Origin: Prochlorococcus marinus str. MIT 9211
GTDB taxonomy: Bacteria > Cyanobacteriota > Cyanobacteriia > PCC-6307 > Cyanobiaceae
Reading direction: 5' to 3'
DNA: 64,000 nucleotides
NCBI RefSeq assembly: GCF_000018585.1
Contig: NC_009976.1
Location: forward strand, 1,357,941-1,421,940
Shown here in pieces: positions 1 through 64,000 of the stretch. The notes below the pieces were generated by a model. It was not told the DNA's origin. It saw only the letters and a list, made by a program, of their open reading frames with translations, and did not search any database. Position numbers and translations under genes: made by a program. Every line of letters begins with the position of its first letter. Within the stretch, counting starts at the first letter, position 1.

Positions 1-1356
1 TTTTAGCTCTGTGATTACTTTAGAAATGGTCTGAGGCCTAAGGCTAGATGAATGACCAAGAAAATCTAATAAGCTAATAGTTTTCAAACCAAAAGCATCC
101 CCGTAGTATTCCATAGCTTTATGCTTAGAAACTATCGTCCTTTGATTAGAAGGGATTGTCGCTACTTGTTTTTGAGTCCATTGATCTAAGTCTTCTAAAA
201 GAGAATTAACAGATTGAGTTCTTTCTTTTAAAACTTTTTTAGTTTCTCTATCAAAGAATGAAATTTTCGTGTTGAGATTTTTAGAAATGACATTCCCCAT
301 TTTGATGATGTTATGAGGATCGTGCCAAACATGGGGATCTAGTCCACCATGATCATGGTGATGATGATCACCGCCTTCATCTGGAACTTGAGCTATCGGT
401 TCAATATCATCGCCTGAAACATCTTTAAAGAAATGTTCATTGGCTTCAAACTCAAAAGGCATATGCTCAGTAAAGAATGCATATTTACCAGCTTTTTTAA
501 TTTCTACATTGAATGTTGTGCTGTCTTTTCTCTCATTAAATGTAAGAAGATAGGCTTTTCCCTGTGCAACAAGTTTGTCATTATTGCGTTTAACTTCTGA
601 ATTTTTGGACTCTAATAATTCTTCAGCAAGTTCTTCTGATGCTTCAATATCCCCAGATTTAAGAATGACCATTTTCATTGCAGGGTCCGCATAGTCTCCA
701 TCGACTTTTGCAAAAGACCATTTGTATGTTCCTCGTGAAAGTTCAAAGACACCAGCCCATTCAAAGGCTTCATCTCCATGATCATCATGTTTAGCCGATG
801 AGTGATCGTCATGATCGTCGTGGTCATCATGTTTAGCAGATGAGTGATCGTCATGATCGTCGTGGTCATCATGTTTAGCAGATGAGTGATCGTCATGATC
901 GTCATGATCGTCGTGGTCATCATGTTTAGCAGATGAGTGATCGTCATGATCGTCATGATCGTCGTGGTCATCATGATCGTCAATTTCTATTGCACTTACA
1001 CCGACAACAACCGTTATTGGATTACTCAGCCATTTTTTCATTGCGGGAGTCATCTCTTGCCCAAGAGTAAAGACTTGACTTGCATTATTTAAAGCTTGGG
1101 CTTGCCTCGGAGAAATTTTCACATCATGTACATCTTGTTTTCTATCAATCAAACAAGTAACGGGGGATGAAGGTAACGCAATTGCTGAAACTAAATCACA
1201 AACCAATGGTTCAACAGCAACTATTGACTTTGGTTCAGCTTGAACAACCTGATTGATTCCTGTGAAAAATACAGCTCCTGCTAAAAGAGAATTCTTTAAG
1301 AGTTTTGGCTTAATCGATGATTTTCCTTCACCAGACTTCCTAAAAAAAGACAACAT
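1..1356 (-). CDS. znuA: Zinc ABC transporter substrate-binding protein, ZnuA-like, partial at left edge
   Basis: Periplasmic metal-binding protein that would deliver Zn2+ to ZnuB/ZnuC. The frame is open from the start at 1356 to base 1 (452 codons), so the C-terminus lies outside the window. Visible parts are an N-terminal signal segment ending near VVQA; a first candidate ligand His in QDVHDVKIS; an Asp/His-rich repeat tract at about residues 124-195; about 130 extra residues; a second His in GGLDPHVWHDP; and a third in VSKHKAMEYY. Family members usually have a much shorter His-rich loop and lack the extra ~130-residue block. ATG 1356 was chosen because an in-frame ATG at 1374 almost touches the palindrome at 1378-1402. 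It diverges from znuC. The family is clear; the exact metal is inferred from the linked zur. Confidence 0.88.
   Translation of the reverse strand, partial: MLSFFRKSGEGKSSIKPKLLKNSLLAGAVFFTGINQVVQAEPKSIVAVEPLVCDLVSAIALPSSPVTCLIDRKQDVHDVKISPRQAQALNNASQVFTLGQEMTPAMKKWLSNPITVVVGVSAIEIDDHDDHDDHDDHDDHSSAKHDDHDDHDDHDDHSSAKHDDHDDHDDHSSAKHDDHDDHDDHSSAKHDDHGDEAFEWAGVFELSRGTYKWSFAKVDGDYADPAMKMVILKSGDIEASEELAEELLESKNSEVKRNNDKLVAQGKAYLLTFNERKDSTTFNVEIKKAGKYAFFTEHMPFEFEANEHFFKDVSGDDIEPIAQVPDEGGDHHHHDHGGLDPHVWHDPHNIIKMGNVISKNLNTKISFFDRETKKVLKERTQSVNSLLEDLDQWTQKQVATIPSNQRTIVSKHKAMEYYGDAFGLKTISLLDFLGHSSSLRPQTISKVITELK
775..985 (-). repeat. In-frame tandem Asp/His repeats inside znuA
   Basis: DNA and protein repeat inside znuA. 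Blocks of 5, 4, 3 and 3 DDH triplets are each closed by SSAKH. The repeat units at the DNA level are about 51 and 42 bp and nearly identical, which suggests unequal recombination or slippage. His-rich loops in ZnuA-type proteins are known to bind zinc weakly and may act as a metal reservoir or chaperone; this one is unusually long and regular. Confidence 0.9.
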
Positions 1357-1377
1357 GGGCCAGGGATTTATCATAAT

Positions 1378-1402
1378 AATGAAAACGATAATGGTTTTCA
1401 TT
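1378..1402. promoter_or_regulatory. Putative Zur box between znuA and znuC
   Basis: Perfect 9-bp inverted repeat AATGAAAAC / GTTTTCATT around the 7-bp centre GATAATG. Position and base composition fit a Fur/Zur-family operator controlling both divergent transcripts, and a Fur-family regulator is encoded 0.8 kb away. Assignment to Zur rather than Fur is inferred from the gene neighbours. Confidence 0.7.
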
Positions 1403-1448
1403 CCTTATGACAAGTATATTAGTATTTTATGAGGGAATCCTCTAATTG

Positions 1449-2153
1449 ATGACCTGTTTAATTGCTAAAAATCTGACATATTCTTATTCAAGGGAAAGCA
1501 ATCCTGTTTTAGAAGAGGTCTCAGTTTCTTTGCGACCAGGGACTTTAACGGCTCTTGTTGGTCCCAATGGTGCAGGAAAGTCCACGTTATTAAATTTACT
1601 TCAAGGACATAACAAGCCTGATAAAGGAAAAATAACTATTGATGGTAATGAGTTAGTTAACAATCGAGCCCAAGTTGCCCTAATGCCCCAAAGGGGAAAA
1701 TTGAACTGGAATTTCCCCATTACTATTGAAGGATTGGTATCTTTAGGCCGTGTAAACCATTCAAAATTATCTTGTTGTGAGCTAGAGGCGGCACTTCAAC
1801 GAGTTGGAATATCTCATTTAGCCAAAAGAAGGCTTGATTCATTATCTGGCGGTCAGCAACAAAGAGCATTGCTGGCCAAAACATTGATGTCACCAGCCAA
1901 AATATTGCTTCTTGATGAGCCCTGTTCTGCATTAGATCCTCCTGCAAGAGAGGACTTTTTATTAATCATTCGTCAGCTGGCTGATGCGGGATTATCACTT
2001 TTTGTTAGCAGCCATGATTGGGGTTCATCTTTAAATGCTTATGACAAGGTTGTTGCTCTTGATAAAACCGTCTTAGCTAATGGCTCACCCCTGGAAGTAC
2101 AGCAAAAACTTGATTCAATTGATTGCATGAGAGGAAACTACTGCTGTGGCTGA
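1449..2153 (+). CDS. znuC: Zinc ABC transporter ATP-binding protein
   Basis: Cytoplasmic ATPase powering zinc import through ZnuB. A single ABC domain spans the protein: Walker A GPNGAGKST near residues 39-46, signature LSGGQQQR at about 135, Walker B ILLLDEP at about 155, and the switch His in SSHDW at about 190. At ~234 residues it is normal for the ZnuC/MntB class. ATG 1449 is preferred over the in-frame TTG at 1446. The palindrome at 1378-1402 lies just upstream. The gene is separated from znuB by the oppositely oriented zur, so the transporter is not one simple operon. Confidence 0.93.
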   Translation: MTCLIAKNLTYSYSRESNPVLEEVSVSLRPGTLTALVGPNGAGKSTLLNLLQGHNKPDKGKITIDGNELVNNRAQVALMPQRGKLNWNFPITIEGLVSLGRVNHSKLSCCELEAALQRVGISHLAKRRLDSLSGGQQQRALLAKTLMSPAKILLLDEPCSALDPPAREDFLLIIRQLADAGLSLFVSSHDWGSSLNAYDKVVALDKTVLANGSPLEVQQKLDSIDCMRGNYCCG

Positions 2154-2169
2154 TCTCCTTAAAATTTCA

Positions 2170-2571
2170 TCAAGCATTCATCGATTTAGAGCAAATCTGG
2201 CAAAGTCCAAAATATTCAAGCGTATGAAACAAGAGCTCAAACTCTTTAGATGTTTTCTTGGGCAGATTCATTGTTTTAACTGGACAACCTTCAAGGCGTC
2301 TCGTCTCTCCACAACTAACACAAGTTAAATGATGAATGTCTCGTTCAACGGGAGCATAAAGGACTTCACCTGTTGGCAGATGTCTAGAACGAACTAAGCC
2401 CTGTTTTACAAGTGCTTGCAAATTCCTATAAACCGTTGTCAGCCCCATAGAGAAATCACCTTCATGCAAAGATCTATATAATTCTTGACCACTCAATTCA
2501 TCCGCACATTTGTTGAGCTCATGAAGCAATTGCTTTTGACGTTTGGTAGTTTCAGGCTTGCTCCTATTCAT
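2170..2571 (-). CDS. zur: Fur-family metalloregulator, probable Zur
   Basis: Dimeric metal-dependent DNA-binding repressor expected to shut off zinc uptake in replete cells. An N-terminal winged helix covers roughly residues 1-80 (ELYRSLHEG... TTVYRNLQALVKQGLV). The C-terminal dimerisation and metal domain has HHLTCVSCGE and CQICS, giving two CxxC pairs typical of the structural zinc site. Length (~133 aa) is typical. ATG 2571 is preferred to the upstream in-frame TTG 2577. It converges on znuC with 16 bp between them and diverges from znuB. Zur rather than Fur or PerR is inferred from its place inside the znu locus. Confidence 0.85.
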   Translation of the reverse strand: MNRSKPETTKRQKQLLHELNKCADELSGQELYRSLHEGDFSMGLTTVYRNLQALVKQGLVRSRHLPTGEVLYAPVERDIHHLTCVSCGETRRLEGCPVKTMNLPKKTSKEFELLFHTLEYFGLCQICSKSMNA

Positions 2572-2625
2572 CAGCAAGATCTTGATGTCATTGATCTCTA
2601 CTGACCATAACGAATCATTTGATTC

Positions 2626-3411
2626 ATGTCTTTAATCAATACAATTTGGTGGATCACTCCTCTCTGTATAACAATCTTTACAGGATTACTGTGCCCAGCA
2701 ATGGGTACCGTATTAATTACCCACAAAAGACTTTTACAAGTTAATTTAATTTCTCATTGTGTATTACCAGGATTAGCTTTGGCGATGGCTCTTGGTGTAG
2801 ATCCTTCTATTGGTGGAGTTATCAGTGGTTTAGTGGGGGCTTTAGCTGCAGACAATTTGGCCAATAATAAAAAGGAAAACTATGCAGCAGTGATGAATAC
2901 AATTCTTGCTGGTTCAATTGGTCTTGGTGTTCTCCTTATCCCTCTACTTGGTATCAGAATTGATTTAGAAGCTGTGTTGTTTGGAGATTTGCTAACAGCA
3001 AATATTGGAGACCTTCTAAGAACTTGCATTGCTTTTTCTACGTTTATTTGTCTAATAATTTTTAGTTACAACCAGATTGTTCATACTGGATTAGACCCTG
3101 AGGGTGCTGTTGCAAGTGGCATAAAAGTAAATTATTTAAATTTAGCCCTTGGTTTTACAACTGCGCTGGTCATAGTTAGCTCAATGTCAGCAGTAGGAGT
3201 AATCCTTGTCATTGCTTTGCTTTCTACTCCAACTTTGTTGGGATTACAAAAAGCCCCATCCTTATGGGTAGCCATGGCTAGATCATCAATATTTGGACTT
3301 GTAATATCAGTCCTAGGTTTTGTGTTTGCAATTATTTTTAATTTGTCACCTGGACCTCTTATCAGTGTCCTCTGTGTTGCTTCTTTGGTATTTCTACCAA
3401 GTAAAAAATAG
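2626..3411 (+). CDS. znuB: Zinc ABC transporter permease
   Basis: Integral membrane permease of the ABC-3 family that carries zinc across the inner membrane with ZnuA and ZnuC. The 261 residues are hydrophobic almost throughout, with about eight predicted membrane helices, and include the family-like stretch HCVLPGLALAMALG near residue 45. Length is normal. It starts 54 bp from the zur start on the other strand, so it probably has its own promoter in that gap; no second copy of the palindromic box is seen there. Confidence 0.92.
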   Translation: MSLINTIWWITPLCITIFTGLLCPAMGTVLITHKRLLQVNLISHCVLPGLALAMALGVDPSIGGVISGLVGALAADNLANNKKENYAAVMNTILAGSIGLGVLLIPLLGIRIDLEAVLFGDLLTANIGDLLRTCIAFSTFICLIIFSYNQIVHTGLDPEGAVASGIKVNYLNLALGFTTALVIVSSMSAVGVILVIALLSTPTLLGLQKAPSLWVAMARSSIFGLVISVLGFVFAIIFNLSPGPLISVLCVASLVFLPSKK

Positions 3412-3468
3412 TATTAAACAATTATTCTCAACTAAATACAAAATTTCTTTTAACTGTCTAAAAAACAA

Positions 3469-3846
3469 ATGAACCAAGAAATCACAACGGAGCATGCCAA
3501 AAAAGCTCAAAAAGATGCTGAATGGGCTTACAACAATGCAATGGAAAAGTTCTACTACTCAATGTTGGAGGTTGTTTTCTTAAGAATCAAAAGTCATCTC
3601 AGTCCACAGGGATTAAAGAAAGTCATAGAGATGGACAAAAAAAGAAACGACAATGCAAACCTTGGCGTTGAATTTAGTCAAAAAACTTGGGCAGTTTTAG
3701 CAGAATCTTGGGCAGGAGCGGAAGGACTAGCCATAAAACAAATCGCTGACCTTTATGAGCTTGAGATAGCTGATTTGGATATATCTAAAATTGAGAAGCT
3801 CAATGAAAAGTCTACTTCCCCGCAATGCAAACCAACTACAAAATAA
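3469..3846 (+). CDS. Hypothetical protein, small and helical
   Basis: 125 residues, charged and helix-rich (EHAKKAQKDAEWAYNNAM at the start), with no signal peptide or membrane span. It follows znuB by 57 bp on the same strand but need not be functionally linked. The last ~15 codons overlap another open frame (3791-4033) that I judge to be noise. I recognise no family. Confidence 0.6.
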   Translation: MNQEITTEHAKKAQKDAEWAYNNAMEKFYYSMLEVVFLRIKSHLSPQGLKKVIEMDKKRNDNANLGVEFSQKTWAVLAESWAGAEGLAIKQIADLYELEIADLDISKIEKLNEKSTSPQCKPTTK

Positions 3847-4053
3847 AAACAACAAAAAGCCTGAGGAAAGATTGATAGGGACTAGAAAGGATGCTTCCAA
3901 AATACCCCTACCTAATTATCGATATATATCTCTAGCTAAGATTAATGACTATCTGATCTCTTCTTCAATGGCACAGAGAACCAAAACCTTTCTTGTAACT
4001 CATCATCTACAAGCCACTCTTTGTATTCACTAGCAAAGGCAAGAAAAAACGTT

Positions 4054-4218
4054 TCATGAACAATAACGATCTGCCATTTCTTGAAGCATCTTTCTGATGT
4101 GCTCGTCTTGAGCATTGGTTTCTTCTTTTAGTTTCTCGCATGCTCCTTTAATTTGCATCCATACCGCTTCCATTACTTCACGTTCTTCTTCTGAAGGTAT
4201 CCATTTAGGTGTTTCCAT
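4054..4218 (-). CDS. Small hypothetical acidic protein
   Basis: 54 codons from ATG 4218 (METPKWIPSEEEREVMEA...), rich in Glu, Lys and Met and predicted to be one long helix pair. The upstream in-frame extension to 4242 adds nothing obvious. It sits at the left edge of the accessory island, 47 bp before the first repeat module. Composition looks coding, but no family is recognised. Confidence 0.45.
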   Translation of the reverse strand: METPKWIPSEEEREVMEAVWMQIKGACEKLKEETNAQDEHIRKMLQEMADRYCS

Positions 4219-4264
4219 ATAAGAGATAATAGAAGCACCCAAAAATGGGTTAAATCAAGAGGCT

Positions 4265-4425
4265 ATCCACACACCATCCACACATTGCAATATCACTGAG
4301 AACCCATGGCATCACAAGAACCTAACTACTGGATCATGAACAACGTACATCCTGTCATACCAAGAGATTTGAAGGAATCTCCAAATCCTGTTCAAACTTA
4401 TAATCAATTGCCTGATTACTTCTAA
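4265..4425 (+). repeat. EVE-start repeat module, copy A
   Basis: Two 8-mers ATCCACAC at 4265-4272 and 4276-4283 (11 bp apart). At +41 comes ATG 4306, opening a 39-codon frame that begins MASQEPNYWIM, closely matching the EVE protein start at 22867 (MTEPNYWIMK). A further half-site GTTCAAAC lies at 4390-4397, 125 bp from the first. The frame ends at 4425, just before the next gene. This is the leftmost copy, so it marks the island edge. Confidence 0.85.
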
Positions 4426-4427
4426 GC

Positions 4428-6146
4428 CTATTCAACAAAGTAGGGGTTTTTTTTCATATAAACTTCTTGACCTTGGGTTTCACCAGTTGTAATACCTTTA
4501 CTGCTAGACCTAAAAGTAATATATTTCCCTTCTTTAGTTATATTTGGATCTCGAAGGTGATCATCAAATTCATAAGACTCATCAAATAACCTCTTTACTT
4601 GATTAGAAGAAGTATCATAGACAAAAATGTCACTTTTACCCGTAGTTGGAGTATCCGTAAGATTCGTTGCTGATGACTGGAAAACAACATATTTACCATC
4701 ACCAGAGAACTTACCTGTGTGTGAGTAGCCATTGCCAGAATTACCATTTGAATTCTGACTAATTACCTTTAACTTCCCAGAGCTCAGATCTTTCATATAA
4801 AGTTGGGCGACGCCATTTGAACCTCTACTTGTAAAGATAACTTTTGATCCATCTGCCGAAATTTGTGACCCAGAACCATATTGACCAAAGTCAGACAATC
4901 TATTCCCCTGACTATCTGCTGTAACCAAAGAAACTTTGGAAGTATTAAAGTCTTTGACATAAAGGTTTGTACCACTTACACCTTCTACGAGATCATCTCC
5001 TTTATAGATAAAAGTTACTTTTGACCCATCATCACTCATCCCCATCCCATATCCACCATTGGATCCCCACCCAGTTCCAGTAGAACCATCTGGTGCTGTT
5101 GTAACAGTAGAAAGTTCTCCTGTTAATAAGTCTTTTCTATACATCAATGTTCTCGACCAGTCTTTAGATTGCCATTCAGCTTCAGGTAATCCTGCAAATC
5201 GAACATCAGGACTTTCAAAAATAACATATCTACCATCCGAAGACATTGAAGCATCCCTAATTCCCCATTTCGTCTGGATTTTTGTTCCATTACTAAGTGT
5301 ATCTACCCGAACTACGTCTCCTGTAAGAAGGTCTTTTCGATAAATCGGTTGAGGACCTTCACATTGTCCTCTTGGATCACACTCTTCTCCTGTTATTGCT
5401 CCTGGCAACCCGTCAAGATCAACTGAGCCATACTCGTCAATAGTAAACAGAGCATACCTACCATCACAAGACATCCCTCTTATATGCTGACTGTCGCCTG
5501 TTGATGGAATCCCTTCTTTTGTTGAAGTGATTAATACCTTTTCACCAGTAATTATATTCTGTCGATATTGATTATTTCTCTCTGTGTAACCCCCTCTTCC
5601 TCTAGAGGTCACATACTTCCCATCACAGCTAATGATAGTGTTATCTCCATTTCCATCAGAAAGCTTCAGAAGGTCGACATCTAAGCCATTGGTTTCAGGC
5701 TCTTCCACTTCATTTAATGCGACATCAGTAATAACAGCAACCTCCCCTAAAGAAGGTTTTTCTTTTGCAACAGCTACTTTCTTGCAACTTGGGAACCCCG
5801 TTGACTCTGCATTCTTATAGCTACAAGTTATTAGTCCAGTTTCTGAGTCATAACTATATTGAGGGTTATTTTCTTCATCTCTAGGGATTGCACTCGCAGA
5901 TTCACAATTACCGATCAATGAATATCGAGGGATTCTTCTAGGTGTAAAAGTACCAGGCGATCCAAAAATATAATCGCTTTGACATTCATCTCTGATCTGA
6001 CGCATAGCCTGTCCTGCGCCAACTGAATTACCACGGCGCACAAGTGACAGGAACTGAGGTCCTAGCAAGGCACTGAGCATAGAGATAACAGCCATTACAA
6101 CTGCCATCTCAATCAAAGTGAATGCTTTGTTCTTTTCAATGTCCAT
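4428..6146 (-). CDS. Type IV pilin-like protein fused to a TolB/WD40-like beta-propeller
   Basis: 572 residues. The N-terminus is a prepilin signal: a short charged leader, then AFTLIEMAVVMAVISMLSAL, which prepilin peptidase would cleave before a Phe-class residue and which forms the N-terminal pilin helix. From about residue 170 onward there are seven repeats of the form SxDGKYVxFxS (for example SCDGRYALFT, SSDGRYVIFES, SADGSKVIFTS), typical of PD40/TolB beta-propeller blades. The likely product is a surface-exposed minor pilin carrying a propeller, perhaps for adhesion or ligand binding. The two domain types are clear; their joint function is inferred. It lies between repeat copies A and B as a single-gene cassette, transcribed opposite to them. 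Confidence 0.8.
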   Translation of the reverse strand: MDIEKNKAFTLIEMAVVMAVISMLSALLGPQFLSLVRRGNSVGAGQAMRQIRDECQSDYIFGSPGTFTPRRIPRYSLIGNCESASAIPRDEENNPQYSYDSETGLITCSYKNAESTGFPSCKKVAVAKEKPSLGEVAVITDVALNEVEEPETNGLDVDLLKLSDGNGDNTIISCDGKYVTSRGRGGYTERNNQYRQNIITGEKVLITSTKEGIPSTGDSQHIRGMSCDGRYALFTIDEYGSVDLDGLPGAITGEECDPRGQCEGPQPIYRKDLLTGDVVRVDTLSNGTKIQTKWGIRDASMSSDGRYVIFESPDVRFAGLPEAEWQSKDWSRTLMYRKDLLTGELSTVTTAPDGSTGTGWGSNGGYGMGMSDDGSKVTFIYKGDDLVEGVSGTNLYVKDFNTSKVSLVTADSQGNRLSDFGQYGSGSQISADGSKVIFTSRGSNGVAQLYMKDLSSGKLKVISQNSNGNSGNGYSHTGKFSGDGKYVVFQSSATNLTDTPTTGKSDIFVYDTSSNQVKRLFDESYEFDDHLRDPNITKEGKYITFRSSSKGITTGETQGQEVYMKKNPYFVE

Positions 6147-6267
6147 AGCAACATCATTGAGTTACTTACTTCATCCAAGCAAAACCAGGTTCCCAAGACA
6201 CTAGAAATTTATAATTAGGCAAGAAAAAGTATTAAAGGTCTCAGTTAGTCATCAAAACTTGGTTGAA

Positions 6268-6446
6268 ATAGAGTAAATAAAAGAGATGGAAGAATGAGGT
6301 TTCATTCCAACTCCATTCCAACCATCGAGTATCGCTAAGATTACAGACTATGACTGAACCACGCTACTGGCTAATGAAAAGCGAGTCTGCTTTTATACCA
6401 ATGGATTTCAGCTTTTGATCAAAATCCATTCGAACTTTATTCGAAC
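6268..6446 (+). repeat. EVE-start repeat module, copy B (93/94 match to copy F)
   Basis: Bases 6268-6361 match 22785-22878 at all but one position (6278, T versus G), including upstream DNA, the motif pair ATTCCAAC at 6304-6311 and 6315-6322, and ATG 6350 at +46. The frame reads 22 codons (MTEPRYWLMKSES...) and stops at 6418. A second pair, ATTCGAAC, lies at 6428-6435 and 6439-6446, 124 bp after the first. Confidence 0.9.
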
Positions 6447-6448
6447 CC

Positions 6449-7033
6449 TTAATATCCATCATATTCAGGACGACATTGTGGGTATTGCCTCATAAGTATC
6501 TGTGCAGGCAATCTATTTGATAAAGACTCGCAATCAACAGGAGGGAAGCCATCACACCCACCTATGGCTTCGCAATGCGCTCTACAATTAGGGTCTGTCT
6601 CACAATCACCAGGAAGTGGGGGAGGGATCGCTTGATCTAAACAAGATTTATATGAGTTTGGCCAATTACTTTTAACTCCAGTAGACATATTCAAACTAAT
6701 CACACAAGGAAACTCTTCTGTTTGACCATTAATAGTTGCCGTCATCTCACCTGAGCAATCTGTTGCTGCAAAAACAACTCCTGGAATAGGTGGTCCGGTA
6801 GGAGGAGAGTCAGGATCATTGACACATTCGGAATGAGATTGACTGAGAGACATTTTTGTTGCTGAAAAGATTGCCTCATTCAACAAATTAATAATGTTAG
6901 GTAGCCCAATCGCAGCCAAAATTGCAAGGACAGCAATCACAACGACTAACTCAAGCAAAGAAAATCCTTTATCACCCTTTTTACGAGGAAGCTTTTTAAT
7001 TAGATGTAGTTGCAGCCGATTATGCAAAATCAT
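6449..7033 (-). CDS. Cys-rich type IV pilin-like protein
   Basis: About 194 residues. A leader of ~23 residues ending KKGDKG precedes FSLLELVVVIAVLAILAAIG, the classic prepilin N-terminal helix with Glu at +5. The mature part has many Cys (for example CETDPNCRAHCEAIGGCDG) and Pro-rich loops, so several disulfides are likely. It would be processed by prepilin peptidase and placed in a type IV pilus or pseudopilus; no assembly genes (pilB, C, D, Q) are in the window. ATG 7033 is preferred to TTG 7036. Its stop codon lies 2 bp from the second motif pair of copy B, and copy C lies upstream, so it too is a one-gene cassette. Confidence 0.8.
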   Translation of the reverse strand: MILHNRLQLHLIKKLPRKKGDKGFSLLELVVVIAVLAILAAIGLPNIINLLNEAIFSATKMSLSQSHSECVNDPDSPPTGPPIPGVVFAATDCSGEMTATINGQTEEFPCVISLNMSTGVKSNWPNSYKSCLDQAIPPPLPGDCETDPNCRAHCEAIGGCDGFPPVDCESLSNRLPAQILMRQYPQCRPEYDGY

Positions 7034-7137
7034 CAAACCTATCTAATTAGTTTAATAATTCACACTAAAGATGACTCAAGAAAGCAAGAAAGTCCAAACT
7101 TGGCAAGAATAGAAAAAAGCAAAGCGAACAAAGTTTC

Positions 7138-7281
7138 ATTCCAACTTTATTCGAACCGATAATTTTTGCTGAGATCCCATGGCACAACAGGAACCTAGCT
7201 ACTGGCTAATGAAAAGAGCACTTGTAGTTGCAGGAAGGGATCTCAAGGATTAGAAAAATCCTGTTCAAACTCTGTTCAAAC
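7138..7281 (+). repeat. EVE-start repeat module, copy C
   Basis: Motif pair ATTCCAAC 7138-7145 and ATTCGAAC 7149-7156; ATG 7179 at +41 opens a 24-codon frame (MAQQEPSYWLMK...) ending at 7253. A second pair, GTTCAAAC at 7263-7270 and 7274-7281, starts 125 bp after the first. Its interior also resembles copy A around AAATCCTGTTCAAAC. Confidence 0.88.
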
Positions 7282-7406
7282 TTTTGAGGCATCCTTGATT
7301 CCCTCTAAAACTTCAAGGCAATCTTCGAACAACACCATATGTAGTGTCATTTGTGACTTTTCTGGTAAAAACCCTTTAGCATAGGAATCTGTAACTAATT
7401 ATCTGC

Positions 7407-8033
7407 ATGGCAGATCTACATGCCGGACAGCCGGAAACTAAAAGACCTGAACATAAAGTCTTTACAGCCAAGGATTTTGATCATCCTGAAGATTGGGCTT
7501 ATAGAAAAGATCTTCCATTAAGTGTTGATGAATTTGATCCTGAGCTTTTTAGAAGAGGTCTAGAGAGTAATGAGACAAATACGATGTTGCGGACGCTCAT
7601 GATGAGCCATAGGAGCTTGTCAGCGCTGGTGATTCAACAGCAAAGCCAAATAGGTCTTATGGCCAAACAAATTGAAGATATTCATGCTCAATCCTGCACT
7701 TCAATCATCTACTCATATGTTGATTACAGTACTGGCGGCTGGATCAAAATTGGTTTTAGCAAGAGTATTGATGAGTTTGATAAAACTAGATCCAAGGAGC
7801 ATGAAAGAAATGGTTTCGAATTTGTGGCTAAAAAAATTGGAACCATAAAAAGAGAAGATCAGCTCAAGAAAATCATGAAAAACAAAGGAGAAGAGCCAAG
7901 ATATAGAACCAAAGAGCAATACCGCTTAACCAAATCAAATATTGACTTGCTCTTGAGACTTGATTGGCCTTGGAACGTCGAAAATCCATATCAATATTTG
8001 CAAAAGCATAAACAAATTGATCTAAACTTATGA
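7407..8033 (+). CDS. Hypothetical protein with a GIY-YIG/Mug113-like C-terminal region
   Basis: 208 residues. The N-terminal ~70 (PEDWAYRKDLPLSVDEFDPEL) resembles nothing I know. A helical stretch follows (about 70-105). From ~108, the pattern IIYSYVDYSTGGWIKIGFSK with Arg, Lys and Glu further on recalls the GIY-YIG/T5orf172/Mug113 fold, but the catalytic signature is weak. It could be a nuclease or just a DNA-binding relative. It is flanked by repeat copies C and D, a one-gene cassette reading in the same direction as the repeats. Family call tentative. Confidence 0.55.
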   Translation: MADLHAGQPETKRPEHKVFTAKDFDHPEDWAYRKDLPLSVDEFDPELFRRGLESNETNTMLRTLMMSHRSLSALVIQQQSQIGLMAKQIEDIHAQSCTSIIYSYVDYSTGGWIKIGFSKSIDEFDKTRSKEHERNGFEFVAKKIGTIKREDQLKKIMKNKGEEPRYRTKEQYRLTKSNIDLLLRLDWPWNVENPYQYLQKHKQIDLNL

Positions 8034-8045
8034 AAAGAGCAAAAA

Positions 8046-8198
8046 ATTCACACCTTATTCACACACTGATATTCCCCGAAATCCCTTGATATGACTGACA
8101 TTTCCTACTGGCTAATGAAACACGTACCAGAGCTAATATGACAGTTATACCAAGGCTTTAAGAAAAAGAGTAGAATCATATCCACACACCATCCACAC
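8046..8198 (+). repeat. EVE-start repeat module, copy D
   Basis: Motif pair ATTCACAC at 8046-8053 and 8057-8064; ATG 8091 at +45 opens a 16-codon frame (MTDISYWLMKHVPELI) ending at 8141. A second pair, ATCCACAC at 8180-8187 and 8191-8198, ends 4 bp before the recombinase start. Such a position suits an autoregulatory operator or an accessory recombination site. Confidence 0.85.
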
Positions 8199-8202
8199 AT
8201 TT

Positions 8203-9714
8203 TTGCCACAGATTCAACTTCAAGAGAGGGTATTAAATGGTCGTGGCAGAGTTCTTCTTTACGGCTCAGGAACGAGTGCTGGCAAGTGGTATTACAAAGA
8301 AAAAGTAGAAGGACAAAGAAGGTATAAAGAGAAGCAATTATTTGGAGCGAGTTCTTTAGAACAAGCCATTGCAATGGCACCAGAAGCAGCCATTGAGTTA
8401 GCAAAAGAACCAGAGAAGAAACCGAGTTACCGATATGCATCTGATCCTCTAACTCTGATTCAACGAGAAGAGAAAAGAGAACGTCCAAAAATAGATCTAG
8501 AAGTAGCGATGGATCAGTGGCTATCAGAGCAAGAAAAACGTGTCGATGCTGGAGCATTTCAACCAGCGAGCTATAGCCATAAATTCAATTGCTGTCGGCA
8601 CATCAAGCTCTATTTAAAAAAGAAGAAAGTTACCTTTACCACTCAAATCAATCCAACAACATTTGATGATTACCCTGTCTATCGGCTCAAACAAACAGAT
8701 AAAAGAATCGTTATCCATCGAGAGCTTGCAGTCTTAGGTGAATTTATAAAGAGCTATCTGGTTAAACATAAATACATCCCTGCACACCTATGGCTGGATG
8801 GTCAGTTCCTACCAAGAGTGAAAGTTAGAGATACAGATCGAGACGCTAACCCTGCCATTAATCCAGAAGATTGGAGAACCATTATTGACTACATCAGAGA
8901 GGAGTGGAGGCCATTGGCATATGAGAAAGATCAGTTTGGGAGGAGATCAGAGAAGTCCATCTATTTCCGCAACATGTTTTGGCATTGGTTATTAATTGCC
9001 AAGAGCACAGGCATGTCCCCCGAGGAGATCTGCAAGATGAAATGGAAGAGTGTCGAGATTATTGATGTTGGACGAATTAGTAAATCAAAAGCGATAGAAG
9101 AGTACGAACAGATCCTTGATGAGATCAGAGAAGAAGGTAAAGAAGGTGAGATCTATATCGAACCTCCTAACTTAGATATCAATCCATCTGACTGGGTTCT
9201 AAATCACGATGCCTGGGGACGAGAAGAACGACTGATTTCATTTATCACTACTGTTAGAGCCAAGACATCGAGAGTTAGAGAGATTCCTTGCAACCTTGGT
9301 TATGTCTTCAGGAGATGGAAGTACTTTCTAGAGAATGAACTCAAACACAAGGTCAGAGGTGATGACTATGTGTTTGCTCAGATCCACAATGAGATGAAGC
9401 AACCCAACCAAAGAAAGATCCAACAGCATTGGAGATGGGCTGTTGATAAATTGATGGATGAAGGAAAACTCAAAGGTCATAAGTTCTCTGATCGCCCCTA
9501 TACCCTCTACTCATTGCGATCTACTTTCATTGAAAATCACTTAATGAAAGGAACAGATATCTTCTTGTTAGCTCGTATATGTGGCAATAGCGTTAAGACA
9601 ATCATGGACACCTACGAAAGAATAGACATACGTAAGAGAACTAAAGAGATTACTGATATTGAGTATGGAAAGAAGACAAGCAATGCAGCAGTGGTTCAGC
9701 TGTATGCTGACTAA
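8203..9714 (+). CDS. Tyrosine recombinase (phage-type site-specific integrase)
   Basis: 503 residues. The N-terminal ~80 residues (GSGTSAGKWYYKEKVEGQRR...) fit an arm-type DNA-binding domain, followed by a core-binding domain and a C-terminal catalytic domain. Recognisable are box I STGMSPEEICKMKW, a Lys in AKTSRVREIP, box II SLRSTFIENHL and the nucleophile Tyr in GNSVKTIMDTYERI. The normal box I Arg reads Ser (codon TCC) in this copy, and the box II His is Tyr, so activity is uncertain. The start is TTG 8203, as no in-frame ATG precedes it closely. It probably moves or once moved the island units. Motif pairs abut its start. Confidence 0.85.
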   Translation: MPQIQLQERVLNGRGRVLLYGSGTSAGKWYYKEKVEGQRRYKEKQLFGASSLEQAIAMAPEAAIELAKEPEKKPSYRYASDPLTLIQREEKRERPKIDLEVAMDQWLSEQEKRVDAGAFQPASYSHKFNCCRHIKLYLKKKKVTFTTQINPTTFDDYPVYRLKQTDKRIVIHRELAVLGEFIKSYLVKHKYIPAHLWLDGQFLPRVKVRDTDRDANPAINPEDWRTIIDYIREEWRPLAYEKDQFGRRSEKSIYFRNMFWHWLLIAKSTGMSPEEICKMKWKSVEIIDVGRISKSKAIEEYEQILDEIREEGKEGEIYIEPPNLDINPSDWVLNHDAWGREERLISFITTVRAKTSRVREIPCNLGYVFRRWKYFLENELKHKVRGDDYVFAQIHNEMKQPNQRKIQQHWRWAVDKLMDEGKLKGHKFSDRPYTLYSLRSTFIENHLMKGTDIFLLARICGNSVKTIMDTYERIDIRKRTKEITDIEYGKKTSNAAVVQLYAD

Positions 9715-10064
9715 GCCAGTTATAGCAATAGCTTTGACGAGTACGCACGTATAAAGGGAGGAGGGATAAACTCGATCTTTACAACTCTTGCAGCGGAATG
9801 GATCTCACGATCCCTCACGTATACAGGGAGAGAGAAGACAAATATCACTCCAAAGTTTCCTTTACTGATGGTTCGGTGAGCGCAGTGAACAACCATCACG
9901 AAAGTACTGCCTGTATCTCCCAAACGACAAATTCTTAATTCTCAATCTCTAACTATGAAGGTTCAACCCTGATGATCAGTAATGTCCCATGAAAGGACAT
10001 TCCGTATCATCCTTGTTGAAACTGTATGGATAGATAGATAGTTAATTTACAATCTCTATTACCT
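9715..10064. other. Non-coding stretch after the integrase with two small hairpins
   Basis: No convincing gene. TGATGGTT 9866-9873 pairs with AACCATCA 9891-9898, and AATGTCC 9981-9987 pairs with GGACATT 9995-10001; either could end transcription of the integrase. An antisense frame (9720-9923) lacks coding character. An attachment site could lie here, but I see no copy of the EVE-start core. Confidence 0.4.
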
Positions 10065-10202
10065 ATGACTAAAACCAACTTATCTAAAGAAGAACTTCAA
10101 AGACGTAAGGAGTTAAGAGACAGACTTCTGGAAGCAATCGATAGAAGTCAGGATGAAAATAAGACTATTTTTCATCCTTGGAATAGAAAGCTTAATCACT
10201 AA
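10065..10202 (+). CDS. Short charged hypothetical protein (45 aa)
   Basis: ATG 10065 opens MTKTNLSKEELQRRKELRDR..., a strongly charged, helical 45-residue peptide ending at TAA 10202, 5 bp from the converging TPR gene. Clean codon use and a composition typical of small regulators of mobile elements make it plausible, but there is no recognised family. Confidence 0.4.
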   Translation: MTKTNLSKEELQRRKELRDRLLEAIDRSQDENKTIFHPWNRKLNH

Positions 10203-10207
10203 GGTAA

Positions 10208-10663
10208 TTAATATCCTAACCACAGCAGTATTTCATGAGGATCATTAAATCTTTTACAATCCTCTCTCCATTCATTAACACCAGCACCATGATCATTTAA
10301 TAATTTAATTACATTGCTATCACTTAATACATAGCTACCACTCTGCTCATCAAAAGTTGAGTGTTCTAATACTAATAGACAATAAGAACCTTCATCATAG
10401 GTATATCCATTATGAAATAAAATGTTCTCTTCTTTATCATAATTATATCCATTATGAGACCATATACCTAAAGAATTATTGGGATCTAGTTCTATTGCTT
10501 GAGAGTAATCTTCAATAGCTCCTTGTCTATCGCCTAATTTAAACTTAGCTCTTCCTCGCCCGCTCAAAGCCAGAGGATCATTGGGGTTTAGTTCTATTGC
10601 TTCAGAAAAATCTTCAATAGTAAGCTGAATAGGTTTGCTATGTTGAAAATCTTTTTTATTCAT
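10208..10663 (-). CDS. TPR-repeat protein with unknown C-terminal domain
   Basis: 151 residues. One and a half to two tetratricopeptide repeats (AIELNPNDPLALSGRGRAKFKLGDRQGAI... split by normal spacing) occupy residues ~18-65. The C-terminal half (NGYNYDKEENILFHNGYTYD..., then DPHEILLWLGY) resembles no family I know and contains a doubled HNGYxYD motif. The start codon overlaps the stop of the upstream 557-residue TPR gene (TAATG), so the two are translationally coupled and likely act together. Confidence 0.7.
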   Translation of the reverse strand: MNKKDFQHSKPIQLTIEDFSEAIELNPNDPLALSGRGRAKFKLGDRQGAIEDYSQAIELDPNNSLGIWSHNGYNYDKEENILFHNGYTYDEGSYCLLVLEHSTFDEQSGSYVLSDSNVIKLLNDHGAGVNEWREDCKRFNDPHEILLWLGY

Positions 10664-12336
10664 TAGCTATCAATCTCTCGCAGTAGATGTATACACTCAT
10701 CAATGATTCTTCCTACTCTGCTCAACTGAATTTCTTTGAGGAGTATTTTCTCATCAAAGAAGAGTTTTACTGTTTTAGTAGATCTACCATAAGCATCTAG
10801 ATTAGCCTGAGAGTTCATTGTGATAGAAGCTTCCTTATATATGCTTAAAGACCATTCCTTTATATCTTTTTTCGCTATATCTAAATAACTCCTAATTATA
10901 TTTCCTAACTTAGATTCATTTTCTTCTTTCAATCCCTTAAGTTTGTCGGCAAAATATTTTAGTAACTTATTGGTAACACCTATAGCATTTAGATCTAATT
11001 GTCTCTCTATCAACTTAGCTACCTTCCAGTTTATTTTTTCAAGGGGCTTAGGATCTAATTCTTTAACTTCATAATATTCCTTAAATAATACTTCTATAGT
11101 CTTATTATCAGTATTATCTGGATGATCTGGTTCATATAAGTTTTTGGAATCATAAAAATAACTCTTTCTTTGGCCCATATATCTATAATCAGTGTCAATG
11201 AAGACACTTCCAAACCTTATGATTCCGGTAGTCCTATCATAGTTAATATTAAAAGGCTTAGGGAAAATCGCGACTAATTCGTTATCAGAAATATTAACTT
11301 CTCGATGAGAAATACAGCCAATAGAACTTCCTTCTACTTCATAAGAATTTCCATAATTATCTTTATAATCTCCTTCTCCAAATAATGTTTCTATGTTAGA
11401 GAATTTTGATCCTCTATCTCCTGTAGAGATGCCATTTACTTCGAAGCCAATGCCCTCATAACTATGTTCCTCCTCTCGATTAGTTTGATCAGGTGATCTC
11501 CTGAATAAATCGTCAATAATATATATGCCTGCTGGGAATATTTCATTCACTATCTCACTAGATGGGCCTTCTCTATTAGTTTCATCTAGACCAGCAGCAA
11601 GGATTAATTCTCTCATAGATCTATTCTCTTCAACATAGTTAACATCTAAATCAGTATTAAACTCTGCTAAATAACTTAAATTATCTCTATATTTATCCTT
11701 TTCTTCTTGCTGCTTTCTTGTACGTTCTATTTCTTTGAATGCTTTGTTAGCATCGATTTCTTTCTGAAGTCTTTTTGCTTTCAAAAGTATCTCTGAAGTA
11801 GCCTGATCAAAAACGGTTGATAGTTTTTCATAATCTTTAATTGCTAATTTATAATTGCCAATTAAATAGCGCAAATATGCCCTTCTGGATAAAACATCCT
11901 CATTGTTTTTCTTTTTAAGATATTTGGTATAATCTCTAATAGCGTCTTTGTAATTTTGATTCTTATCATGAGCTTCGGCACGATTTAAATAAAATTGTAT
12001 TTCCTTGCTATTTCTCTTTATTGCTTTTGAGTAGTCATTGATAGCTTTTGAATAATCTTTTATTTCTTCATAACAAGAGCCTCTATTATTAAAAGAAAAG
12101 GGATCACGATAATCAAGTTTAATTGCTTCAGAGTAGAGATTAATAGCTTCCTTAAATTCCTTATTCATTTGTTTGCAGAAAGCTAGATTGAATAATGCAA
12201 TATGGTGAGTTGAGTCTTGATTAATTGCTTGAGTTAAATCATTAATGGCCCCCTTTAGGTTGCCTGCTTTTCTTTTCTGTATTCCCGCGTTTACTAAATG
12301 CTCTAGAAGCTCACTTTTTGTTTTTGAAATTGTCAT
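10663..12336 (-). CDS. Large TPR protein with novel C-terminal region
   Basis: 557 residues. About five TPRs fill residues 10-190 (for example AINLYSEAIKLDYRDPFSF, AINDYSKAIKRNSKEIQFY). A Lys/Glu-rich coiled segment follows (~190-215), then ~340 residues without a recognised fold. No signal peptide or membrane span is seen, so a cytoplasmic scaffold or partner-binding role is likely. The gene is AT-rich even for this genome, which fits recent transfer. Together with the 151-residue gene at 10208 it forms a two-gene operon within the integrase cassette. It could be an accessory or defence pair; that is speculation without a recognised effector. Confidence 0.75.
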   Translation of the reverse strand: MTISKTKSELLEHLVNAGIQKRKAGNLKGAINDLTQAINQDSTHHIALFNLAFCKQMNKEFKEAINLYSEAIKLDYRDPFSFNNRGSCYEEIKDYSKAINDYSKAIKRNSKEIQFYLNRAEAHDKNQNYKDAIRDYTKYLKKKNNEDVLSRRAYLRYLIGNYKLAIKDYEKLSTVFDQATSEILLKAKRLQKEIDANKAFKEIERTRKQQEEKDKYRDNLSYLAEFNTDLDVNYVEENRSMRELILAAGLDETNREGPSSEIVNEIFPAGIYIIDDLFRRSPDQTNREEEHSYEGIGFEVNGISTGDRGSKFSNIETLFGEGDYKDNYGNSYEVEGSSIGCISHREVNISDNELVAIFPKPFNINYDRTTGIIRFGSVFIDTDYRYMGQRKSYFYDSKNLYEPDHPDNTDNKTIEVLFKEYYEVKELDPKPLEKINWKVAKLIERQLDLNAIGVTNKLLKYFADKLKGLKEENESKLGNIIRSYLDIAKKDIKEWSLSIYKEASITMNSQANLDAYGRSTKTVKLFFDEKILLKEIQLSRVGRIIDECIHLLREIDS

Positions 12337-12497
12337 TTCTAAATTGTCGGACTGTTTACTTACCCCTTGGACTGGAATAGATCTTCACCTTTATGGGGAG
12401 CGTCTCTCTCTTTTGAAAGCTGGACGGATTTAAAAGATGGCCGATTTTTCTGCTTCGTGCAACCCTGTAATTAGTCCTAGTTGACTGAGTCCAAGAC

Positions 12498-12644
12498 ATG
12501 TCTCAAAAGCCTGAAAACAGCCAAATCAAGCCGTCACAATCAGGCTTCGCGAGCGTATCGTCAGACGCTTTGATGAGCCCAAAGAGTAATACAGGCTACA
12601 AAGCAAAAGTTCAGTGCCAGCAAGGCTTTCCAAGGTTCTACTAG
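12498..12644 (+). CDS. Possible small protein (48 aa) in the gap before the helicase
   Basis: Within the 420-bp gap 12337-12756 the only frame of note starts at ATG 12498 (MSQKPENSQIKPSQSGFASV...) and ends at 12644. It is polar and Ser/Gln-rich with a C-terminal CQQGFPRFY. There is no clear ribosome-binding site. It may be a remnant; nothing else in the gap is recognisable. Confidence 0.25.
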   Translation: MSQKPENSQIKPSQSGFASVSSDALMSPKSNTGYKAKVQCQQGFPRFY

Positions 12645-12756
12645 AAGAAGATAAAGATAATCCAAAGAGTTAACGTGGAATCTAGGCTTAAGTATTTCTT
12701 CCTCTAGCCAGGTCAAAATTTTATGGTTTAGATGACGGTCCAGCCAAAAATATTCA

Positions 12757-13680
12757 ATGGATCAAAAGCAGGAGAAAAGAGAGAAGGAAGAAACTGAACA
12801 ACTCAAGAGCTCAGAACAAACCTCATCAACAGCAGAAATACTAACCTCAGTTTTTGACGAAATAGAAAGTCGTTCTAATGGGACTTCTGTGGCTGGTATC
12901 CCCGTCAATTTCTATGACTTTGATGCAATGACTCAAGGTCTACAACGAGGATCTTTGAATGTTATTGCTGGCAGACCTGCCATGGGCAAAACATCGCTAT
13001 GCCTGAACATCGCAAAAAATGTTGCCCAGATTCACGACTTACCTGTCTGCCTATTTGGCCTTGAAATGAGCAAAGAGTGTTATACGTATCGTCTGCTTTC
13101 AATGGAAGTTGGAATTGAAACAGGAAGGCTTAGAACAGGAAGGCTTCAACAAGACGAATGGTCAATCCTTGGAAAAGGTATTGAAACTATTGGCAAGTTA
13201 CCCATTTTTATTAATGACAAAGCTGCAATCACTGTTGAAGAAATACGTGCCACGTGCGAAAGAATCAAAAAAGAACAAGGAAATGGTGAACTTGGGTTAG
13301 TCGTTATTGATTATGTACAACTTATGGATGGTCAGAGATACATGGAATGTCGAGATGCAGAGCTAGGAAGAATAGTGAGTGATCTTAAAAATATGGCCAC
13401 ACAATTAAATGTTCCACTCCTTCTAATGTCTCAACTTAGTCGTGACATTGAACATAGAGAAAATAAACGTCCCATGCTTTGTGATTTAAGAGAAACACAA
13501 TCACTAGAAAGCGATGCAGATATGGTCGTAATGATTTATCGAGAGGAGTACTACCACCCTGAAACTTGTGATCGAGGCATTACAGAACTCATCACTTGCA
13601 AGCATCGCAATGGTCCCCTCGGTACCGTGAAACTCCTATTTGAACCACAGTTCACAAGGTTTAGGAATTTGGCGGCTTAG
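12757..13680 (+). CDS. DnaB-family helicase ATPase domain (lacks the usual N-terminal domain)
   Basis: 307 residues that match only the RecA-like C-terminal domain of replicative helicase DnaB: Walker A GRPAMGKT at 72-79, the DnaB-like GLEMSKECYTYRLLSME, Walker B LVVIDYVQLM at 181-190, MSQLSRDIEHRENKRPMLCDL and a C-terminal KHRNGPLGTVKLLF. Cellular DnaB is ~450-470 residues with an N-terminal DnaG-interacting domain; here the first ~40 residues are only a charged linker. Stand-alone helicase cores occur in phages and phage satellites. Proximity to an integrase suggests element replication. The next gene starts 4 bp downstream, so they may be cotranscribed. Confidence 0.85.
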   Translation: MDQKQEKREKEETEQLKSSEQTSSTAEILTSVFDEIESRSNGTSVAGIPVNFYDFDAMTQGLQRGSLNVIAGRPAMGKTSLCLNIAKNVAQIHDLPVCLFGLEMSKECYTYRLLSMEVGIETGRLRTGRLQQDEWSILGKGIETIGKLPIFINDKAAITVEEIRATCERIKKEQGNGELGLVVIDYVQLMDGQRYMECRDAELGRIVSDLKNMATQLNVPLLLMSQLSRDIEHRENKRPMLCDLRETQSLESDADMVVMIYREEYYHPETCDRGITELITCKHRNGPLGTVKLLFEPQFTRFRNLAA

Positions 13681-13684
13681 AACA

Positions 13685-14965
13685 ATGGAAATCAATGAAA
13701 ACTCAAGCCGTGAAGATGTTCTTGCTGCTTTGAACTTAAGAAATGACATGCTAATGCGTGTCGATGAGAAGTTCAGAAGTGATCGGGAAGTCGTTCTTGC
13801 AGCTGTTAAAGCATGTGGCAATGCTCTTCAATATGCCTCAGACGAATTGAAAGCCGACCGGGAATTCGTTCTTACAGCTGTCAAAGGAAATGGTTATGCA
13901 CTCCAATATGCCTCTGACAATTTCAAAGCCGATCGAGAAGTTGTTCTTGCCGCTGTTAAGTCACATGTTTGGGCATTTCAATATGCCTCAGACGAATTGA
14001 AAGCCGACCGGGAATTCGTTCTGGAAGCTGTTAAGTCACATGGTAAGGCACTTCAATATGCCTCTGACGAATTAAAAGCGGATCGAGAAGTTGTTCTTGC
14101 TGCTGTTAAACAATCTGGTTATCCACTCCAATATGCCTCTGACGATTTAAAAGCGGATCGGGAAGTCGTTCTTGCAGCTGTTGAAAGATTTGATGATGCT
14201 CTTGAATATGCCTCTGACGATTTAAGAGCTGACCGGGAAGTCGTTCTTACAGCTGTTAGAACAGTTGGTATTGGTGCATGGGGCGGTGCGCTTCGATATG
14301 CCTCTGACGATTTAAAAGCGGATCGGGAAGTCGTTCTTGCAGCTGTTAAGTCATATGGTTGGGCATTTCAATATGCCTCAGACGAATTGAAAGCCGACCG
14401 GGAATTCGTTCTGGAAGCTGTTAAGTCACATGGTTGGGCATTTCAATATGCCTCTGACAATTTCAAAGCCGATCGGGAAGTCGTTCTGGAAGCTGTTAAA
14501 ACCGATGGCGATGCTCTTCAATATGCCTCTGACGATTTCAAAGCTGACCGGGAAGTGGTTCTGGAAGCTGTTAAAACATATAGCTATGCTCTTGAATATG
14601 CCTCTGACGATTTAAAAGCGGATCGGGAAGTCGTTCTTGCAGCTGTTAAAGCATGTGGCAATGCTCTTCAATATGCCTCAGACGAATTGAAAGCCGACCG
14701 GGAAGTCGTTCTTACAGCTGTTAGAACAGTTGGTATTGGTGCATGGGGCGGTGCGCTTCGATATGCCTCTGACGATTTAAAAGCGGATCGGGAAGTCGTT
14801 CTTGCAGCTGTTAAAGCATGTGGCAATGCTCTTGAATATGCCTCTGACAATTTCAAAGCTGACCGGGAAGTCGTTCTGGAAGCTGTTAAGTCACATGGTA
14901 AGGCACTTCAATATGCCTCTGACGAATTAAAAGCGGATCCTGAATTGATAAAAATTTTGAGCTGA
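13685..14965 (+). CDS. DUF4116 repeat protein (about 16 repeats)
   Basis: About 426 residues from ATG 13685, built almost wholly from ~25-residue repeats of the form ALQYASDELKADREVVLAAV, the DUF4116 signature, whose function is unknown. Each repeat probably forms a helix pair, giving an extended solenoid for protein binding. No signal peptide or membrane span. Some repeats carry a longer insert (TVGIGAWGG), and that long version occurs twice with identical DNA. It follows the helicase by 4 bp. An upstream in-frame extension to 13640 overlaps the helicase and was rejected. Confidence 0.85.
   Translation: MEINENSSREDVLAALNLRNDMLMRVDEKFRSDREVVLAAVKACGNALQYASDELKADREFVLTAVKGNGYALQYASDNFKADREVVLAAVKSHVWAFQYASDELKADREFVLEAVKSHGKALQYASDELKADREVVLAAVKQSGYPLQYASDDLKADREVVLAAVERFDDALEYASDDLRADREVVLTAVRTVGIGAWGGALRYASDDLKADREVVLAAVKSYGWAFQYASDELKADREFVLEAVKSHGWAFQYASDNFKADREVVLEAVKTDGDALQYASDDFKADREVVLEAVKTYSYALEYASDDLKADREVVLAAVKACGNALQYASDELKADREVVLTAVRTVGIGAWGGALRYASDDLKADREVVLAAVKACGNALEYASDNFKADREVVLEAVKSHGKALQYASDELKADPELIKILS
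13790..14940 (+). repeat. ~75-bp coding tandem repeats of the DUF4116 gene
   Basis: DNA unit of ~75 bp centred on AATATGCCTCTGACGA and GATCGGGAAGTCGTTCTT. Long stretches are duplicated exactly: a ~69-bp block near 13796 recurs near 14636, and a ~95-bp block near 14251 recurs near 14709. This is recent internal duplication within a reading frame, not a CRISPR array. Confidence 0.85.
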
Positions 14966-14978
14966 CTTTATAAATTAG

Positions 14979-15827
14979 TTATTCAGGAGTAAATACCAAA
15001 GTATTTAAATCTCGATTGTATTTCCACTTGCCTTTAGTTTCTTCTATCTTCTGATCAGGATTAGGTTTATAGGTTTTCAGGAAGGTCTCTATTGCTGCAT
15101 ATCGATCTTCATATCCTGGGTGCGAGCTATCTTCTTTTGTTTCTTCTCCACGACCTTCATGCTTGGCGTAAAAGTCATATGCTGTTAAACATGTATCTTT
15201 AGGCAATCCTAAATTCACAATCATTTTTGTTGCATTGATATCAGCATTGCTTTCTGACTCTCTAGAAATTTTATTCATTAAAAGTTCACGTTTCTTTTCC
15301 TTTAAATTCTTACCTTCTTGACCTTCACGTAAGGAGTCTTTAAAGACATCGTTATTTAAGAAATGACTTAACTCATGGCCGATCAAGCATGAGAAGAAGT
15401 CTTCCTTACCTTCATAAGATTTAAATGTCGACCTACTTACAGTGATTACCCCATGTGACCAGGCATAAGCCTCAATGCCATTAAATAAATATGCCTGACG
15501 AATAGCTTCATTAACGTCTTCTGCTGAGTTACCAAGATAAGGTTTAAAAGGATTGAGTTCAGTATAGAAATTACACTCATCCTTTTTGCATAAATTCAAT
15601 TCCTCGGCATTCCAACGTGTTTTACTGCCAGAAGTGATTGAAAAAGTGATGGTCTGATCTCCTAGGTCATTCTTAGAGGCCAACCTATTCACGGTTGCTT
15701 TCAAGGTCTTGTATTCAGATGGCATCAATAACTGCGAGTTCTGCCAATAGCTATTGGAACCAATGATTAAAAAAGATCCTCCAGCAATAGCAGCTGCATA
15801 TTTCAGCCAGGTTTTAACTGCTCTCAT
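14979..15827 (-). CDS. Membrane-anchored M48-family zinc metalloprotease
   Basis: 282 residues. An N-terminal membrane segment (about 8-28) precedes a soluble domain with the zinc motif HELSH at 151-155 in the context CLIGHELSHFLNND, and a downstream ESNADINAT that supplies the third ligand in M48 enzymes. A late HPGYEDRYAAIETF is typical of M48 and OMA1-like proteins. It probably degrades misfolded envelope proteins or processes a partner. It lies between the two DUF4116 genes on the opposite strand; its left neighbour converges on it with 13 bp between. Assignment to the family is firm, the substrate unknown. Confidence 0.82.
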   Translation of the reverse strand: MRAVKTWLKYAAAIAGGSFLIIGSNSYWQNSQLLMPSEYKTLKATVNRLASKNDLGDQTITFSITSGSKTRWNAEELNLCKKDECNFYTELNPFKPYLGNSAEDVNEAIRQAYLFNGIEAYAWSHGVITVSRSTFKSYEGKEDFFSCLIGHELSHFLNNDVFKDSLREGQEGKNLKEKKRELLMNKISRESESNADINATKMIVNLGLPKDTCLTAYDFYAKHEGRGEETKEDSSHPGYEDRYAAIETFLKTYKPNPDQKIEETKGKWKYNRDLNTLVFTPE

Positions 15828-15939
15828 ATTGATTAGAGTTTGAAGCCAGTTTTGTTCATTTTAGAGCGTCTTTCAAGAGTTGTTCCTAGAAATTCTGGCA
15901 TAAATGCCTGAGCCGCATTAACGACTTGCACAGGGTCTA

Positions 15940-16139
15940 TACACCCCCGTATACGCCTCTGCAAGGTAGCTATATGTATAAAGAATGCTTAGGAAAGGAT
16001 CTCTTTTAGAGGCTCTTGAGACTGGTCCTTGGTGTCGTAGAGAGAAGAAACCTTGAATACTCCCTAACGAAACACGCACCACCTTCCTATCACTCCATGT
16101 CTGAGCATTGTGTGGATAGATTTTGAATATTGTGTGGAT
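15940..16139. repeat. Second repeat family (R2) with inverted motif triplet, copy 1
   Basis: Resembles 22436-22644 over most of its length (shared blocks near 15950, then TTGAATACTC and CCACCTT..CTAT). It ends with minus-strand motifs GTGTGGAT at 16110-16117 and 16132-16139, 22 bp apart, and a 7-of-8 match TTTTGAAT at 16121-16128 in the middle 11-bp slot. A decayed EVE-start core (TACTCCCTAACGAAACACG) lies at about 16056. The rest of the 485-bp gap to 16313 holds no gene. Confidence 0.65.
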
Positions 16140-16313
16140 AGAAAAAATTGCAAAAACTCAGATCTGTTGCCGTCACTAGGTTTCTCAACAGAGGGTTCTT
16201 ATTGGTAACAAAGATGTTTTCTTTCAGTTGAGATCTGTTGGATATTAGTAATAGAAACTTGAAGTGGACCTTTTCTTTTTTATATTAAACAGATATTGAG
16301 TAGATAGCTGATA

Positions 16314-17858
16314 ATGAAAGATACAAGGGATCTTCTAGTTAATTATGTCCAAAACAAATTCAAAAGTGACCGAGAAATCGTTCTTGCTGCTTTGAACTTA
16401 AGAAATGACATGCTAATGCGTGTCGATGAGAAGTTCAGAAGTGATCGGGAAATAGTTCTAGCTGCTGTTAAGTCATTTGGTTTAGCTCTCAAATTTGCTG
16501 ATGAAAGCCTTAAGGCTAATCGAGAAATTGTTCTTGCTGCTGTTAAGTCAGATGGGAAAGCGCTTATGTATGCAGCTGAAGAATTAAAAGCTGATAGAGG
16601 AATCGTCCTTGCTGCTGTGAAATCAGATGGTTATGCACTTGCGCTTAAGACTAATCAAGAAACATTTCAAAGTGACCGAGAAATCGTTCTTGCTGCTGTT
16701 AGCTCAAAAAATTGCTATTGCAATGACAATAGTCTAGGAACAGCACTTGGCTTTGCCGATAGAAAATTTAACTGCGACCGTGAAATAGTTCTTGCTGCTG
16801 TTAATCAAAGTGGTTATGCGCTTAAGAATTGGGCTGATGAAAAGTTTCAAACCGACACCGAAATTGTAGTTGCAGCTATTAAATACATTTCTCTTGATTC
16901 TATTTATGGTGGGCATGACGAAGTAGATAAGAAGTATTGGAGCAATCGTGAAATAGTCTTAGAGGCTGTCAAATCAGTCGAAGGTGTCCTTTTATATGCC
17001 GAAAAATTTCAAAGCGATCGAGAAATCGTAATGGCAGCAGTTAAGCATGATTGGTTTGCCTTAAGTTATGCCAATAAGAAATTTCAAGCCGACCGTGAAA
17101 TAGTTCTTGCTGCTGTGAAATCAGATGGTAATGCGCTTGAGTTTGCCGATGAAAAGTTTTTTAGCGACCGTGAAATCGCCCTTACAGCTGTTAGTTCCGG
17201 AGATGGGGCTTTTGATTATATCGACGAAAAATTCAAAAGTGACCGAGAAATCATTCTTGCTGCTGTTAAACAAACTGATTATGCACTCCGAGATGCCTCT
17301 GACGAATTAAAAGCTGATCGGGAAGTCGTTCTTGCTGCTGTTAAGTCTTTTGGTTGTGCACTCGACTATGCATCTGACGAATTAAAAGCTGATCGGGAAA
17401 TAGTTCTTGCTGCTGTTAAGTCATTTGGTTGGGCACTCGGCTATGCCTCTGACGAATTAAAAGCTGATCGGGAAATAGTTCTTGCTGCTGTTAAGCAAAG
17501 TGGTTATGCGCTTGAATATGCCTCAGATGAATTAAAAGCTGATCGGGAAATAGTTCTCAGAGCTGTTAAAGAAAATGGTGAGGCATTTAGATTCGCCTCG
17601 AGAGAGTTAAAAGCTGATCGGGAAGTTGTTCTTGCTACTGTGACTTCCGGAGTTGAGGAGACTTTGGATTCTGTTATCGGCGAATATTTAAAAAATGAAC
17701 GAGAAATTGTTCTTGCTGCTACGAAATCAGATTGCAGAGCATTTCGTTATGCCTCTGAACAATTAAAGAGTGATCGTGAAATACTCCTTGCAGCCTTAAA
17801 GTCGTTTACTCCTTTTAAAGAAAGCTCAATTTTTTCAAACGAGGTTTATTCTGATTAG
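16314..17858 (+). CDS. DUF4116 repeat protein (about 19 repeats)
   Basis: 514 residues with about 19 DUF4116-type units (SDREIVLAAVKSxG...). The units are more divergent than in the 13685 gene and some carry insertions (for example a Cys-rich loop SSKNCYCNDNS). The first ~27 residues after KFKSDREIVLA (LNLRNDMLMRVDEKF...) are shared with the N-terminus of the 13685 gene, including about 60 bp of identical DNA (13727-13790 versus 16391-16449), so the two paralogues exchange sequence. The last ~5 repeats are closest to those of the 13685 gene. No secretion signal. Function unknown; a repeat scaffold is inferred. Confidence 0.85.
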   Translation: MKDTRDLLVNYVQNKFKSDREIVLAALNLRNDMLMRVDEKFRSDREIVLAAVKSFGLALKFADESLKANREIVLAAVKSDGKALMYAAEELKADRGIVLAAVKSDGYALALKTNQETFQSDREIVLAAVSSKNCYCNDNSLGTALGFADRKFNCDREIVLAAVNQSGYALKNWADEKFQTDTEIVVAAIKYISLDSIYGGHDEVDKKYWSNREIVLEAVKSVEGVLLYAEKFQSDREIVMAAVKHDWFALSYANKKFQADREIVLAAVKSDGNALEFADEKFFSDREIALTAVSSGDGAFDYIDEKFKSDREIILAAVKQTDYALRDASDELKADREVVLAAVKSFGCALDYASDELKADREIVLAAVKSFGWALGYASDELKADREIVLAAVKQSGYALEYASDELKADREIVLRAVKENGEAFRFASRELKADREVVLATVTSGVEETLDSVIGEYLKNEREIVLAATKSDCRAFRYASEQLKSDREILLAALKSFTPFKESSIFSNEVYSD

Positions 17859-17861
17859 TAA

Positions 17862-18137
17862 TCAAAACTAGATTTAAAACTTTCGCCAAAAGAAGTAGTT
17901 AGCCAAAAGTTACTTTCAGTACAACCTAAATACACTGTGCTTGAAAAAAATGGCAACTGGTCAGAGGATAATGCCAATATCTCTGGGCGTCTAAAGAGTC
18001 TTGGTCACCAAGTTAAATACAGTTCTTTTAGTAGTGGATTAGCTTTAATCCAATGGCATAAGGGAAATTGGCATGGTGCGGCTGACCCAAGAAGAGAAGG
18101 GACAGCAGTCAGCTTGCAGGCAGAGGAAAATCCTTAA
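17862..18137 (+). pseudogene. Gamma-glutamyltransferase C-terminal remnant
   Basis: A 91-codon frame open from the stop at 17859 to TAA 18137, with no ATG; the first GTG is at 17937. Its end, GNWHGAADPRREGTA, is the characteristic C-terminus of gamma-glutamyltranspeptidase small subunits, and the middle (GRLKSLGHQVKY) also fits. The rest of the ~550-residue enzyme is absent and a DUF4116 gene abuts it, so this is a fragment left by recombination. Confidence 0.65.
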
Positions 18138-18181
18138 GAAGCTAAAAAGGTAAAGATGAATCCAACTTCTAATTCCTATTA

Positions 18182-18224
18182 CCTTCAAATTCTAATTAGA
18201 TAGAGTAAAGAAAAGAGATGGAAG
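18182..18224 (+). repeat. Partial copy of the EVE upstream region
   Basis: 43 bp ending in GAAAAGAGATGGAAG match 22771-22813 (the promoter side of the EVE gene) almost exactly, then diverge before the motif pair and start codon. A remnant of another module. Confidence 0.7.
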
Positions 18225-18357
18225 CAAAGAACTTTCTTTTCATTAAATATCAATTAATAAATTGGTTTGCGAACGTTAAATTCCAAGATGCTTCTAAATA
18301 CTAGCAAGCAGTTAACTCAAAAGTTCAATTAAATCAACACCCCATATTCTTAAATAA

Positions 18358-19008
18358 CTATCTATTCGTAAAAGGAGGCATTTTACTTATATAGGCAGCA
18401 AAGAGAACAACAAGTATAAAAGGCCATGTAAAAAAAAGAGTAGAGACAATGATTGCCGCAAATGGGATAGCTAAGATGGCTAAGATAAATAAGAGAAGTA
18501 TTTTTTCAGGCAACCCCATTGGCTTATTCATTCTTTCATTAAGTTCTTCAAGCCTACGTTGATGTTCTATTTTCTTCTGTCTTTCTTTCTCAGTTTTTTT
18601 ATGTTCATATTTTTTGAAAAATTCCAGCATTTCTGGATCATCCTGAGCAGCCATCTCTAAATCAATCATTTTCTTCTCTCTACTTTTGAATACCTGTTTA
18701 TATGATTTAGATGAGTTACCTATTAATACTTTAACTTCCTGAACTTGTTCTTCTGATAAGATAAACCATTCAGATTGGGGCAATCTATATGAGTCATATT
18801 TTCTATGCAAGATCTTCTCTAATCTCCCAGGATCCTTAACAATTTTTTGACTAATTAATCTTGTTTTAGTTCCAATCTCGAGTTGCCTTGAACGGCGATC
18901 CCAATTTAAAGTTATTCCAATTTTATAAGACCTTCCTTTTAGATCACTTATTAGATATATTGTTCCATACTTTGCATTCTCAGGTCGTGAGGGCTTTGAA
19001 TTATTCAT
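18358..19008 (-). CDS. GIY-YIG/Mug113-type domain protein with C-terminal membrane helices
   Basis: 216 residues. Residues ~12-100 fit the T5orf172/Mug113 branch of the GIY-YIG superfamily: GTIYLISDLKGRSYKIGIT, RSRQLEIGT, LEKILHRKYDSYR and EWFILSEEQV. A Lys/Glu-rich coiled coil follows (~105-160), then two hydrophobic helices (~165-210). Membrane attachment of such a domain is unusual. Possible roles are DNA nicking, DNA sensing or anti-phage activity, but no partner gene points to one. It lies in an AT-rich part of the island just left of repeat copy E. Confidence 0.7.
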   Translation of the reverse strand: MNNSKPSRPENAKYGTIYLISDLKGRSYKIGITLNWDRRSRQLEIGTKTRLISQKIVKDPGRLEKILHRKYDSYRLPQSEWFILSEEQVQEVKVLIGNSSKSYKQVFKSREKKMIDLEMAAQDDPEMLEFFKKYEHKKTEKERQKKIEHQRRLEELNERMNKPMGLPEKILLLFILAILAIPFAAIIVSTLFFTWPFILVVLFAAYISKMPPFTNR

Positions 19009-19095
19009 TTATAAAAGCTCATCTAATAAGTATTTTATTAGTAATAGAAACCTGATTGAAATAGAATAAAGAAATGAGGGTGAGAATGTTAAACC

Positions 19096-19184
19096 ATCCA
19101 CACACCATCCACACATCACTATATCGCTGAGATCCCATGGCATCACAGGAACCTAACTACTGGCTAATGAAGTGCGAACCTTGA
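19096..19184 (+). repeat. EVE-start repeat module, copy E
   Basis: Motif pair ATCCACAC at 19096-19103 and 19107-19114; ATG 19137 at +41 opens a 15-codon frame (MASQEPNYWLMKCEP) ending at 19184. Very similar to copy A in both leader and codons. Upstream (about 19041-19075) is a diverged promoter-side segment like that of copy B. No clear second pair follows. Confidence 0.85.
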
Positions 19185-19237
19185 ATGGTTAAAAAGGATT
19201 GCATGTATACAAAATTGAATCAGCAGAATTGAAAAAA

Positions 19238-20158
19238 CTAATTGCAATTAATCCGTGATTTTTTCTTGCCACTTGGAATATCACCAACTTTCAATCTTCT
19301 GATTTTTCCATCGTCCCAAATCCAAAAAACAGGGTCGGCTGCTTTTGCTTTCTGCAAGTCAGTTCTATCTCTCAAGCTAACAGGCTTAAATTCCTTAGTT
19401 GGATCGAAATCGCTATCTCTAACTGCCTGATTCAATACAATACTGCCTTCCGGCCCTGAAACAGATCTGTGATAAGTACCAATAGGTATCTGGAGAGCAC
19501 CCATTTTTTGATTGAGGTAAATTACATGATGAGGCTCTTCCCATTCGGGGTTAAGCAAGGTAAAGGTACGCTTCCCCGCTAAGACCAAATTGTGGTCAAC
19601 CTGGTGATGATGCACATAATACTGCTCAATTTCATCCTCATTTGGAGGGGAAATTGCACACCCATGATGAATGACTACATCAGATCCATTAGAGCCCTTG
19701 ACTCCTGCATCAAAGAAAGTGACTTGAGGTGTTTCCCTAAACACATTCATTGGAACAAAGTTTAGAGAAATCTCTTTTTTACTTTTCGATTGATTCCACT
19801 GAACGTTAATTCGTATTGAGTCATCTAGACTTCTCAAAACAGGACAGTCCTTCGTGGCATTTTTGAGAACCTTTAATTGATCAGGCTCTAAATCACTTGG
19901 CATCTCAATTTGTAGTAATAAAGATTCAATCTTGCGTGGACCATTAGTTGTCATCTTCTTTTTAATTTCAACTGTTATCTCACCTAATTCCCAACCTTTT
20001 TCTTTTGCTTTAATTCCCATCACTGTAAGGAAACAAGTCCCTACTGCTGTCGCCAATAAATCAGTAGGAGCAAAGTTTTCTCCTTTTCCTGCATGATCAA
20101 CAGGTGCATCAGTTCTAAGTGTTTGCCCAGAATGAACATGCTGAGCTTCTGTATGCAA
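19238..20158 (-). CDS. OsmC-like peroxidase domain fused to a cupin domain
   Basis: 306 residues from TTG 20158. Residues 1-~135 match OsmC-family peroxiredoxins, with both reactive Cys (DLLATAVGTCFLTVMG and DCPVLRSL); these reduce organic hydroperoxides. Residues ~140-306 form a cupin-like barrel (YYVHHHQVDHNLVLAGKRTF, MGALQIPIGTYHRSV) with candidate metal His. The normal OsmC start (YLGxLxTEA) is present upstream in frame (RYLGNLHTEA) but has no ATG, GTG or TTG before a stop, so the N-terminus is either rebuilt at TTG 20158 or damaged. The fusion suggests detoxification linked to sugar or metabolite binding; that is inference. Confidence 0.75.
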   Translation of the reverse strand: MHTEAQHVHSGQTLRTDAPVDHAGKGENFAPTDLLATAVGTCFLTVMGIKAKEKGWELGEITVEIKKKMTTNGPRKIESLLLQIEMPSDLEPDQLKVLKNATKDCPVLRSLDDSIRINVQWNQSKSKKEISLNFVPMNVFRETPQVTFFDAGVKGSNGSDVVIHHGCAISPPNEDEIEQYYVHHHQVDHNLVLAGKRTFTLLNPEWEEPHHVIYLNQKMGALQIPIGTYHRSVSGPEGSIVLNQAVRDSDFDPTKEFKPVSLRDRTDLQKAKAADPVFWIWDDGKIRRLKVGDIPSGKKKSRINCN

Positions 20159-20187
20159 ATTCCCTAAATAACGACAAAGAATTCTGT

Positions 20188-20352
20188 CTACACTTCGTAG
20201 AGCTTACAAGTAGATTTAGCAGGATGAAGTTTACATTCCTCTTCCCAAAATAAATCTTGCTTTTGTTGTGGTAATTCATAAGAGAAATCATGAATATAAT
20301 CAAGATCTCTCAGTGGATTTGTAAAGACTGTAAAAGGAGTTCTAAGTTTCAT
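20188..20352 (-). CDS. Small Cys-containing hypothetical protein (54 aa)
   Basis: ATG 20352 is preceded by a strong ribosome-binding site (GGAGGATTATG), rare in this genome. The product, MKLRTPFTVFTNPLRDLDY... ending KSTCKLYEV, has two Cys 12 residues apart and an acidic centre. It ends 29 bp before the OsmC-cupin start on the same strand and may be cotranscribed with it. Family not recognised. Confidence 0.5.
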   Translation of the reverse strand: MKLRTPFTVFTNPLRDLDYIHDFSYELPQQKQDLFWEEECKLHPAKSTCKLYEV

Positions 20353-20429
20353 AATCCTCCTATTCGGTTAATTCATTTCTAACACATTCTTGTAAATTAC
20401 ATATAGGGCTTTCACGAAAGTATTTAGAC

Positions 20430-20487
20430 TGTACGGTCCTTACTAATCAAAGTGTTATTAACCGTCTTAAGTGATATTTACCGTACA
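20430..20487. promoter_or_regulatory. Inverted repeat upstream of the 97-residue gene
   Basis: TGTACGGT at 20430-20437 pairs with ACCGTACA at 20480-20487; between them is a third ACCGT at about 20461. It lies 74 bp before ATG 20561 and ~80 bp from the divergent 54-residue gene. It could be a binding site for a dimeric regulator shared by both. Weak evidence. Confidence 0.3.
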
Positions 20488-20560
20488 TATTTCTTCGGTT
20501 TATATCATTAGTGATTTCTAAAATTAGAGACAAAATAATACTATTCCCGCACGGAACATC

Positions 20561-20854
20561 ATGTACACATCCTTATTTGACACAGTTCTCTTCGACTCAT
20601 TCTTTTCTCCTATGAGGACTGTTTATGTTGTCTCTGATAGTCAACTAGAGGAGATAAAGCGTAAACAACGACAAGAGGAGCTCGACAATCTTGAAGCTTC
20701 CCGCAAAAGACTAGAGGAAAGTTATCAGTCACGTATCAAAATCATTGATGAACGTGAGCATGAACTTCAAGAAGAACTCAAAGCGCTAGCACCAGGAGAA
20801 AAAAAAACTAAGCTTGCTGCTGAGAAAACTGAAAAGTGCGCTGTTAAGGCTTAA
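20561..20854 (+). CDS. Small coiled-coil hypothetical protein
   Basis: 97 residues. The first 25 (MYTSLFDTVLFDSFFSPMRT) are hydrophobic and aromatic; from ~28 to 80 there is a continuous Glu/Lys/Arg-rich coiled coil (QLEEIKRKQRQEELDNLEAS...), then a Lys-rich Ala tail. The start resembles the N-termini of small heat-shock proteins in feel but no alpha-crystallin domain follows. A strong terminator lies 45 bp downstream and an inverted repeat upstream, so it is an independent, probably regulated unit. Confidence 0.6.
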   Translation: MYTSLFDTVLFDSFFSPMRTVYVVSDSQLEEIKRKQRQEELDNLEASRKRLEESYQSRIKIIDEREHELQEELKALAPGEKKTKLAAEKTEKCAVKA

Positions 20855-20898
20855 GTCTTTTAATTAGCCACGAGTGATGGGGATCACTAAATAGGTAT

Positions 20899-20922
20899 AA
20901 AGGGGCCTTGTCGGGCCCCTTT
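20899..20922. terminator. Strong hairpin terminator
   Basis: AAAGGGGCC 20899-20907 pairs perfectly with GGCCCCTTT 20914-20922 around a 6-base loop, flanked by AT-rich DNA. It would end the 97-residue gene transcript. Confidence 0.75.
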
Positions 20923-20998
20923 ATATGTTCAATTTCGAATGAATAGCCTTTGAGAAAAACAAAAAGCGAACTACGTAAAGATATTTTTAGACATGAAG

Positions 20999-21026
20999 AA
21001 GGGGGACGTATTTCGATGTCCCCCTT
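20999..21026. terminator. Second GC-rich hairpin
   Basis: AAGGGGGAC 20999-21007 pairs perfectly with GTCCCCCTT 21018-21026 around a 10-base loop. No gene lies between it and the previous hairpin, so it is either a terminator left by a lost gene or a terminator for the opposite strand. The rest of 20855-21178 is empty apart from a possible decayed EVE-start core near 21132 (GCTAATGAAAAATGAG). Confidence 0.5.
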
Positions 21027-21178
21027 TGAGTCCAGCTCTTATTTTAATACCAACGAGCTCGGACTCCTATTTCATTTCTAGCCAACTAAGAACAAAACCC
21101 AAAGAGTATAAACACCTTCTTTTGATCTTTGCTAGCTAATGAAAAATGAGCTTAAAGCTATGACAAGAAAATGAATTA

Positions 21179-21478
21179 TTATTTTTTATTCTGCACTAAC
21201 CAATAAACAAAGAGAAATGAACCCCAAATTGGTAACAAATAAAGTGCTGTAAAAAAACCCATGAAAATAACTGAAAGGGCAACAATAATCAGACTAAAAA
21301 TCCCAGCTCTGGTTAGCCAATTTCTTATTCGATCAGGCCAGCTTGGCCAACTTTCCTGACTTGGAAAACATATTTTATTTGAAAAATGGTTTGTTCTTTC
21401 TAAACGAAAATCCTCAAAATAAGCATAATTGCTATTTAACTCAGGGTTAATTCCTCTTTTGAAGATCCAGACTCTCAT
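21179..21478 (-). CDS. Small membrane protein, hypothetical
   Basis: About 99 residues from ATG 21478 (MRVWIFKRGINPELNSNYAY...). The N-terminal half is soluble with aromatic and charged residues; the C-terminal ~45 residues hold two membrane helices (FSLIIVALSVIFMGFFTALY and IWGSFLFVYWLV). No family recognised. Transcribed against both neighbours. Confidence 0.5.
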   Translation of the reverse strand: MRVWIFKRGINPELNSNYAYFEDFRLERTNHFSNKICFPSQESWPSWPDRIRNWLTRAGIFSLIIVALSVIFMGFFTALYLLPIWGSFLFVYWLVQNKK

Positions 21479-21620
21479 ATTAAGAATTCCCAAACTACAT
21501 GTGTAAAACTACTATCAATACTCCAACAGAAGATGGCTCTGATATGGACGGATCTCCGACTAAAAAGAACTTCTGTGCTAAAAAAATAAGCTAAGAGCAC
21601 TCAAATTCCAAGTTGATCAA

Positions 21621-22211
21621 ATGAAAAAGATTAGGGCTATAGCTATAGCTTTCGGTTTTGGGCTGGGTTTCCCTACAACATCATTAGCTGAAGTGCCACA
21701 AAGAATTCATCAACGCTGCCTTGAGGCAAGGGATTATCTTGGTTGTGTCAAAGCCATGCGAATAAATCCAGAGCTGAAGAAAAAAGAATTTGTTGGAATT
21801 GGTATACGAATCTTTTTAGACCAAGAGACTGCAAACCTAACTGTTCATTCTTCTATAAAAGGATCACCCGCAGACAAATCTGGCATCAAACCAGGTGATG
21901 TGATTCTCTCTATCGATGGCAGGCCAACAAAAGGGATGGGTCTCAAGGAAGCCATCGAATTAATAAAGGGAAAAGAAGGGAGCAATATCAGAATCGTCTT
22001 TCAAAGAATAAATGACTCAGGCAAAAGAAATCAGATCAAACTGCGTCTTGAAAGAGAAAAGATCTTGATTCCTAATCAACCAGTCTCGTCACAACCAGAA
22101 TTTAGACAATGGATATATAAAGGATTTCCAGATGATCTCTCACCATTTTTTCCTCAGATAGAATGCAACCCAACAGAAAAAAATGAAAATAGCCTTGGTT
22201 TACAAACCTAA
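21621..22211 (+). CDS. Secreted PDZ-domain protein
   Basis: 196 residues. A signal peptide (KKIRAIAIAFGFGLGFPTTSLAEV, cleavage near AEV) precedes a short linker with two Cys (RCLEARDYLGCVKAM) and one PDZ domain at ~52-140 (GSPADKSGIKPGDVILSIDG, GMGLKEAIELIKGKEG). The PDZ layout resembles carboxyl-terminal processing proteases such as CtpA, but the protease domain is missing; the C-terminus is only a Pro/Asn-rich tail. It may be a substrate-binding partner in the periplasm or a remnant of a Ctp protease. Confidence 0.8.
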   Translation: MKKIRAIAIAFGFGLGFPTTSLAEVPQRIHQRCLEARDYLGCVKAMRINPELKKKEFVGIGIRIFLDQETANLTVHSSIKGSPADKSGIKPGDVILSIDGRPTKGMGLKEAIELIKGKEGSNIRIVFQRINDSGKRNQIKLRLEREKILIPNQPVSSQPEFRQWIYKGFPDDLSPFFPQIECNPTEKNENSLGLQT

Positions 22212-22435
22212 TTGGAAGGAATCCGCCTGAATAGCAACCTTGTTTCGCTAAAAAGGATTTCGCACAAGAGAAGAACCACCTGTATCTTTTGATTTCTTTG
22301 AGCAAAAGCCCATGGCAAACGTCCTGATTTGATTAAATTACAAACCTCGTTATCTAATCATTATCTAAGCCTTGGAATAAATGGGATGTTTCTTACAGAA
22401 AAAATTACAAAAATGTCTGAACTGATTTAACGATA

Positions 22436-22644
22436 AATACAGGACGCATACATCCCCCATATTCCCCTCTAGAAAGTAGACATCGAGGTTAATGATTAAT
22501 TTGCAAGACTTCTTTTCAGCAAGCTTTCAATCAAGTCTTCAGGTGCAGGGAAAAGCATTGAATACTCGTGTAAGAAAAGCGAACCACCTTTCTATGACTA
22601 GATAGTTATTCAAAGTTGGAATCGATTCACAAAAAAGTTGGAAT
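22436..22644. repeat. Second repeat family (R2) with inverted motifs, copy 2
   Basis: Counterpart of 15940-16139 (shared CATCCCCCATATTCCCCTCT-like block and TTGAATACTC, then CCACCTTTCTATGACTAG). Ends with minus-strand GTTGGAAT at 22615-22622 and 22637-22644, again exactly 22 bp apart; a 7-of-8 plus-strand match ATTCACAA lies at 22625-22632. It occupies part of the 655-bp gene-free gap before the EVE gene; the rest of that gap has only the copy F leader. Confidence 0.6.
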
Positions 22645-22784
22645 GAGTTGCAGCCTCAATTCTTTAAATCGACTGGTAATACTGGCTTTCTTATTTAGCA
22701 CTACTCAATTGAGAATGGTTGATTTTTTATTTTGATGTGATCTGTAGCTTCCAGTAATTCTTATTCCTTTCAAATCCTAATTAG

Positions 22785-22896
22785 ATAGAGTAAAGAAAAG
22801 AGATGGAAGAATGAGGTTTCATTCCAACTCCATTCCAACCATCGAGTATCGCTAAGATTACAGACTATGACTGAACCAAACTACTGGATCATGAAA
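22785..22896 (+). repeat. EVE-start repeat module, copy F (intact gene)
   Basis: The functional version of the module: leader 22785-22866, motif pair ATTCCAAC at 22821-22828 and 22832-22839, ATG 22867 at +46, then the core CTACTGGATCATGAA leading into the full EVE gene. The first 94 bp equal copy B except for one base. Confidence 0.9.
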
Positions 22897-23337
22897 AGTG
22901 AACCAGACGCCTATAGCATTGATGACCTGAAAGAGGAAAAAGAAACACTTTGGGATGGAATTAGAAACTATCAAGCAAGGAACTTCATGAGATCAATGAA
23001 TGTAGGAGATATTGCCTTCTTTTATCACTCAAATTGCAAACCCCCTGGGATAGTTGGACTCATGCAAGTAATAGAAACCAAATTAACTGACCCCACACAA
23101 TTTGATAATCAATCAAAATACTTTGATCAAAAGTCATCATTAGAAAATCCAAGATGGGACTGTGCAAAACTAAAGTATCTAGGTGAGTTTGGTGAAAAGT
23201 TAAGCTTAAAAGAAATGTCAGATAATTTTACAGCTGAAGAATTACTTCTTCTTAGAAAAGGAAATAGACTTTCTATAATTCCGGTAAAGGAAAATATCGC
23301 TAAAAGACTTTATAATCTACTCGGTTCTGTTAAGTAA
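22867..23337 (+). CDS. EVE-domain protein (target gene of the repeat family)
   Basis: 156 residues, one complete EVE (PUA-like) domain: MTEPNYWIMKSEPDAYSIDDL, TLWDGIRNYQARNFMRSMNVGD, FYHSN, GIVGL, PRWDCAKLKYL and ALL-type C-terminal strands. EVE proteins are thought to bind modified bases in DNA or RNA and are often linked to restriction or RNA modification; the precise ligand here is unknown. Length is standard. The gene is the rightmost piece of the island; DUF2811, DUF1818 and rpoZ follow as the core flank. Its first ~10 codons and promoter are those copied through the island. Confidence 0.88.
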   Translation: MTEPNYWIMKSEPDAYSIDDLKEEKETLWDGIRNYQARNFMRSMNVGDIAFFYHSNCKPPGIVGLMQVIETKLTDPTQFDNQSKYFDQKSSLENPRWDCAKLKYLGEFGEKLSLKEMSDNFTAEELLLLRKGNRLSIIPVKENIAKRLYNLLGSVK

Positions 23338-23356
23338 CTCAGCCTGTTATTTGGAA

Positions 23357-23629
23357 CTAACTATTGACAGAAGTATTAGAAAACATATTTTCAATAAAAA
23401 GGCGAGTTATTGGCCTTGAGTTAACACCATTCTGAACAAGAAAGCCTGCTAATGCTGCTTGTACTAATCGATACTGATCCCAATTTGGATGCATTTCGAT
23501 ATATCTTTTCATAGCCATCTCCAAATTCAAAGGTATTTCAGCTTGAAAGCTAACTATGCTCTCTTCAGCTTGAGTAGACGTGTTTTCAATAGGTAATCTG
23601 GACAAATCACTCATTCCACTTAATTGCAT
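23357..23629 (-). CDS. DUF2811 protein
   Basis: About 90 residues from ATG 23629 (alternative ATG 23614). The region VSFQAEIPLNLEMAMKRYIE, HPNWDQYRLVQAALAGFLVQNG and ITRLFIENMF match the cyanobacterial DUF2811 family, whose function is unknown; the helical body has no catalytic signature. It converges on the EVE gene with 19 bp between. The long 5' leader (23655-23790) may form RNA structure. Confidence 0.8.
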   Translation of the reverse strand: MQLSGMSDLSRLPIENTSTQAEESIVSFQAEIPLNLEMAMKRYIEMHPNWDQYRLVQAALAGFLVQNGVNSRPITRLFIENMFSNTSVNS

Positions 23630-23654
23630 TTGATTTTGGGTTCTAATGCAACTA

Positions 23655-23790
23655 GTTCCCCACATTTACCTGGAAACGTCAAGGCAAGCTTCATGCCAAG
23701 GTCTCAACCTCTCTCAAGGCAAGACTCATTGCGGCAACGAGCCTCCTGCCCCCAGGCCAAAGCATTGTTTTATAGCTGGTTTCTCTCAAA
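23655..23790. ncRNA. GC-rich, possibly structured leader or small RNA
   Basis: A GC-rich patch in an AT-rich intergenic stretch. It has the hairpin CTCATTG 23725-23731 / CAACGAG 23735-23741 (one G-U on the minus strand), CCTG 23745-23748 / CAGG 23753-23756, and a doubled CAAGGCAAG at 23680 and 23715. It matches no RNA family I can name (SRP, 6S, tmRNA and RNase P motifs not seen). It could be the leader of the DUF2811 transcript or a free small RNA. Small open frames through it are ignored. Confidence 0.3.
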
Positions 23791-23939
23791 AGTCAACAAA
23801 GGAGTTATATAATTCTCTTTTCCACAGTATTTAGGCTTGTCAGCAAAGCTTGCAGAAGAGTCTGTGGAAAACTTGTGAAATAACTATTTCATTAAAGCTC
23901 TCTAGATCAGTAAAAATTAAGGCCCATCCACGCAAAGTC

Positions 23940-24323
23940 TTAACCGGAATCCCACATTTTTCTCAAACCAGCAGTAATCATTTGAGCAATTGGTATAGGC
24001 CAATACATTTCCACAGAACGGCTTTGATAGCCATCTGAATCATCACCTTCCAGAATTAATTTAAGACTCCAGCTATTTTTATTTCCTTCAATGCAAGCCC
24101 AACATGGAGTTCGTTCTAATTCAAGAGAAATAGATTCCTCTGGCATCAATTGATTTTTTAAGCTTTGATGCTGGTCTATTAGCTCATTAATAATTTGAAC
24201 AAGAATTTTCCATTCCCTTTCAGAAACCTCAAAAGCCCAATTTTCCCCACCAATTAAAAAAGGATAATTTTTTTTTGAAGGATCCCAAGCCAATCTCCAG
24301 CCAGGGCCTTCATGCTCAATCAT
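23940..24323 (-). CDS. DUF1818 protein
   Basis: 127 residues, matching the cyanobacterial and plastid DUF1818 family: [60 protein letters not shown]. The fold resembles nucleic-acid-binding whirly-like proteins in my recollection, but the function is not settled. Its start overlaps the stop of rpoZ by 4 bp (ATGA), so the two form an operon. Confidence 0.85.
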
Positions 24324-24547
24324 CCTGGAAGAAGATCTGGTTGATCTTGCTCATCACTTAATTCGATAATTGCCCTTTGGACTGGCTTTACAGAAGACTC
24401 TTCTAAAAGTCCATCGAAATCATCGAAACGGCGTTGCTTTGCTCTAAATGCTATGCGAACAGTCGTTAAATACCTATTGCTTGACTGGCGAATCAAACTC
24501 TCACCACGCTTAGCAAGATCTTTGGAATCAAGTGCGGATCTAATCAC
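24320..24547 (-). CDS. rpoZ: RNA polymerase omega subunit
   Basis: 75 residues from GTG 24547. The conserved core [25 protein letters not shown] and [19 protein letters not shown] matches cyanobacterial omega, which wraps the C-terminus of the beta-prime subunit and helps assemble and tune RNA polymerase. Length is normal for the cyanobacterial form. It overlaps DUF1818 downstream. Confidence 0.9.
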
Positions 24548-24666
24548 AAATCCTTTTAATACTAAATTCAGTTTAAAGGAGAAAGTGTCTTCTTATTAGA
24601 AAATGAGTATTCAATGGCATTGAAATTAATTCATTTGTCTGAAAAGTCGATGAGGTCTCTTAACTA

Positions 24667-26235
24667 ATGGGAACACTTGCGATAGATCTTGGGAGTACAA
24701 CAACCGTGGTTGCATTCCAAGGAGAGAGAGATAAATCAGTCCAGCTGCTAGACCTTAAACCTATAAGTCGCATTCCTGGAGAAGTTCCAAGTCTTATATG
24801 GAAGCCTGAGAATCCCCAAGAAGAAGCCTTATTTGGATATCAAGTTGAAAGATTAACTCTATTAGATAGAAATAACCCAGGTTTTATTAGTGATTTCAAA
24901 CGCTGGATTGGAGCGCCTCTTAATGATTCAATTTCATGGAATTACAATTTATTGCCAGAAGAGGCTGGAGAGCTTCTTATCAAAGAGATCTGGAAACAAC
25001 TACCTGCTCACATTGAGATTAAAAGACTTGTAGTCACTGCACCAGTAGAAACTTATAAAGCATATAGAAAATGGCTCCATAAAATTTGTTTTGAATTAGA
25101 TGTCAAAGAGATTGCGCTAGTAGATGAGCCCACAGCAGCAGCAATAGGAGCTGGGCAAAAAGGAGGGTCAAAATTATTAGTTATAGATATTGGAGGAAGC
25201 ACAACAGATATCTCAATGGTTCTTCTAGAGGGTGGCGAAGGTCAGGCAGATCCAATCGCACAATTAATTCGTTTTAATGGGGAAGACCTAGAAGGCAAAA
25301 GCAAACAAGTTCTTCGTTGTGCAAAAGTTCTTGGGAAAGCTGGTCTTAGATTAGGAGGAAGAGATTTAGATAAATGGATATCTCATTATTTATTCCCAGA
25401 TTCCGACAACTCTGAATTAATTCTTGATGCCGCAGAGAAATTAAAGTGCAAACTAAGCAACATCAATTTGTCGGAAACAAAAAAACTTACTGAGCTTGCT
25501 TTACTGAATCCACAAGGCGAAGCAAAAAAATTAAGTCTCAATAGACTAGAACTAGAGGAACTACTCCAGAAGAATGGTCTGATAAAAAGTTTGTCAAAGC
25601 TTTTAGATAAAACACTTGCTCAAGGGAGTGCGAATGGTTGTGAGCTTGAAGATCTTTCAGGGGTAGTTCTTGTAGGAGGTGGCTCAAGAATCCCAATAAT
25701 TAAAAAATGGCTTCAACAAGCCATCGAGCCTGCCAAATTAATTACTCCTCCTCCTATTGAAGCGGTTGCAATTGGTGCTTTAAGTCTTACGCCTGGTGTG
25801 AGAATCAAAGATGTGCTTCATAAAGGTGTCTCATTAAGATGCTGGGATCAAAAAACCAATCAGCATATTTGGCATCCTCTTTTCTTACCAGGTCAACCAT
25901 GGCCAACCGATAAACCCCTAGAGATTATTCTTGCAGCAAGTAAAGGCAATCAAAAAGAAATGGATTTGAAAATTGCAGACTATGAAATCGATGGAACTCA
26001 TGAAGTTGTATATATCAATGGAATACCCATGATTAGAGATGAACCTTCTCTGCCCAAATTAACCCCATGGGAAGGAACTCCTTTATTAATTCCATTAAAC
26101 CCTCCTGGAGAAGAGGGTGAAGATTGCTTAACACTACGCTTTTCAATTGATGATCATTGCGACCTAATAGTTGAAGGAAATGATATTCGAAATGAAAAAG
26201 AAATCATTCATAAGAATCTCGGTACTTTGAGATAA
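24667..26235 (+). CDS. Hsp70-family protein with a short C-terminal region
   Basis: 522 residues. The ATPase domain carries phosphate loop 1 (LAIDLGSTTTVVAF), the connect and phosphate-2 segments (VDEPTAAAIGAGQ, LLVIDIGGSTTDIS) and the adenosine loop VVLVGGGSRIPIIK at about residue 335. After ~385 residues only ~135 follow, shorter than DnaK's ~240-residue substrate-binding part and without an EEVD-like tail. It is thus one of the non-canonical Hsp70 proteins seen in cyanobacteria, probably a specialised chaperone rather than the essential DnaK. Stand-alone gene, divergent from rpoZ; no J-protein or GrpE nearby. Confidence 0.85.
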   Translation: MGTLAIDLGSTTTVVAFQGERDKSVQLLDLKPISRIPGEVPSLIWKPENPQEEALFGYQVERLTLLDRNNPGFISDFKRWIGAPLNDSISWNYNLLPEEAGELLIKEIWKQLPAHIEIKRLVVTAPVETYKAYRKWLHKICFELDVKEIALVDEPTAAAIGAGQKGGSKLLVIDIGGSTTDISMVLLEGGEGQADPIAQLIRFNGEDLEGKSKQVLRCAKVLGKAGLRLGGRDLDKWISHYLFPDSDNSELILDAAEKLKCKLSNINLSETKKLTELALLNPQGEAKKLSLNRLELEELLQKNGLIKSLSKLLDKTLAQGSANGCELEDLSGVVLVGGGSRIPIIKKWLQQAIEPAKLITPPPIEAVAIGALSLTPGVRIKDVLHKGVSLRCWDQKTNQHIWHPLFLPGQPWPTDKPLEIILAASKGNQKEMDLKIADYEIDGTHEVVYINGIPMIRDEPSLPKLTPWEGTPLLIPLNPPGEEGEDCLTLRFSIDDHCDLIVEGNDIRNEKEIIHKNLGTLR

Positions 26236-26250
26236 CTCTTAAGTGTCTTA

Positions 26251-26802
26251 TTAAGTGGTCTTAGTAAGGAAGACTCCTTCTACACCATCAACCTCCATAA
26301 GCTTTACATCAATAGTTTCTGACCTACGAGTTGGTACTTCCCTCCCACAAAAATCAGGCTGAATAGGAAGCTCTCTATGTCCTCTGTCAACCATCACCAA
26401 TAACATAACCTTTTTACTTCTTCCCCAGGCCTGCAGAGCCTCAAGAGCAGCCCTAACTGTTCTTCCAGTAAAAATGACATCGTCAACCAACACCACTTGG
26501 CGACCTTCCAAACTTGAAGGGATTTCAGTGGAATGAACCATCCTTGTTCCTACACGAACCAAATCATCTCGATGAAAAGTAGGGTCTATTACTCCTTGAT
26601 CAACTGCGTGACCAGTTTTTTCTTCCAATTTTTTCCCAAGAACTTTTGCTAATTGCTCTCCCCTAGTAGGAATTCCTAAAAGCAAAATTTCTTGTGTGTC
26701 TGAAACATTTTCAATAATTTGCGAAGCCAATCTGGCCAGGGTGCGACCTAGTTCTTCTTTCGAAAGTATTTCCACCTTCTCTTGACTAGATTGATCTTTC
26801 AT
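26251..26802 (-). CDS. pyrR: PyrR-type uracil phosphoribosyltransferase / pyrimidine regulator
   Basis: 183 residues with the phosphoribosyl-pyrophosphate loop VVLVDDVIFTGRTVRAAL and the PyrR-like segments GIPTRGEQLA and VDRGHRELPIQPDFCGREVPT. Enzyme: uracil + PRPP to UMP. In Firmicutes PyrR also binds pyr mRNA; in cyanobacteria only the enzymatic role is likely, and no pyr genes are adjacent. It converges on the Hsp70 gene (15 bp) and diverges from gpmI. Confidence 0.88.
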   Translation of the reverse strand: MKDQSSQEKVEILSKEELGRTLARLASQIIENVSDTQEILLLGIPTRGEQLAKVLGKKLEEKTGHAVDQGVIDPTFHRDDLVRVGTRMVHSTEIPSSLEGRQVVLVDDVIFTGRTVRAALEALQAWGRSKKVMLLVMVDRGHRELPIQPDFCGREVPTRRSETIDVKLMEVDGVEGVFLTKTT

Positions 26803-26961
26803 TGAGATTAACTTGGTAGCAAAGTTTTATGGTCAAATACCTAAAAATTGATTTTAATTGAATTCGCAAAAGCTGACGGAAGTTAATACAAATGAAGCCT
26901 CTTACCAACAAACTAGTAATTTAATTATTAAGTTCATATAAATAGGCATTCAATCCGCCAA

Positions 26962-28587
26962 ATGCCGCAGATCCCTTCATCATCCAATATAAAAAAGCCA
27001 GGTGGAGTTGCGCCTGTTGTACTCGCAATACTTGATGGATGGGGACATAGTGAGAAGTTTGAGGACAATGCTATTAAGAATGCCGATACCCCAATTATGG
27101 ATGCGCTTTGGCAGGCATACCCTCATACGCTGATTGAAGCTAGTGGTGCTGATGTGGGGTTGCCAGATAGACAAATGGGCAATTCGGAAGTGGGACATCT
27201 AACAATTGGTGCAGGTCGAATCATCCAACAAGAGCTGGTAAGAATTACTAATACAGTTCGCTCTAACAAACTTTTTGAAATCGATGCTCTAAAAGATCTT
27301 GCTGAGTTGCTAAAAGCCAACAAGAAAACCTTGCATATTATTGGGCTGTGTTCTGATGGAGGAGTTCATAGTCACATCAATCACCTTTGCGGTCTATTGG
27401 ATTGGTCTTCAAATCAAGGAATACAAAAAGTAGCTGTTCATGCTTTTACTGATGGAAGAGACACACCAGCGCAAAGTGCCAAGAAATACTTAGAAATTAT
27501 CACTGAGAAGCTGAATTCATCAGACATTGGAGAACTAACAAGTTTATGTGGTCGCTACTGGGCAATGGATAGAGATAATCGCTGGGAAAGAACCTCAAAG
27601 GCATATGAATTATTAACCAACCCAAATTTTCCAATTTGCGATTCCTCTCCTGAGGAACTAATCGCCAACAGCTATCAAGAAGGGGTTACAGATGAATTCC
27701 TTGAGCCAGTTCGATTCAAACGCTCGTACATCGAAAATGGGGATGGAGTAATAATGTTCAATTTTCGACCTGATCGAGCAAGGCAATTGATTAAGGCAAT
27801 TAGCTTGCCTGACTTCGATCAATTCGCTAGGGAATATACTCCCAAACCAAATGTATTAACCTTTACTCAATATGAAGCCAACCTGCCAGTCTCAGTAGCC
27901 TTTCCTCCTGAATCTCTTGAAGATCTTCTTGGAGAAGTAATTTCCAAACATGGACTTCTACAATATAGAACTGCTGAAACCGAAAAATATCCTCATGTCA
28001 CTTACTTCCTAAATGGTGGGATTGAAAAACCATTACCAGGTGAACATCGTCATCTAGTTCCATCGCCACGTGTCGCGACATATGACATGACTCCAGCCAT
28101 GTCAGCTGACATACTCACTGAAAGTTGTTTAAAAGCTATAGAAAGTGGGCTCTATTCACTAATAGTAATTAATTATGCTAATCCAGACATGGTTGGTCAT
28201 ACAGGTGTAATGGAAGCAGCTAAAGAAGCGATCAATAAAGTTGACACTTGCATTGGGCGAATTCTTGATTCAACAGGAAAAATGAGTGGAACTTTGCTAA
28301 TAACAGCCGATCATGGAAATGCTGAAGTCATGAAAGGGGCTGACGGCCAACCTTGGACAGCTCATACGACAAATCCAGTCCCTGTAATTATTATTGAAGG
28401 CGAGAAGCGAAAGCTATCTGGAGAAGGGAATTCAATTCAATTACGTCAAGGGGGAGGTTTGGCAGACATAGCTCCTACAGTGCTTCAATTACTTTCGTTA
28501 CCGAAACCAAAAGTAATGACTGGGTCGTCATTAATTGAGAATATAGAAACTCCTACAATTCCTTCTAGGGTTACTCAAACTGCTTAA
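26962..28587 (+). CDS. gpmI: 2,3-bisphosphoglycerate-independent phosphoglycerate mutase
   Basis: Glycolytic and gluconeogenic enzyme interconverting 3- and 2-phosphoglycerate with two Mn2+. 541 residues, normal length. Metal and catalytic motifs: LAILDGWG (1st Asp), [14 protein letters not shown] (phospho-Ser), [41 protein letters not shown] and ADHGNAE. secG follows 12 bp downstream on the same strand. ATG 26962 adds a short polar N-terminal tail before the first strand. Confidence 0.95.
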
Positions 28588-28599
28588 GGAAATTTATTT

Positions 28600-28830
28600 A
28601 TGCTTATTTCTGCAATAACTTGGATATGGGTAAGTAGTGGCCTACTTCTTATATTTCTAGTACTTCTACATAGTCCCAAAGGAGATGGTATGGGAGGTCT
28701 TGCTGCGAGTGGTAGCTCAATGTTCTCTAGTGCAAGTAGTGCAGAGTCAACTTTAAATAAAGCCACCTGGACGTGCCTAGCCATTTTCCTAGGACTTGCA
28801 ATTATCCTTAGCGCAGGATGGTTAAAGTAG
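28600..28830 (+). CDS. secG: Protein translocase subunit SecG
   Basis: 76 residues with two membrane helices (WIWVSSGLLLIFLVLLH and AIFLGLAIILSAGW) joined by a Gly/Ser-rich loop (GDGMGGLAASGSSMFSSASS) characteristic of SecG, the small auxiliary subunit of SecYEG. It trails gpmI by 12 bp, a linkage also seen in other cyanobacteria to my knowledge. Confidence 0.9.
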   Translation: MLISAITWIWVSSGLLLIFLVLLHSPKGDGMGGLAASGSSMFSSASSAESTLNKATWTCLAIFLGLAIILSAGWLK

Positions 28831-28876
28831 GATTAATGTTCTAACAGTAGTCTTTTCAAGTAAAATCTAAAGATAT

Positions 28877-29143
28877 ATGAAAGTAATTAAAAAGGCCGCT
28901 CCTTTAATATTTTTACTTTCATTAAGCTCAAATCATGGACATAGCACTTTAAAGAAGTGTGACGTTATATATGGAGAAAGGATAGGCGAAAAAGCCCTAG
29001 AGGAGAAGCATTTTAAGGAAAGACTAACTCCAGATACAAAAAATAAATATGGACTGGAATGTTACCAAATAGGAGTTGAGCATGATGACAAAAAAGCTCC
29101 ATTACCTAGCAAGCCCATCTATGCTTGTTGCCAAAAAATCTAA
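28877..29143 (+). CDS. Small secreted Cys-containing hypothetical protein
   Basis: 88 residues. An N-terminal signal peptide (KKAAPLIFLLSLSSNHGHS) is followed by a ~65-residue charged domain with four Cys (KKCDVIYG, LECYQIG, YACCQK), suggesting disulfides in the periplasm. It lies 46 bp after secG with its own transcription end, the long palindrome at 29165-29220. No family recognised. Confidence 0.65.
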   Translation: MKVIKKAAPLIFLLSLSSNHGHSTLKKCDVIYGERIGEKALEEKHFKERLTPDTKNKYGLECYQIGVEHDDKKAPLPSKPIYACCQKI

Positions 29144-29164
29144 ATTGTTAATCTTCAAATTAAA

Positions 29165-29220
29165 CTAAACTTGCATAAAAAAAAGAGGGCCTATGCCCTC
29201 TTTTTTTTATGCAAGTTTAG
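29165..29220. terminator. Bidirectional terminator, 26-bp perfect stem
   Basis: Arm 29165-29190 is the perfect reverse complement of 29195-29220, with the 4-base loop CTAT. The stem has a GAGGGC/GCCCTC top and 8 A / 8 T tracts, so each strand gives a hairpin followed by U's. It separates the convergent small secreted gene and groEL. Confidence 0.9.
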
Positions 29221-29238
29221 AAACTTATTGACTATTAA

Positions 29239-30915
<1,677 letters not shown>

Positions 30916-30937
30916 TTAGCTAAAAAAAGCCAAAATT

Positions 30938-31249
30938 TTAGTTGACTACGGCAAGGATGTCCTTCTCAGACAGCAGCACATACTCGTCACTACCGAGTTT
31001 GATATCGGTACCTGCATACTTGCTGTAAAGAACTTTGTCCCCAACTCCAACTTCTGGAGCTTGACGAGAACCATCTTCATTACGCTTGCCTGGACCAACT
31101 TGGGCTACTTCCCCAACTTGTGGTTTTTCTTTTGCGGTATCAGGAAGCAAAATCCCGCCAGCAGTCTTCTCTTCTGATTCAGAGACTTTTACAAAAACAC
31201 GATCTCCAAGTGGCTTAACAGTGGAGACGCTGAGAGATACAGCGGCCAT
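30938..31249 (-). CDS. groS: Co-chaperonin GroES (Hsp10)
   Basis: 103 residues; mobile loop region [20 protein letters not shown] and the roof [16 protein letters not shown], typical of the GroES heptameric lid. First gene of the groESL operon. No CIRCE element (TTAGCACTC inverted repeat) is visible upstream; a short palindrome AGCGC/GCGCT lies at 31275-31287, so regulation may differ from the HrcA type. Confidence 0.96.
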
Positions 31250-31350
31250 GAAATAATTCAGGATCTAAGAACAGAGCGCATAGCGCTTGATATCGGAACG
31301 AGTATTTCTCGAAACCGTATGGTCAACAACATATTCACCGAAGTGTCCCG

Positions 31351-32943
<1,593 letters not shown>

Positions 32944-33027
32944 TCCAGGCAAGCAAAGCTTAAATGCAAAATATAACCCCAAACAAATTCATCGAAACTT
33001 GCAAACCCAACCAAACCGCCTCAACAA

Positions 33028-33435
33028 ATGTCTCTAACACTTCGAGTGCTTGCTCCAGATAAAAACGTTTTTGATGGCATAGCTGAAGAAGTTATTCTTC
33101 CAAGCACAACAGGACTTTTGGGAATTTTGCCAGGGCATATCTCAATGGTCACTGCTATTGATACCGGAGTTCTAAGGGTACGAACAAATGGGAATTGGGA
33201 CTCAATTGCTCTAATGGGTGGTTTCGCAGAAGTTGAGTCTGATGAAGTTACTGTTCTAGTTAATGCTGCCGAGCTCGCTAGTGAGATCAATGCCTCTGAT
33301 GCCGAAAGCGAATTCGAACAGGCCAAAACTGAATTTGGTCAATTAGAAGGTCAAGAAAATTCGACTCAAAAAATCAAAGCAAAAGAAATGCTTAACAGAG
33401 CCAGAGCAAGGGTTCAAGCAACAAAGTCTGCCTAA
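33028..33435 (+). CDS. atpC: ATP synthase F1 subunit epsilon
   Basis: 135 residues: N-terminal beta sandwich (LTLRVLAPDKNVFDGIAEEV, LPGHISMVTAIDTGVLRV) and a C-terminal helical pair (~90-135). It couples the c-ring rotor to gamma and can inhibit ATP hydrolysis. Cotranscribed with atpD. Confidence 0.96.
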   Translation: MSLTLRVLAPDKNVFDGIAEEVILPSTTGLLGILPGHISMVTAIDTGVLRVRTNGNWDSIALMGGFAEVESDEVTVLVNAAELASEINASDAESEFEQAKTEFGQLEGQENSTQKIKAKEMLNRARARVQATKSA

Positions 33436-33464
33436 AAAAATATAAACTTAAATTCAATTAAGAC

Positions 33465-33932
33465 TTAAGCAGTCCCACAAAAAGTCACCTCAGGGAATTT
33501 CAACTTTGCCTCTTCAAGGCTTTTACCTTTTCCTTCTTCCTGCCAATAATTAATCACTTCAGTTGCTTTATTTAAGATTTCTACTCTTTCATGGTCAGTA
33601 ATCCAGCCTTTATCTTCTAAATCTGTCTTAAGAGTTTCCCATGCATCTTCCCTAGGCCAAAAGAAGTAAGCCGTAAGAGGGCTGGGGCCACCTCCAACAA
33701 TTTGATCTACTGCTAATGCAACATTATCTGGCAACCAGAGAATCTTTAGCAAAAACCTTCCTTCATCTGCTTTAGGGGTCCTCCCAGAAGGAACTCCATC
33801 AGCATCAAAAGTTGCAGATGCCAAAGCCTCTGCAGCTCCAAGCATCCCTGAACGAGATGCTTTAGCTTCATCACTTGCTGCAGAAGTGGTCTGATCTTCT
33901 TGATCAGCAGTCATTCCATCGGAAACCGTCAT
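33465..33932 (-). CDS. Plastid-type small ribosomal subunit protein PSRP-3 (Ycf65)
   Basis: 155 residues. The C-terminal ~95 residues ([57 protein letters not shown]) match PSRP-3/Ycf65, a small-subunit ribosomal protein shared by cyanobacteria and chloroplasts. The first ~55 residues are a low-complexity Ala/Asp/Ser-rich extension not part of the core family. It converges on atpC (29 bp). A good taxonomic marker for cyanobacteria. Confidence 0.9.
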
Positions 33933-33994
33933 TACTTAAGTTTTATTCGTCTAACAATCAACTAACCTAACAGTCTTAGATCCTAAAGAGTTAC

Positions 33995-34783
33995 TTGGAA
34001 TTAAGAGGACTCGTTTTATTTGATATTGATGGAGTGATCCGTGATGTATCAGAAAGCTACCATCTTGCATTGCAGAAAACGGTAAATCAATACTGTGACT
34101 GGCAACCTTCTAATCGAGATATTGATTCTTTAAAGGCAGAAGGTTGTTGGAATAATGATTGGGATGCAAGTCTTGAACTTATAAAACGACATATTGAATC
34201 CAACAAACTCTCCATAGCATTGCCACAAAAAGAAAATCTTATAAAAAGTTTCAGTGATTTTTATTTTGGAGGGGACCCTAATGGCGACCCTCTTCAATGG
34301 GGAGGCCTGATCAAAAATGAGCCTCTATTAGTAGATCAAACTCTCTTTCAAAAATTAACCGACCAAAAAATAGGCTGGGGCTTTGTAAGCGGAGCAGAGC
34401 CTCCTTCAGCAAAATTTATTTTAGAGTGTCGCCTAGCACTAAAGAATCCACCCTTACTTGCAATGGGTGATGTACCTGATAAGCCTGATCCAACTGGCTT
34501 AATTAAGCTTTCTAGAAAACTTTTATCAAAAGATCTTGGCCCAAACACAGTTCCAATTGGATATATCGGAGATACTGTCGCAGACGTCTTAACTATTCAA
34601 AGAGCACGAGAAGAAATTCCAACTCAAAAGTTTTTAAGTTTTGCTGTTGTACCTCCTCATTTGCATAAGCCAGAGAATTCTTCTTTCAAAATGATTTATG
34701 AAAGGCAATTAAAAGAAGCTGGAGCAGATATTCTTCTTCAATCAACTAAAGACATCCTTAACTACTTATTCATAGACGAATAA
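33995..34783 (+). CDS. HAD-superfamily phosphatase
   Basis: 262 residues from TTG 33995. Motif I DIDGVIRD (nucleophile Asp and acid-base Asp), motif II region FVSGAEPPSAK, motif III Lys in DKPDPTG and motif IV GYIGDTVADVLT. The insertion pattern (ESYHLALQKTVNQYCDW) matches the cyanobacterial HAD subfamily with a helical cap. It dephosphorylates a small metabolite; the substrate cannot be told from sequence. Divergent from the PSRP-3 gene and convergent with pepP. Confidence 0.85.
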   Translation: MELRGLVLFDIDGVIRDVSESYHLALQKTVNQYCDWQPSNRDIDSLKAEGCWNNDWDASLELIKRHIESNKLSIALPQKENLIKSFSDFYFGGDPNGDPLQWGGLIKNEPLLVDQTLFQKLTDQKIGWGFVSGAEPPSAKFILECRLALKNPPLLAMGDVPDKPDPTGLIKLSRKLLSKDLGPNTVPIGYIGDTVADVLTIQRAREEIPTQKFLSFAVVPPHLHKPENSSFKMIYERQLKEAGADILLQSTKDILNYLFIDE

Positions 34784-34805
34784 ATTAAACCAATTAAAAG
34801 CTTTA

Positions 34806-36125
34806 TTATCTTTCCATTGCTTCTATAGACTTCAAAGCATTAGAGCTCAAAACTTCTGGTTCAAATTCAGTTACCAATACATCATCTTCAATTCGTATAC
34901 CTATTCCCTTCCATCTTTCATGAATAGAAGGTTGCCCTTCAGGGATAGGCAGTCGATCACTTATATAGAGGCCTGGCTCCACTGTTAAGACCATCCCAGG
35001 TTCTAACGCGACCTGATAATCACCAAGTCGATATGAACCTACATCATGCACATCCAAACCAAGCCAATGGCCTGTCCTATGCATATAAAGGTGCCTGTAA
35101 GCACCTTGCTCAATTAGAGAATCAACCTTTCCTTTAAGTAGTCCAAGGGTAATCAAGCCTTCAATCAAAACCCTTACAGCAGTAAGATGTACTTCCTCAG
35201 TATTATTCCCAGAGACTACCGATTCAATAGCAGCTTTCTGAGCAATTAAAACAATCTCATATAGAGCTCTTTGTTCACTTGTAAACTTTCCACCAATTGG
35301 AAAAGTTCTAGTAATATCACCATTGTAATAATCAACCAAAGAACATCCAGCATCTATAAGTAACAACTTTCCATCACTAAGAGGAGCACAATTAGCAGTG
35401 TAATGAAGTATGCAGGCATTATCTCCACTAGCCACTATTGATCCATAAGCAGGTCCTCTAGCTCCTTTTTCTAAAAAGAATTTTTCAATTTCAGCTTGGA
35501 TTGCTCTTTCATTCATTCCAGGCTGTGTAACATTTCTCGCTAATTCATGCGCTCCTGCAGAAATATAAGCAGCCTCACGTAATCGATCTACTTCCCAAGA
35601 GTCTTTACGAAGTCTTAGTTTGTGCAGTAACGAACAAGGAGGTTTTAATGACAATGGAGCATATCCACTTCGAGAAGATTTATTTATTTGTTCAGACCAA
35701 ACTTTAAGAACTATTGGTTCTATTTTTTCGTATTTACCAATGCGAAAAGCTAGCCCTTCTGCACCAACAATATATTCCTCAAGAAGATTAGGTAATTGCT
35801 GTAAAGGGTGGGCTATATCGGCATGAAAATGATTTACAGCCCCTTCTACTCCCCAACGAAAACCATTCCAAATTTCAATTGATGAGTCTTTAGGTAAAAC
35901 AAACAACACATACCTTTCTCCATGCGGTCGATGAGGCAAGAACAAAGCCACTGCATCAGGCTCATCAAAACCAGTTAAATACCAAAAATCACTGTCCTGC
36001 CTAAATGGATATTCACAATCAGCATGATGAATAACACTAGAAGCAGCTGGAATAATTGCTGCATGACCCCCTAATTGGTCAAGAAAGCGAGTTCTCCGCT
36101 CTTGGAAAATAATCTGGTTACTCAC
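34806..36125 (-). CDS. pepP: Xaa-Pro aminopeptidase (M24B)
   Basis: 439 residues from GTG 36125. The N-terminal domain (FRQDSDFWYLTGFDEPDAVA) and the pita-bread C-terminal domain carry the dinuclear metal ligands: LLIDAGCSLVDYYNGDITR (two Asp), GLDVHDVG (His), LTVEPGLY (Glu) and IRIEDDV (Glu). It removes N-terminal residues preceding proline. Standard length. It diverges from the following CNNM-type gene; their starts are 102 bp apart. Confidence 0.93.
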   Translation of the reverse strand: MSNQIIFQERRTRFLDQLGGHAAIIPAASSVIHHADCEYPFRQDSDFWYLTGFDEPDAVALFLPHRPHGERYVLFVLPKDSSIEIWNGFRWGVEGAVNHFHADIAHPLQQLPNLLEEYIVGAEGLAFRIGKYEKIEPIVLKVWSEQINKSSRSGYAPLSLKPPCSLLHKLRLRKDSWEVDRLREAAYISAGAHELARNVTQPGMNERAIQAEIEKFFLEKGARGPAYGSIVASGDNACILHYTANCAPLSDGKLLLIDAGCSLVDYYNGDITRTFPIGGKFTSEQRALYEIVLIAQKAAIESVVSGNNTEEVHLTAVRVLIEGLITLGLLKGKVDSLIEQGAYRHLYMHRTGHWLGLDVHDVGSYRLGDYQVALEPGMVLTVEPGLYISDRLPIPEGQPSIHERWKGIGIRIEDDVLVTEFEPEVLSSNALKSIEAMER

Positions 36126-36227
36126 AAGAAAGTCTTCATTATTAGTTATCTAGGATGGCAGGACATCGAACTTAGTGGAAAAATAAAGTTCATAAGACTC
36201 TTCATCATCACTGAAGATCCCCAAGGT

Positions 36228-37214
36228 ATGAGTCCTGACCTCCTATTCCTAGCAATTCTTGTTGTAGTTGTAATAATTGGCTCTGCGTTGTGCTCTGGAG
36301 TAGAAGCTGCATTCCTAGCAGTTAATCCATTACGAGTACATGAACTTGCCGCTAAGAAAAGACCAGTGAATGGAGCGAGAAGGTTAGAAAAACTCAGACA
36401 TCGCCTAGGAAGGACGCTAACAGTACTAACAATTACAAATAATGGCTTCAACATCTTTGGGAGTTTAATGCTCGGCAGTTATGCAACGTTTGTTTTTAAA
36501 AGTGGGATGGTACTACCTTTGTTCTCAATAGGTTTAACCATCTTGGTATTGCTATTAGGAGAAATAGTCCCAAAATCAATTGGGACGAGGTTTTCCTTGA
36601 AAGTTTCACTTGCAAGTGCGCCTATTCTTACTTTACTGAGCCTCATAATGAGACCTGTAATCATTCCACTAGAGCGATTGCTGCCTGTAATTACTACAGA
36701 AAATGAAATAAGCACGGATGAAGAGGAAATTACGCAAATGGCCAGACTTGGTTCGCAAAAAGGGTATATAGAAGCCGATGAAGCCGCAATGATTTCTAAA
36801 GTCTTTCAATTAAATGATTTAACAGCAAGAGACCTTATGACTCCAAGAGTGGCAGCACCAACCCTTGATGGCTCCATAAGCTTAGAAGAGGTGAGGCCAA
36901 ACTTAATCACTAATCACTCTCAATGGTGGGTAGTTCTAGGCAAAGAAGTAGATAAAGTAATAGGAGTAGTTAATCGAGAACAGCTTCTTACTGCATTACT
37001 ACAAGGACAAAATCAACTTACTCCAAAAGATCTCGCAGAAAAAGTAGAGTTTGTCCCAGAAATGATTCGAGTAGATAGATTGCTGAATAATTTTACTGAA
37101 GATAAGAATGGCGTCAGAGTTGTCGTAGATGAGTTCGGAGGTTTTGTTGGTTTAATTGGAGCAGAAGCAGTCTTAGCTGTTTTGGCAGGTTGGTGGAGGA
37201 AATCCAAGATATGA
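36228..37214 (+). CDS. CNNM/CorC-type membrane protein (DUF21 with CBS region)
   Basis: About 328 residues from ATG 36228; an in-frame extension to 36075 would overlap pepP. A DUF21 membrane domain (~1-150; FLAILVVVVIIGSALCSGVEAAFLAVNP, GEIVPKSIGTR) is followed by a CBS-pair region (LMTPRVAAPTLDG, VVDEFGGFVGLIGAE). The family includes Mg2+/Co2+ exporters or regulators; direct transport is not proven for this branch. The C-terminal CorC transporter-associated domain is missing. It overlaps the GTPase start (ATGA). Confidence 0.85.
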   Translation: MSPDLLFLAILVVVVIIGSALCSGVEAAFLAVNPLRVHELAAKKRPVNGARRLEKLRHRLGRTLTVLTITNNGFNIFGSLMLGSYATFVFKSGMVLPLFSIGLTILVLLLGEIVPKSIGTRFSLKVSLASAPILTLLSLIMRPVIIPLERLLPVITTENEISTDEEEITQMARLGSQKGYIEADEAAMISKVFQLNDLTARDLMTPRVAAPTLDGSISLEEVRPNLITNHSQWWVVLGKEVDKVIGVVNREQLLTALLQGQNQLTPKDLAEKVEFVPEMIRVDRLLNNFTEDKNGVRVVVDEFGGFVGLIGAEAVLAVLAGWWRKSKI

Positions 37215-38533
37215 GTTACATGCAATCAACTCCTCAATTATGTAGATCACTACTTAGCCAATGGCGCAATCAATTAGAACTAACCAAGCTTGAAAAAGCG
37301 CAAATGGCAGGTGAACTAAAAGCCTTAGACAAACAACTTGAACGCCTATCACAGAAGTATTTACGGATCACAGTATTTGGCAGAGTAGGCGTTGGCAAAT
37401 CAAGTCTTCTAAATGCATTACTCGGTAAAAAACTATTCCCTACAGATGTTGCTCACGGCTGTACCCGAAAAACGAAAAGTGTTGTGTGGTCTCATGAAAT
37501 TGGCAACCTAACTCAAGTAGAGCTAGTAGACACCCCAGGTATTGATGAAATTGCTGCAAAAGGCAGAGCTCGTCTAGCTTCTCGTATCGCTTTAAATTGT
37601 GACTTGGTGCTCTTCGTCCTAGATAGTGATGTCAATGTTATTGAATTAGAAGCCATAGAAAATCTTCTTCACAGTGGGAAACCGCTTTTATTAGTGCTTA
37701 ACCGATGTGACCAATGGAGATCGCATGAAATTAAAAATGTTCTTAAAAGTATTCGGCATCGACTACCTCCTACAGCCAAAGATCTCATAATTGAAGCAGT
37801 CTCCGCAGCGCCACGTAAAGCTCAAATTCAAGCTAATGGTCGCATTCGTAGCAAGGAGTGTGTTCCAATAATCGGTTCTCTCCAAAATACATTGATAAAA
37901 CTATTAAAAGAGCAAGGTAATCTGCTACTAGCCTTGAATGCACTTAGACAAGCTGACAATTTCTACCATTCTTTAAAGACTGGAAGGCTAGAAAGAAGGA
38001 AAACAGCAGCACAAACCTTAATTGGTAAATTTGCGACTATTAAGGCCTCAGGAGTTGCCGTAAACCCTTTATTAATATTTGATCTCGCGACTGGTTTTGC
38101 CTTAGACACAGCGTTAATTATTCAGCTGAGCAAATTATATGGACTGCAATTAAAAGGTCCTTCAGCTAGAAAGCTAATACAACATTTATCATTACATAAC
38201 AGCTTTCTAGGTGGTGTTCAGATAGGTATTCACATTTTTCTTGGAGCAATACGTCATATCCTCATACTGGGAGCACCATTTACAGGAGGCTTAAGTCTTG
38301 CTTCTACTGCTCCAGTTGCCTTGGCCCAAGCTGCTCTAGCAGTTCACACAACGAAACTCACAGGCCGATTGGCGGCCAAAGAGTTTCTTCGAGGAAGTCA
38401 ATCACAACAGGTCCAGCCAAGTTCCATTTTAAGATGGGTTATAAGAAAAGATCCCGAAGTTAAAAATTGGCTAAGTAACTGGCCACTAATGACTAAAAAT
38501 GAACTATTTGCGATGAAAAGTCTGCTCCCGTGA
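37211..38533 (+). CDS. Era/TrmE-type GTPase with C-terminal membrane-associated domain
   Basis: About 440 residues from ATG 37211, overlapping the previous stop. G1 GRVGVGKSSLLNALLG at ~60, G3 VDTPGIDE, G4 LNRCDQW (NKxD variant). The C-terminal ~170 residues are hydrophobic (GGVQIGIHIFLGAIRHILILG, FTGGLSLASTAPVALA) and resemble DUF697-type domains that sit at membranes. A role in envelope or ribosome processes is possible but unproven. It is translationally coupled to both neighbours (nadD starts at the GTGA of its stop). Confidence 0.8.
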   Translation: MSYMQSTPQLCRSLLSQWRNQLELTKLEKAQMAGELKALDKQLERLSQKYLRITVFGRVGVGKSSLLNALLGKKLFPTDVAHGCTRKTKSVVWSHEIGNLTQVELVDTPGIDEIAAKGRARLASRIALNCDLVLFVLDSDVNVIELEAIENLLHSGKPLLLVLNRCDQWRSHEIKNVLKSIRHRLPPTAKDLIIEAVSAAPRKAQIQANGRIRSKECVPIIGSLQNTLIKLLKEQGNLLLALNALRQADNFYHSLKTGRLERRKTAAQTLIGKFATIKASGVAVNPLLIFDLATGFALDTALIIQLSKLYGLQLKGPSARKLIQHLSLHNSFLGGVQIGIHIFLGAIRHILILGAPFTGGLSLASTAPVALAQAALAVHTTKLTGRLAAKEFLRGSQSQQVQPSSILRWVIRKDPEVKNWLSNWPLMTKNELFAMKSLLP

Positions 38534-39117
38534 ACGTGATAGTAAGTCCAATAGCATTACTAGGCACAAGTGCTGATCCCCCAACTTATGGTCATCAAGC
38601 TCTTTTAAAAGGATTAAGCAATCTTTTTCCTAAAGTAGTTACATGGGCAAGTGATAACCCAATGAAAAACCATTGTGCATCTCTTACCCAACGACATGAA
38701 CTCCTCAAAACTCTAGTCAAAGATCTCGCTATACCTCATCTAGAAATCAAACAAGAGTTAAGTCACAGCCAAACAATCAAATCCATAGACATAGCTATCC
38801 AATGCTGGCCTGGGTCTGAGTTAGTATTAATTATCGGTAGTGACCTTACAGAGCAAGTTCCCAACTGGGTGCAATCGAAAGATTTGCTATCAAAAGCCCG
38901 CCTAGGTATTGCTCCTCGTGAAGGATGGCCGGTTACCAAAAGAGGTCTAAAAGTCTTAAAGAGTATTGGCGCAAAAGTTGATGTATTACCTTTAACACTT
39001 CCAGCAACTTCTAGTTCGAGAGTAAGAACTAAGCCTGAGCCCTCTCAAATCCCTAAATCTATCTTGCCACTACTTAAAGAGGCAAACTTATATGGTCTTT
39101 CAATAAACGGTCAATAG
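38530..39117 (+). CDS. nadD: Nicotinate-nucleotide adenylyltransferase
   Basis: 195 residues from GTG 38530, overlapping the GTPase stop. The nucleotidyltransferase motif GTSADPPTYGH near residue 11 and the C-terminal TSSSRVRT (the ISSTxIR-like site) fit NadD, which makes nicotinate adenine dinucleotide from NaMN and ATP. The next gene, nadE, starts 1 bp after its stop, giving the last two steps of NAD synthesis in one transcript. Confidence 0.88.
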   Translation: MNVIVSPIALLGTSADPPTYGHQALLKGLSNLFPKVVTWASDNPMKNHCASLTQRHELLKTLVKDLAIPHLEIKQELSHSQTIKSIDIAIQCWPGSELVLIIGSDLTEQVPNWVQSKDLLSKARLGIAPREGWPVTKRGLKVLKSIGAKVDVLPLTLPATSSSRVRTKPEPSQIPKSILPLLKEANLYGLSINGQ

Positions 39118-39118
39118 A

Positions 39119-40849
39119 ATGAGACTTGCCTTAGGACAAATCAACTCTTTGGTAGGTGATTTAAAAGGGAATAGTCACAAAATCCTTACAGTCTGCAAAG
39201 AAGTCGCACAAAAAGAAGTGGACCTTTTAATTACTCCCGAGCTTTCACTCTGGGGATATCCACCTCGAGATCTTCTATTAGACCCTGCCCTTGTCTATTA
39301 CCAATGGACAATTCTTAATAAGATGGTTGGTTCAATCGAAAAGGATTGTCCTAATTTATCAGTATTAGTTGGAGTTGCTGAGCCGACACCAGACTGTCAA
39401 ATTCCAAAGTTGTTTAATGCCATTGCTCTTGTCCAAAGAAAAGGATGGAGAATAATAGCAAGAAAGCAACTACTACCTACTTATGATGTTTTTGACGAGA
39501 AAAGATACTTTCGACCTGCAGAGAATAGCGGGATATTAGATATTGAAATCAATTCGAAACCATGGCGTATAGGACTTACGATATGCGAGGATTTGTGGGT
39601 TGAAGAAAAACTACAAGGGCAAAGGGTCGAAGGAGCAGATCCATTGTCAGACTTGAGAGAAAAAGGTATTGACCTGCTTATAAATATGTCTGCCTCACCT
39701 TTTAGCTTGAAGAAGAAATCATTGCGAAAAGAGTTAGCCGTCAAGGCGTCTCAAAGGCTGAAATGTCCTGTTATCTATGTCAACCAAGTTGGAGGCAATG
39801 ATGAACTTGTATTTGATGGAGCAAGCTTTGCTATAGATCAAAAAGGAGAGCTTTCTCTCGAATTACCAAGATATAAAGAACATATAGACATATGGGAGCC
39901 TGGTAGAACATACAAAATACCTCCATCTCTAACAAAAGAAAGAGAAGAAGAAATGCTTATGAATACGCTTGTTCTTGGAGTAAAAGATTATGCAGAGAAA
40001 TGTGATTTCAAAAGTGTCTTGTTAGGGCTTAGTGGAGGTATTGACTCCGCTCTGGTGGCTGTTATCGCCACAGCAGCCTTAGGAGCAGCGAATGTTCATG
40101 GTGTCCTAATGCCTTCTCCATGGAGTTCTAACAACTCGCTTACAGACGCCTTAAATCTTGCAAAAAGGCTAGGAATCCAAACTAATACCATCCCTATATC
40201 ATCTCTTATGAATGCCTATGACACTGAATTAAAGGAAGTTTTTGGCGAGTCACCTAAAGATGTAACAGCTGAAAATTTGCAAGCTCGAATTCGAGGGACA
40301 TTACTTATGGCTATTGCTAATCAACAGCAACATCTTCTGCTATCGACTGGGAACAAGTCTGAGTTAGCAGTAGGCTATTGCACACTTTATGGGGATATGA
40401 ATGGAGGAGTATCAGTTATCGGTGATCTGTATAAGACAAGTGTATTTAATTTATGTGATTGGCTAGACAGCAAAGCTGCTGACAACTGTAAAGAATCTCT
40501 TGGTCTTCCCAAACAAAAAGAGCTAATTGGAGTATCAATTCGTACAAAACCTCCAAGTGCCGAGCTAAGACCTGGACAGCTCGATAGTGATTCTCTGCCT
40601 GAATATAAGGTTCTCGACCCTATTCTTAAAGCTTTAATAGAAGATAGAATTAATCCAATAGAACTTATTAAAAGTGGTTTTGATTCTGAAGTAGTGCAGC
40701 GAATTCAACTACTACTAAAACAATCAGAGTTTAAAAGGCGTCAAGCCCCACCTGTATTCAAAGTAAGCAATCAAGCTTTTGGGAGTGGTTGGAGGGTACC
40801 TATTGCAGCTTCATATTCAAGGTTACTTAAGAACGAATCTAATGTTTAA
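39119..40849 (+). CDS. nadE: Glutamine-dependent NAD+ synthetase
   Basis: 576 residues. The N-terminal nitrilase-type amidase (~1-265) has the Glu-Lys-Cys triad in TPELSLWGYPPRDLL, KQLLPTYDVFDEKRYF and TICEDLWVE; the C-terminal synthetase (~290-576) has the ATP-pyrophosphatase loop LGLSGGIDSALVAV. It converts nicotinate adenine dinucleotide to NAD+ using glutamine. It follows nadD directly. Confidence 0.95.
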   Translation: MRLALGQINSLVGDLKGNSHKILTVCKEVAQKEVDLLITPELSLWGYPPRDLLLDPALVYYQWTILNKMVGSIEKDCPNLSVLVGVAEPTPDCQIPKLFNAIALVQRKGWRIIARKQLLPTYDVFDEKRYFRPAENSGILDIEINSKPWRIGLTICEDLWVEEKLQGQRVEGADPLSDLREKGIDLLINMSASPFSLKKKSLRKELAVKASQRLKCPVIYVNQVGGNDELVFDGASFAIDQKGELSLELPRYKEHIDIWEPGRTYKIPPSLTKEREEEMLMNTLVLGVKDYAEKCDFKSVLLGLSGGIDSALVAVIATAALGAANVHGVLMPSPWSSNNSLTDALNLAKRLGIQTNTIPISSLMNAYDTELKEVFGESPKDVTAENLQARIRGTLLMAIANQQQHLLLSTGNKSELAVGYCTLYGDMNGGVSVIGDLYKTSVFNLCDWLDSKAADNCKESLGLPKQKELIGVSIRTKPPSAELRPGQLDSDSLPEYKVLDPILKALIEDRINPIELIKSGFDSEVVQRIQLLLKQSEFKRRQAPPVFKVSNQAFGSGWRVPIAASYSRLLKNESNV

Positions 40850-40866
40850 CCCCAAAATAAATAGTT

Positions 40867-41940
40867 TTAACCAGTTCGCTCAATTGGTCTCTTTAAAGAA
40901 GTAATCTCTATCCCCTCTCGCAAAGCCAATAGGAAAGCAGCTGCCTCAAAATAATTACTAGCCTTTAAGACAAGATTTTGATTGCTGCTGAGTCGGTCTT
41001 TTAACCCTAAAGATTCAGAATCAACATTTAGGACACCTGGGTTCGACACAATGATTAATGGTGTACCTCTCTCTAGGCATCCCAAAACAGCCTCTCCTCC
41101 CAATGCTCCTTCAGTTGCTATAACTGCTCCTAGTTGATCAGAAGATATGCAATCCAAAAGTAGTCTATGAGATATTTTATCTAAAGCATTTAAAGGAATC
41201 AAATCAGGAGCACGACTTAATCCAACTAATACACAAGGTAAGAATGTATGCGCCATCTCTTCTGCTGCGACAAGAGGGTTTAAGTCCGAAGACAAAGACA
41301 ATGCAGATAACGCTGGTGCATGTGCACAAGGAAGCAGCAAATGTCTCGTCAACAAATGACTAACGACTGCTTCAGCACCTGCCATTAAGTCAACCCCCTG
41401 ACCTTTTCTATATCTATCTAATTCCGCAGTGTTTACATCATCAGGAAATCTTGTCACAACAGCTATTGCAGTCGCTCCCCGCTCCTTCAAGATGTCTCCT
41501 GCTCTCAATAAAGAGTCCGGATTATCCAATGTCCCCCAACTCGCTCCACTAGCCCCTCTCTGCAAAGATATTCCTAAAGGAACATCTGTAGTTACCACTG
41601 GACCAATGCTCAGTCCCAAGGTCGCCCTACATCCATCTACGGCCTGTAAATGCCTTTGTCTTAATTCTGACTCTAATCCTGCATCTAGCAGCAAACCAAC
41701 TTTTTGTCGTCGTACAGGACGTAGCAGAAACTCGCCACAGGCAAATCGATCAATCCCAAAACCCTCAACATATTGAATTCGCTCATCATTCCAATACAAG
41801 GCTGCCCCATTAATGACATTCGGATGTGTAATTAGGCTGCCACAAGCAGCAGCTAGCAATCGAGCTGTAGGTATAGCATCCCCTGCATACCCTCCAATGG
41901 AGCATCCAATACCCGAAGGAATTAATAAAAGAGAAGGCAT
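40867..41940 (-). CDS. DUF3326 protein
   Basis: About 357 residues from ATG 41940 (TTG 41958 is an alternative). It matches the cyanobacterial/plant DUF3326 family throughout: LLIPSGIGCSIGGYAGDAIP, LITHPNVINGAALYW, YVEGFGIDRFACGEFLL, RGASGASWGTLDNPDSLL. Function unknown to me; no signal peptide or membrane span. It converges on nadE with 17 bp between and is followed (upstream, minus strand) by a small conserved-looking gene and the atp operon. Confidence 0.85.
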   Translation of the reverse strand: MPSLLLIPSGIGCSIGGYAGDAIPTARLLAAACGSLITHPNVINGAALYWNDERIQYVEGFGIDRFACGEFLLRPVRRQKVGLLLDAGLESELRQRHLQAVDGCRATLGLSIGPVVTTDVPLGISLQRGASGASWGTLDNPDSLLRAGDILKERGATAIAVVTRFPDDVNTAELDRYRKGQGVDLMAGAEAVVSHLLTRHLLLPCAHAPALSALSLSSDLNPLVAAEEMAHTFLPCVLVGLSRAPDLIPLNALDKISHRLLLDCISSDQLGAVIATEGALGGEAVLGCLERGTPLIIVSNPGVLNVDSESLGLKDRLSSNQNLVLKASNYFEAAAFLLALREGIEITSLKRPIERTG

Positions 41941-41962
41941 GGGTAATGAGCTTGTCAAAATA

Positions 41963-42157
41963 TTATTTGCCTAGAATTACTCCTTCAACTTTAATTTTGC
42001 GGAAGGAATTTGTATTACCAGAAGTTTTAACGCCTGTAATAGCCCAACGCAGTGGTTCTCCATAAACCTTGAGTTTATCTAAAATCAATAGTCTTAAGCT
42101 TATTAGTGGTACGTCTATAGGCCATTCCAACTCTAGTTCCAATGAGTTCAATCTCAC
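41963..42157 (-). CDS. Small conserved-looking hypothetical protein
   Basis: 64 residues from GTG 42157 (RLNSLELELEWPIDVPLISL...). A short beta-rich protein with EPLRWAITGVKT in the middle. It lies 28 bp after atpG and 5 bp before (upstream of) the DUF3326 gene on the same strand, a position that favours a real gene at the end of the ATP synthase operon. Family not named here. Confidence 0.6.
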   Translation of the reverse strand: MRLNSLELELEWPIDVPLISLRLLILDKLKVYGEPLRWAITGVKTSGNTNSFRKIKVEGVILGK

Positions 42158-42185
42158 TTTTTCAATATTTACCTAAAAAGAATTC

Positions 42186-43136
42186 TTAGGAACTAGAACC
42201 ACCAACGACCTCAAGAATCTCCTGAGTAATCGCTGCCTGTCTAGCTTTGTTATATGTAAGATTCAACGTTTTAGCAAGTTCTTTAGCATTGTCACTTGCA
42301 TTATTCATTGCAGTCATTCTACTAGCCAACTCAGAAGCAGCTGACTCTTGCAGAGCTCGTAAAAGCTGGTTCTGCAGATAAAGAGGAAGCAAAGCATTTA
42401 AAAGTTGATCAGGACTTTGCTCAAAGACCACGTCAGATGGTAACTTAGGCTGCTCATTAGAAGGGGCAGCATCTTTTTCAACAACCAATCGACTATTTTT
42501 TGTAGTCAATCTAAACATCTCATCATCCTCTTCTGCTATGCCCTGTGGGTCAAGAGGTAAGAGGGTTTGAACTACAGGGTTGCAGCTAACTAAGCTAATG
42601 AATTTTGTATAGATAACCTCAATCCGATCTGTACTTTTAGACAGAAATTCTGCCAAAATTTCACTAGTAACTGATTCTGCATCCTTAGAAGTCGGCACCT
42701 GTTCCAAGTCTTGAAAAAATGCCCGGATCTTGTATTGACTACTTCTATTTTGAAAGTAACCAATAGCTTTTCTTCCTATCAATACCAAATCGGGTGTAAA
42801 CCCTTGTCTTTTTAGTTCGTTATAACGTTGTTCAGTTCTCTTGATGATATTGGTATTATAACCTCCGCACAAACCCCGATCCCCAGTAACTGCAAGCAAT
42901 GTAATCGTTCTTACATCGCGACTTTTAAGCAATGGAGCATCGGCTGTTTCAAACTGCATACGTGATTGAATGTTTTGCAGAACTCTTGCCAAGCGATCTG
43001 CAAAAGGACGACTCCGCAGAACCTGTTCTTGTGCCCTGCGAACTTTTGCAGCTGCAACTAGACGCATTGCTTCAGTAATTTTCCTAGTGTTCTTTACTGA
43101 AACAATCCTGTCTCTGATCTCCTTAAGGTTTGCCAT
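42186..43136 (-). CDS. atpG: ATP synthase F1 subunit gamma
   Basis: 316 residues. The central rotor shaft: N-terminal helix [31 protein letters not shown]-type (broken here for brevity) and C-terminal [12 protein letters not shown]...[17 protein letters not shown]. The middle includes the ~35-residue insertion (about 195-230) typical of cyanobacterial and chloroplast gamma, but without the chloroplast redox Cys pair. It follows atpA by 30 bp. Confidence 0.96.
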
Positions 43137-43166
43137 AAATAATAATCTCCTTAATAACCTAAACTC

Positions 43167-44705
<1,539 letters not shown>

Positions 44706-44741
44706 TTAAGGGGGGGGTGTTGGAAAGAATGACTAGAGGAG

Positions 44742-44758
44742 CCTAATGGATCATTAGG
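44742..44758. promoter_or_regulatory. Hairpin over the atpH stop codon
   Basis: CCTAATG 44742-44748 / CATTAGG 44752-44758 with a 3-base loop covers the atpH stop (44754-44756) at the atpH-atpA junction. A run of eight G's lies at 44710-44717. It might help set subunit stoichiometry; speculative. Confidence 0.3.
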
Positions 44759-45302
44759 TTACCTTTGCTAGCTCAAGACCCATTCGACGAACCTGGCCAG
44801 AAAGACTGGCATCAATAACTTTGGATCCAACTCTGACTACAAAGCCACCAATTAAATCTGGATCAACTTTTAGATTGAGTTCCAAATTATTAGTGCCTGC
44901 AACAGATTGAACATTCTTGAGCAGTGCCGCTTGCTGGTCTTCATTCAACGGAGTCGCAGAAGTAACCGTTGCAAGCGCAATATTTCTCTGAGCACGATAA
45001 AGCTCTAGCAATCGTTCAAGTACGGAATTCAAGAATCCTATCCTTTGTCGCTCAGCCAAAAGCTTCATGAAGTTTAAAAATGAAGGCGTAACTTTTCCCG
45101 AAAAAATTTTCTCTAAGGCTGCTTTTTTAGACTCAACTTCGAGAACGGGTGAACCCATCGCTTCACGCAATTCCGAAGATTCATCCCAAAGTTGCAAAAT
45201 AGACTTTGCTTGAGCAATAATTTTTTCAACTTCTTTTTTACTTTCCGCAACCTGAAGGAAAGCTTCAGCATATGGAGTTGTGATGGTGTTTAAAAGTGGC
45301 AT
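44754..45302 (-). CDS. atpH: ATP synthase F1 subunit delta
   Basis: About 182 residues from ATG 45302. Peripheral-stalk cap binding the top of alpha: TPYAEAFLQVAESKK at the start, LLAERQRIGFLNSVLERLLELY in the middle and DPDLIGGFVVRVGSKVIDASL at the end, all standard for OSCP/delta. Start and atpF stop overlap (TGATG). Confidence 0.95.
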   Translation of the reverse strand: MPLLNTITTPYAEAFLQVAESKKEVEKIIAQAKSILQLWDESSELREAMGSPVLEVESKKAALEKIFSGKVTPSFLNFMKLLAERQRIGFLNSVLERLLELYRAQRNIALATVTSATPLNEDQQAALLKNVQSVAGTNNLELNLKVDPDLIGGFVVRVGSKVIDASLSGQVRRMGLELAKVT

Positions 45303-45817
45303 CAATCCTTACCCATATTTTTAATTGATTGACTAATAAAATTTAATTGAGCCTTTTCATCGAGTTTATTAGGTAAGGAGACCAAAGCCTTTTCAATAGC
45401 TAGTTTTGCAGCCTCTCTACGTAACTGAGTACTAACTCTTGAAGCTTCAGCATTGAGGTCAGCAGCAGCTCCCTGCTTGACTCGAGCCATTTCCTCTACA
45501 GTCTTTTTTTCACTTTCTAAACGAATAGCTTCAGCTCGAACTTTACAATCACTACGAATCTTTTCAGCTTTTTGCTCAGCTGAAGCCAGTTCATTCTTTG
45601 CCTTAGCTAGAGCAGTATTAGCTTCAGTTAAACGATCTTCAGCATCTTTTAAGTCTGCCAAAATAGCTGATCGACGTCTCTCAAGAATTCCCCCTAAAAA
45701 GTTAGGAAGAAATTTATAAAGGCCGAAAATCACAACTGCCAAATTAATGACATTTGTCTCAAATAAATTGAGGTTAAGCCCGAAGCCTTTAGTCGCAAAA
45801 AATAGTGAAGAAATCAT
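45302..45817 (-). CDS. atpF: ATP synthase Fo subunit b
   Basis: 171 residues: an N-terminal membrane helix ([20 protein letters not shown]) and a long charged stalk helix ([20 protein letters not shown]...). It forms the peripheral stalk together with b'. Its start overlaps the b' stop by 4 bp. Confidence 0.94.
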
Positions 45818-46275
45818 TTTGAAGCCAATAATCGTTCAACTATCAAATCTCCAAGCTTTTCAGCATCAGATCTAAGTTGATTTAATGCAGATTCCCTTTG
45901 AGAATCAATCTCTCGTCTTGCTTCTTCCCTTGAAGCATTAGCCTCAGCTGTTGCTAAAGCCAATGCTTCCCTATAAAGATTCTCAGAATCTGTCTCAGCC
46001 TCATTAATAACTGACTGAGCTGCCAGGCGAGCTTCCTTAAGTTGATTCTTTAGATCAGACTCAAGTTTTTCAACCTCAGCAAGCTTCTTTTTAGCATCTG
46101 CCAAACTAGAAGTTACATAGTCTTCTCTTTCTTCAACTACCCGACCAACAGGCTTAAAGAAAAGAGCATTTAGGATGAATGTCAGGAGAACAACCTGGAC
46201 CGCCATAAGCGGAAGTGTTGCATCGAAGTCAAAAAGACCTCCCTCACTAGCACCAAAAAGTAGCAAGCTTGTCAT
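45814..46275 (-). CDS. atpF2: ATP synthase Fo subunit b'
   Basis: 153 residues: membrane helix ([21 protein letters not shown]) and a long coiled stalk. The b' form, present beside b in photosynthetic organisms, is a diverged duplicate. It overlaps atpF; 147 bp of non-coding DNA lie between it and atpE upstream. Confidence 0.93.
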
Positions 46276-46422
46276 GGGGCAGGGTTGCGGGCGATTGAAG
46301 CGAGCCGATAAACGGCAATAAATCTTTGAAAGGGGAAAAAGAATCGGATTAAGCTAATTAAATAACTAAATCAATCGATAAAAGATTGGTGTTTTCAACA
46401 AGACTTTCCGATTTGAACTTCT

Positions 46423-46767
<345 letters not shown>

Positions 46768-46833
46768 TCAGAAAGATTTCAGACCTGCTTGCAGTGACTT
46801 TGACAGAACAAGAAAAAGTTCTGGCAATAAAAG

Positions 46834-47559
46834 TTAATGGTGTTCTTCAACTGCTTCACCTATGTAGTAAGCAGCCAAAGTTGCAAAGATCAAGGCCTGA
46901 ATAGCACTTGTAAACAAGCCAAGAAACATCACAGGAACTGGCAGGACAAGAGGCACTAAAAACACGAGTACTGCAACGACTAATTCATCCGCCAAAATGT
47001 TCCCGAATAAACGGAAAGAAAGAGAAAGAGGCTTTGTGAAATCTTCGACAATCTTGAAGGGAAGCATGATTGGAGTGGGATGAACGTAATACTCGAAGTA
47101 ACGCAATCCCTTATTACTCAATCCGGCATAGAAATAAGAAAGTGAAACCAACAATGCCAATGCAACAGTTGTATTGATATCCGCAGTTGGTGCACCTAGT
47201 TCACCACTTGGAAGGCGAATCAACCTCCAAGGGACCAAAGCTCCTCCCCAATTGCTCACAAAAATAAACAAGAAAAGAGTTCCTATGAAAGGCATCCAAT
47301 CGCGATAAACCTTTTCTCCTATTTGGGTCCTAGCCAAATCACGTATGTAATCCCAAAGAAACTCAAGAAGGTTTTGAACCCCTTTAGGATCTCGTTCCAT
47401 TTTTTTGGTACCGACAACAACAAGAGTTAAGAGGGCACCAATAAGAAGCCAAGAAGTCATGAAAACTTGTCCATGAATTCTTATATTTCCCAATTGCCAA
47501 TAGAGATGTTGACCAACCTCTAGTTCAGCAAACGGTAGTAAAAATGGAAAAGAACCCAT
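46834..47559 (-). CDS. atpB: ATP synthase Fo subunit a
   Basis: 241 residues with about five membrane helices. The proton channel region holds the essential Arg in [19 protein letters not shown]; the C-terminal [22 protein letters not shown] is typical. First conserved catalytic-complex gene after atpI in this operon. Confidence 0.95.
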
Positions 47560-47654
47560 TGTGAATGAAATTAATAGTCGCTAATGCGACACTGCATTTT
47601 TATTGATCAAGGCCTAATACCAATTAATTCAATAAATCAGATTTCTCTCTTTGC

Positions 47655-48140
47655 TCAAGGCTTAAGTAGAAACTGAATTATCAAAGATGGCTTATAAAGC
47701 AAAAAACCAACCAAAGACGGCAATAAATCAAGTTGAGGCAACTTTGTGACTACAACAACTAGTACCACCGGAACAAGTAACTGCGCCTTACCAACTGACT
47801 GGGACTGAACGCCTAAACGTCCAATACTGCGTGCCAACAGCCGCAGATAAATTAGTCCAGATAAAGCACCTACCAGAACACTGATAGAGGAATGAAAATC
47901 AATAGCAATAGCCGTAAAACCAACCGCTAGGGTCGATAAGACGAAAGCTAATTTGAATATGGCGCTTTGCAGCTGCACATATTCATTCTCATTCGATGGA
48001 TCTTTAGAGGGAGCCTCTGAAGATGCCATATGAGTTACTGCCCCTGCTTTGGAGCTGGGTTCCTGCGACTGTTTATTAACATCAAACCCCTTTCCCAGAG
48101 GAAAGTTGCTTAAGGTCTTATACAGCGAGGACACCAGCAA
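47655..48140 (-). CDS. atpI: ATP synthase-associated protein AtpI (atp1)
   Basis: 161 residues from TTG 48140, or 124 from ATG 48029 (MASSEAPSKDP...). A polar N-terminus, then about four hydrophobic segments (FKLAFVLSTLAVGFTAIAI, SVLVGALSGLIYLRLLA, LLVPVVLVVVVTKL). It is the usual first gene of cyanobacterial atp operons, with a proposed role in c-ring assembly. The start is uncertain; ATG 48029 looks natural. Confidence 0.8.
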   Translation of the reverse strand: MLVSSLYKTLSNFPLGKGFDVNKQSQEPSSKAGAVTHMASSEAPSKDPSNENEYVQLQSAIFKLAFVLSTLAVGFTAIAIDFHSSISVLVGALSGLIYLRLLARSIGRLGVQSQSVGKAQLLVPVVLVVVVTKLPQLDLLPSLVGFLLYKPSLIIQFLLKP

Positions 48141-48535
48141 AAAGTCTGAAGCTCGAAAGGCCCGCGGAATCTACCATGCAGCAGGACTAAAACCAGGTTC
48201 ATAAGTACCAGAAAACTTAAATTTTCAAGTCTTCGGCGCAAATTCTTATCAGATTCCCAATATATGGATTCTTGTTCAAAATTGCCATAAAGCTATTGCA
48301 AATAAAATAATTAATCGAAATGTAGTTATTTTTAAAGTTTATTCTTTGAGTGCAATGTCAATTAAAACTAAAGCAGTTAAAGCATAAAAAGTAGAGTGAT
48401 CTGGCCTAAATACTTTCAATTAGACAATGAAAGGGTTTTCCAGTTCGTATTCCAAAAATAAATCTTTTATACATAACAAGACTTGGCAAACTGCTTTTTA
48501 AGCGGCTCAATAGGTAAAACTGTTTATCTCAAACT
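48141..48535. other. 395-bp divergent intergenic region (atpI / ftsW)
   Basis: AT-rich. It must hold the promoter of the eight-subunit ATP synthase operon and that of ftsW. No gene, terminator or repeat that I could support. Confidence 0.5.
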
Positions 48536-49774
48536 TTGAGCGTTCAAGATTTACAAAAATCGAATTCGCAAAAAGTCTTGACTAAGAGATCTAAACCCTA
48601 TTTACCTAGAAAACTACATAACCAGACATTCTGGCAAAGACTCCTTCCGCTTCCTTGGGATATCTGGCCTGCTGAAGCAAGGTTATTGCTGGCCTTAATT
48701 GCATTTTGGAGTTTCGCTGGTCTTTTCATCCTGGGCTCAGCAAGCTGGTGGGTTGCAAGCAAGGAGATGGGGGATGGGACTTATTTTGTAAAGCGACAAG
48801 TGATTTGGTTGATCTCAAGCTGGAGTATTGCATGGTTCACAATTTCAATAAGTCTTAGAAAATGGCTCAAACTGTCAAGGTCTTGTTTATTGATTTGTTT
48901 ACTATTAGTTATTGGAACCTTGCTATTTGGAAGCACTATTAATGGTTCCTCAAGATGGTTAATAGTGGGCCCCATTCGAATTCAGCCTTCTGAATTAGTA
49001 AAACCGTTTGTAATTCTTCAAGCCGCTAATGTTTTTGCTCAGTGGAAAAGACTTCAAATTGACCACAAGATTTTTTGGCTAGGCCTTTTTGGAGGACTAA
49101 TCGCTTTAATACTTAAACAACCAAACTTAAGCACTGCTGCGCTTATAGGCATACTTCTTTGGTTAATGGCTCTGTCTGCAGGTATCAAATTCAGTTCTCT
49201 TTTATCCACAGCATTCTTAGGTGGTTTGATAGGTGCATCAAGCATCCTTATTAATGAATATCAAAAACTAAGAGTTATCTCATTCATTAACCCCTGGCAA
49301 GACCCTCAAGGTTCTGGTTATCAACTTATACAAAGTCTTTTAGCTATAGGGTCAGGAGGTTGGTTTGGGGAAGGATATGGTCTATCTACTCAAAAACTCC
49401 TCTATCTTCCATTCCTCAGCACAGACTTTATTTTTGCTGTTTTTGCCGAAGAGTTTGGATTTGTCGGGTCTTTAATGTTGGTTTTATTTTTGACCTTAAT
49501 TGCATTTGTAGGATTAAGAATAGCTCTTCGTTGCAGGAATAATTACTCAAAACTAATTGCCATAGGATGCAGCACATTATTAGTTGGCCAGGCAATTATG
49601 CACTTAGCAGTGGCCTCTGGGTCCATGCCAACTACAGGGCTCCCTCTCCCAATGATTAGTTATGGCGGGAATTCATTGCTTTCTAGTCTTCTTATTGGAG
49701 GACTGTTGATTAGGTGCGCGTTGGAATCCACAGGGTTAATTGGCGGACTAGAAATAAAAAAACGACTCAACTAA
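48536..49774 (+). CDS. ftsW: Cell division lipid II polymerase FtsW
   Basis: 412 residues from TTG 48536 with about ten membrane helices (SEDS family). Marks: GSSRWLIVGPIRIQPSELVKP split by family-typical spacing, QSLLAIGSGGWFGEGYG, DFIFAVFAEEFGFVGS and TTGLPLPMISYGGNS. It polymerises peptidoglycan at the septum with its partner PBP3. Stand-alone gene; ccdA follows 121 bp on. Confidence 0.93.
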   Translation: MSVQDLQKSNSQKVLTKRSKPYLPRKLHNQTFWQRLLPLPWDIWPAEARLLLALIAFWSFAGLFILGSASWWVASKEMGDGTYFVKRQVIWLISSWSIAWFTISISLRKWLKLSRSCLLICLLLVIGTLLFGSTINGSSRWLIVGPIRIQPSELVKPFVILQAANVFAQWKRLQIDHKIFWLGLFGGLIALILKQPNLSTAALIGILLWLMALSAGIKFSSLLSTAFLGGLIGASSILINEYQKLRVISFINPWQDPQGSGYQLIQSLLAIGSGGWFGEGYGLSTQKLLYLPFLSTDFIFAVFAEEFGFVGSLMLVLFLTLIAFVGLRIALRCRNNYSKLIAIGCSTLLVGQAIMHLAVASGSMPTTGLPLPMISYGGNSLLSSLLIGGLLIRCALESTGLIGGLEIKKRLN

Positions 49775-49895
49775 ATATTGTTAGTAATCTACTAATAGAA
49801 GCTTTAGAACAATTTCCTTAAGTCTTTTTATTTCTGATCTGGCTCAAAATAGTGAGCTGTTAATAAGCAATGGTTTAAAAGAACCTGGGCCTTTA

Positions 49896-50528
49896 TTGCT
49901 TGCTATAGCATTCTGCAGCGGACTTCTCACCAGCTTAGGTCCATGTTCATTATCACTTTTGCCAATAACCGTTGCCTACCTAGCAGGGTTCAAAGGTAAG
50001 CAAAATCCCTTGCAAAGAAGTTTGATCTTTTCAAGCGGTATTGTCTTATCTTTAGTAATTCTTGGTTCCCTAAGCGGGTTATTCGGACAAATCTATGGGC
50101 AACTTTCTTCCAAATTAAATGGCTTGGTTTCAATAATTGCAATAGTAATGGGTTTAAGCCTTCTAGGGATAATCGATATAAAGCTTCCAATTAATCCAAA
50201 TCCAAACCTTTTAACAGAGAAACTTCCTGAGCCCCTAGCCCCTATAGCAGCAGGAGTTGTCTTTGGCATGGCCTCCTCACCTTGTACCACACCAGTATTG
50301 GCTGTTCTATTAGCTTGGATTGCTCAGAATGGGAATCCAGTCACAGGAATAATTCTTCTAGCATTCTTTGGCGCAGGTCAAGTAATACCTCTGGTTTTGG
50401 CAGGTATAGCTGCAGGCAGCATCCCAAATTTACTGGCATTGAAACCTTTTAGTCGTTGGATTCCTATTGCTAGCGGCATTATTTTTCTATCCACAGGTTC
50501 TTTAAGTCTCATTAGCAGGTGGGTTTGA
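49896..50528 (+). CDS. ccdA: Cytochrome c biogenesis protein CcdA
   Basis: 210 residues from TTG 49896, six membrane helices, and both redox Cys: [11 protein letters not shown] and SSPCTTPVL. It passes electrons from the cytoplasm to the lumen to reduce apocytochrome Cys for heme attachment. The frame is open a further ~30 codons upstream (DLAQNSELLISNGLKEPGPL) with a homologous-looking lumenal N-terminus but only an ATT as candidate start, so the true start is uncertain. Tightly followed by ccs1. Confidence 0.9.
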
Positions 50529-50533
50529 AAAGA

Positions 50534-51823
50534 ATGAAAGTTTTGTGGCGAGTTCTTAATTGGTTATCTAGCTTAAAAGTTGCCATTCTGCTTTTATTTT
50601 TCATTGCATTGGCGAGTGCAATTGGCACCTTTATTCCTCAAGGTGATCAATCAGACAACTATATAAATAATTATGCGAAACACCCTTGGCTGGGATTAAT
50701 TAATGGACATCTAATCCTTCGGATGCAATTAGATCATGTTTATTCCAGTTATTGGTTCCTGTTTTTACTTTCTTGGCTTGGAATTGCTCTGATGATCTGC
50801 AGCTGGAGGCGGCAATGGCCTACTTTAAAAGCAGCAATGAAATGGATTGACTATGATCAATCAACTCAAATTAAGAAATTAGCTATTTCAGAAGAGGTTA
50901 TTGTTCAAGACAGTGGATTAGCAATTAAAAAACTCCATAATCAACTAATCAGCTCAGGATGGGATGTTAAAGCAGATAGCAATAGAATTGCTGCTCGCAA
51001 AGGGGTAATAGGAAGATTTGGCCCACCCTTAGTTCATTTTGGACTCATCTTTTTAATGATCGGAGCAACACTCGGAGCATTAGAAGGACAAAGAGTAGAA
51101 AAATTTTTAGAACCTGGAAAATCGATTGACCTAATAAGCCCAGACGGCATAAATAAATTAAAAATTAAATTAAAAGATTTTCAGATCTTGAGATTACCCA
51201 ATGGGCAGCCAGAGCAATTCCTTTCGAAAGTGGAACTAAGTGATGGAAGCAATCAACAACCTATAAGTAGGGAAATTAGCGTTAATCACCCATTAAGGTT
51301 TCAAGGGCTAACTATTTATCAAGCAGATTGGGCACTTTCAGGGATAAATATGCAATTTGGCAATAGTCCAAAACTACAGCTGCCTTTAAAAGCTATACCT
51401 GAACTTGGCGAGCAAGTTTGGGGTATATCATTGCCTGATTTAGATAATGCGGGTAAATCTATTCTACTTACCATCTCTAGCGAAACAGGGCCAGCAAGAT
51501 TTTACAGCCAAGAGGGGAAATCTATAACAGAGATAACACCTGGGGGCAACAAGGAAATAATTAATGGTTTAGAAACTCAAGTCATAGAAGTATTGCAAAG
51601 TAGCGGAATACTTATTAAGTATGATCCAGGAGTCCCATTGGTTTATATAGGTTTTGCCATAACATTGATTGGGAGTTTGATAAGTATAATTTCCACAAAA
51701 ATGCTTTGGGCTCTATGGGAAGAAGAGAATGGCTTACTATTTATTGGAGGGCTAAGCAATAGAAACCTCTCTGGTTTTGCAAATGATTTCCCAACCCTTT
51801 TAAAAGTAATCAAAAGTTCTTAG
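50534..51823 (+). CDS. ccs1: Cytochrome c heme-attachment protein Ccs1 (CcsB/ResB)
   Basis: About 429 residues from ATG 50534 (GTG 50519 is an alternative overlapping ccdA). It has a ResB-type layout: three N-terminal membrane helices ([54 protein letters not shown]), a large lumenal domain with [15 protein letters not shown], and a last helix ([17 protein letters not shown]). With CcsA it moves heme and joins it to cytochromes c and f (System II). ccsA is not in the window. Confidence 0.92.
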
Positions 51824-51824
51824 T

Positions 51825-52244
51825 TTAAACATCCTTTTTAGTTCCATGACTTAACCTGATTATTGTATGTACATTACCTCTAGGGTTGAAATCTGCTTCC
51901 AAATGGATCCAAGAAGGCTCACAAGCTTCAATAAGCTTGTCTAATATCCGATTAGCAACATCTTCATGAGATATTTTTATATCACGAAAACTATTTATAA
52001 AAAGCTTGATAGACTTAAGTTCTAATACTTTCTTATCTGGCTGATAATGAAGTCTTAAGACTGCAAAGTCTGGATAGCCAGAAAAAGGGCATTTACAAGT
52101 AAATTCAGGCAGCTCTATAGAAACCTCATAATTACGGCTTGGCTTGGGATTAGGGAAACAGATCAATTCAGCATTCTCTATTGTCCTTTCTCCATAGAGA
52201 AAGCCATTGGATGGGGAGTTATGTTCTCTAGAAACTGGTTCCAA
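51825..52244 (-). CDS. queF: NADPH-dependent 7-cyano-7-deazaguanine reductase
   Basis: 139 residues from TTG 52244, short (type I) QueF. It has the catalytic Cys region [16 protein letters not shown], the family motif [14 protein letters not shown] and a late [11 protein letters not shown]. It reduces preQ0 to preQ1 in queuosine biosynthesis. It converges on ccs1 with 1 bp between. Confidence 0.9.
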
Positions 52245-52288
52245 AACATTTGTAAAACAAAGACAATTTCATATTAAAAAAGAAATCT

Positions 52289-52332
52289 GTATCAACAATC
52301 ACAACCAGAACTACACTCGCACCCCCTAATAG
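52289..52332 (+). promoter_or_regulatory. Possible NtcA-activated promoter ahead of the glnB unit
   Basis: GTA-N8-CAC at 52289-52302 differs from the NtcA consensus GTA-N8-TAC by one base, and a TAATAG-like -10 begins 24 bp further on (52327), a spacing suited to class II NtcA activation. The first start codon is at 52353. Confidence 0.3.
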
Positions 52333-52352
52333 ATAGAAACTAACTTGATGGC

Positions 52353-52604
52353 ATGGACATTTGTCTGATTCATACTGAAGAATGTGTTCAAATTCGTCCT
52401 AGCAGTATTCATGGAATGCTTTGGCTACAGACTCATTTCGAAGATAATCAATGGGAGGCCCTTGCTTTAAATCAAGTAAAACTTCCAGTATCAGACGTAA
52501 CGATGCTTAATCAAGACCCTCAAGAAGCTGGATTAATCATCAATTTTGTACCAGCACTTCATAAATCCAACGAAGTTATAACAAAAAATAAGTATTATCT
52601 TTAA
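52353..52604 (+). CDS. Small hypothetical protein upstream of glnB
   Basis: 83 residues (CLIHTEECVQIRPSSIHGML, HFEDNQWEALALNQVKL...), soluble, mixed alpha/beta. It lies 18 bp before glnB on the same strand, so probably cotranscribed and nitrogen-related by context only. No family name. Confidence 0.65.
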   Translation: MDICLIHTEECVQIRPSSIHGMLWLQTHFEDNQWEALALNQVKLPVSDVTMLNQDPQEAGLIINFVPALHKSNEVITKNKYYL

Positions 52605-53765
<1,161 letters not shown>

Positions 53766-53865
53766 ATCTTCATAAAAGCAAACATGAAACCGAATAAAAA
53801 CTGTAGAACTGGCCTAATCTCCAATTTTGGATAGAAGATCTTAAAGATTCAGCTCTAAGTAAGCC

Positions 53866-54126
53866 TTGTCTGACAATCGCTCTAAATCATCCAATGACAA
53901 GGGATCCCATAAATACAGACATCTTAGTTTGGTGTCAAAAAATAAAAATGCAGAAATTCTTGATCTACTTCCTCCAGGTAGCTTCGCAAAATTAAAGAAC
54001 CAGCCTAATGATCTCCCTCCTTTCCAAGTCATTAATTGCAAAGGAGGAAGGTGCTTAGTTAGACAGCAATCATGGGGGAAATATGTCCATTGGGAAGTTG
54101 ATCATCACAGACTCAAGTCAGCTTGA
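53866..54126 (+). CDS. Small basic hypothetical protein upstream of purB
   Basis: 86 residues from TTG 53866. After a Ser/Lys-rich start, the C-terminal half (LDLLPPGSFAKLKNQPNDLP, INCKGGRCLVRQQSWGKYVH) looks like a small folded beta domain. It precedes purB by 44 bp on the same strand. An antisense frame (53841-54041) covers it; I favour this strand for its folded-looking C-terminus and context. Family not recognised. Confidence 0.55.
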   Translation: MSDNRSKSSNDKGSHKYRHLSLVSKNKNAEILDLLPPGSFAKLKNQPNDLPPFQVINCKGGRCLVRQQSWGKYVHWEVDHHRLKSA

Positions 54127-54170
54127 TCAAAAAGCTCTAAGTTCAAGTCTTATTAAATAGTTGTCATCCT

Positions 54171-55466
54171 TTGATTGACCGTTACACACTTCCCGAAATG
54201 GGCAATATTTGGACTGAGGAGTCCAAATATCAAAAATGGCTAGAGGTTGAGCTTGCAGCTTGTGAAGCCAATTGGAAGCTTGGGAAAATCCCAGACGATG
54301 CGATAAAGGAAATTAGAGAAAAAGCATCCTTTAACTCAAAACGAATTCTTGAAATTGAATCAGAAGTTCGTCATGACGTTATTGCTTTTCTTACAAACGT
54401 AAATGAATATGTTGGGGATGCAGGGCGATTTATACATGTAGGTCTTACTAGCAGTGATGTTTTAGACACTGGTTTGGCACTTCAACTGAAAGCCTCAATA
54501 GAACTATTAATCAATGAAATAAAAAAGCTTCAAAGTTCAATTCTGCAGCAAGCAAAGCTGCATAAGAAAACAGAAATGATTGGACGTTCGCATGCAATAC
54601 ATGGAGAACCTATTACTTTCGGATTCAAGTTGGCAGGATGGTTGGCCGAAACAAATCGCAATTTAGAAAGACTTGAACGACTTGAAAAAGATATAGCCAT
54701 TGGACAAATCAGTGGAGCAATGGGAACTTATGCAAATACTGACCCAGAAATTGAAAAACTCACCTGCGATTATCTGGGGTTAATCCCGGATACAGCTAGT
54801 ACACAAGTCATTTCCAGAGATAGACATGCTGATTACGTCCAAACTCTTGCATTAATTGGAGCGACATTGGATCGTTTCGCTACAGAAATAAGAAATCTGC
54901 AAAGAACCGATGTACTCGAAGTTGAAGAAAGTTTTGCTAAGGGGCAAAAAGGAAGCTCTGCGATGCCTCACAAAAGGAATCCAATTCGTAGTGAACGAAT
55001 AAGTGGGCTAGCAAGGGTTCTTAGAAGTTATGTAGTCGCAGCCCTAGAAAATGTTGTTCTATGGCATGAAAGAGATATTAGCCATAGTTCAACTGAAAGA
55101 ATGATGCTGCCAGATGTTTCCATTACTCTTCATTTTATGCTAAGAGAAATGACCTCAGTAATCAAAGAACTAGGTGTTTACCCTAAGAATATGCGGAGAA
55201 ACATGAATATTTATGGAGGTGTTGTTTTTAGTCAAAGAGTCCTTTTAGCTCTAGTAGAAAATGGGATGAATAGGGAAGAAGCCTATAGCGTGGTTCAAAA
55301 GCATGCACATGCTGCATGGAATACAGAATCAGGGAATTTCCGAGCCAACCTAGAAGCTGATCCAACAGTCAAAAGGATGCTCTCTACAGAGCTACTGAAC
55401 CAATGCTTCAGCACCGAGCTACATCAATCAAAACTTAGTCTTATATGGGAACGTCTAGGGATTTGA
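54171..55466 (+). CDS. purB: Adenylosuccinate lyase
   Basis: 431 residues from TTG 54171 (IDRYTLPEMGNIWTEE...). Fumarase/aspartase superfamily signature SSAMPHKRNPIRSE at ~263 and the TSSDVLDTG and GRSHAIHGEPITFG motifs. It cleaves adenylosuccinate and SAICAR to release fumarate in purine synthesis. fumC, which takes up fumarate, follows 57 bp on, a sensible metabolic pairing. Confidence 0.95.
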   Translation: MIDRYTLPEMGNIWTEESKYQKWLEVELAACEANWKLGKIPDDAIKEIREKASFNSKRILEIESEVRHDVIAFLTNVNEYVGDAGRFIHVGLTSSDVLDTGLALQLKASIELLINEIKKLQSSILQQAKLHKKTEMIGRSHAIHGEPITFGFKLAGWLAETNRNLERLERLEKDIAIGQISGAMGTYANTDPEIEKLTCDYLGLIPDTASTQVISRDRHADYVQTLALIGATLDRFATEIRNLQRTDVLEVEESFAKGQKGSSAMPHKRNPIRSERISGLARVLRSYVVAALENVVLWHERDISHSSTERMMLPDVSITLHFMLREMTSVIKELGVYPKNMRRNMNIYGGVVFSQRVLLALVENGMNREEAYSVVQKHAHAAWNTESGNFRANLEADPTVKRMLSTELLNQCFSTELHQSKLSLIWERLGI

Positions 55467-55523
55467 ACCTATTAATAAGGTTACATCTCTAAAATAATCT
55501 TGATCGACTATCATGTACAGCAT

Positions 55524-56924
55524 ATGACTAACTCATTTAGAACAGAGAATGACAGTCTTGGATCAATTGAAGTACCTCGGGAGGCATTATGGGGGGCACA
55601 AACCCAAAGGTCTCTATTGAACTTTGCAATTGGACAAGATCAAATTCCTATGAAGCTCATATACTCCCTGGCAAGAATTAAGCAAGCGGCATCAATTGTT
55701 AATAATCGACTTGGCACACTGGATGACAATAAAAGAGATTTAATCGTTAACGCTGCCTGTGAGATAGCTATGGGCAAGCATGATGCTCATTTCCCATTAA
55801 GTGTCTGGCAAACAGGGAGTGGCACACAAACAAATATGAACTTAAACGAAGTTATTAGCAACCTCGCCTCAAAAGCTACCGGCAAACCATTAGGTAGTCA
55901 TCTGCCATTACACCCTAATGATGATGTTAATCAATCTCAATCAACAAATGATGTCTTCCCAGCTGCTATTCAAATCGCTACTGTACAAGAAATTCAGACA
56001 ACTTTAATCCCTGAACTAGATCTACTAATTGAGTCATTAACTAAAAAGAGCAATGCATGGAGTGAAATTGTAAAAATCGGTCGAACACATTTACAAGACG
56101 CGGTCCCACTTACCCTTGGGCAAGAAGTTTCAGCCTGGAGCACCCAGCTTTCCACAGCAAGAGAAAGGATAGAAGTCAGTCTCAGAGAGCTATATCCACT
56201 TCCATTAGGAGGTACAGCCATAGGGACTGGTCTCAACTCACCAAAGAATTTTGATAGTGAAATTGCTACAGAGATTTCTCTTTTAACTAACTTACCTTTC
56301 AGTAAGGCTAATAATAAATTTGCAATTATGGGTAGTCATGATGGATTGGTAAATGCTATGTCCCAATTAAAGATGTTAGCAGTATCACTATTAAAAATAG
56401 TCAATGATATCCGACTCTTGTCATGTGGTCCAAGAGCTGGGTTTTCCGAACTACAACTCCCAGAGAATGAGCCTGGAAGTTCAATAATGCCTGGGAAAGT
56501 CAACCCAACTCAATGTGAAGCCATGTCAATGGTATGCATGCAAGTAATAGGTCTTGATACCGCAGTAACTATGGGTGGAGGTGGGGGGCACCTACAAATG
56601 AATGCCTACAAACCATTAATAGGGTTCAATCTTCTAAAAAGCATTGAACTCTTACATGATGCGTGCAGAAGTTGCCGAAAAAATATGGTAGAGGGCATTA
56701 GACCAAACGAAGAGAAAATTGCAAAAGATCTTCAGCAATCACTAATGCTTGTCACAGCGCTGTCTCCTAAGATTGGGTACGACAATGCCACTAAGATTGC
56801 CAAATATGCTTATGAGACAGGCGTAAGTTTACGAGAAGCAGCTGTTAATTTTAATTATGTAGATGAAGATGAATTTGATCAATTAGTTAATCCCATACTG
56901 ATGGCCAATCCAAAATCTAAATAG
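55524..56924 (+). CDS. fumC: Fumarate hydratase class II
   Basis: 466 residues from ATG 55524 (upstream TTG 55500 in frame, less likely). Superfamily signature GSSIMPGKVNPTQCE at ~312, TGSGTQTNMNLNEVI near 95, VNQSQSTNDVFP and GRTHLQDAVPLTLGQE. It interconverts fumarate and malate. Follows purB, which produces fumarate. Confidence 0.95.
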   Translation: MTNSFRTENDSLGSIEVPREALWGAQTQRSLLNFAIGQDQIPMKLIYSLARIKQAASIVNNRLGTLDDNKRDLIVNAACEIAMGKHDAHFPLSVWQTGSGTQTNMNLNEVISNLASKATGKPLGSHLPLHPNDDVNQSQSTNDVFPAAIQIATVQEIQTTLIPELDLLIESLTKKSNAWSEIVKIGRTHLQDAVPLTLGQEVSAWSTQLSTARERIEVSLRELYPLPLGGTAIGTGLNSPKNFDSEIATEISLLTNLPFSKANNKFAIMGSHDGLVNAMSQLKMLAVSLLKIVNDIRLLSCGPRAGFSELQLPENEPGSSIMPGKVNPTQCEAMSMVCMQVIGLDTAVTMGGGGGHLQMNAYKPLIGFNLLKSIELLHDACRSCRKNMVEGIRPNEEKIAKDLQQSLMLVTALSPKIGYDNATKIAKYAYETGVSLREAAVNFNYVDEDEFDQLVNPILMANPKSK

Positions 56925-56937
56925 ATTTGAATTGTAC

Positions 56938-59712
56938 TTAAGAAATCCTTTCAGTAGCAGGGTTTGATTTTTTTGACGCTTGCGCTTCCTTGACTAAATC
57001 CTCAGCCTCACAAACCGGGAAGCGATTAATTGCTTTTAAAGCTAAACGAGCATTATCTCTAAGTTGTTTACTAATTGCCTCACAATGAGGGATCTGTGAA
57101 AGCAAGTCAATCGTTCGGCGAATAATTCTAACAACATCTCCCTCATCAAGGGAAGTGTTTGCTATTAACTCGCTCCAAGAAACTCCATGTCCCCATGCTT
57201 CTACCAATCCCATTAACTCTGGTGACCAACAAATTGGTATATCAATCTGGCATCGTTCTTGATGGGAGTTCAATTCACGGCGAATACCAGACAAATCATT
57301 AAATGCCTCAGTGGATTGAGGAGAAGAAATAAAGCCACTCCATAAATCAGGGCGATTAACCTCAGTACTAATTCCTTCAAGGACACCAGCAAGTGCCGCT
57401 GGCTGTAATTCATCGAGATGGCCACTCATAAGAGCGAGGCCTATCCAAAGCTCATTGTCTCCTCTTATGGAGGCGATAGTCCGACCTATCTCTGTAGCAT
57501 CAACCTCGTCAAGACATCCAAAATATTGGAGAATCTCTAGCAAAGAAACAAAAGTCTCCCAATGTTTATTCGCACGATGATGTATTAATTGTTGACGGTG
57601 TAATATCTCAAGCTCTAATTCATCCATTCGTCTACGATGCTTCTTTAACTTTTTACGGTCTCCCCATTTGTGAGCTGGCAAAGTCTCTAGCACATCTTCC
57701 AATTCTTTGACTAATTTAGCCTGGCCAAGAACTTCACCAGCAAGATCATACTGAGGAGTCGTCATATTATTAGCATTTGACATGGCACAAATAGCTAGAG
57801 AAAGCTCCTTAGTCTCCTCACTCCCATGAGCAAGTTCATTAGAACGTGTCAGCGAAGGTACTTTATAGGACTCAATATCTAAACAACTTAATTCAGCATG
57901 AAGGCTAACGACGGCCTTACAAGAAACTAAAATCCAAATATTTTCATCAGTTAAGCATAAAAGCATCGGGTATTGTCCTGGCCCATCCTGTTTCGCGACA
58001 ATCACTGCAGGAGTTATGCGACCATGTAGTGGAGATGCTTTTAAACTGACAAGAGTCCCAATACTGGCAAATTGCAAAGCCAAAGTAAGTTCATGCGCGA
58101 GAGTCTCTGCAGCTTGCTGTTGAAGAATGCGAAGAAGACGCCTCTCCTCCTTAAGGCGTCCTTTACGTTTCTCATAATCTTCAAAATCATTCCAAGGAAT
58201 ATCTCCTGCAATCCCTTGTAATTTCCCTAGTTGATCTCTTAATTGGTCAACAAGTTCTTCATCGTCTACTAAATCTAGACTTGCCAAATAACGTCCAAAA
58301 CTTCGTTCAATCAATTCGCGTGACTTCTCCATATCATATCTTTGTAGAAGATTAAGTACCATTCCATAGCTTGGTGTAAATTGACTGATCAAAGGATCGG
58401 CTGCACTAGTAGCCAACTGTCCTGCCTCGCGAACCCCTTCAAAACGACTCTGAACAGTTACCACATAACCCTTCGAGTCAAGACCTCGTCTCCCTGCCCT
58501 TCCTGCCATCTGTAGAAACTCACTCCCCATTAGTTGTCGATGGCCATTTTCTGTTCGTTTAGATAAAACAGAAATCACTGTGCTCCGCGCAGGCATATTT
58601 ATGCCAGCAGAGAGAGTCTCAGTTGCAAAAACAACCTTAATCAAGCCTTGCTGAAAAAGTTCTTCTATTAACTCCTTCCAAGCTGGCAAAACGCCCGCAT
58701 GGTGAGAGGCAATCCCGCGGGTAAGGGAATCAACATGAATCCCATCTCTAACCGCCTCTGAATTTAGTTGTATATATGATCTTAGTCGTGCTTGAATTCG
58801 CTGTTTCTCTTCTGGGTTAACTAAACATACGGATCCCAAATCATTCACTGCTTTATCACAACCACGGCGACTAAATATGAAATAAATTGCTGGAAGCATG
58901 CTTCTCTCAGCAATATTACTAACAACAAACTTAATTGAAGGGGCTTCGGGCTGAAGTGGCTTTACAGAACGTCCCTTCCTTCTATGACCTTTTGGGGGAC
59001 GCCAAACCTTACAGTTTGGATGAAGACCTGTCCCTGCATCATTCAGAAGTGGGTGCAAGCCTTTTGCACTACAAAAGCTAAACTCAAGAGGTACAGGTCG
59101 AAAATCGCTAAAAACCAATTCTGTTGGGCCATGAACTTCCTGAATCCAATCTGTGAGTTGCCCCGCATTTGCAACAGTCGCTGAGAGAGCTACTAGCTGT
59201 ATAGATGATGGGCAATGAATAATCGACTCCTCCCAAACCGTACCCCGTTGAGAGTCATTCATGTAATGGCACTCATCTAACACTACTGTCTCTACATCAA
59301 TGAGGGGATCGTCATTTTCATCAACTTCCGCATAAAGCATATTGCGAAAGATCTCTGTAGTCATAACAACAATTGAAGCTTCTCTATTAACGCTCAAGTC
59401 ACCTGTCATAAGACCAACGTTCTTAGAACCAAATTGATTCCGAAAGTCTCTAAGCTTCTGATTAGATAAAGCCTTTAAGGGCGTTGTATAAAAAACTTTT
59501 TGCCCATGAGCAATTGCACGATAAATTGCATATTCACCAATTAATGTTTTACCAGAACCAGTTGGTGCGCTAACAACAACTGAATGGCCTTGATTTAAGG
59601 CATCAATAGCCTCTAATTGGAAATCATCCAATTGAAAGGGGAATATTCCCTTTGGATCAAGATCCATACTTGCGACATCATCTGAAGTCGTATCGCTCCT
59701 TTCTGTACTCAT
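56938..59712 (-). CDS. Ski2/Mtr4-like superfamily 2 RNA helicase
   Basis: About 924 residues from ATG 59712. Motifs: Walker A SAPTGSGKTLIGEYA near 50, DECHYMNDSQRG (DExH) near 150, LSATVANAGQLTDWI, and QMAGRAGRRGLDSKG at ~415. The C-terminal ~180 residues fit the DSHCT domain (VVRIIRRTIDLLSQIPHCEA...). Such helicases occur in cyanobacteria and chloroplasts (ISE2-like) and probably help in RNA processing or decay. It converges on fumC (13 bp). Confidence 0.9.
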   Translation of the reverse strand: MSTERSDTTSDDVASMDLDPKGIFPFQLDDFQLEAIDALNQGHSVVVSAPTGSGKTLIGEYAIYRAIAHGQKVFYTTPLKALSNQKLRDFRNQFGSKNVGLMTGDLSVNREASIVVMTTEIFRNMLYAEVDENDDPLIDVETVVLDECHYMNDSQRGTVWEESIIHCPSSIQLVALSATVANAGQLTDWIQEVHGPTELVFSDFRPVPLEFSFCSAKGLHPLLNDAGTGLHPNCKVWRPPKGHRRKGRSVKPLQPEAPSIKFVVSNIAERSMLPAIYFIFSRRGCDKAVNDLGSVCLVNPEEKQRIQARLRSYIQLNSEAVRDGIHVDSLTRGIASHHAGVLPAWKELIEELFQQGLIKVVFATETLSAGINMPARSTVISVLSKRTENGHRQLMGSEFLQMAGRAGRRGLDSKGYVVTVQSRFEGVREAGQLATSAADPLISQFTPSYGMVLNLLQRYDMEKSRELIERSFGRYLASLDLVDDEELVDQLRDQLGKLQGIAGDIPWNDFEDYEKRKGRLKEERRLLRILQQQAAETLAHELTLALQFASIGTLVSLKASPLHGRITPAVIVAKQDGPGQYPMLLCLTDENIWILVSCKAVVSLHAELSCLDIESYKVPSLTRSNELAHGSEETKELSLAICAMSNANNMTTPQYDLAGEVLGQAKLVKELEDVLETLPAHKWGDRKKLKKHRRRMDELELEILHRQQLIHHRANKHWETFVSLLEILQYFGCLDEVDATEIGRTIASIRGDNELWIGLALMSGHLDELQPAALAGVLEGISTEVNRPDLWSGFISSPQSTEAFNDLSGIRRELNSHQERCQIDIPICWSPELMGLVEAWGHGVSWSELIANTSLDEGDVVRIIRRTIDLLSQIPHCEAISKQLRDNARLALKAINRFPVCEAEDLVKEAQASKKSNPATERIS

Positions 59713-59844
59713 CAACCAACTCTTAATGAGCTAAGAATGATTAATCTAATTGAATTTTTCCAGGAAGGTTAAGGTATGCAGATTCTAAACATGACGTAAT
59801 CAATCCATCAGCCCCAAACATGCTTTAAACAACAAATTAGGAAA

Positions 59845-60975
59845 ATGCAAAAGATTCCTCCCACAAGACTAAGAACAATCAGAACTCTGATACCAGGCAA
59901 GAAAGATGCCGAGTTCAGCGCAATAAATGCTAAGAACAAGCAAATAACTCTTATTGATCTTGCAAGTAATGACTACCTAGGACTTAGTAGGCATCCAAAG
60001 CTAATAGAAGCAGCTACTAAAACTATGTATTGCGAAGGAGTAGGTTCTGGAGGCTCACGTCTTTTAACTGGAAGTCGCCCAATACATCAAGAGCTTGAAC
60101 AAAGCCTAGGTGAATGGTTAAATCGTGAATCTGTCTTACTTTTCCCAAGCGGCTTTCAGGCAAATCTGGCAGCAGTCATTGCATTAACAGATCGCAATTC
60201 ACCTGTAATAGCAGATAGACTAATTCATCATTCGTTATTAGTAGGGATCAAAGCAAGTGGAGGAAAACTAAAACGTTACTCTCATAATGATATTAATGAT
60301 CTAGAAAGGCTTCTAAAGATTTATGCAAGTCAAAATCCCTTAGTAATCACTGAAAGTCTGTTCAGTATGGAAGGCACAAGTCCGCCATTAAAAGAAATCG
60401 CTGAACTATGTAAAAAATATACAGCCAAGCTTTTGGTCGATGAAGCACATGCACTTGGAATAATGGGACCAGAAGGGCGAGGTCTAAGCTTTGGAATCTC
60501 AGATTCTATAGAGATTGTCAGTGGCACCTTTGGGAAAGCCTTTGGAAGTGGAGGAGCATTCTTAGCGAGCAACAAAGCAATTAGAGATCATTTAATCCAG
60601 ACAAGTGGGGCTTTTCGATACACAACTGCACTAGCGCCTCCTTTGGCAGCTGCGGCTTTCGAAGCCCTAAAGTTGATTAAAGCAAATCCTCATTGGGGGG
60701 AAGAGCTTAAAACAGAAGCTAAGAGGTGGCGAGATAAACTGAAGGACAAAGAATGGCATTATCCACCTGGAGATGGTCCAATTCTGTCATTACTAATTGG
60801 CTCAGATCAACAAACTCTTTTCCATCAAAAACAACTAGAGAATGCAGGCTTATTATGCATGGCAATTCGGCCGCCTACAGTTCCTGAGGGGACTTCGAGA
60901 CTAAGACTTGTCATTCGAAAAAATCTTCCTACTACTACTCTCAAGGAAGTCTTATCTTCCCTAAGTTCGAAATGA
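59845..60975 (+). CDS. bioF: 8-amino-7-oxononanoate synthase
   Basis: 376 residues, PLP enzyme condensing pimeloyl-ACP with alanine, first committed step of the biotin ring pathway. Marks: DLASNDYLGLSRHPKLI, VDEAHALGIMGPEGRG and the PLP-Lys in GTFGKAFGSGG. First gene of the bioF-K-C-D-A operon, overlapping bioK by 4 bp. Confidence 0.94.
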   Translation: MQKIPPTRLRTIRTLIPGKKDAEFSAINAKNKQITLIDLASNDYLGLSRHPKLIEAATKTMYCEGVGSGGSRLLTGSRPIHQELEQSLGEWLNRESVLLFPSGFQANLAAVIALTDRNSPVIADRLIHHSLLVGIKASGGKLKRYSHNDINDLERLLKIYASQNPLVITESLFSMEGTSPPLKEIAELCKKYTAKLLVDEAHALGIMGPEGRGLSFGISDSIEIVSGTFGKAFGSGGAFLASNKAIRDHLIQTSGAFRYTTALAPPLAAAAFEALKLIKANPHWGEELKTEAKRWRDKLKDKEWHYPPGDGPILSLLIGSDQQTLFHQKQLENAGLLCMAIRPPTVPEGTSRLRLVIRKNLPTTTLKEVLSSLSSK

Positions 60976-61685
60976 AACAAATAATCGCTATGCATGGTTG
61001 GTACAGCGATAGCAACAGTTGGAAGCTTTGGAAAGATCACTTCGAAAAAAAAAGATGGAATTGGCAAAATGGTGAAAGAGGTTATGGGAAGATTCAGCCC
61101 CACGATCCTGAATGGGAAGGTGAGGGTCAAAAGGATAGACATTCAAAGAACGTCTTAATATGTCATTCACTTGGGCCTCATCTGATATCAAGCAAAGTGC
61201 TTAATGTCGCAACAGACATTGTTTTACTAAACAGCTTTAGCCGGTTCATACCTGCCAACAAAGAAGGTAGGGCCTTGAGAGTAGCTCTAGTTAGCATGCT
61301 AAAGCATATGGAAGAACCCTCTAGAGAAACTATGCTTATGTCATTCCTCAAAAAGGCAAGTAGTCCTTACAAATTCAGCGACATACCTGCAGGTCCTATG
61401 CAAACAGGAATGTCCTCAGAAGGTCTTAAACAGCTTAAATCTGATTTAGAATTGCTAATTAGCACCAAACAGTTGCCAATTGGAATATCCAAAAGAGCAA
61501 GAGTTCTTATTATCAATGGTGATAAAGATAAAATCATCCATTCTTCTACAAAACAAGAACTCCTAATAAGCCTTAACAGTCATCTCAATACTCCTCCAAC
61601 CATTTGGACAATTAAAGGAGAAGGTCATTTCATACTTCAAGCAGGATTAAGGGAAGACGTAAGAAAATGGCTTGAGGTAGTTTAA
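60972..61685 (+). CDS. bioK: Alpha/beta-hydrolase, probable BioK-type pimeloyl-ACP methyl ester esterase
   Basis: 237 residues. Alpha/beta-hydrolase order: early GWYSDSNSW loop, the nucleophile elbow ICHSLGPHL near residue 65, an Asp in INGDKDKII and the His in GEGHFILQAG. No enteric-type BioH is next to bioC here; this small hydrolase sits between bioF and bioC, as reported for BioK of marine cyanobacteria, which removes the methyl group from pimeloyl-ACP methyl ester. Fused starts and stops (ATGA, TAATG) tie it to the operon. Assignment rests mostly on context. Confidence 0.8.
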   Translation: MKQIIAMHGWYSDSNSWKLWKDHFEKKRWNWQNGERGYGKIQPHDPEWEGEGQKDRHSKNVLICHSLGPHLISSKVLNVATDIVLLNSFSRFIPANKEGRALRVALVSMLKHMEEPSRETMLMSFLKKASSPYKFSDIPAGPMQTGMSSEGLKQLKSDLELLISTKQLPIGISKRARVLIINGDKDKIIHSSTKQELLISLNSHLNTPPTIWTIKGEGHFILQAGLREDVRKWLEVV

Positions 61686-62443
61686 TGACCAATAAATGGC
61701 AAGATAACATTCTAAAAAACTTTGATTCTGCCTCAACGCATTACAACGAAGAAGCTTTCATTCAAAATACCTACGCCAAGAAATTAGCAAAATATTGTTC
61801 TCAAAAGCTAATTCCCCCAGGTATATGGGCTGATCTAGGTGCAGGTACCGGCCTACTTGCAGATGCTTTAGAAAAGTTAAACCCACAGCAATCAGTTTTG
61901 AGAGTAGATGGATCTAGAGAAATGCTTAAGCAACACTCACTCCCCAAAAAAACTCAACTTTGGGATTTAAACTTAGGTTTACCTACTAATTGGTCAGAAT
62001 CGCCTAGCTTGCTCGCATCTAATTTTGCACTCCATTGGTTAAGCAAGCCTGAATTAAAAGTTCAAGAATGGTTCTCTGCTATAGCACCTGGAGGTTGGCT
62101 CGCGATAGCACTTCCCGTAAAAGGAAGTTTTCCCGAATGGCATAAGGCAGCGGCTCTCGCGAAGGTAAGGTGTACTGCATTATCCTTCCCATCACATACT
62201 TCTCTTACAGATGGTATTCCAATTAACAGTATCCACGTAAATCAATTAGAAAAATTCACTCAAACAGCAACTGGAGTATCCTCATTATTAAAACCATTAG
62301 TCAAAGTAGGAGCAACATCAACTCCTGAAAAGTCTCTTAAGTTGAGTCATTGGCGTCGATTGCATAAAGAATGGCCCTTATCTCTAAACTCTCAAAATCC
62401 ACAACTAACCTGGTTAGTACAGATTCTTTTAATCCAAAAATGA
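61685..62443 (+). CDS. bioC: Malonyl-ACP O-methyltransferase
   Basis: 252 residues, SAM-dependent class I methyltransferase: FDSASTHYNEEAFIQ at the start, motif I ADLGAGTGLLADAL near 50, and NFALHWLSKP, a typical BioC post-motif. It methylates malonyl-ACP to start pimelate assembly via fatty acid synthesis. Overlaps bioK (TAATG) and bioD (ATGA). Confidence 0.92.
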   Translation: MTNKWQDNILKNFDSASTHYNEEAFIQNTYAKKLAKYCSQKLIPPGIWADLGAGTGLLADALEKLNPQQSVLRVDGSREMLKQHSLPKKTQLWDLNLGLPTNWSESPSLLASNFALHWLSKPELKVQEWFSAIAPGGWLAIALPVKGSFPEWHKAAALAKVRCTALSFPSHTSLTDGIPINSIHVNQLEKFTQTATGVSSLLKPLVKVGATSTPEKSLKLSHWRRLHKEWPLSLNSQNPQLTWLVQILLIQK

Positions 62444-63099
62444 ATCCAACATATCCTCAATTAATTATTTGTGGGACTGGTACTGACGTAGGGAAGACAG
62501 TCGTAAGCAGTCTCTTTGTACAAGGATTAAATGCTATGTATTGGAAGCCAATACAAAGTGGAATAGAAGATGGTGGAGACACCAGCAGTATTTGCAAGCT
62601 TCTCAATCTTCCAAAAGAGCGTTGCCTGAAAGAAGCTTATAAGTTTAATGCTGCTGTCTCCCCTCACTGGGCAGCTGAGAAAGAGAATCAAACTATAGAC
62701 CCTAGACAATTAACACTACCTTCAATCACTAGCCCACTTATTATTGAAACTGCAGGTGGTTTAATGGTTCCCTTAAATAGGCAATTATTACAGATTGATC
62801 AACTCAAAAGTTGGGGACTTCCCATAGTACTCGTTGCTAAAAGTGGTCTTGGGACGCTAAATCACACACTATTAAGTATCGAAGCATTAAATAAACGCAG
62901 AATTCCAATCATAGGACTTGTATTAAATGGATCTCTCCATCAAGACAACCCTAAAACGCTCAAAGGATTTGGAGGCGTTCCAATTATTGCTGAATTACCT
63001 CACTTCAATAAACTTTCAGCACATCTACTTTCTGAAGAGTGGGAAAAGCAAAATATTGGTGTTCGTCTGGAACAATTAATAAACAATACTTCTTACTAA
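62440..63099 (+). CDS. bioD: Dethiobiotin synthetase
   Basis: 219 residues from ATG 62440, overlapping bioC's stop. P-loop CGTGTDVGKTVVSSL at the start and ETAGGLMVPL later. It closes the ureido ring using ATP and CO2. Longer in-frame extension into bioC rejected. Confidence 0.94.
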   Translation: MNPTYPQLIICGTGTDVGKTVVSSLFVQGLNAMYWKPIQSGIEDGGDTSSICKLLNLPKERCLKEAYKFNAAVSPHWAAEKENQTIDPRQLTLPSITSPLIIETAGGLMVPLNRQLLQIDQLKSWGLPIVLVAKSGLGTLNHTLLSIEALNKRRIPIIGLVLNGSLHQDNPKTLKGFGGVPIIAELPHFNKLSAHLLSEEWEKQNIGVRLEQLINNTSY

Positions 63100-63187
63100 A
63101 ATGCATAGAAGAAATAGAACGACTAACAATATTTCCTTATAGTTGCTTATATGGCTATGAATTCGACCAAACATCACCCAAAAAACC

Positions 63188-64000
63188 TTGGATCATTTAG
63201 ATAAACCAGATAAATACCTCGCCAAAGGCTGGAATCAGCACATATGGCCTCCGTTTACACAAATTGCATCTTCTTTGCCTCAGCAAAGGGTAGTTGGTAG
63301 CAGGGATGCTCTCTTATTTAGAGAACAAGGACCACCAATCATTGATGCAATTAGCAGCTGGTGGGTAACACTTCATGGTCATGCAAATGAATATGTTGCC
63401 AATGCAATTGCTGATCAAGCCAAAAAGCTAGAGCAAGTAATATTTGCTGACTTTAGTCATCCACAAGCAGAGCGACTTGCTGAGAGGCTAAGTCATATTA
63501 CAGGGCTCCAACGATTATTCTTTTCGGACAACGGCTCAACTGCTGTAGAAGTAGCTATTAAAATTGCCTGTCAATTTTGGCAAAACAGAAAGGAACCCAG
63601 GCATCAACTAATTGCATTTGAAGGTGCTTACCACGGCGATACATTTGGGGCAATGGCAGTAGGAGAGCGTAATTTATTCAATGCTCCTTTCGAAAAAATG
63701 CTTTTTCCTGTTAGCAGATTGCCTTGGCCTGCTACTTGGTGGAACGACGAAGATATTGAAAACCGCGAAAATGAGACAATCACTCAGCTTGCAAGACTTC
63801 TGGAAACACCAACTGCGGCTGTCATTCTTGAACCACTTGTTCAGGGTGCTGGTGGTATGTCCATGGTAAGAGAAGAGTTTCTGAAAAAAGTTGAAACAGT
63901 AGTCAAAGACTCTAAGGCGTTGCTTATTGCAGACGAAGTTATGACAGGGTTTGGCAGATGTGGAGACTTATTCGCAACTAAACGTGCCCAGGTCTCACCA
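63188..64000 (+). CDS. bioA: Adenosylmethionine-8-amino-7-oxononanoate aminotransferase, partial
   Basis: 271 codons from TTG 63188 to the window edge; the C-terminus lies outside. Class III aminotransferase marks: GWNQHIWPPFTQ, SWWVTLHGHAN, FFSDNGSTAVEVAIKIA, AYHGDTFGAMAVGE and ILEPLVQGAGGMSM, ADEVMTGFGRCG. The PLP-Lys would come later. It follows bioD by 88 bp; an upstream stop (TGA near 63158) leaves TTG 63188 as the most likely start. No ATG nearby. Confidence 0.9.
   Translation, partial: MDHLDKPDKYLAKGWNQHIWPPFTQIASSLPQQRVVGSRDALLFREQGPPIIDAISSWWVTLHGHANEYVANAIADQAKKLEQVIFADFSHPQAERLAERLSHITGLQRLFFSDNGSTAVEVAIKIACQFWQNRKEPRHQLIAFEGAYHGDTFGAMAVGERNLFNAPFEKMLFPVSRLPWPATWWNDEDIENRENETITQLARLLETPTAAVILEPLVQGAGGMSMVREEFLKKVETVVKDSKALLIADEVMTGFGRCGDLFATKRAQVSP

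Follow-up and report, generated by a model that had tools for sequence, protein, structure and literature searches.

Anatomy of the propeller pilin and its neighbors

A 572-aa prepilin is encoded on the minus strand at positions 4428–6146 of the window, the whole 64-kb stretch of DNA analyzed here. The gene is an uninterrupted ORF with an ATG start, and its product has a two-module architecture, in which a leader and pilin stem are joined by a linker to a C-terminal domain predicted to be a seven-bladed propeller. Two Pfam domains score over their cut-offs, namely N_methyl (aa 5–28; E = 7e-6) and PD40 (aa 429–451; E = 4e-6), the latter as a single repeat. Among NCBIfam models, the prepilin domain (TIGR02532) also exceeds its cut-off, and matches to TolB are weak and below cut-off. 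The type IV prepilin proposed for this position in the first-pass annotation is supported both by the ORF, which lies as placed, and by the N_methyl match.

The leader peptide (MDIEKNKA; 6123–6146, minus strand), recognized from the sequence and from the N_methyl and TIGR02532 matches, is of class III, with a predicted prepilin peptidase cut between Ala8 and FTLIE, Glu at mature position +5 and then a hydrophobic helix of about 20 residues. The residue at position −1 is Ala, not Gly; prepilin cleavage is known after either residue (PMC10191384). The mature stem (aa 9–123; 5778–6122, minus strand), delimited by alignments and a profile search, comprises the hydrophobic helix followed by a globular domain, and alignments show that C55, C81 and C121 are conserved throughout the stem family. 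A linker that is weakly conserved in the sliding identity analysis (aa 124–169; 5640–5777, minus strand) connects the stem to a putative PD40/TolB-like propeller head (aa 170–572; 4431–5639, minus strand). The prepilin helix had been described as leading directly into the blades, a claim that is off by well over 100 residues because a stem of about 115 residues and a linker of about 45 residues precede the head. This is the architecture of a modular pilin: a stem that is conserved with other heads, plus a PD40/propeller domain that is not specific to pili.

The head contains exactly seven [DE]G[KRS][YK]-hydrophobic-x-[FS] motifs (at aa 173, 226, 302, 371, 430, 481, and 537). In 2000 shuffled heads, a looser form of the motif matched 0.15 times on average and three times at most. 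AlphaFold2, run on a single sequence, gave a model of the head alone with seven strand groups (pTM 0.71, mean pLDDT 63.6); the corresponding single-sequence model of the full-length protein was poor (pLDDT 49). When the head model was compared with the PDB using Foldseek, TolB ranked first (E = 4e-14), and the matches included S9-peptidase propellers (TMq ~0.5) and oligogalacturonate lyase 3pe7 (TMq 0.52, TMt 0.57). The seven motifs, the strand groups and the fold matches together support a seven-bladed propeller fold with moderate model confidence. The seven-motif propeller of the first reading therefore withstands structure prediction, in which the head is modeled as a propeller. TolB is a soluble periplasmic protein of the Tol-Pal system. 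The pilin head resembles TolB/PD40 propellers in predicted fold and DG repeat signature, but it is tethered to a pilin and shares only about 14–19% identity with TolB.

The host genome (G000; 1,688,963 bp, one contig) contains six N_methyl pilin matches. A check for pil assembly genes elsewhere in this genome revealed one region encoding PilN, PilO, PilM, PilC (T2SSF), PilT- and PilB-like ATPases, PilD and further pilins, with a secretin gene adjoining it. According to one report (PMC7994388), low-light Prochlorococcus clades frequently encode pili or are piliated, and pili of marine Synechococcus influence sinking and grazing. Given the six pilin matches, the assembly set and the frequent piliation of low-light clades, the host is not the appendage-poor organism that it had been taken for.

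A neighboring prepilin of 195 aa (6449–7036, minus strand) was assigned by Pfam and stem comparison to a second stem type, with a Cys-rich head of about 60 aa. Its stem shares 48% amino acid identity over 118 aa with that of a lectin-headed pilin in genome G228 (L082:7989-8921). Two further genes near the pilins, encoding a divergent tyrosine recombinase (8203–9714, plus strand; Pfam integrase E = 1e-4, below cut-off) and a DnaB_C-only helicase (12757–13680, plus strand), look like parts of an island or integrative element. A 441-aa protein encoded at 13640–14965 (plus strand) carries many repeats of the type ADREVVLAAVKxxGxALxYASDxLK.

Distribution of propeller pilins and separate histories of stem and head

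A search of 400 genomes of the family retrieved two more full-length relatives of the propeller pilin, from genomes G089 (55% identity) and G129 (53% identity) of two other genera. Each is a single ORF in an independent genome, and three propeller pilins are known in total. Outside the family, no pilin-propeller fusion was found in 339 genomes of the phylum, in which matches corresponded to the head in other ORFs or to the pilin end only. The expectation that a propeller on a pilin would be rare is thus confirmed for these genomes. The distribution is sporadic and non-syntenic: propeller pilins occur in one of the 41 genomes of the G129 genus and one of the 34 genomes of the G089 genus, and the three loci share no flanking genes.

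Several vehicles for this distribution were considered and rejected. Phage records and viral contigs contain no match to the propeller pilin, and viral fold matches are generic propellers, so a phage origin is not supported. An insertion site at a tRNA gene was dismissed since no tRNA lies in the 64-kb window or in loci L040, L041 and L076. The recombinase-like genes near the host pilins (8203–9714) and in G089 (L040:9677-11131) show no tblastn match to one another, and the ORF beside the G129 propeller pilin has no Pfam match; no common mobile element is therefore claimed.

Sequence identity among the three propeller pilins is about 30% over aa 1–150 and rises to about 60% over aa 166–572, with the step at aa ~151–165, within the linker. 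Between genomes, the propeller heads are 54–62% identical and the corresponding stems 30–36%. Within a genome, the stems are much more alike. The host propeller stem shares 82% identity with a second host stem that lies about 15 kb away and carries a short, unrelated head, and the G129 propeller stem shares 69–90% identity with six stems that bear lectin heads in that genome. At the DNA level, the host stem cassette (5773–6213, minus strand; beginning about 67 bp before the ATG and reaching codon ~125, as delimited by blastn and sliding identity) is 83% identical over 447 bp to the second copy (G000:C1, ~1348.98–1349.43 kb). The shared block extends from about −60 bp relative to the start codon to codon ~125, stopping at the last stem cysteine, and both flanks are unrelated.

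The gene containing the second cassette copy (L038:8709-9359, minus strand) encodes a 93-residue head that has no known domain and may have decayed or been truncated. A propeller or lectin remnant behind this stem was searched for with tblastn and not found, and there was no Rfam match.

A stem tree was used to compare these histories; the placement of single rows in it is unsure because stem divergence at about 30% identity produces long branches. In this tree, a single clade for the three propeller stems is rejected (delta lnL 160, p-AU 2e-48), as is a single clade for the lectin stems (p-AU 0.003), and a starred branch joins the G129 propeller stem with a G129 stem that bears a lectin head. 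An independent case was also found, in that one lectin head, 84% identical in G228 and G377, is carried on stems that are only 29% identical. The G228 stem is of the second stem type, the same type as in the neighboring prepilin of the window (6449–7036). At the level of sequence, these comparisons demonstrate that stem and head are inherited as separate modules, with separate histories.

Head classes of the wider stem family

Head classes were drawn from a stem-profile search and from further retrieved loci. They comprise C-type lectin-like heads (12 proteins), Excalibur/SNase heads (seven), propellers (three) and an unnamed class (two), plus single and low-complexity heads. Among 29 members of the stem family examined with Pfam, matches were found to Lectin_C in 10, Excalibur in seven, SNase in six and PD40 in three.

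Heads combining Excalibur and staphylococcal nuclease domains occur in G129 (L041:2605-3519, minus strand) and at five further loci (L045:5844-6734, L083:7068-8012, L086:183-1073, L088:5750-6640, and L091:5517-6407). In the SNase heads, three residues of the RLxxxDTPE motif (RLACIDTPE), namely its Arg, Asp and Glu, align with those of thermonuclease, as does a later arginine in YGR. Because these catalytic residues align, it is plausible that an active nuclease is carried on the pilus.

At least six C-type-lectin-headed pilins are encoded in G129 (L041, L042, L076, L077, and L078), with stems that are 65–97% identical and heads that are only 28–41% identical. A diversity-generating retroelement was rejected as the source of lectin head variation: RVT_1 is absent from the nine genomes searched, in which positive controls were detected, and the G129 lectin pilins are not a retroelement system because the genome has no reverse transcriptase. 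A tRNA-Pro(tgg) gene is found no more than about 1 kb from an orthologous lectin pilin in both G129 (L042:5990-6063) and G172 (L080:6565-6638). The unnamed head class is represented by two proteins that are 39% identical (L081:5677-6726, minus strand; L084:6834-7958, plus strand) and is common to G172 and G278, which belong to two different genera.

Proposed function, alternatives and related systems

We consider it fairly probable that the 572-aa protein is a minor modular type IV pilin with a binding head near the pilus tip, and that such heads are exchanged among picocyanobacterial stems. PilD would cleave the leader after Ala8, and the hydrophobic helix would enter the pilus via PilB and PilC, so that the protein may be assembled into pili. 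The bulky propeller would leave through the secretin and would probably be displayed at or near the tip, by analogy with other modular pilins. Tip-near display is proposed because of its bulk, as modeled for S. sanguinis PilB (PMC8179133). The propeller pilin need not be an apical cap; since Glu+5 is present, a place along the filament is possible. A rigid binding head on the pilus is the best reading of the propeller, which may act as an adhesin or as a receptor for a polymer, a particle or a cell surface. It would be one of an exchanged set that includes C-type lectins, Excalibur+SNase nucleases and others. Recombination over the stem cassette of about 440–490 bp may have spread heads horizontally, or may have duplicated and homogenized stems, and in this way would have fitted a lineage-specific stem with varied working ends. 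We infer recombination as the mechanism behind the exchange.

An enzymatic role, in which the pilus would bear a tool for cleaving or harvesting extracellular polymers and not a plain adhesin, is possible because sister pilins bear Excalibur+SNase heads with catalytic residues aligned to thermonuclease. The presence of propeller enzymes (oligogalacturonate lyase 3pe7 and S9 peptidases) among the Foldseek matches also agrees with it. We nevertheless regard this role as unlikely, since TolB-like, non-enzymatic propellers top the Foldseek ranking, the peptidase matches cover the propeller domain only in a protein that has no hydrolase domain, and no catalytic signature was found in the propeller head. 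There is likewise a small chance that the protein is processed as a prepilin but stays and works in the inner membrane or periplasm. Although many prepilin-like proteins are of low abundance and unproven in pili, and the head resembles periplasmic TolB, several features argue for a pilus subunit. Glu+5 and the canonical helix fit assembly, members of the stem family possess a complete globular pilin domain in which cysteines are conserved, the lectin and nuclease heads of this family are most sensible outside the cell, and the assembly machinery is present in the genome.

The similarity of stems within a genome might also reflect concerted evolution by gene conversion among local stems, with old stem-head pairs and no head ever having moved. 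The high stem identity of the lectin-headed pilins in G129 and the bounded block of conserved DNA are what such conversion would leave. As a sole explanation it is rather improbable, because propeller pilins are scattered within each genus at non-syntenic loci, and because one lectin head occurs on two unrelated stem types. Gene conversion and head transfer can both be operating, and the data do not fully separate them. That the fusion itself is an artefact of frame joining or misassembly, or a chance similarity of low complexity, might be suspected because Pfam scores so few repeats, only one PD40 exceeding its cut-off. This suspicion is refuted by the full-length relatives in G089 and G129, which are single ORFs in two independent genomes; the host ORF is moreover uninterrupted in a one-contig genome, and its head has seven motifs against 0.15 expected by chance, leaving a negligible probability of artefact.

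Modular pilins are already known (Raynaud, 2021), and a survey of type IV pilins counts more than 1,200 modular proteins in 264 architectures (PMC8179133). S. sanguinis PilB (vWA) and PilC (lectin) carry grafted modules, and PilB is described in the same text as an adhesin. These modular pilins (PMC8179133 and PMC9934059) share with the propeller pilin a class III signal peptide, a small pilin module, a linker and a bulky non-pilus module. The picocyanobacterial protein differs in that its module is a predicted PD40/TolB-type seven-bladed propeller, and in that one stem family bears several types of head, the two modules being inherited separately.

In the Kil/Tad system of Myxococcus, minor pilins whose outer domains vary serve as interchangeable tips of a single pilus (PMC12075869). 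That system is of the Tad kind, with gene clusters for heterotrimeric tips, and the accessible part of the report does not describe sharing of a stem cassette with moving heads. The PilA1/PilE pili of marine Synechococcus and Prochlorococcus belong to the same organism group and use the same kind of machinery; their pilins are the major and paired ones, which are linked to sinking and grazing, and propeller, lectin or nuclease heads go unmentioned in the accessible part of their description (PMC7994388).

In the PilY1/PilC tip adhesin, adhesion is served by a beta-propeller placed at the tip of the type IV pilus, as is proposed for the propeller pilin. PilY1 is a non-pilin that docks on minor pilins and has a propeller of the T4P_PilY1 family, whereas the protein described here is itself a prepilin and has no PF05567 match, so identity with PilY1 was rejected. 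A PF05567 search of five of the picocyanobacterial genomes gave no match, and the controls also gave none.

No report of propeller pilins or of stem/head exchange in picocyanobacteria was found in a literature search of incomplete coverage. As far as these searches reach, two features appear to be new: the placement of a PD40/TolB-type seven-bladed propeller on a pilin, which may however already be among the 264 architectures of PMC8179133, and the sharing of heads by different picocyanobacterial stems.

No photosynthetic organism is more abundant than Prochlorococcus, which is commonly regarded as a passive floater. The occurrence of one propeller on different stems, and of different heads on one stem, suggests that the picocyanobacteria change the functional ends of their pili as one changes the bits of a tool. 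A broader proposal, in which a shared pool of propellers, lectins and active nucleases is recombined onto lineage-specific stems so that strains quickly alter what their pili bind or cut, is held with somewhat less than even confidence. If true, it would amount to a pilin-built system of surface diversification, driven by encounters with phages, grazers or particles, and the exchangeable heads would allow specific, fast-changing contacts with particles, cells, phages and dissolved DNA. The family would also offer a natural case of modular pilin evolution, with a cassette boundary that is visible and testable. Stretches resembling the propeller head occur, several in each, in two giant open frames of 3510 and 3967 aa in other genomes (L094 and L095; G112:C26 and G207:C3).
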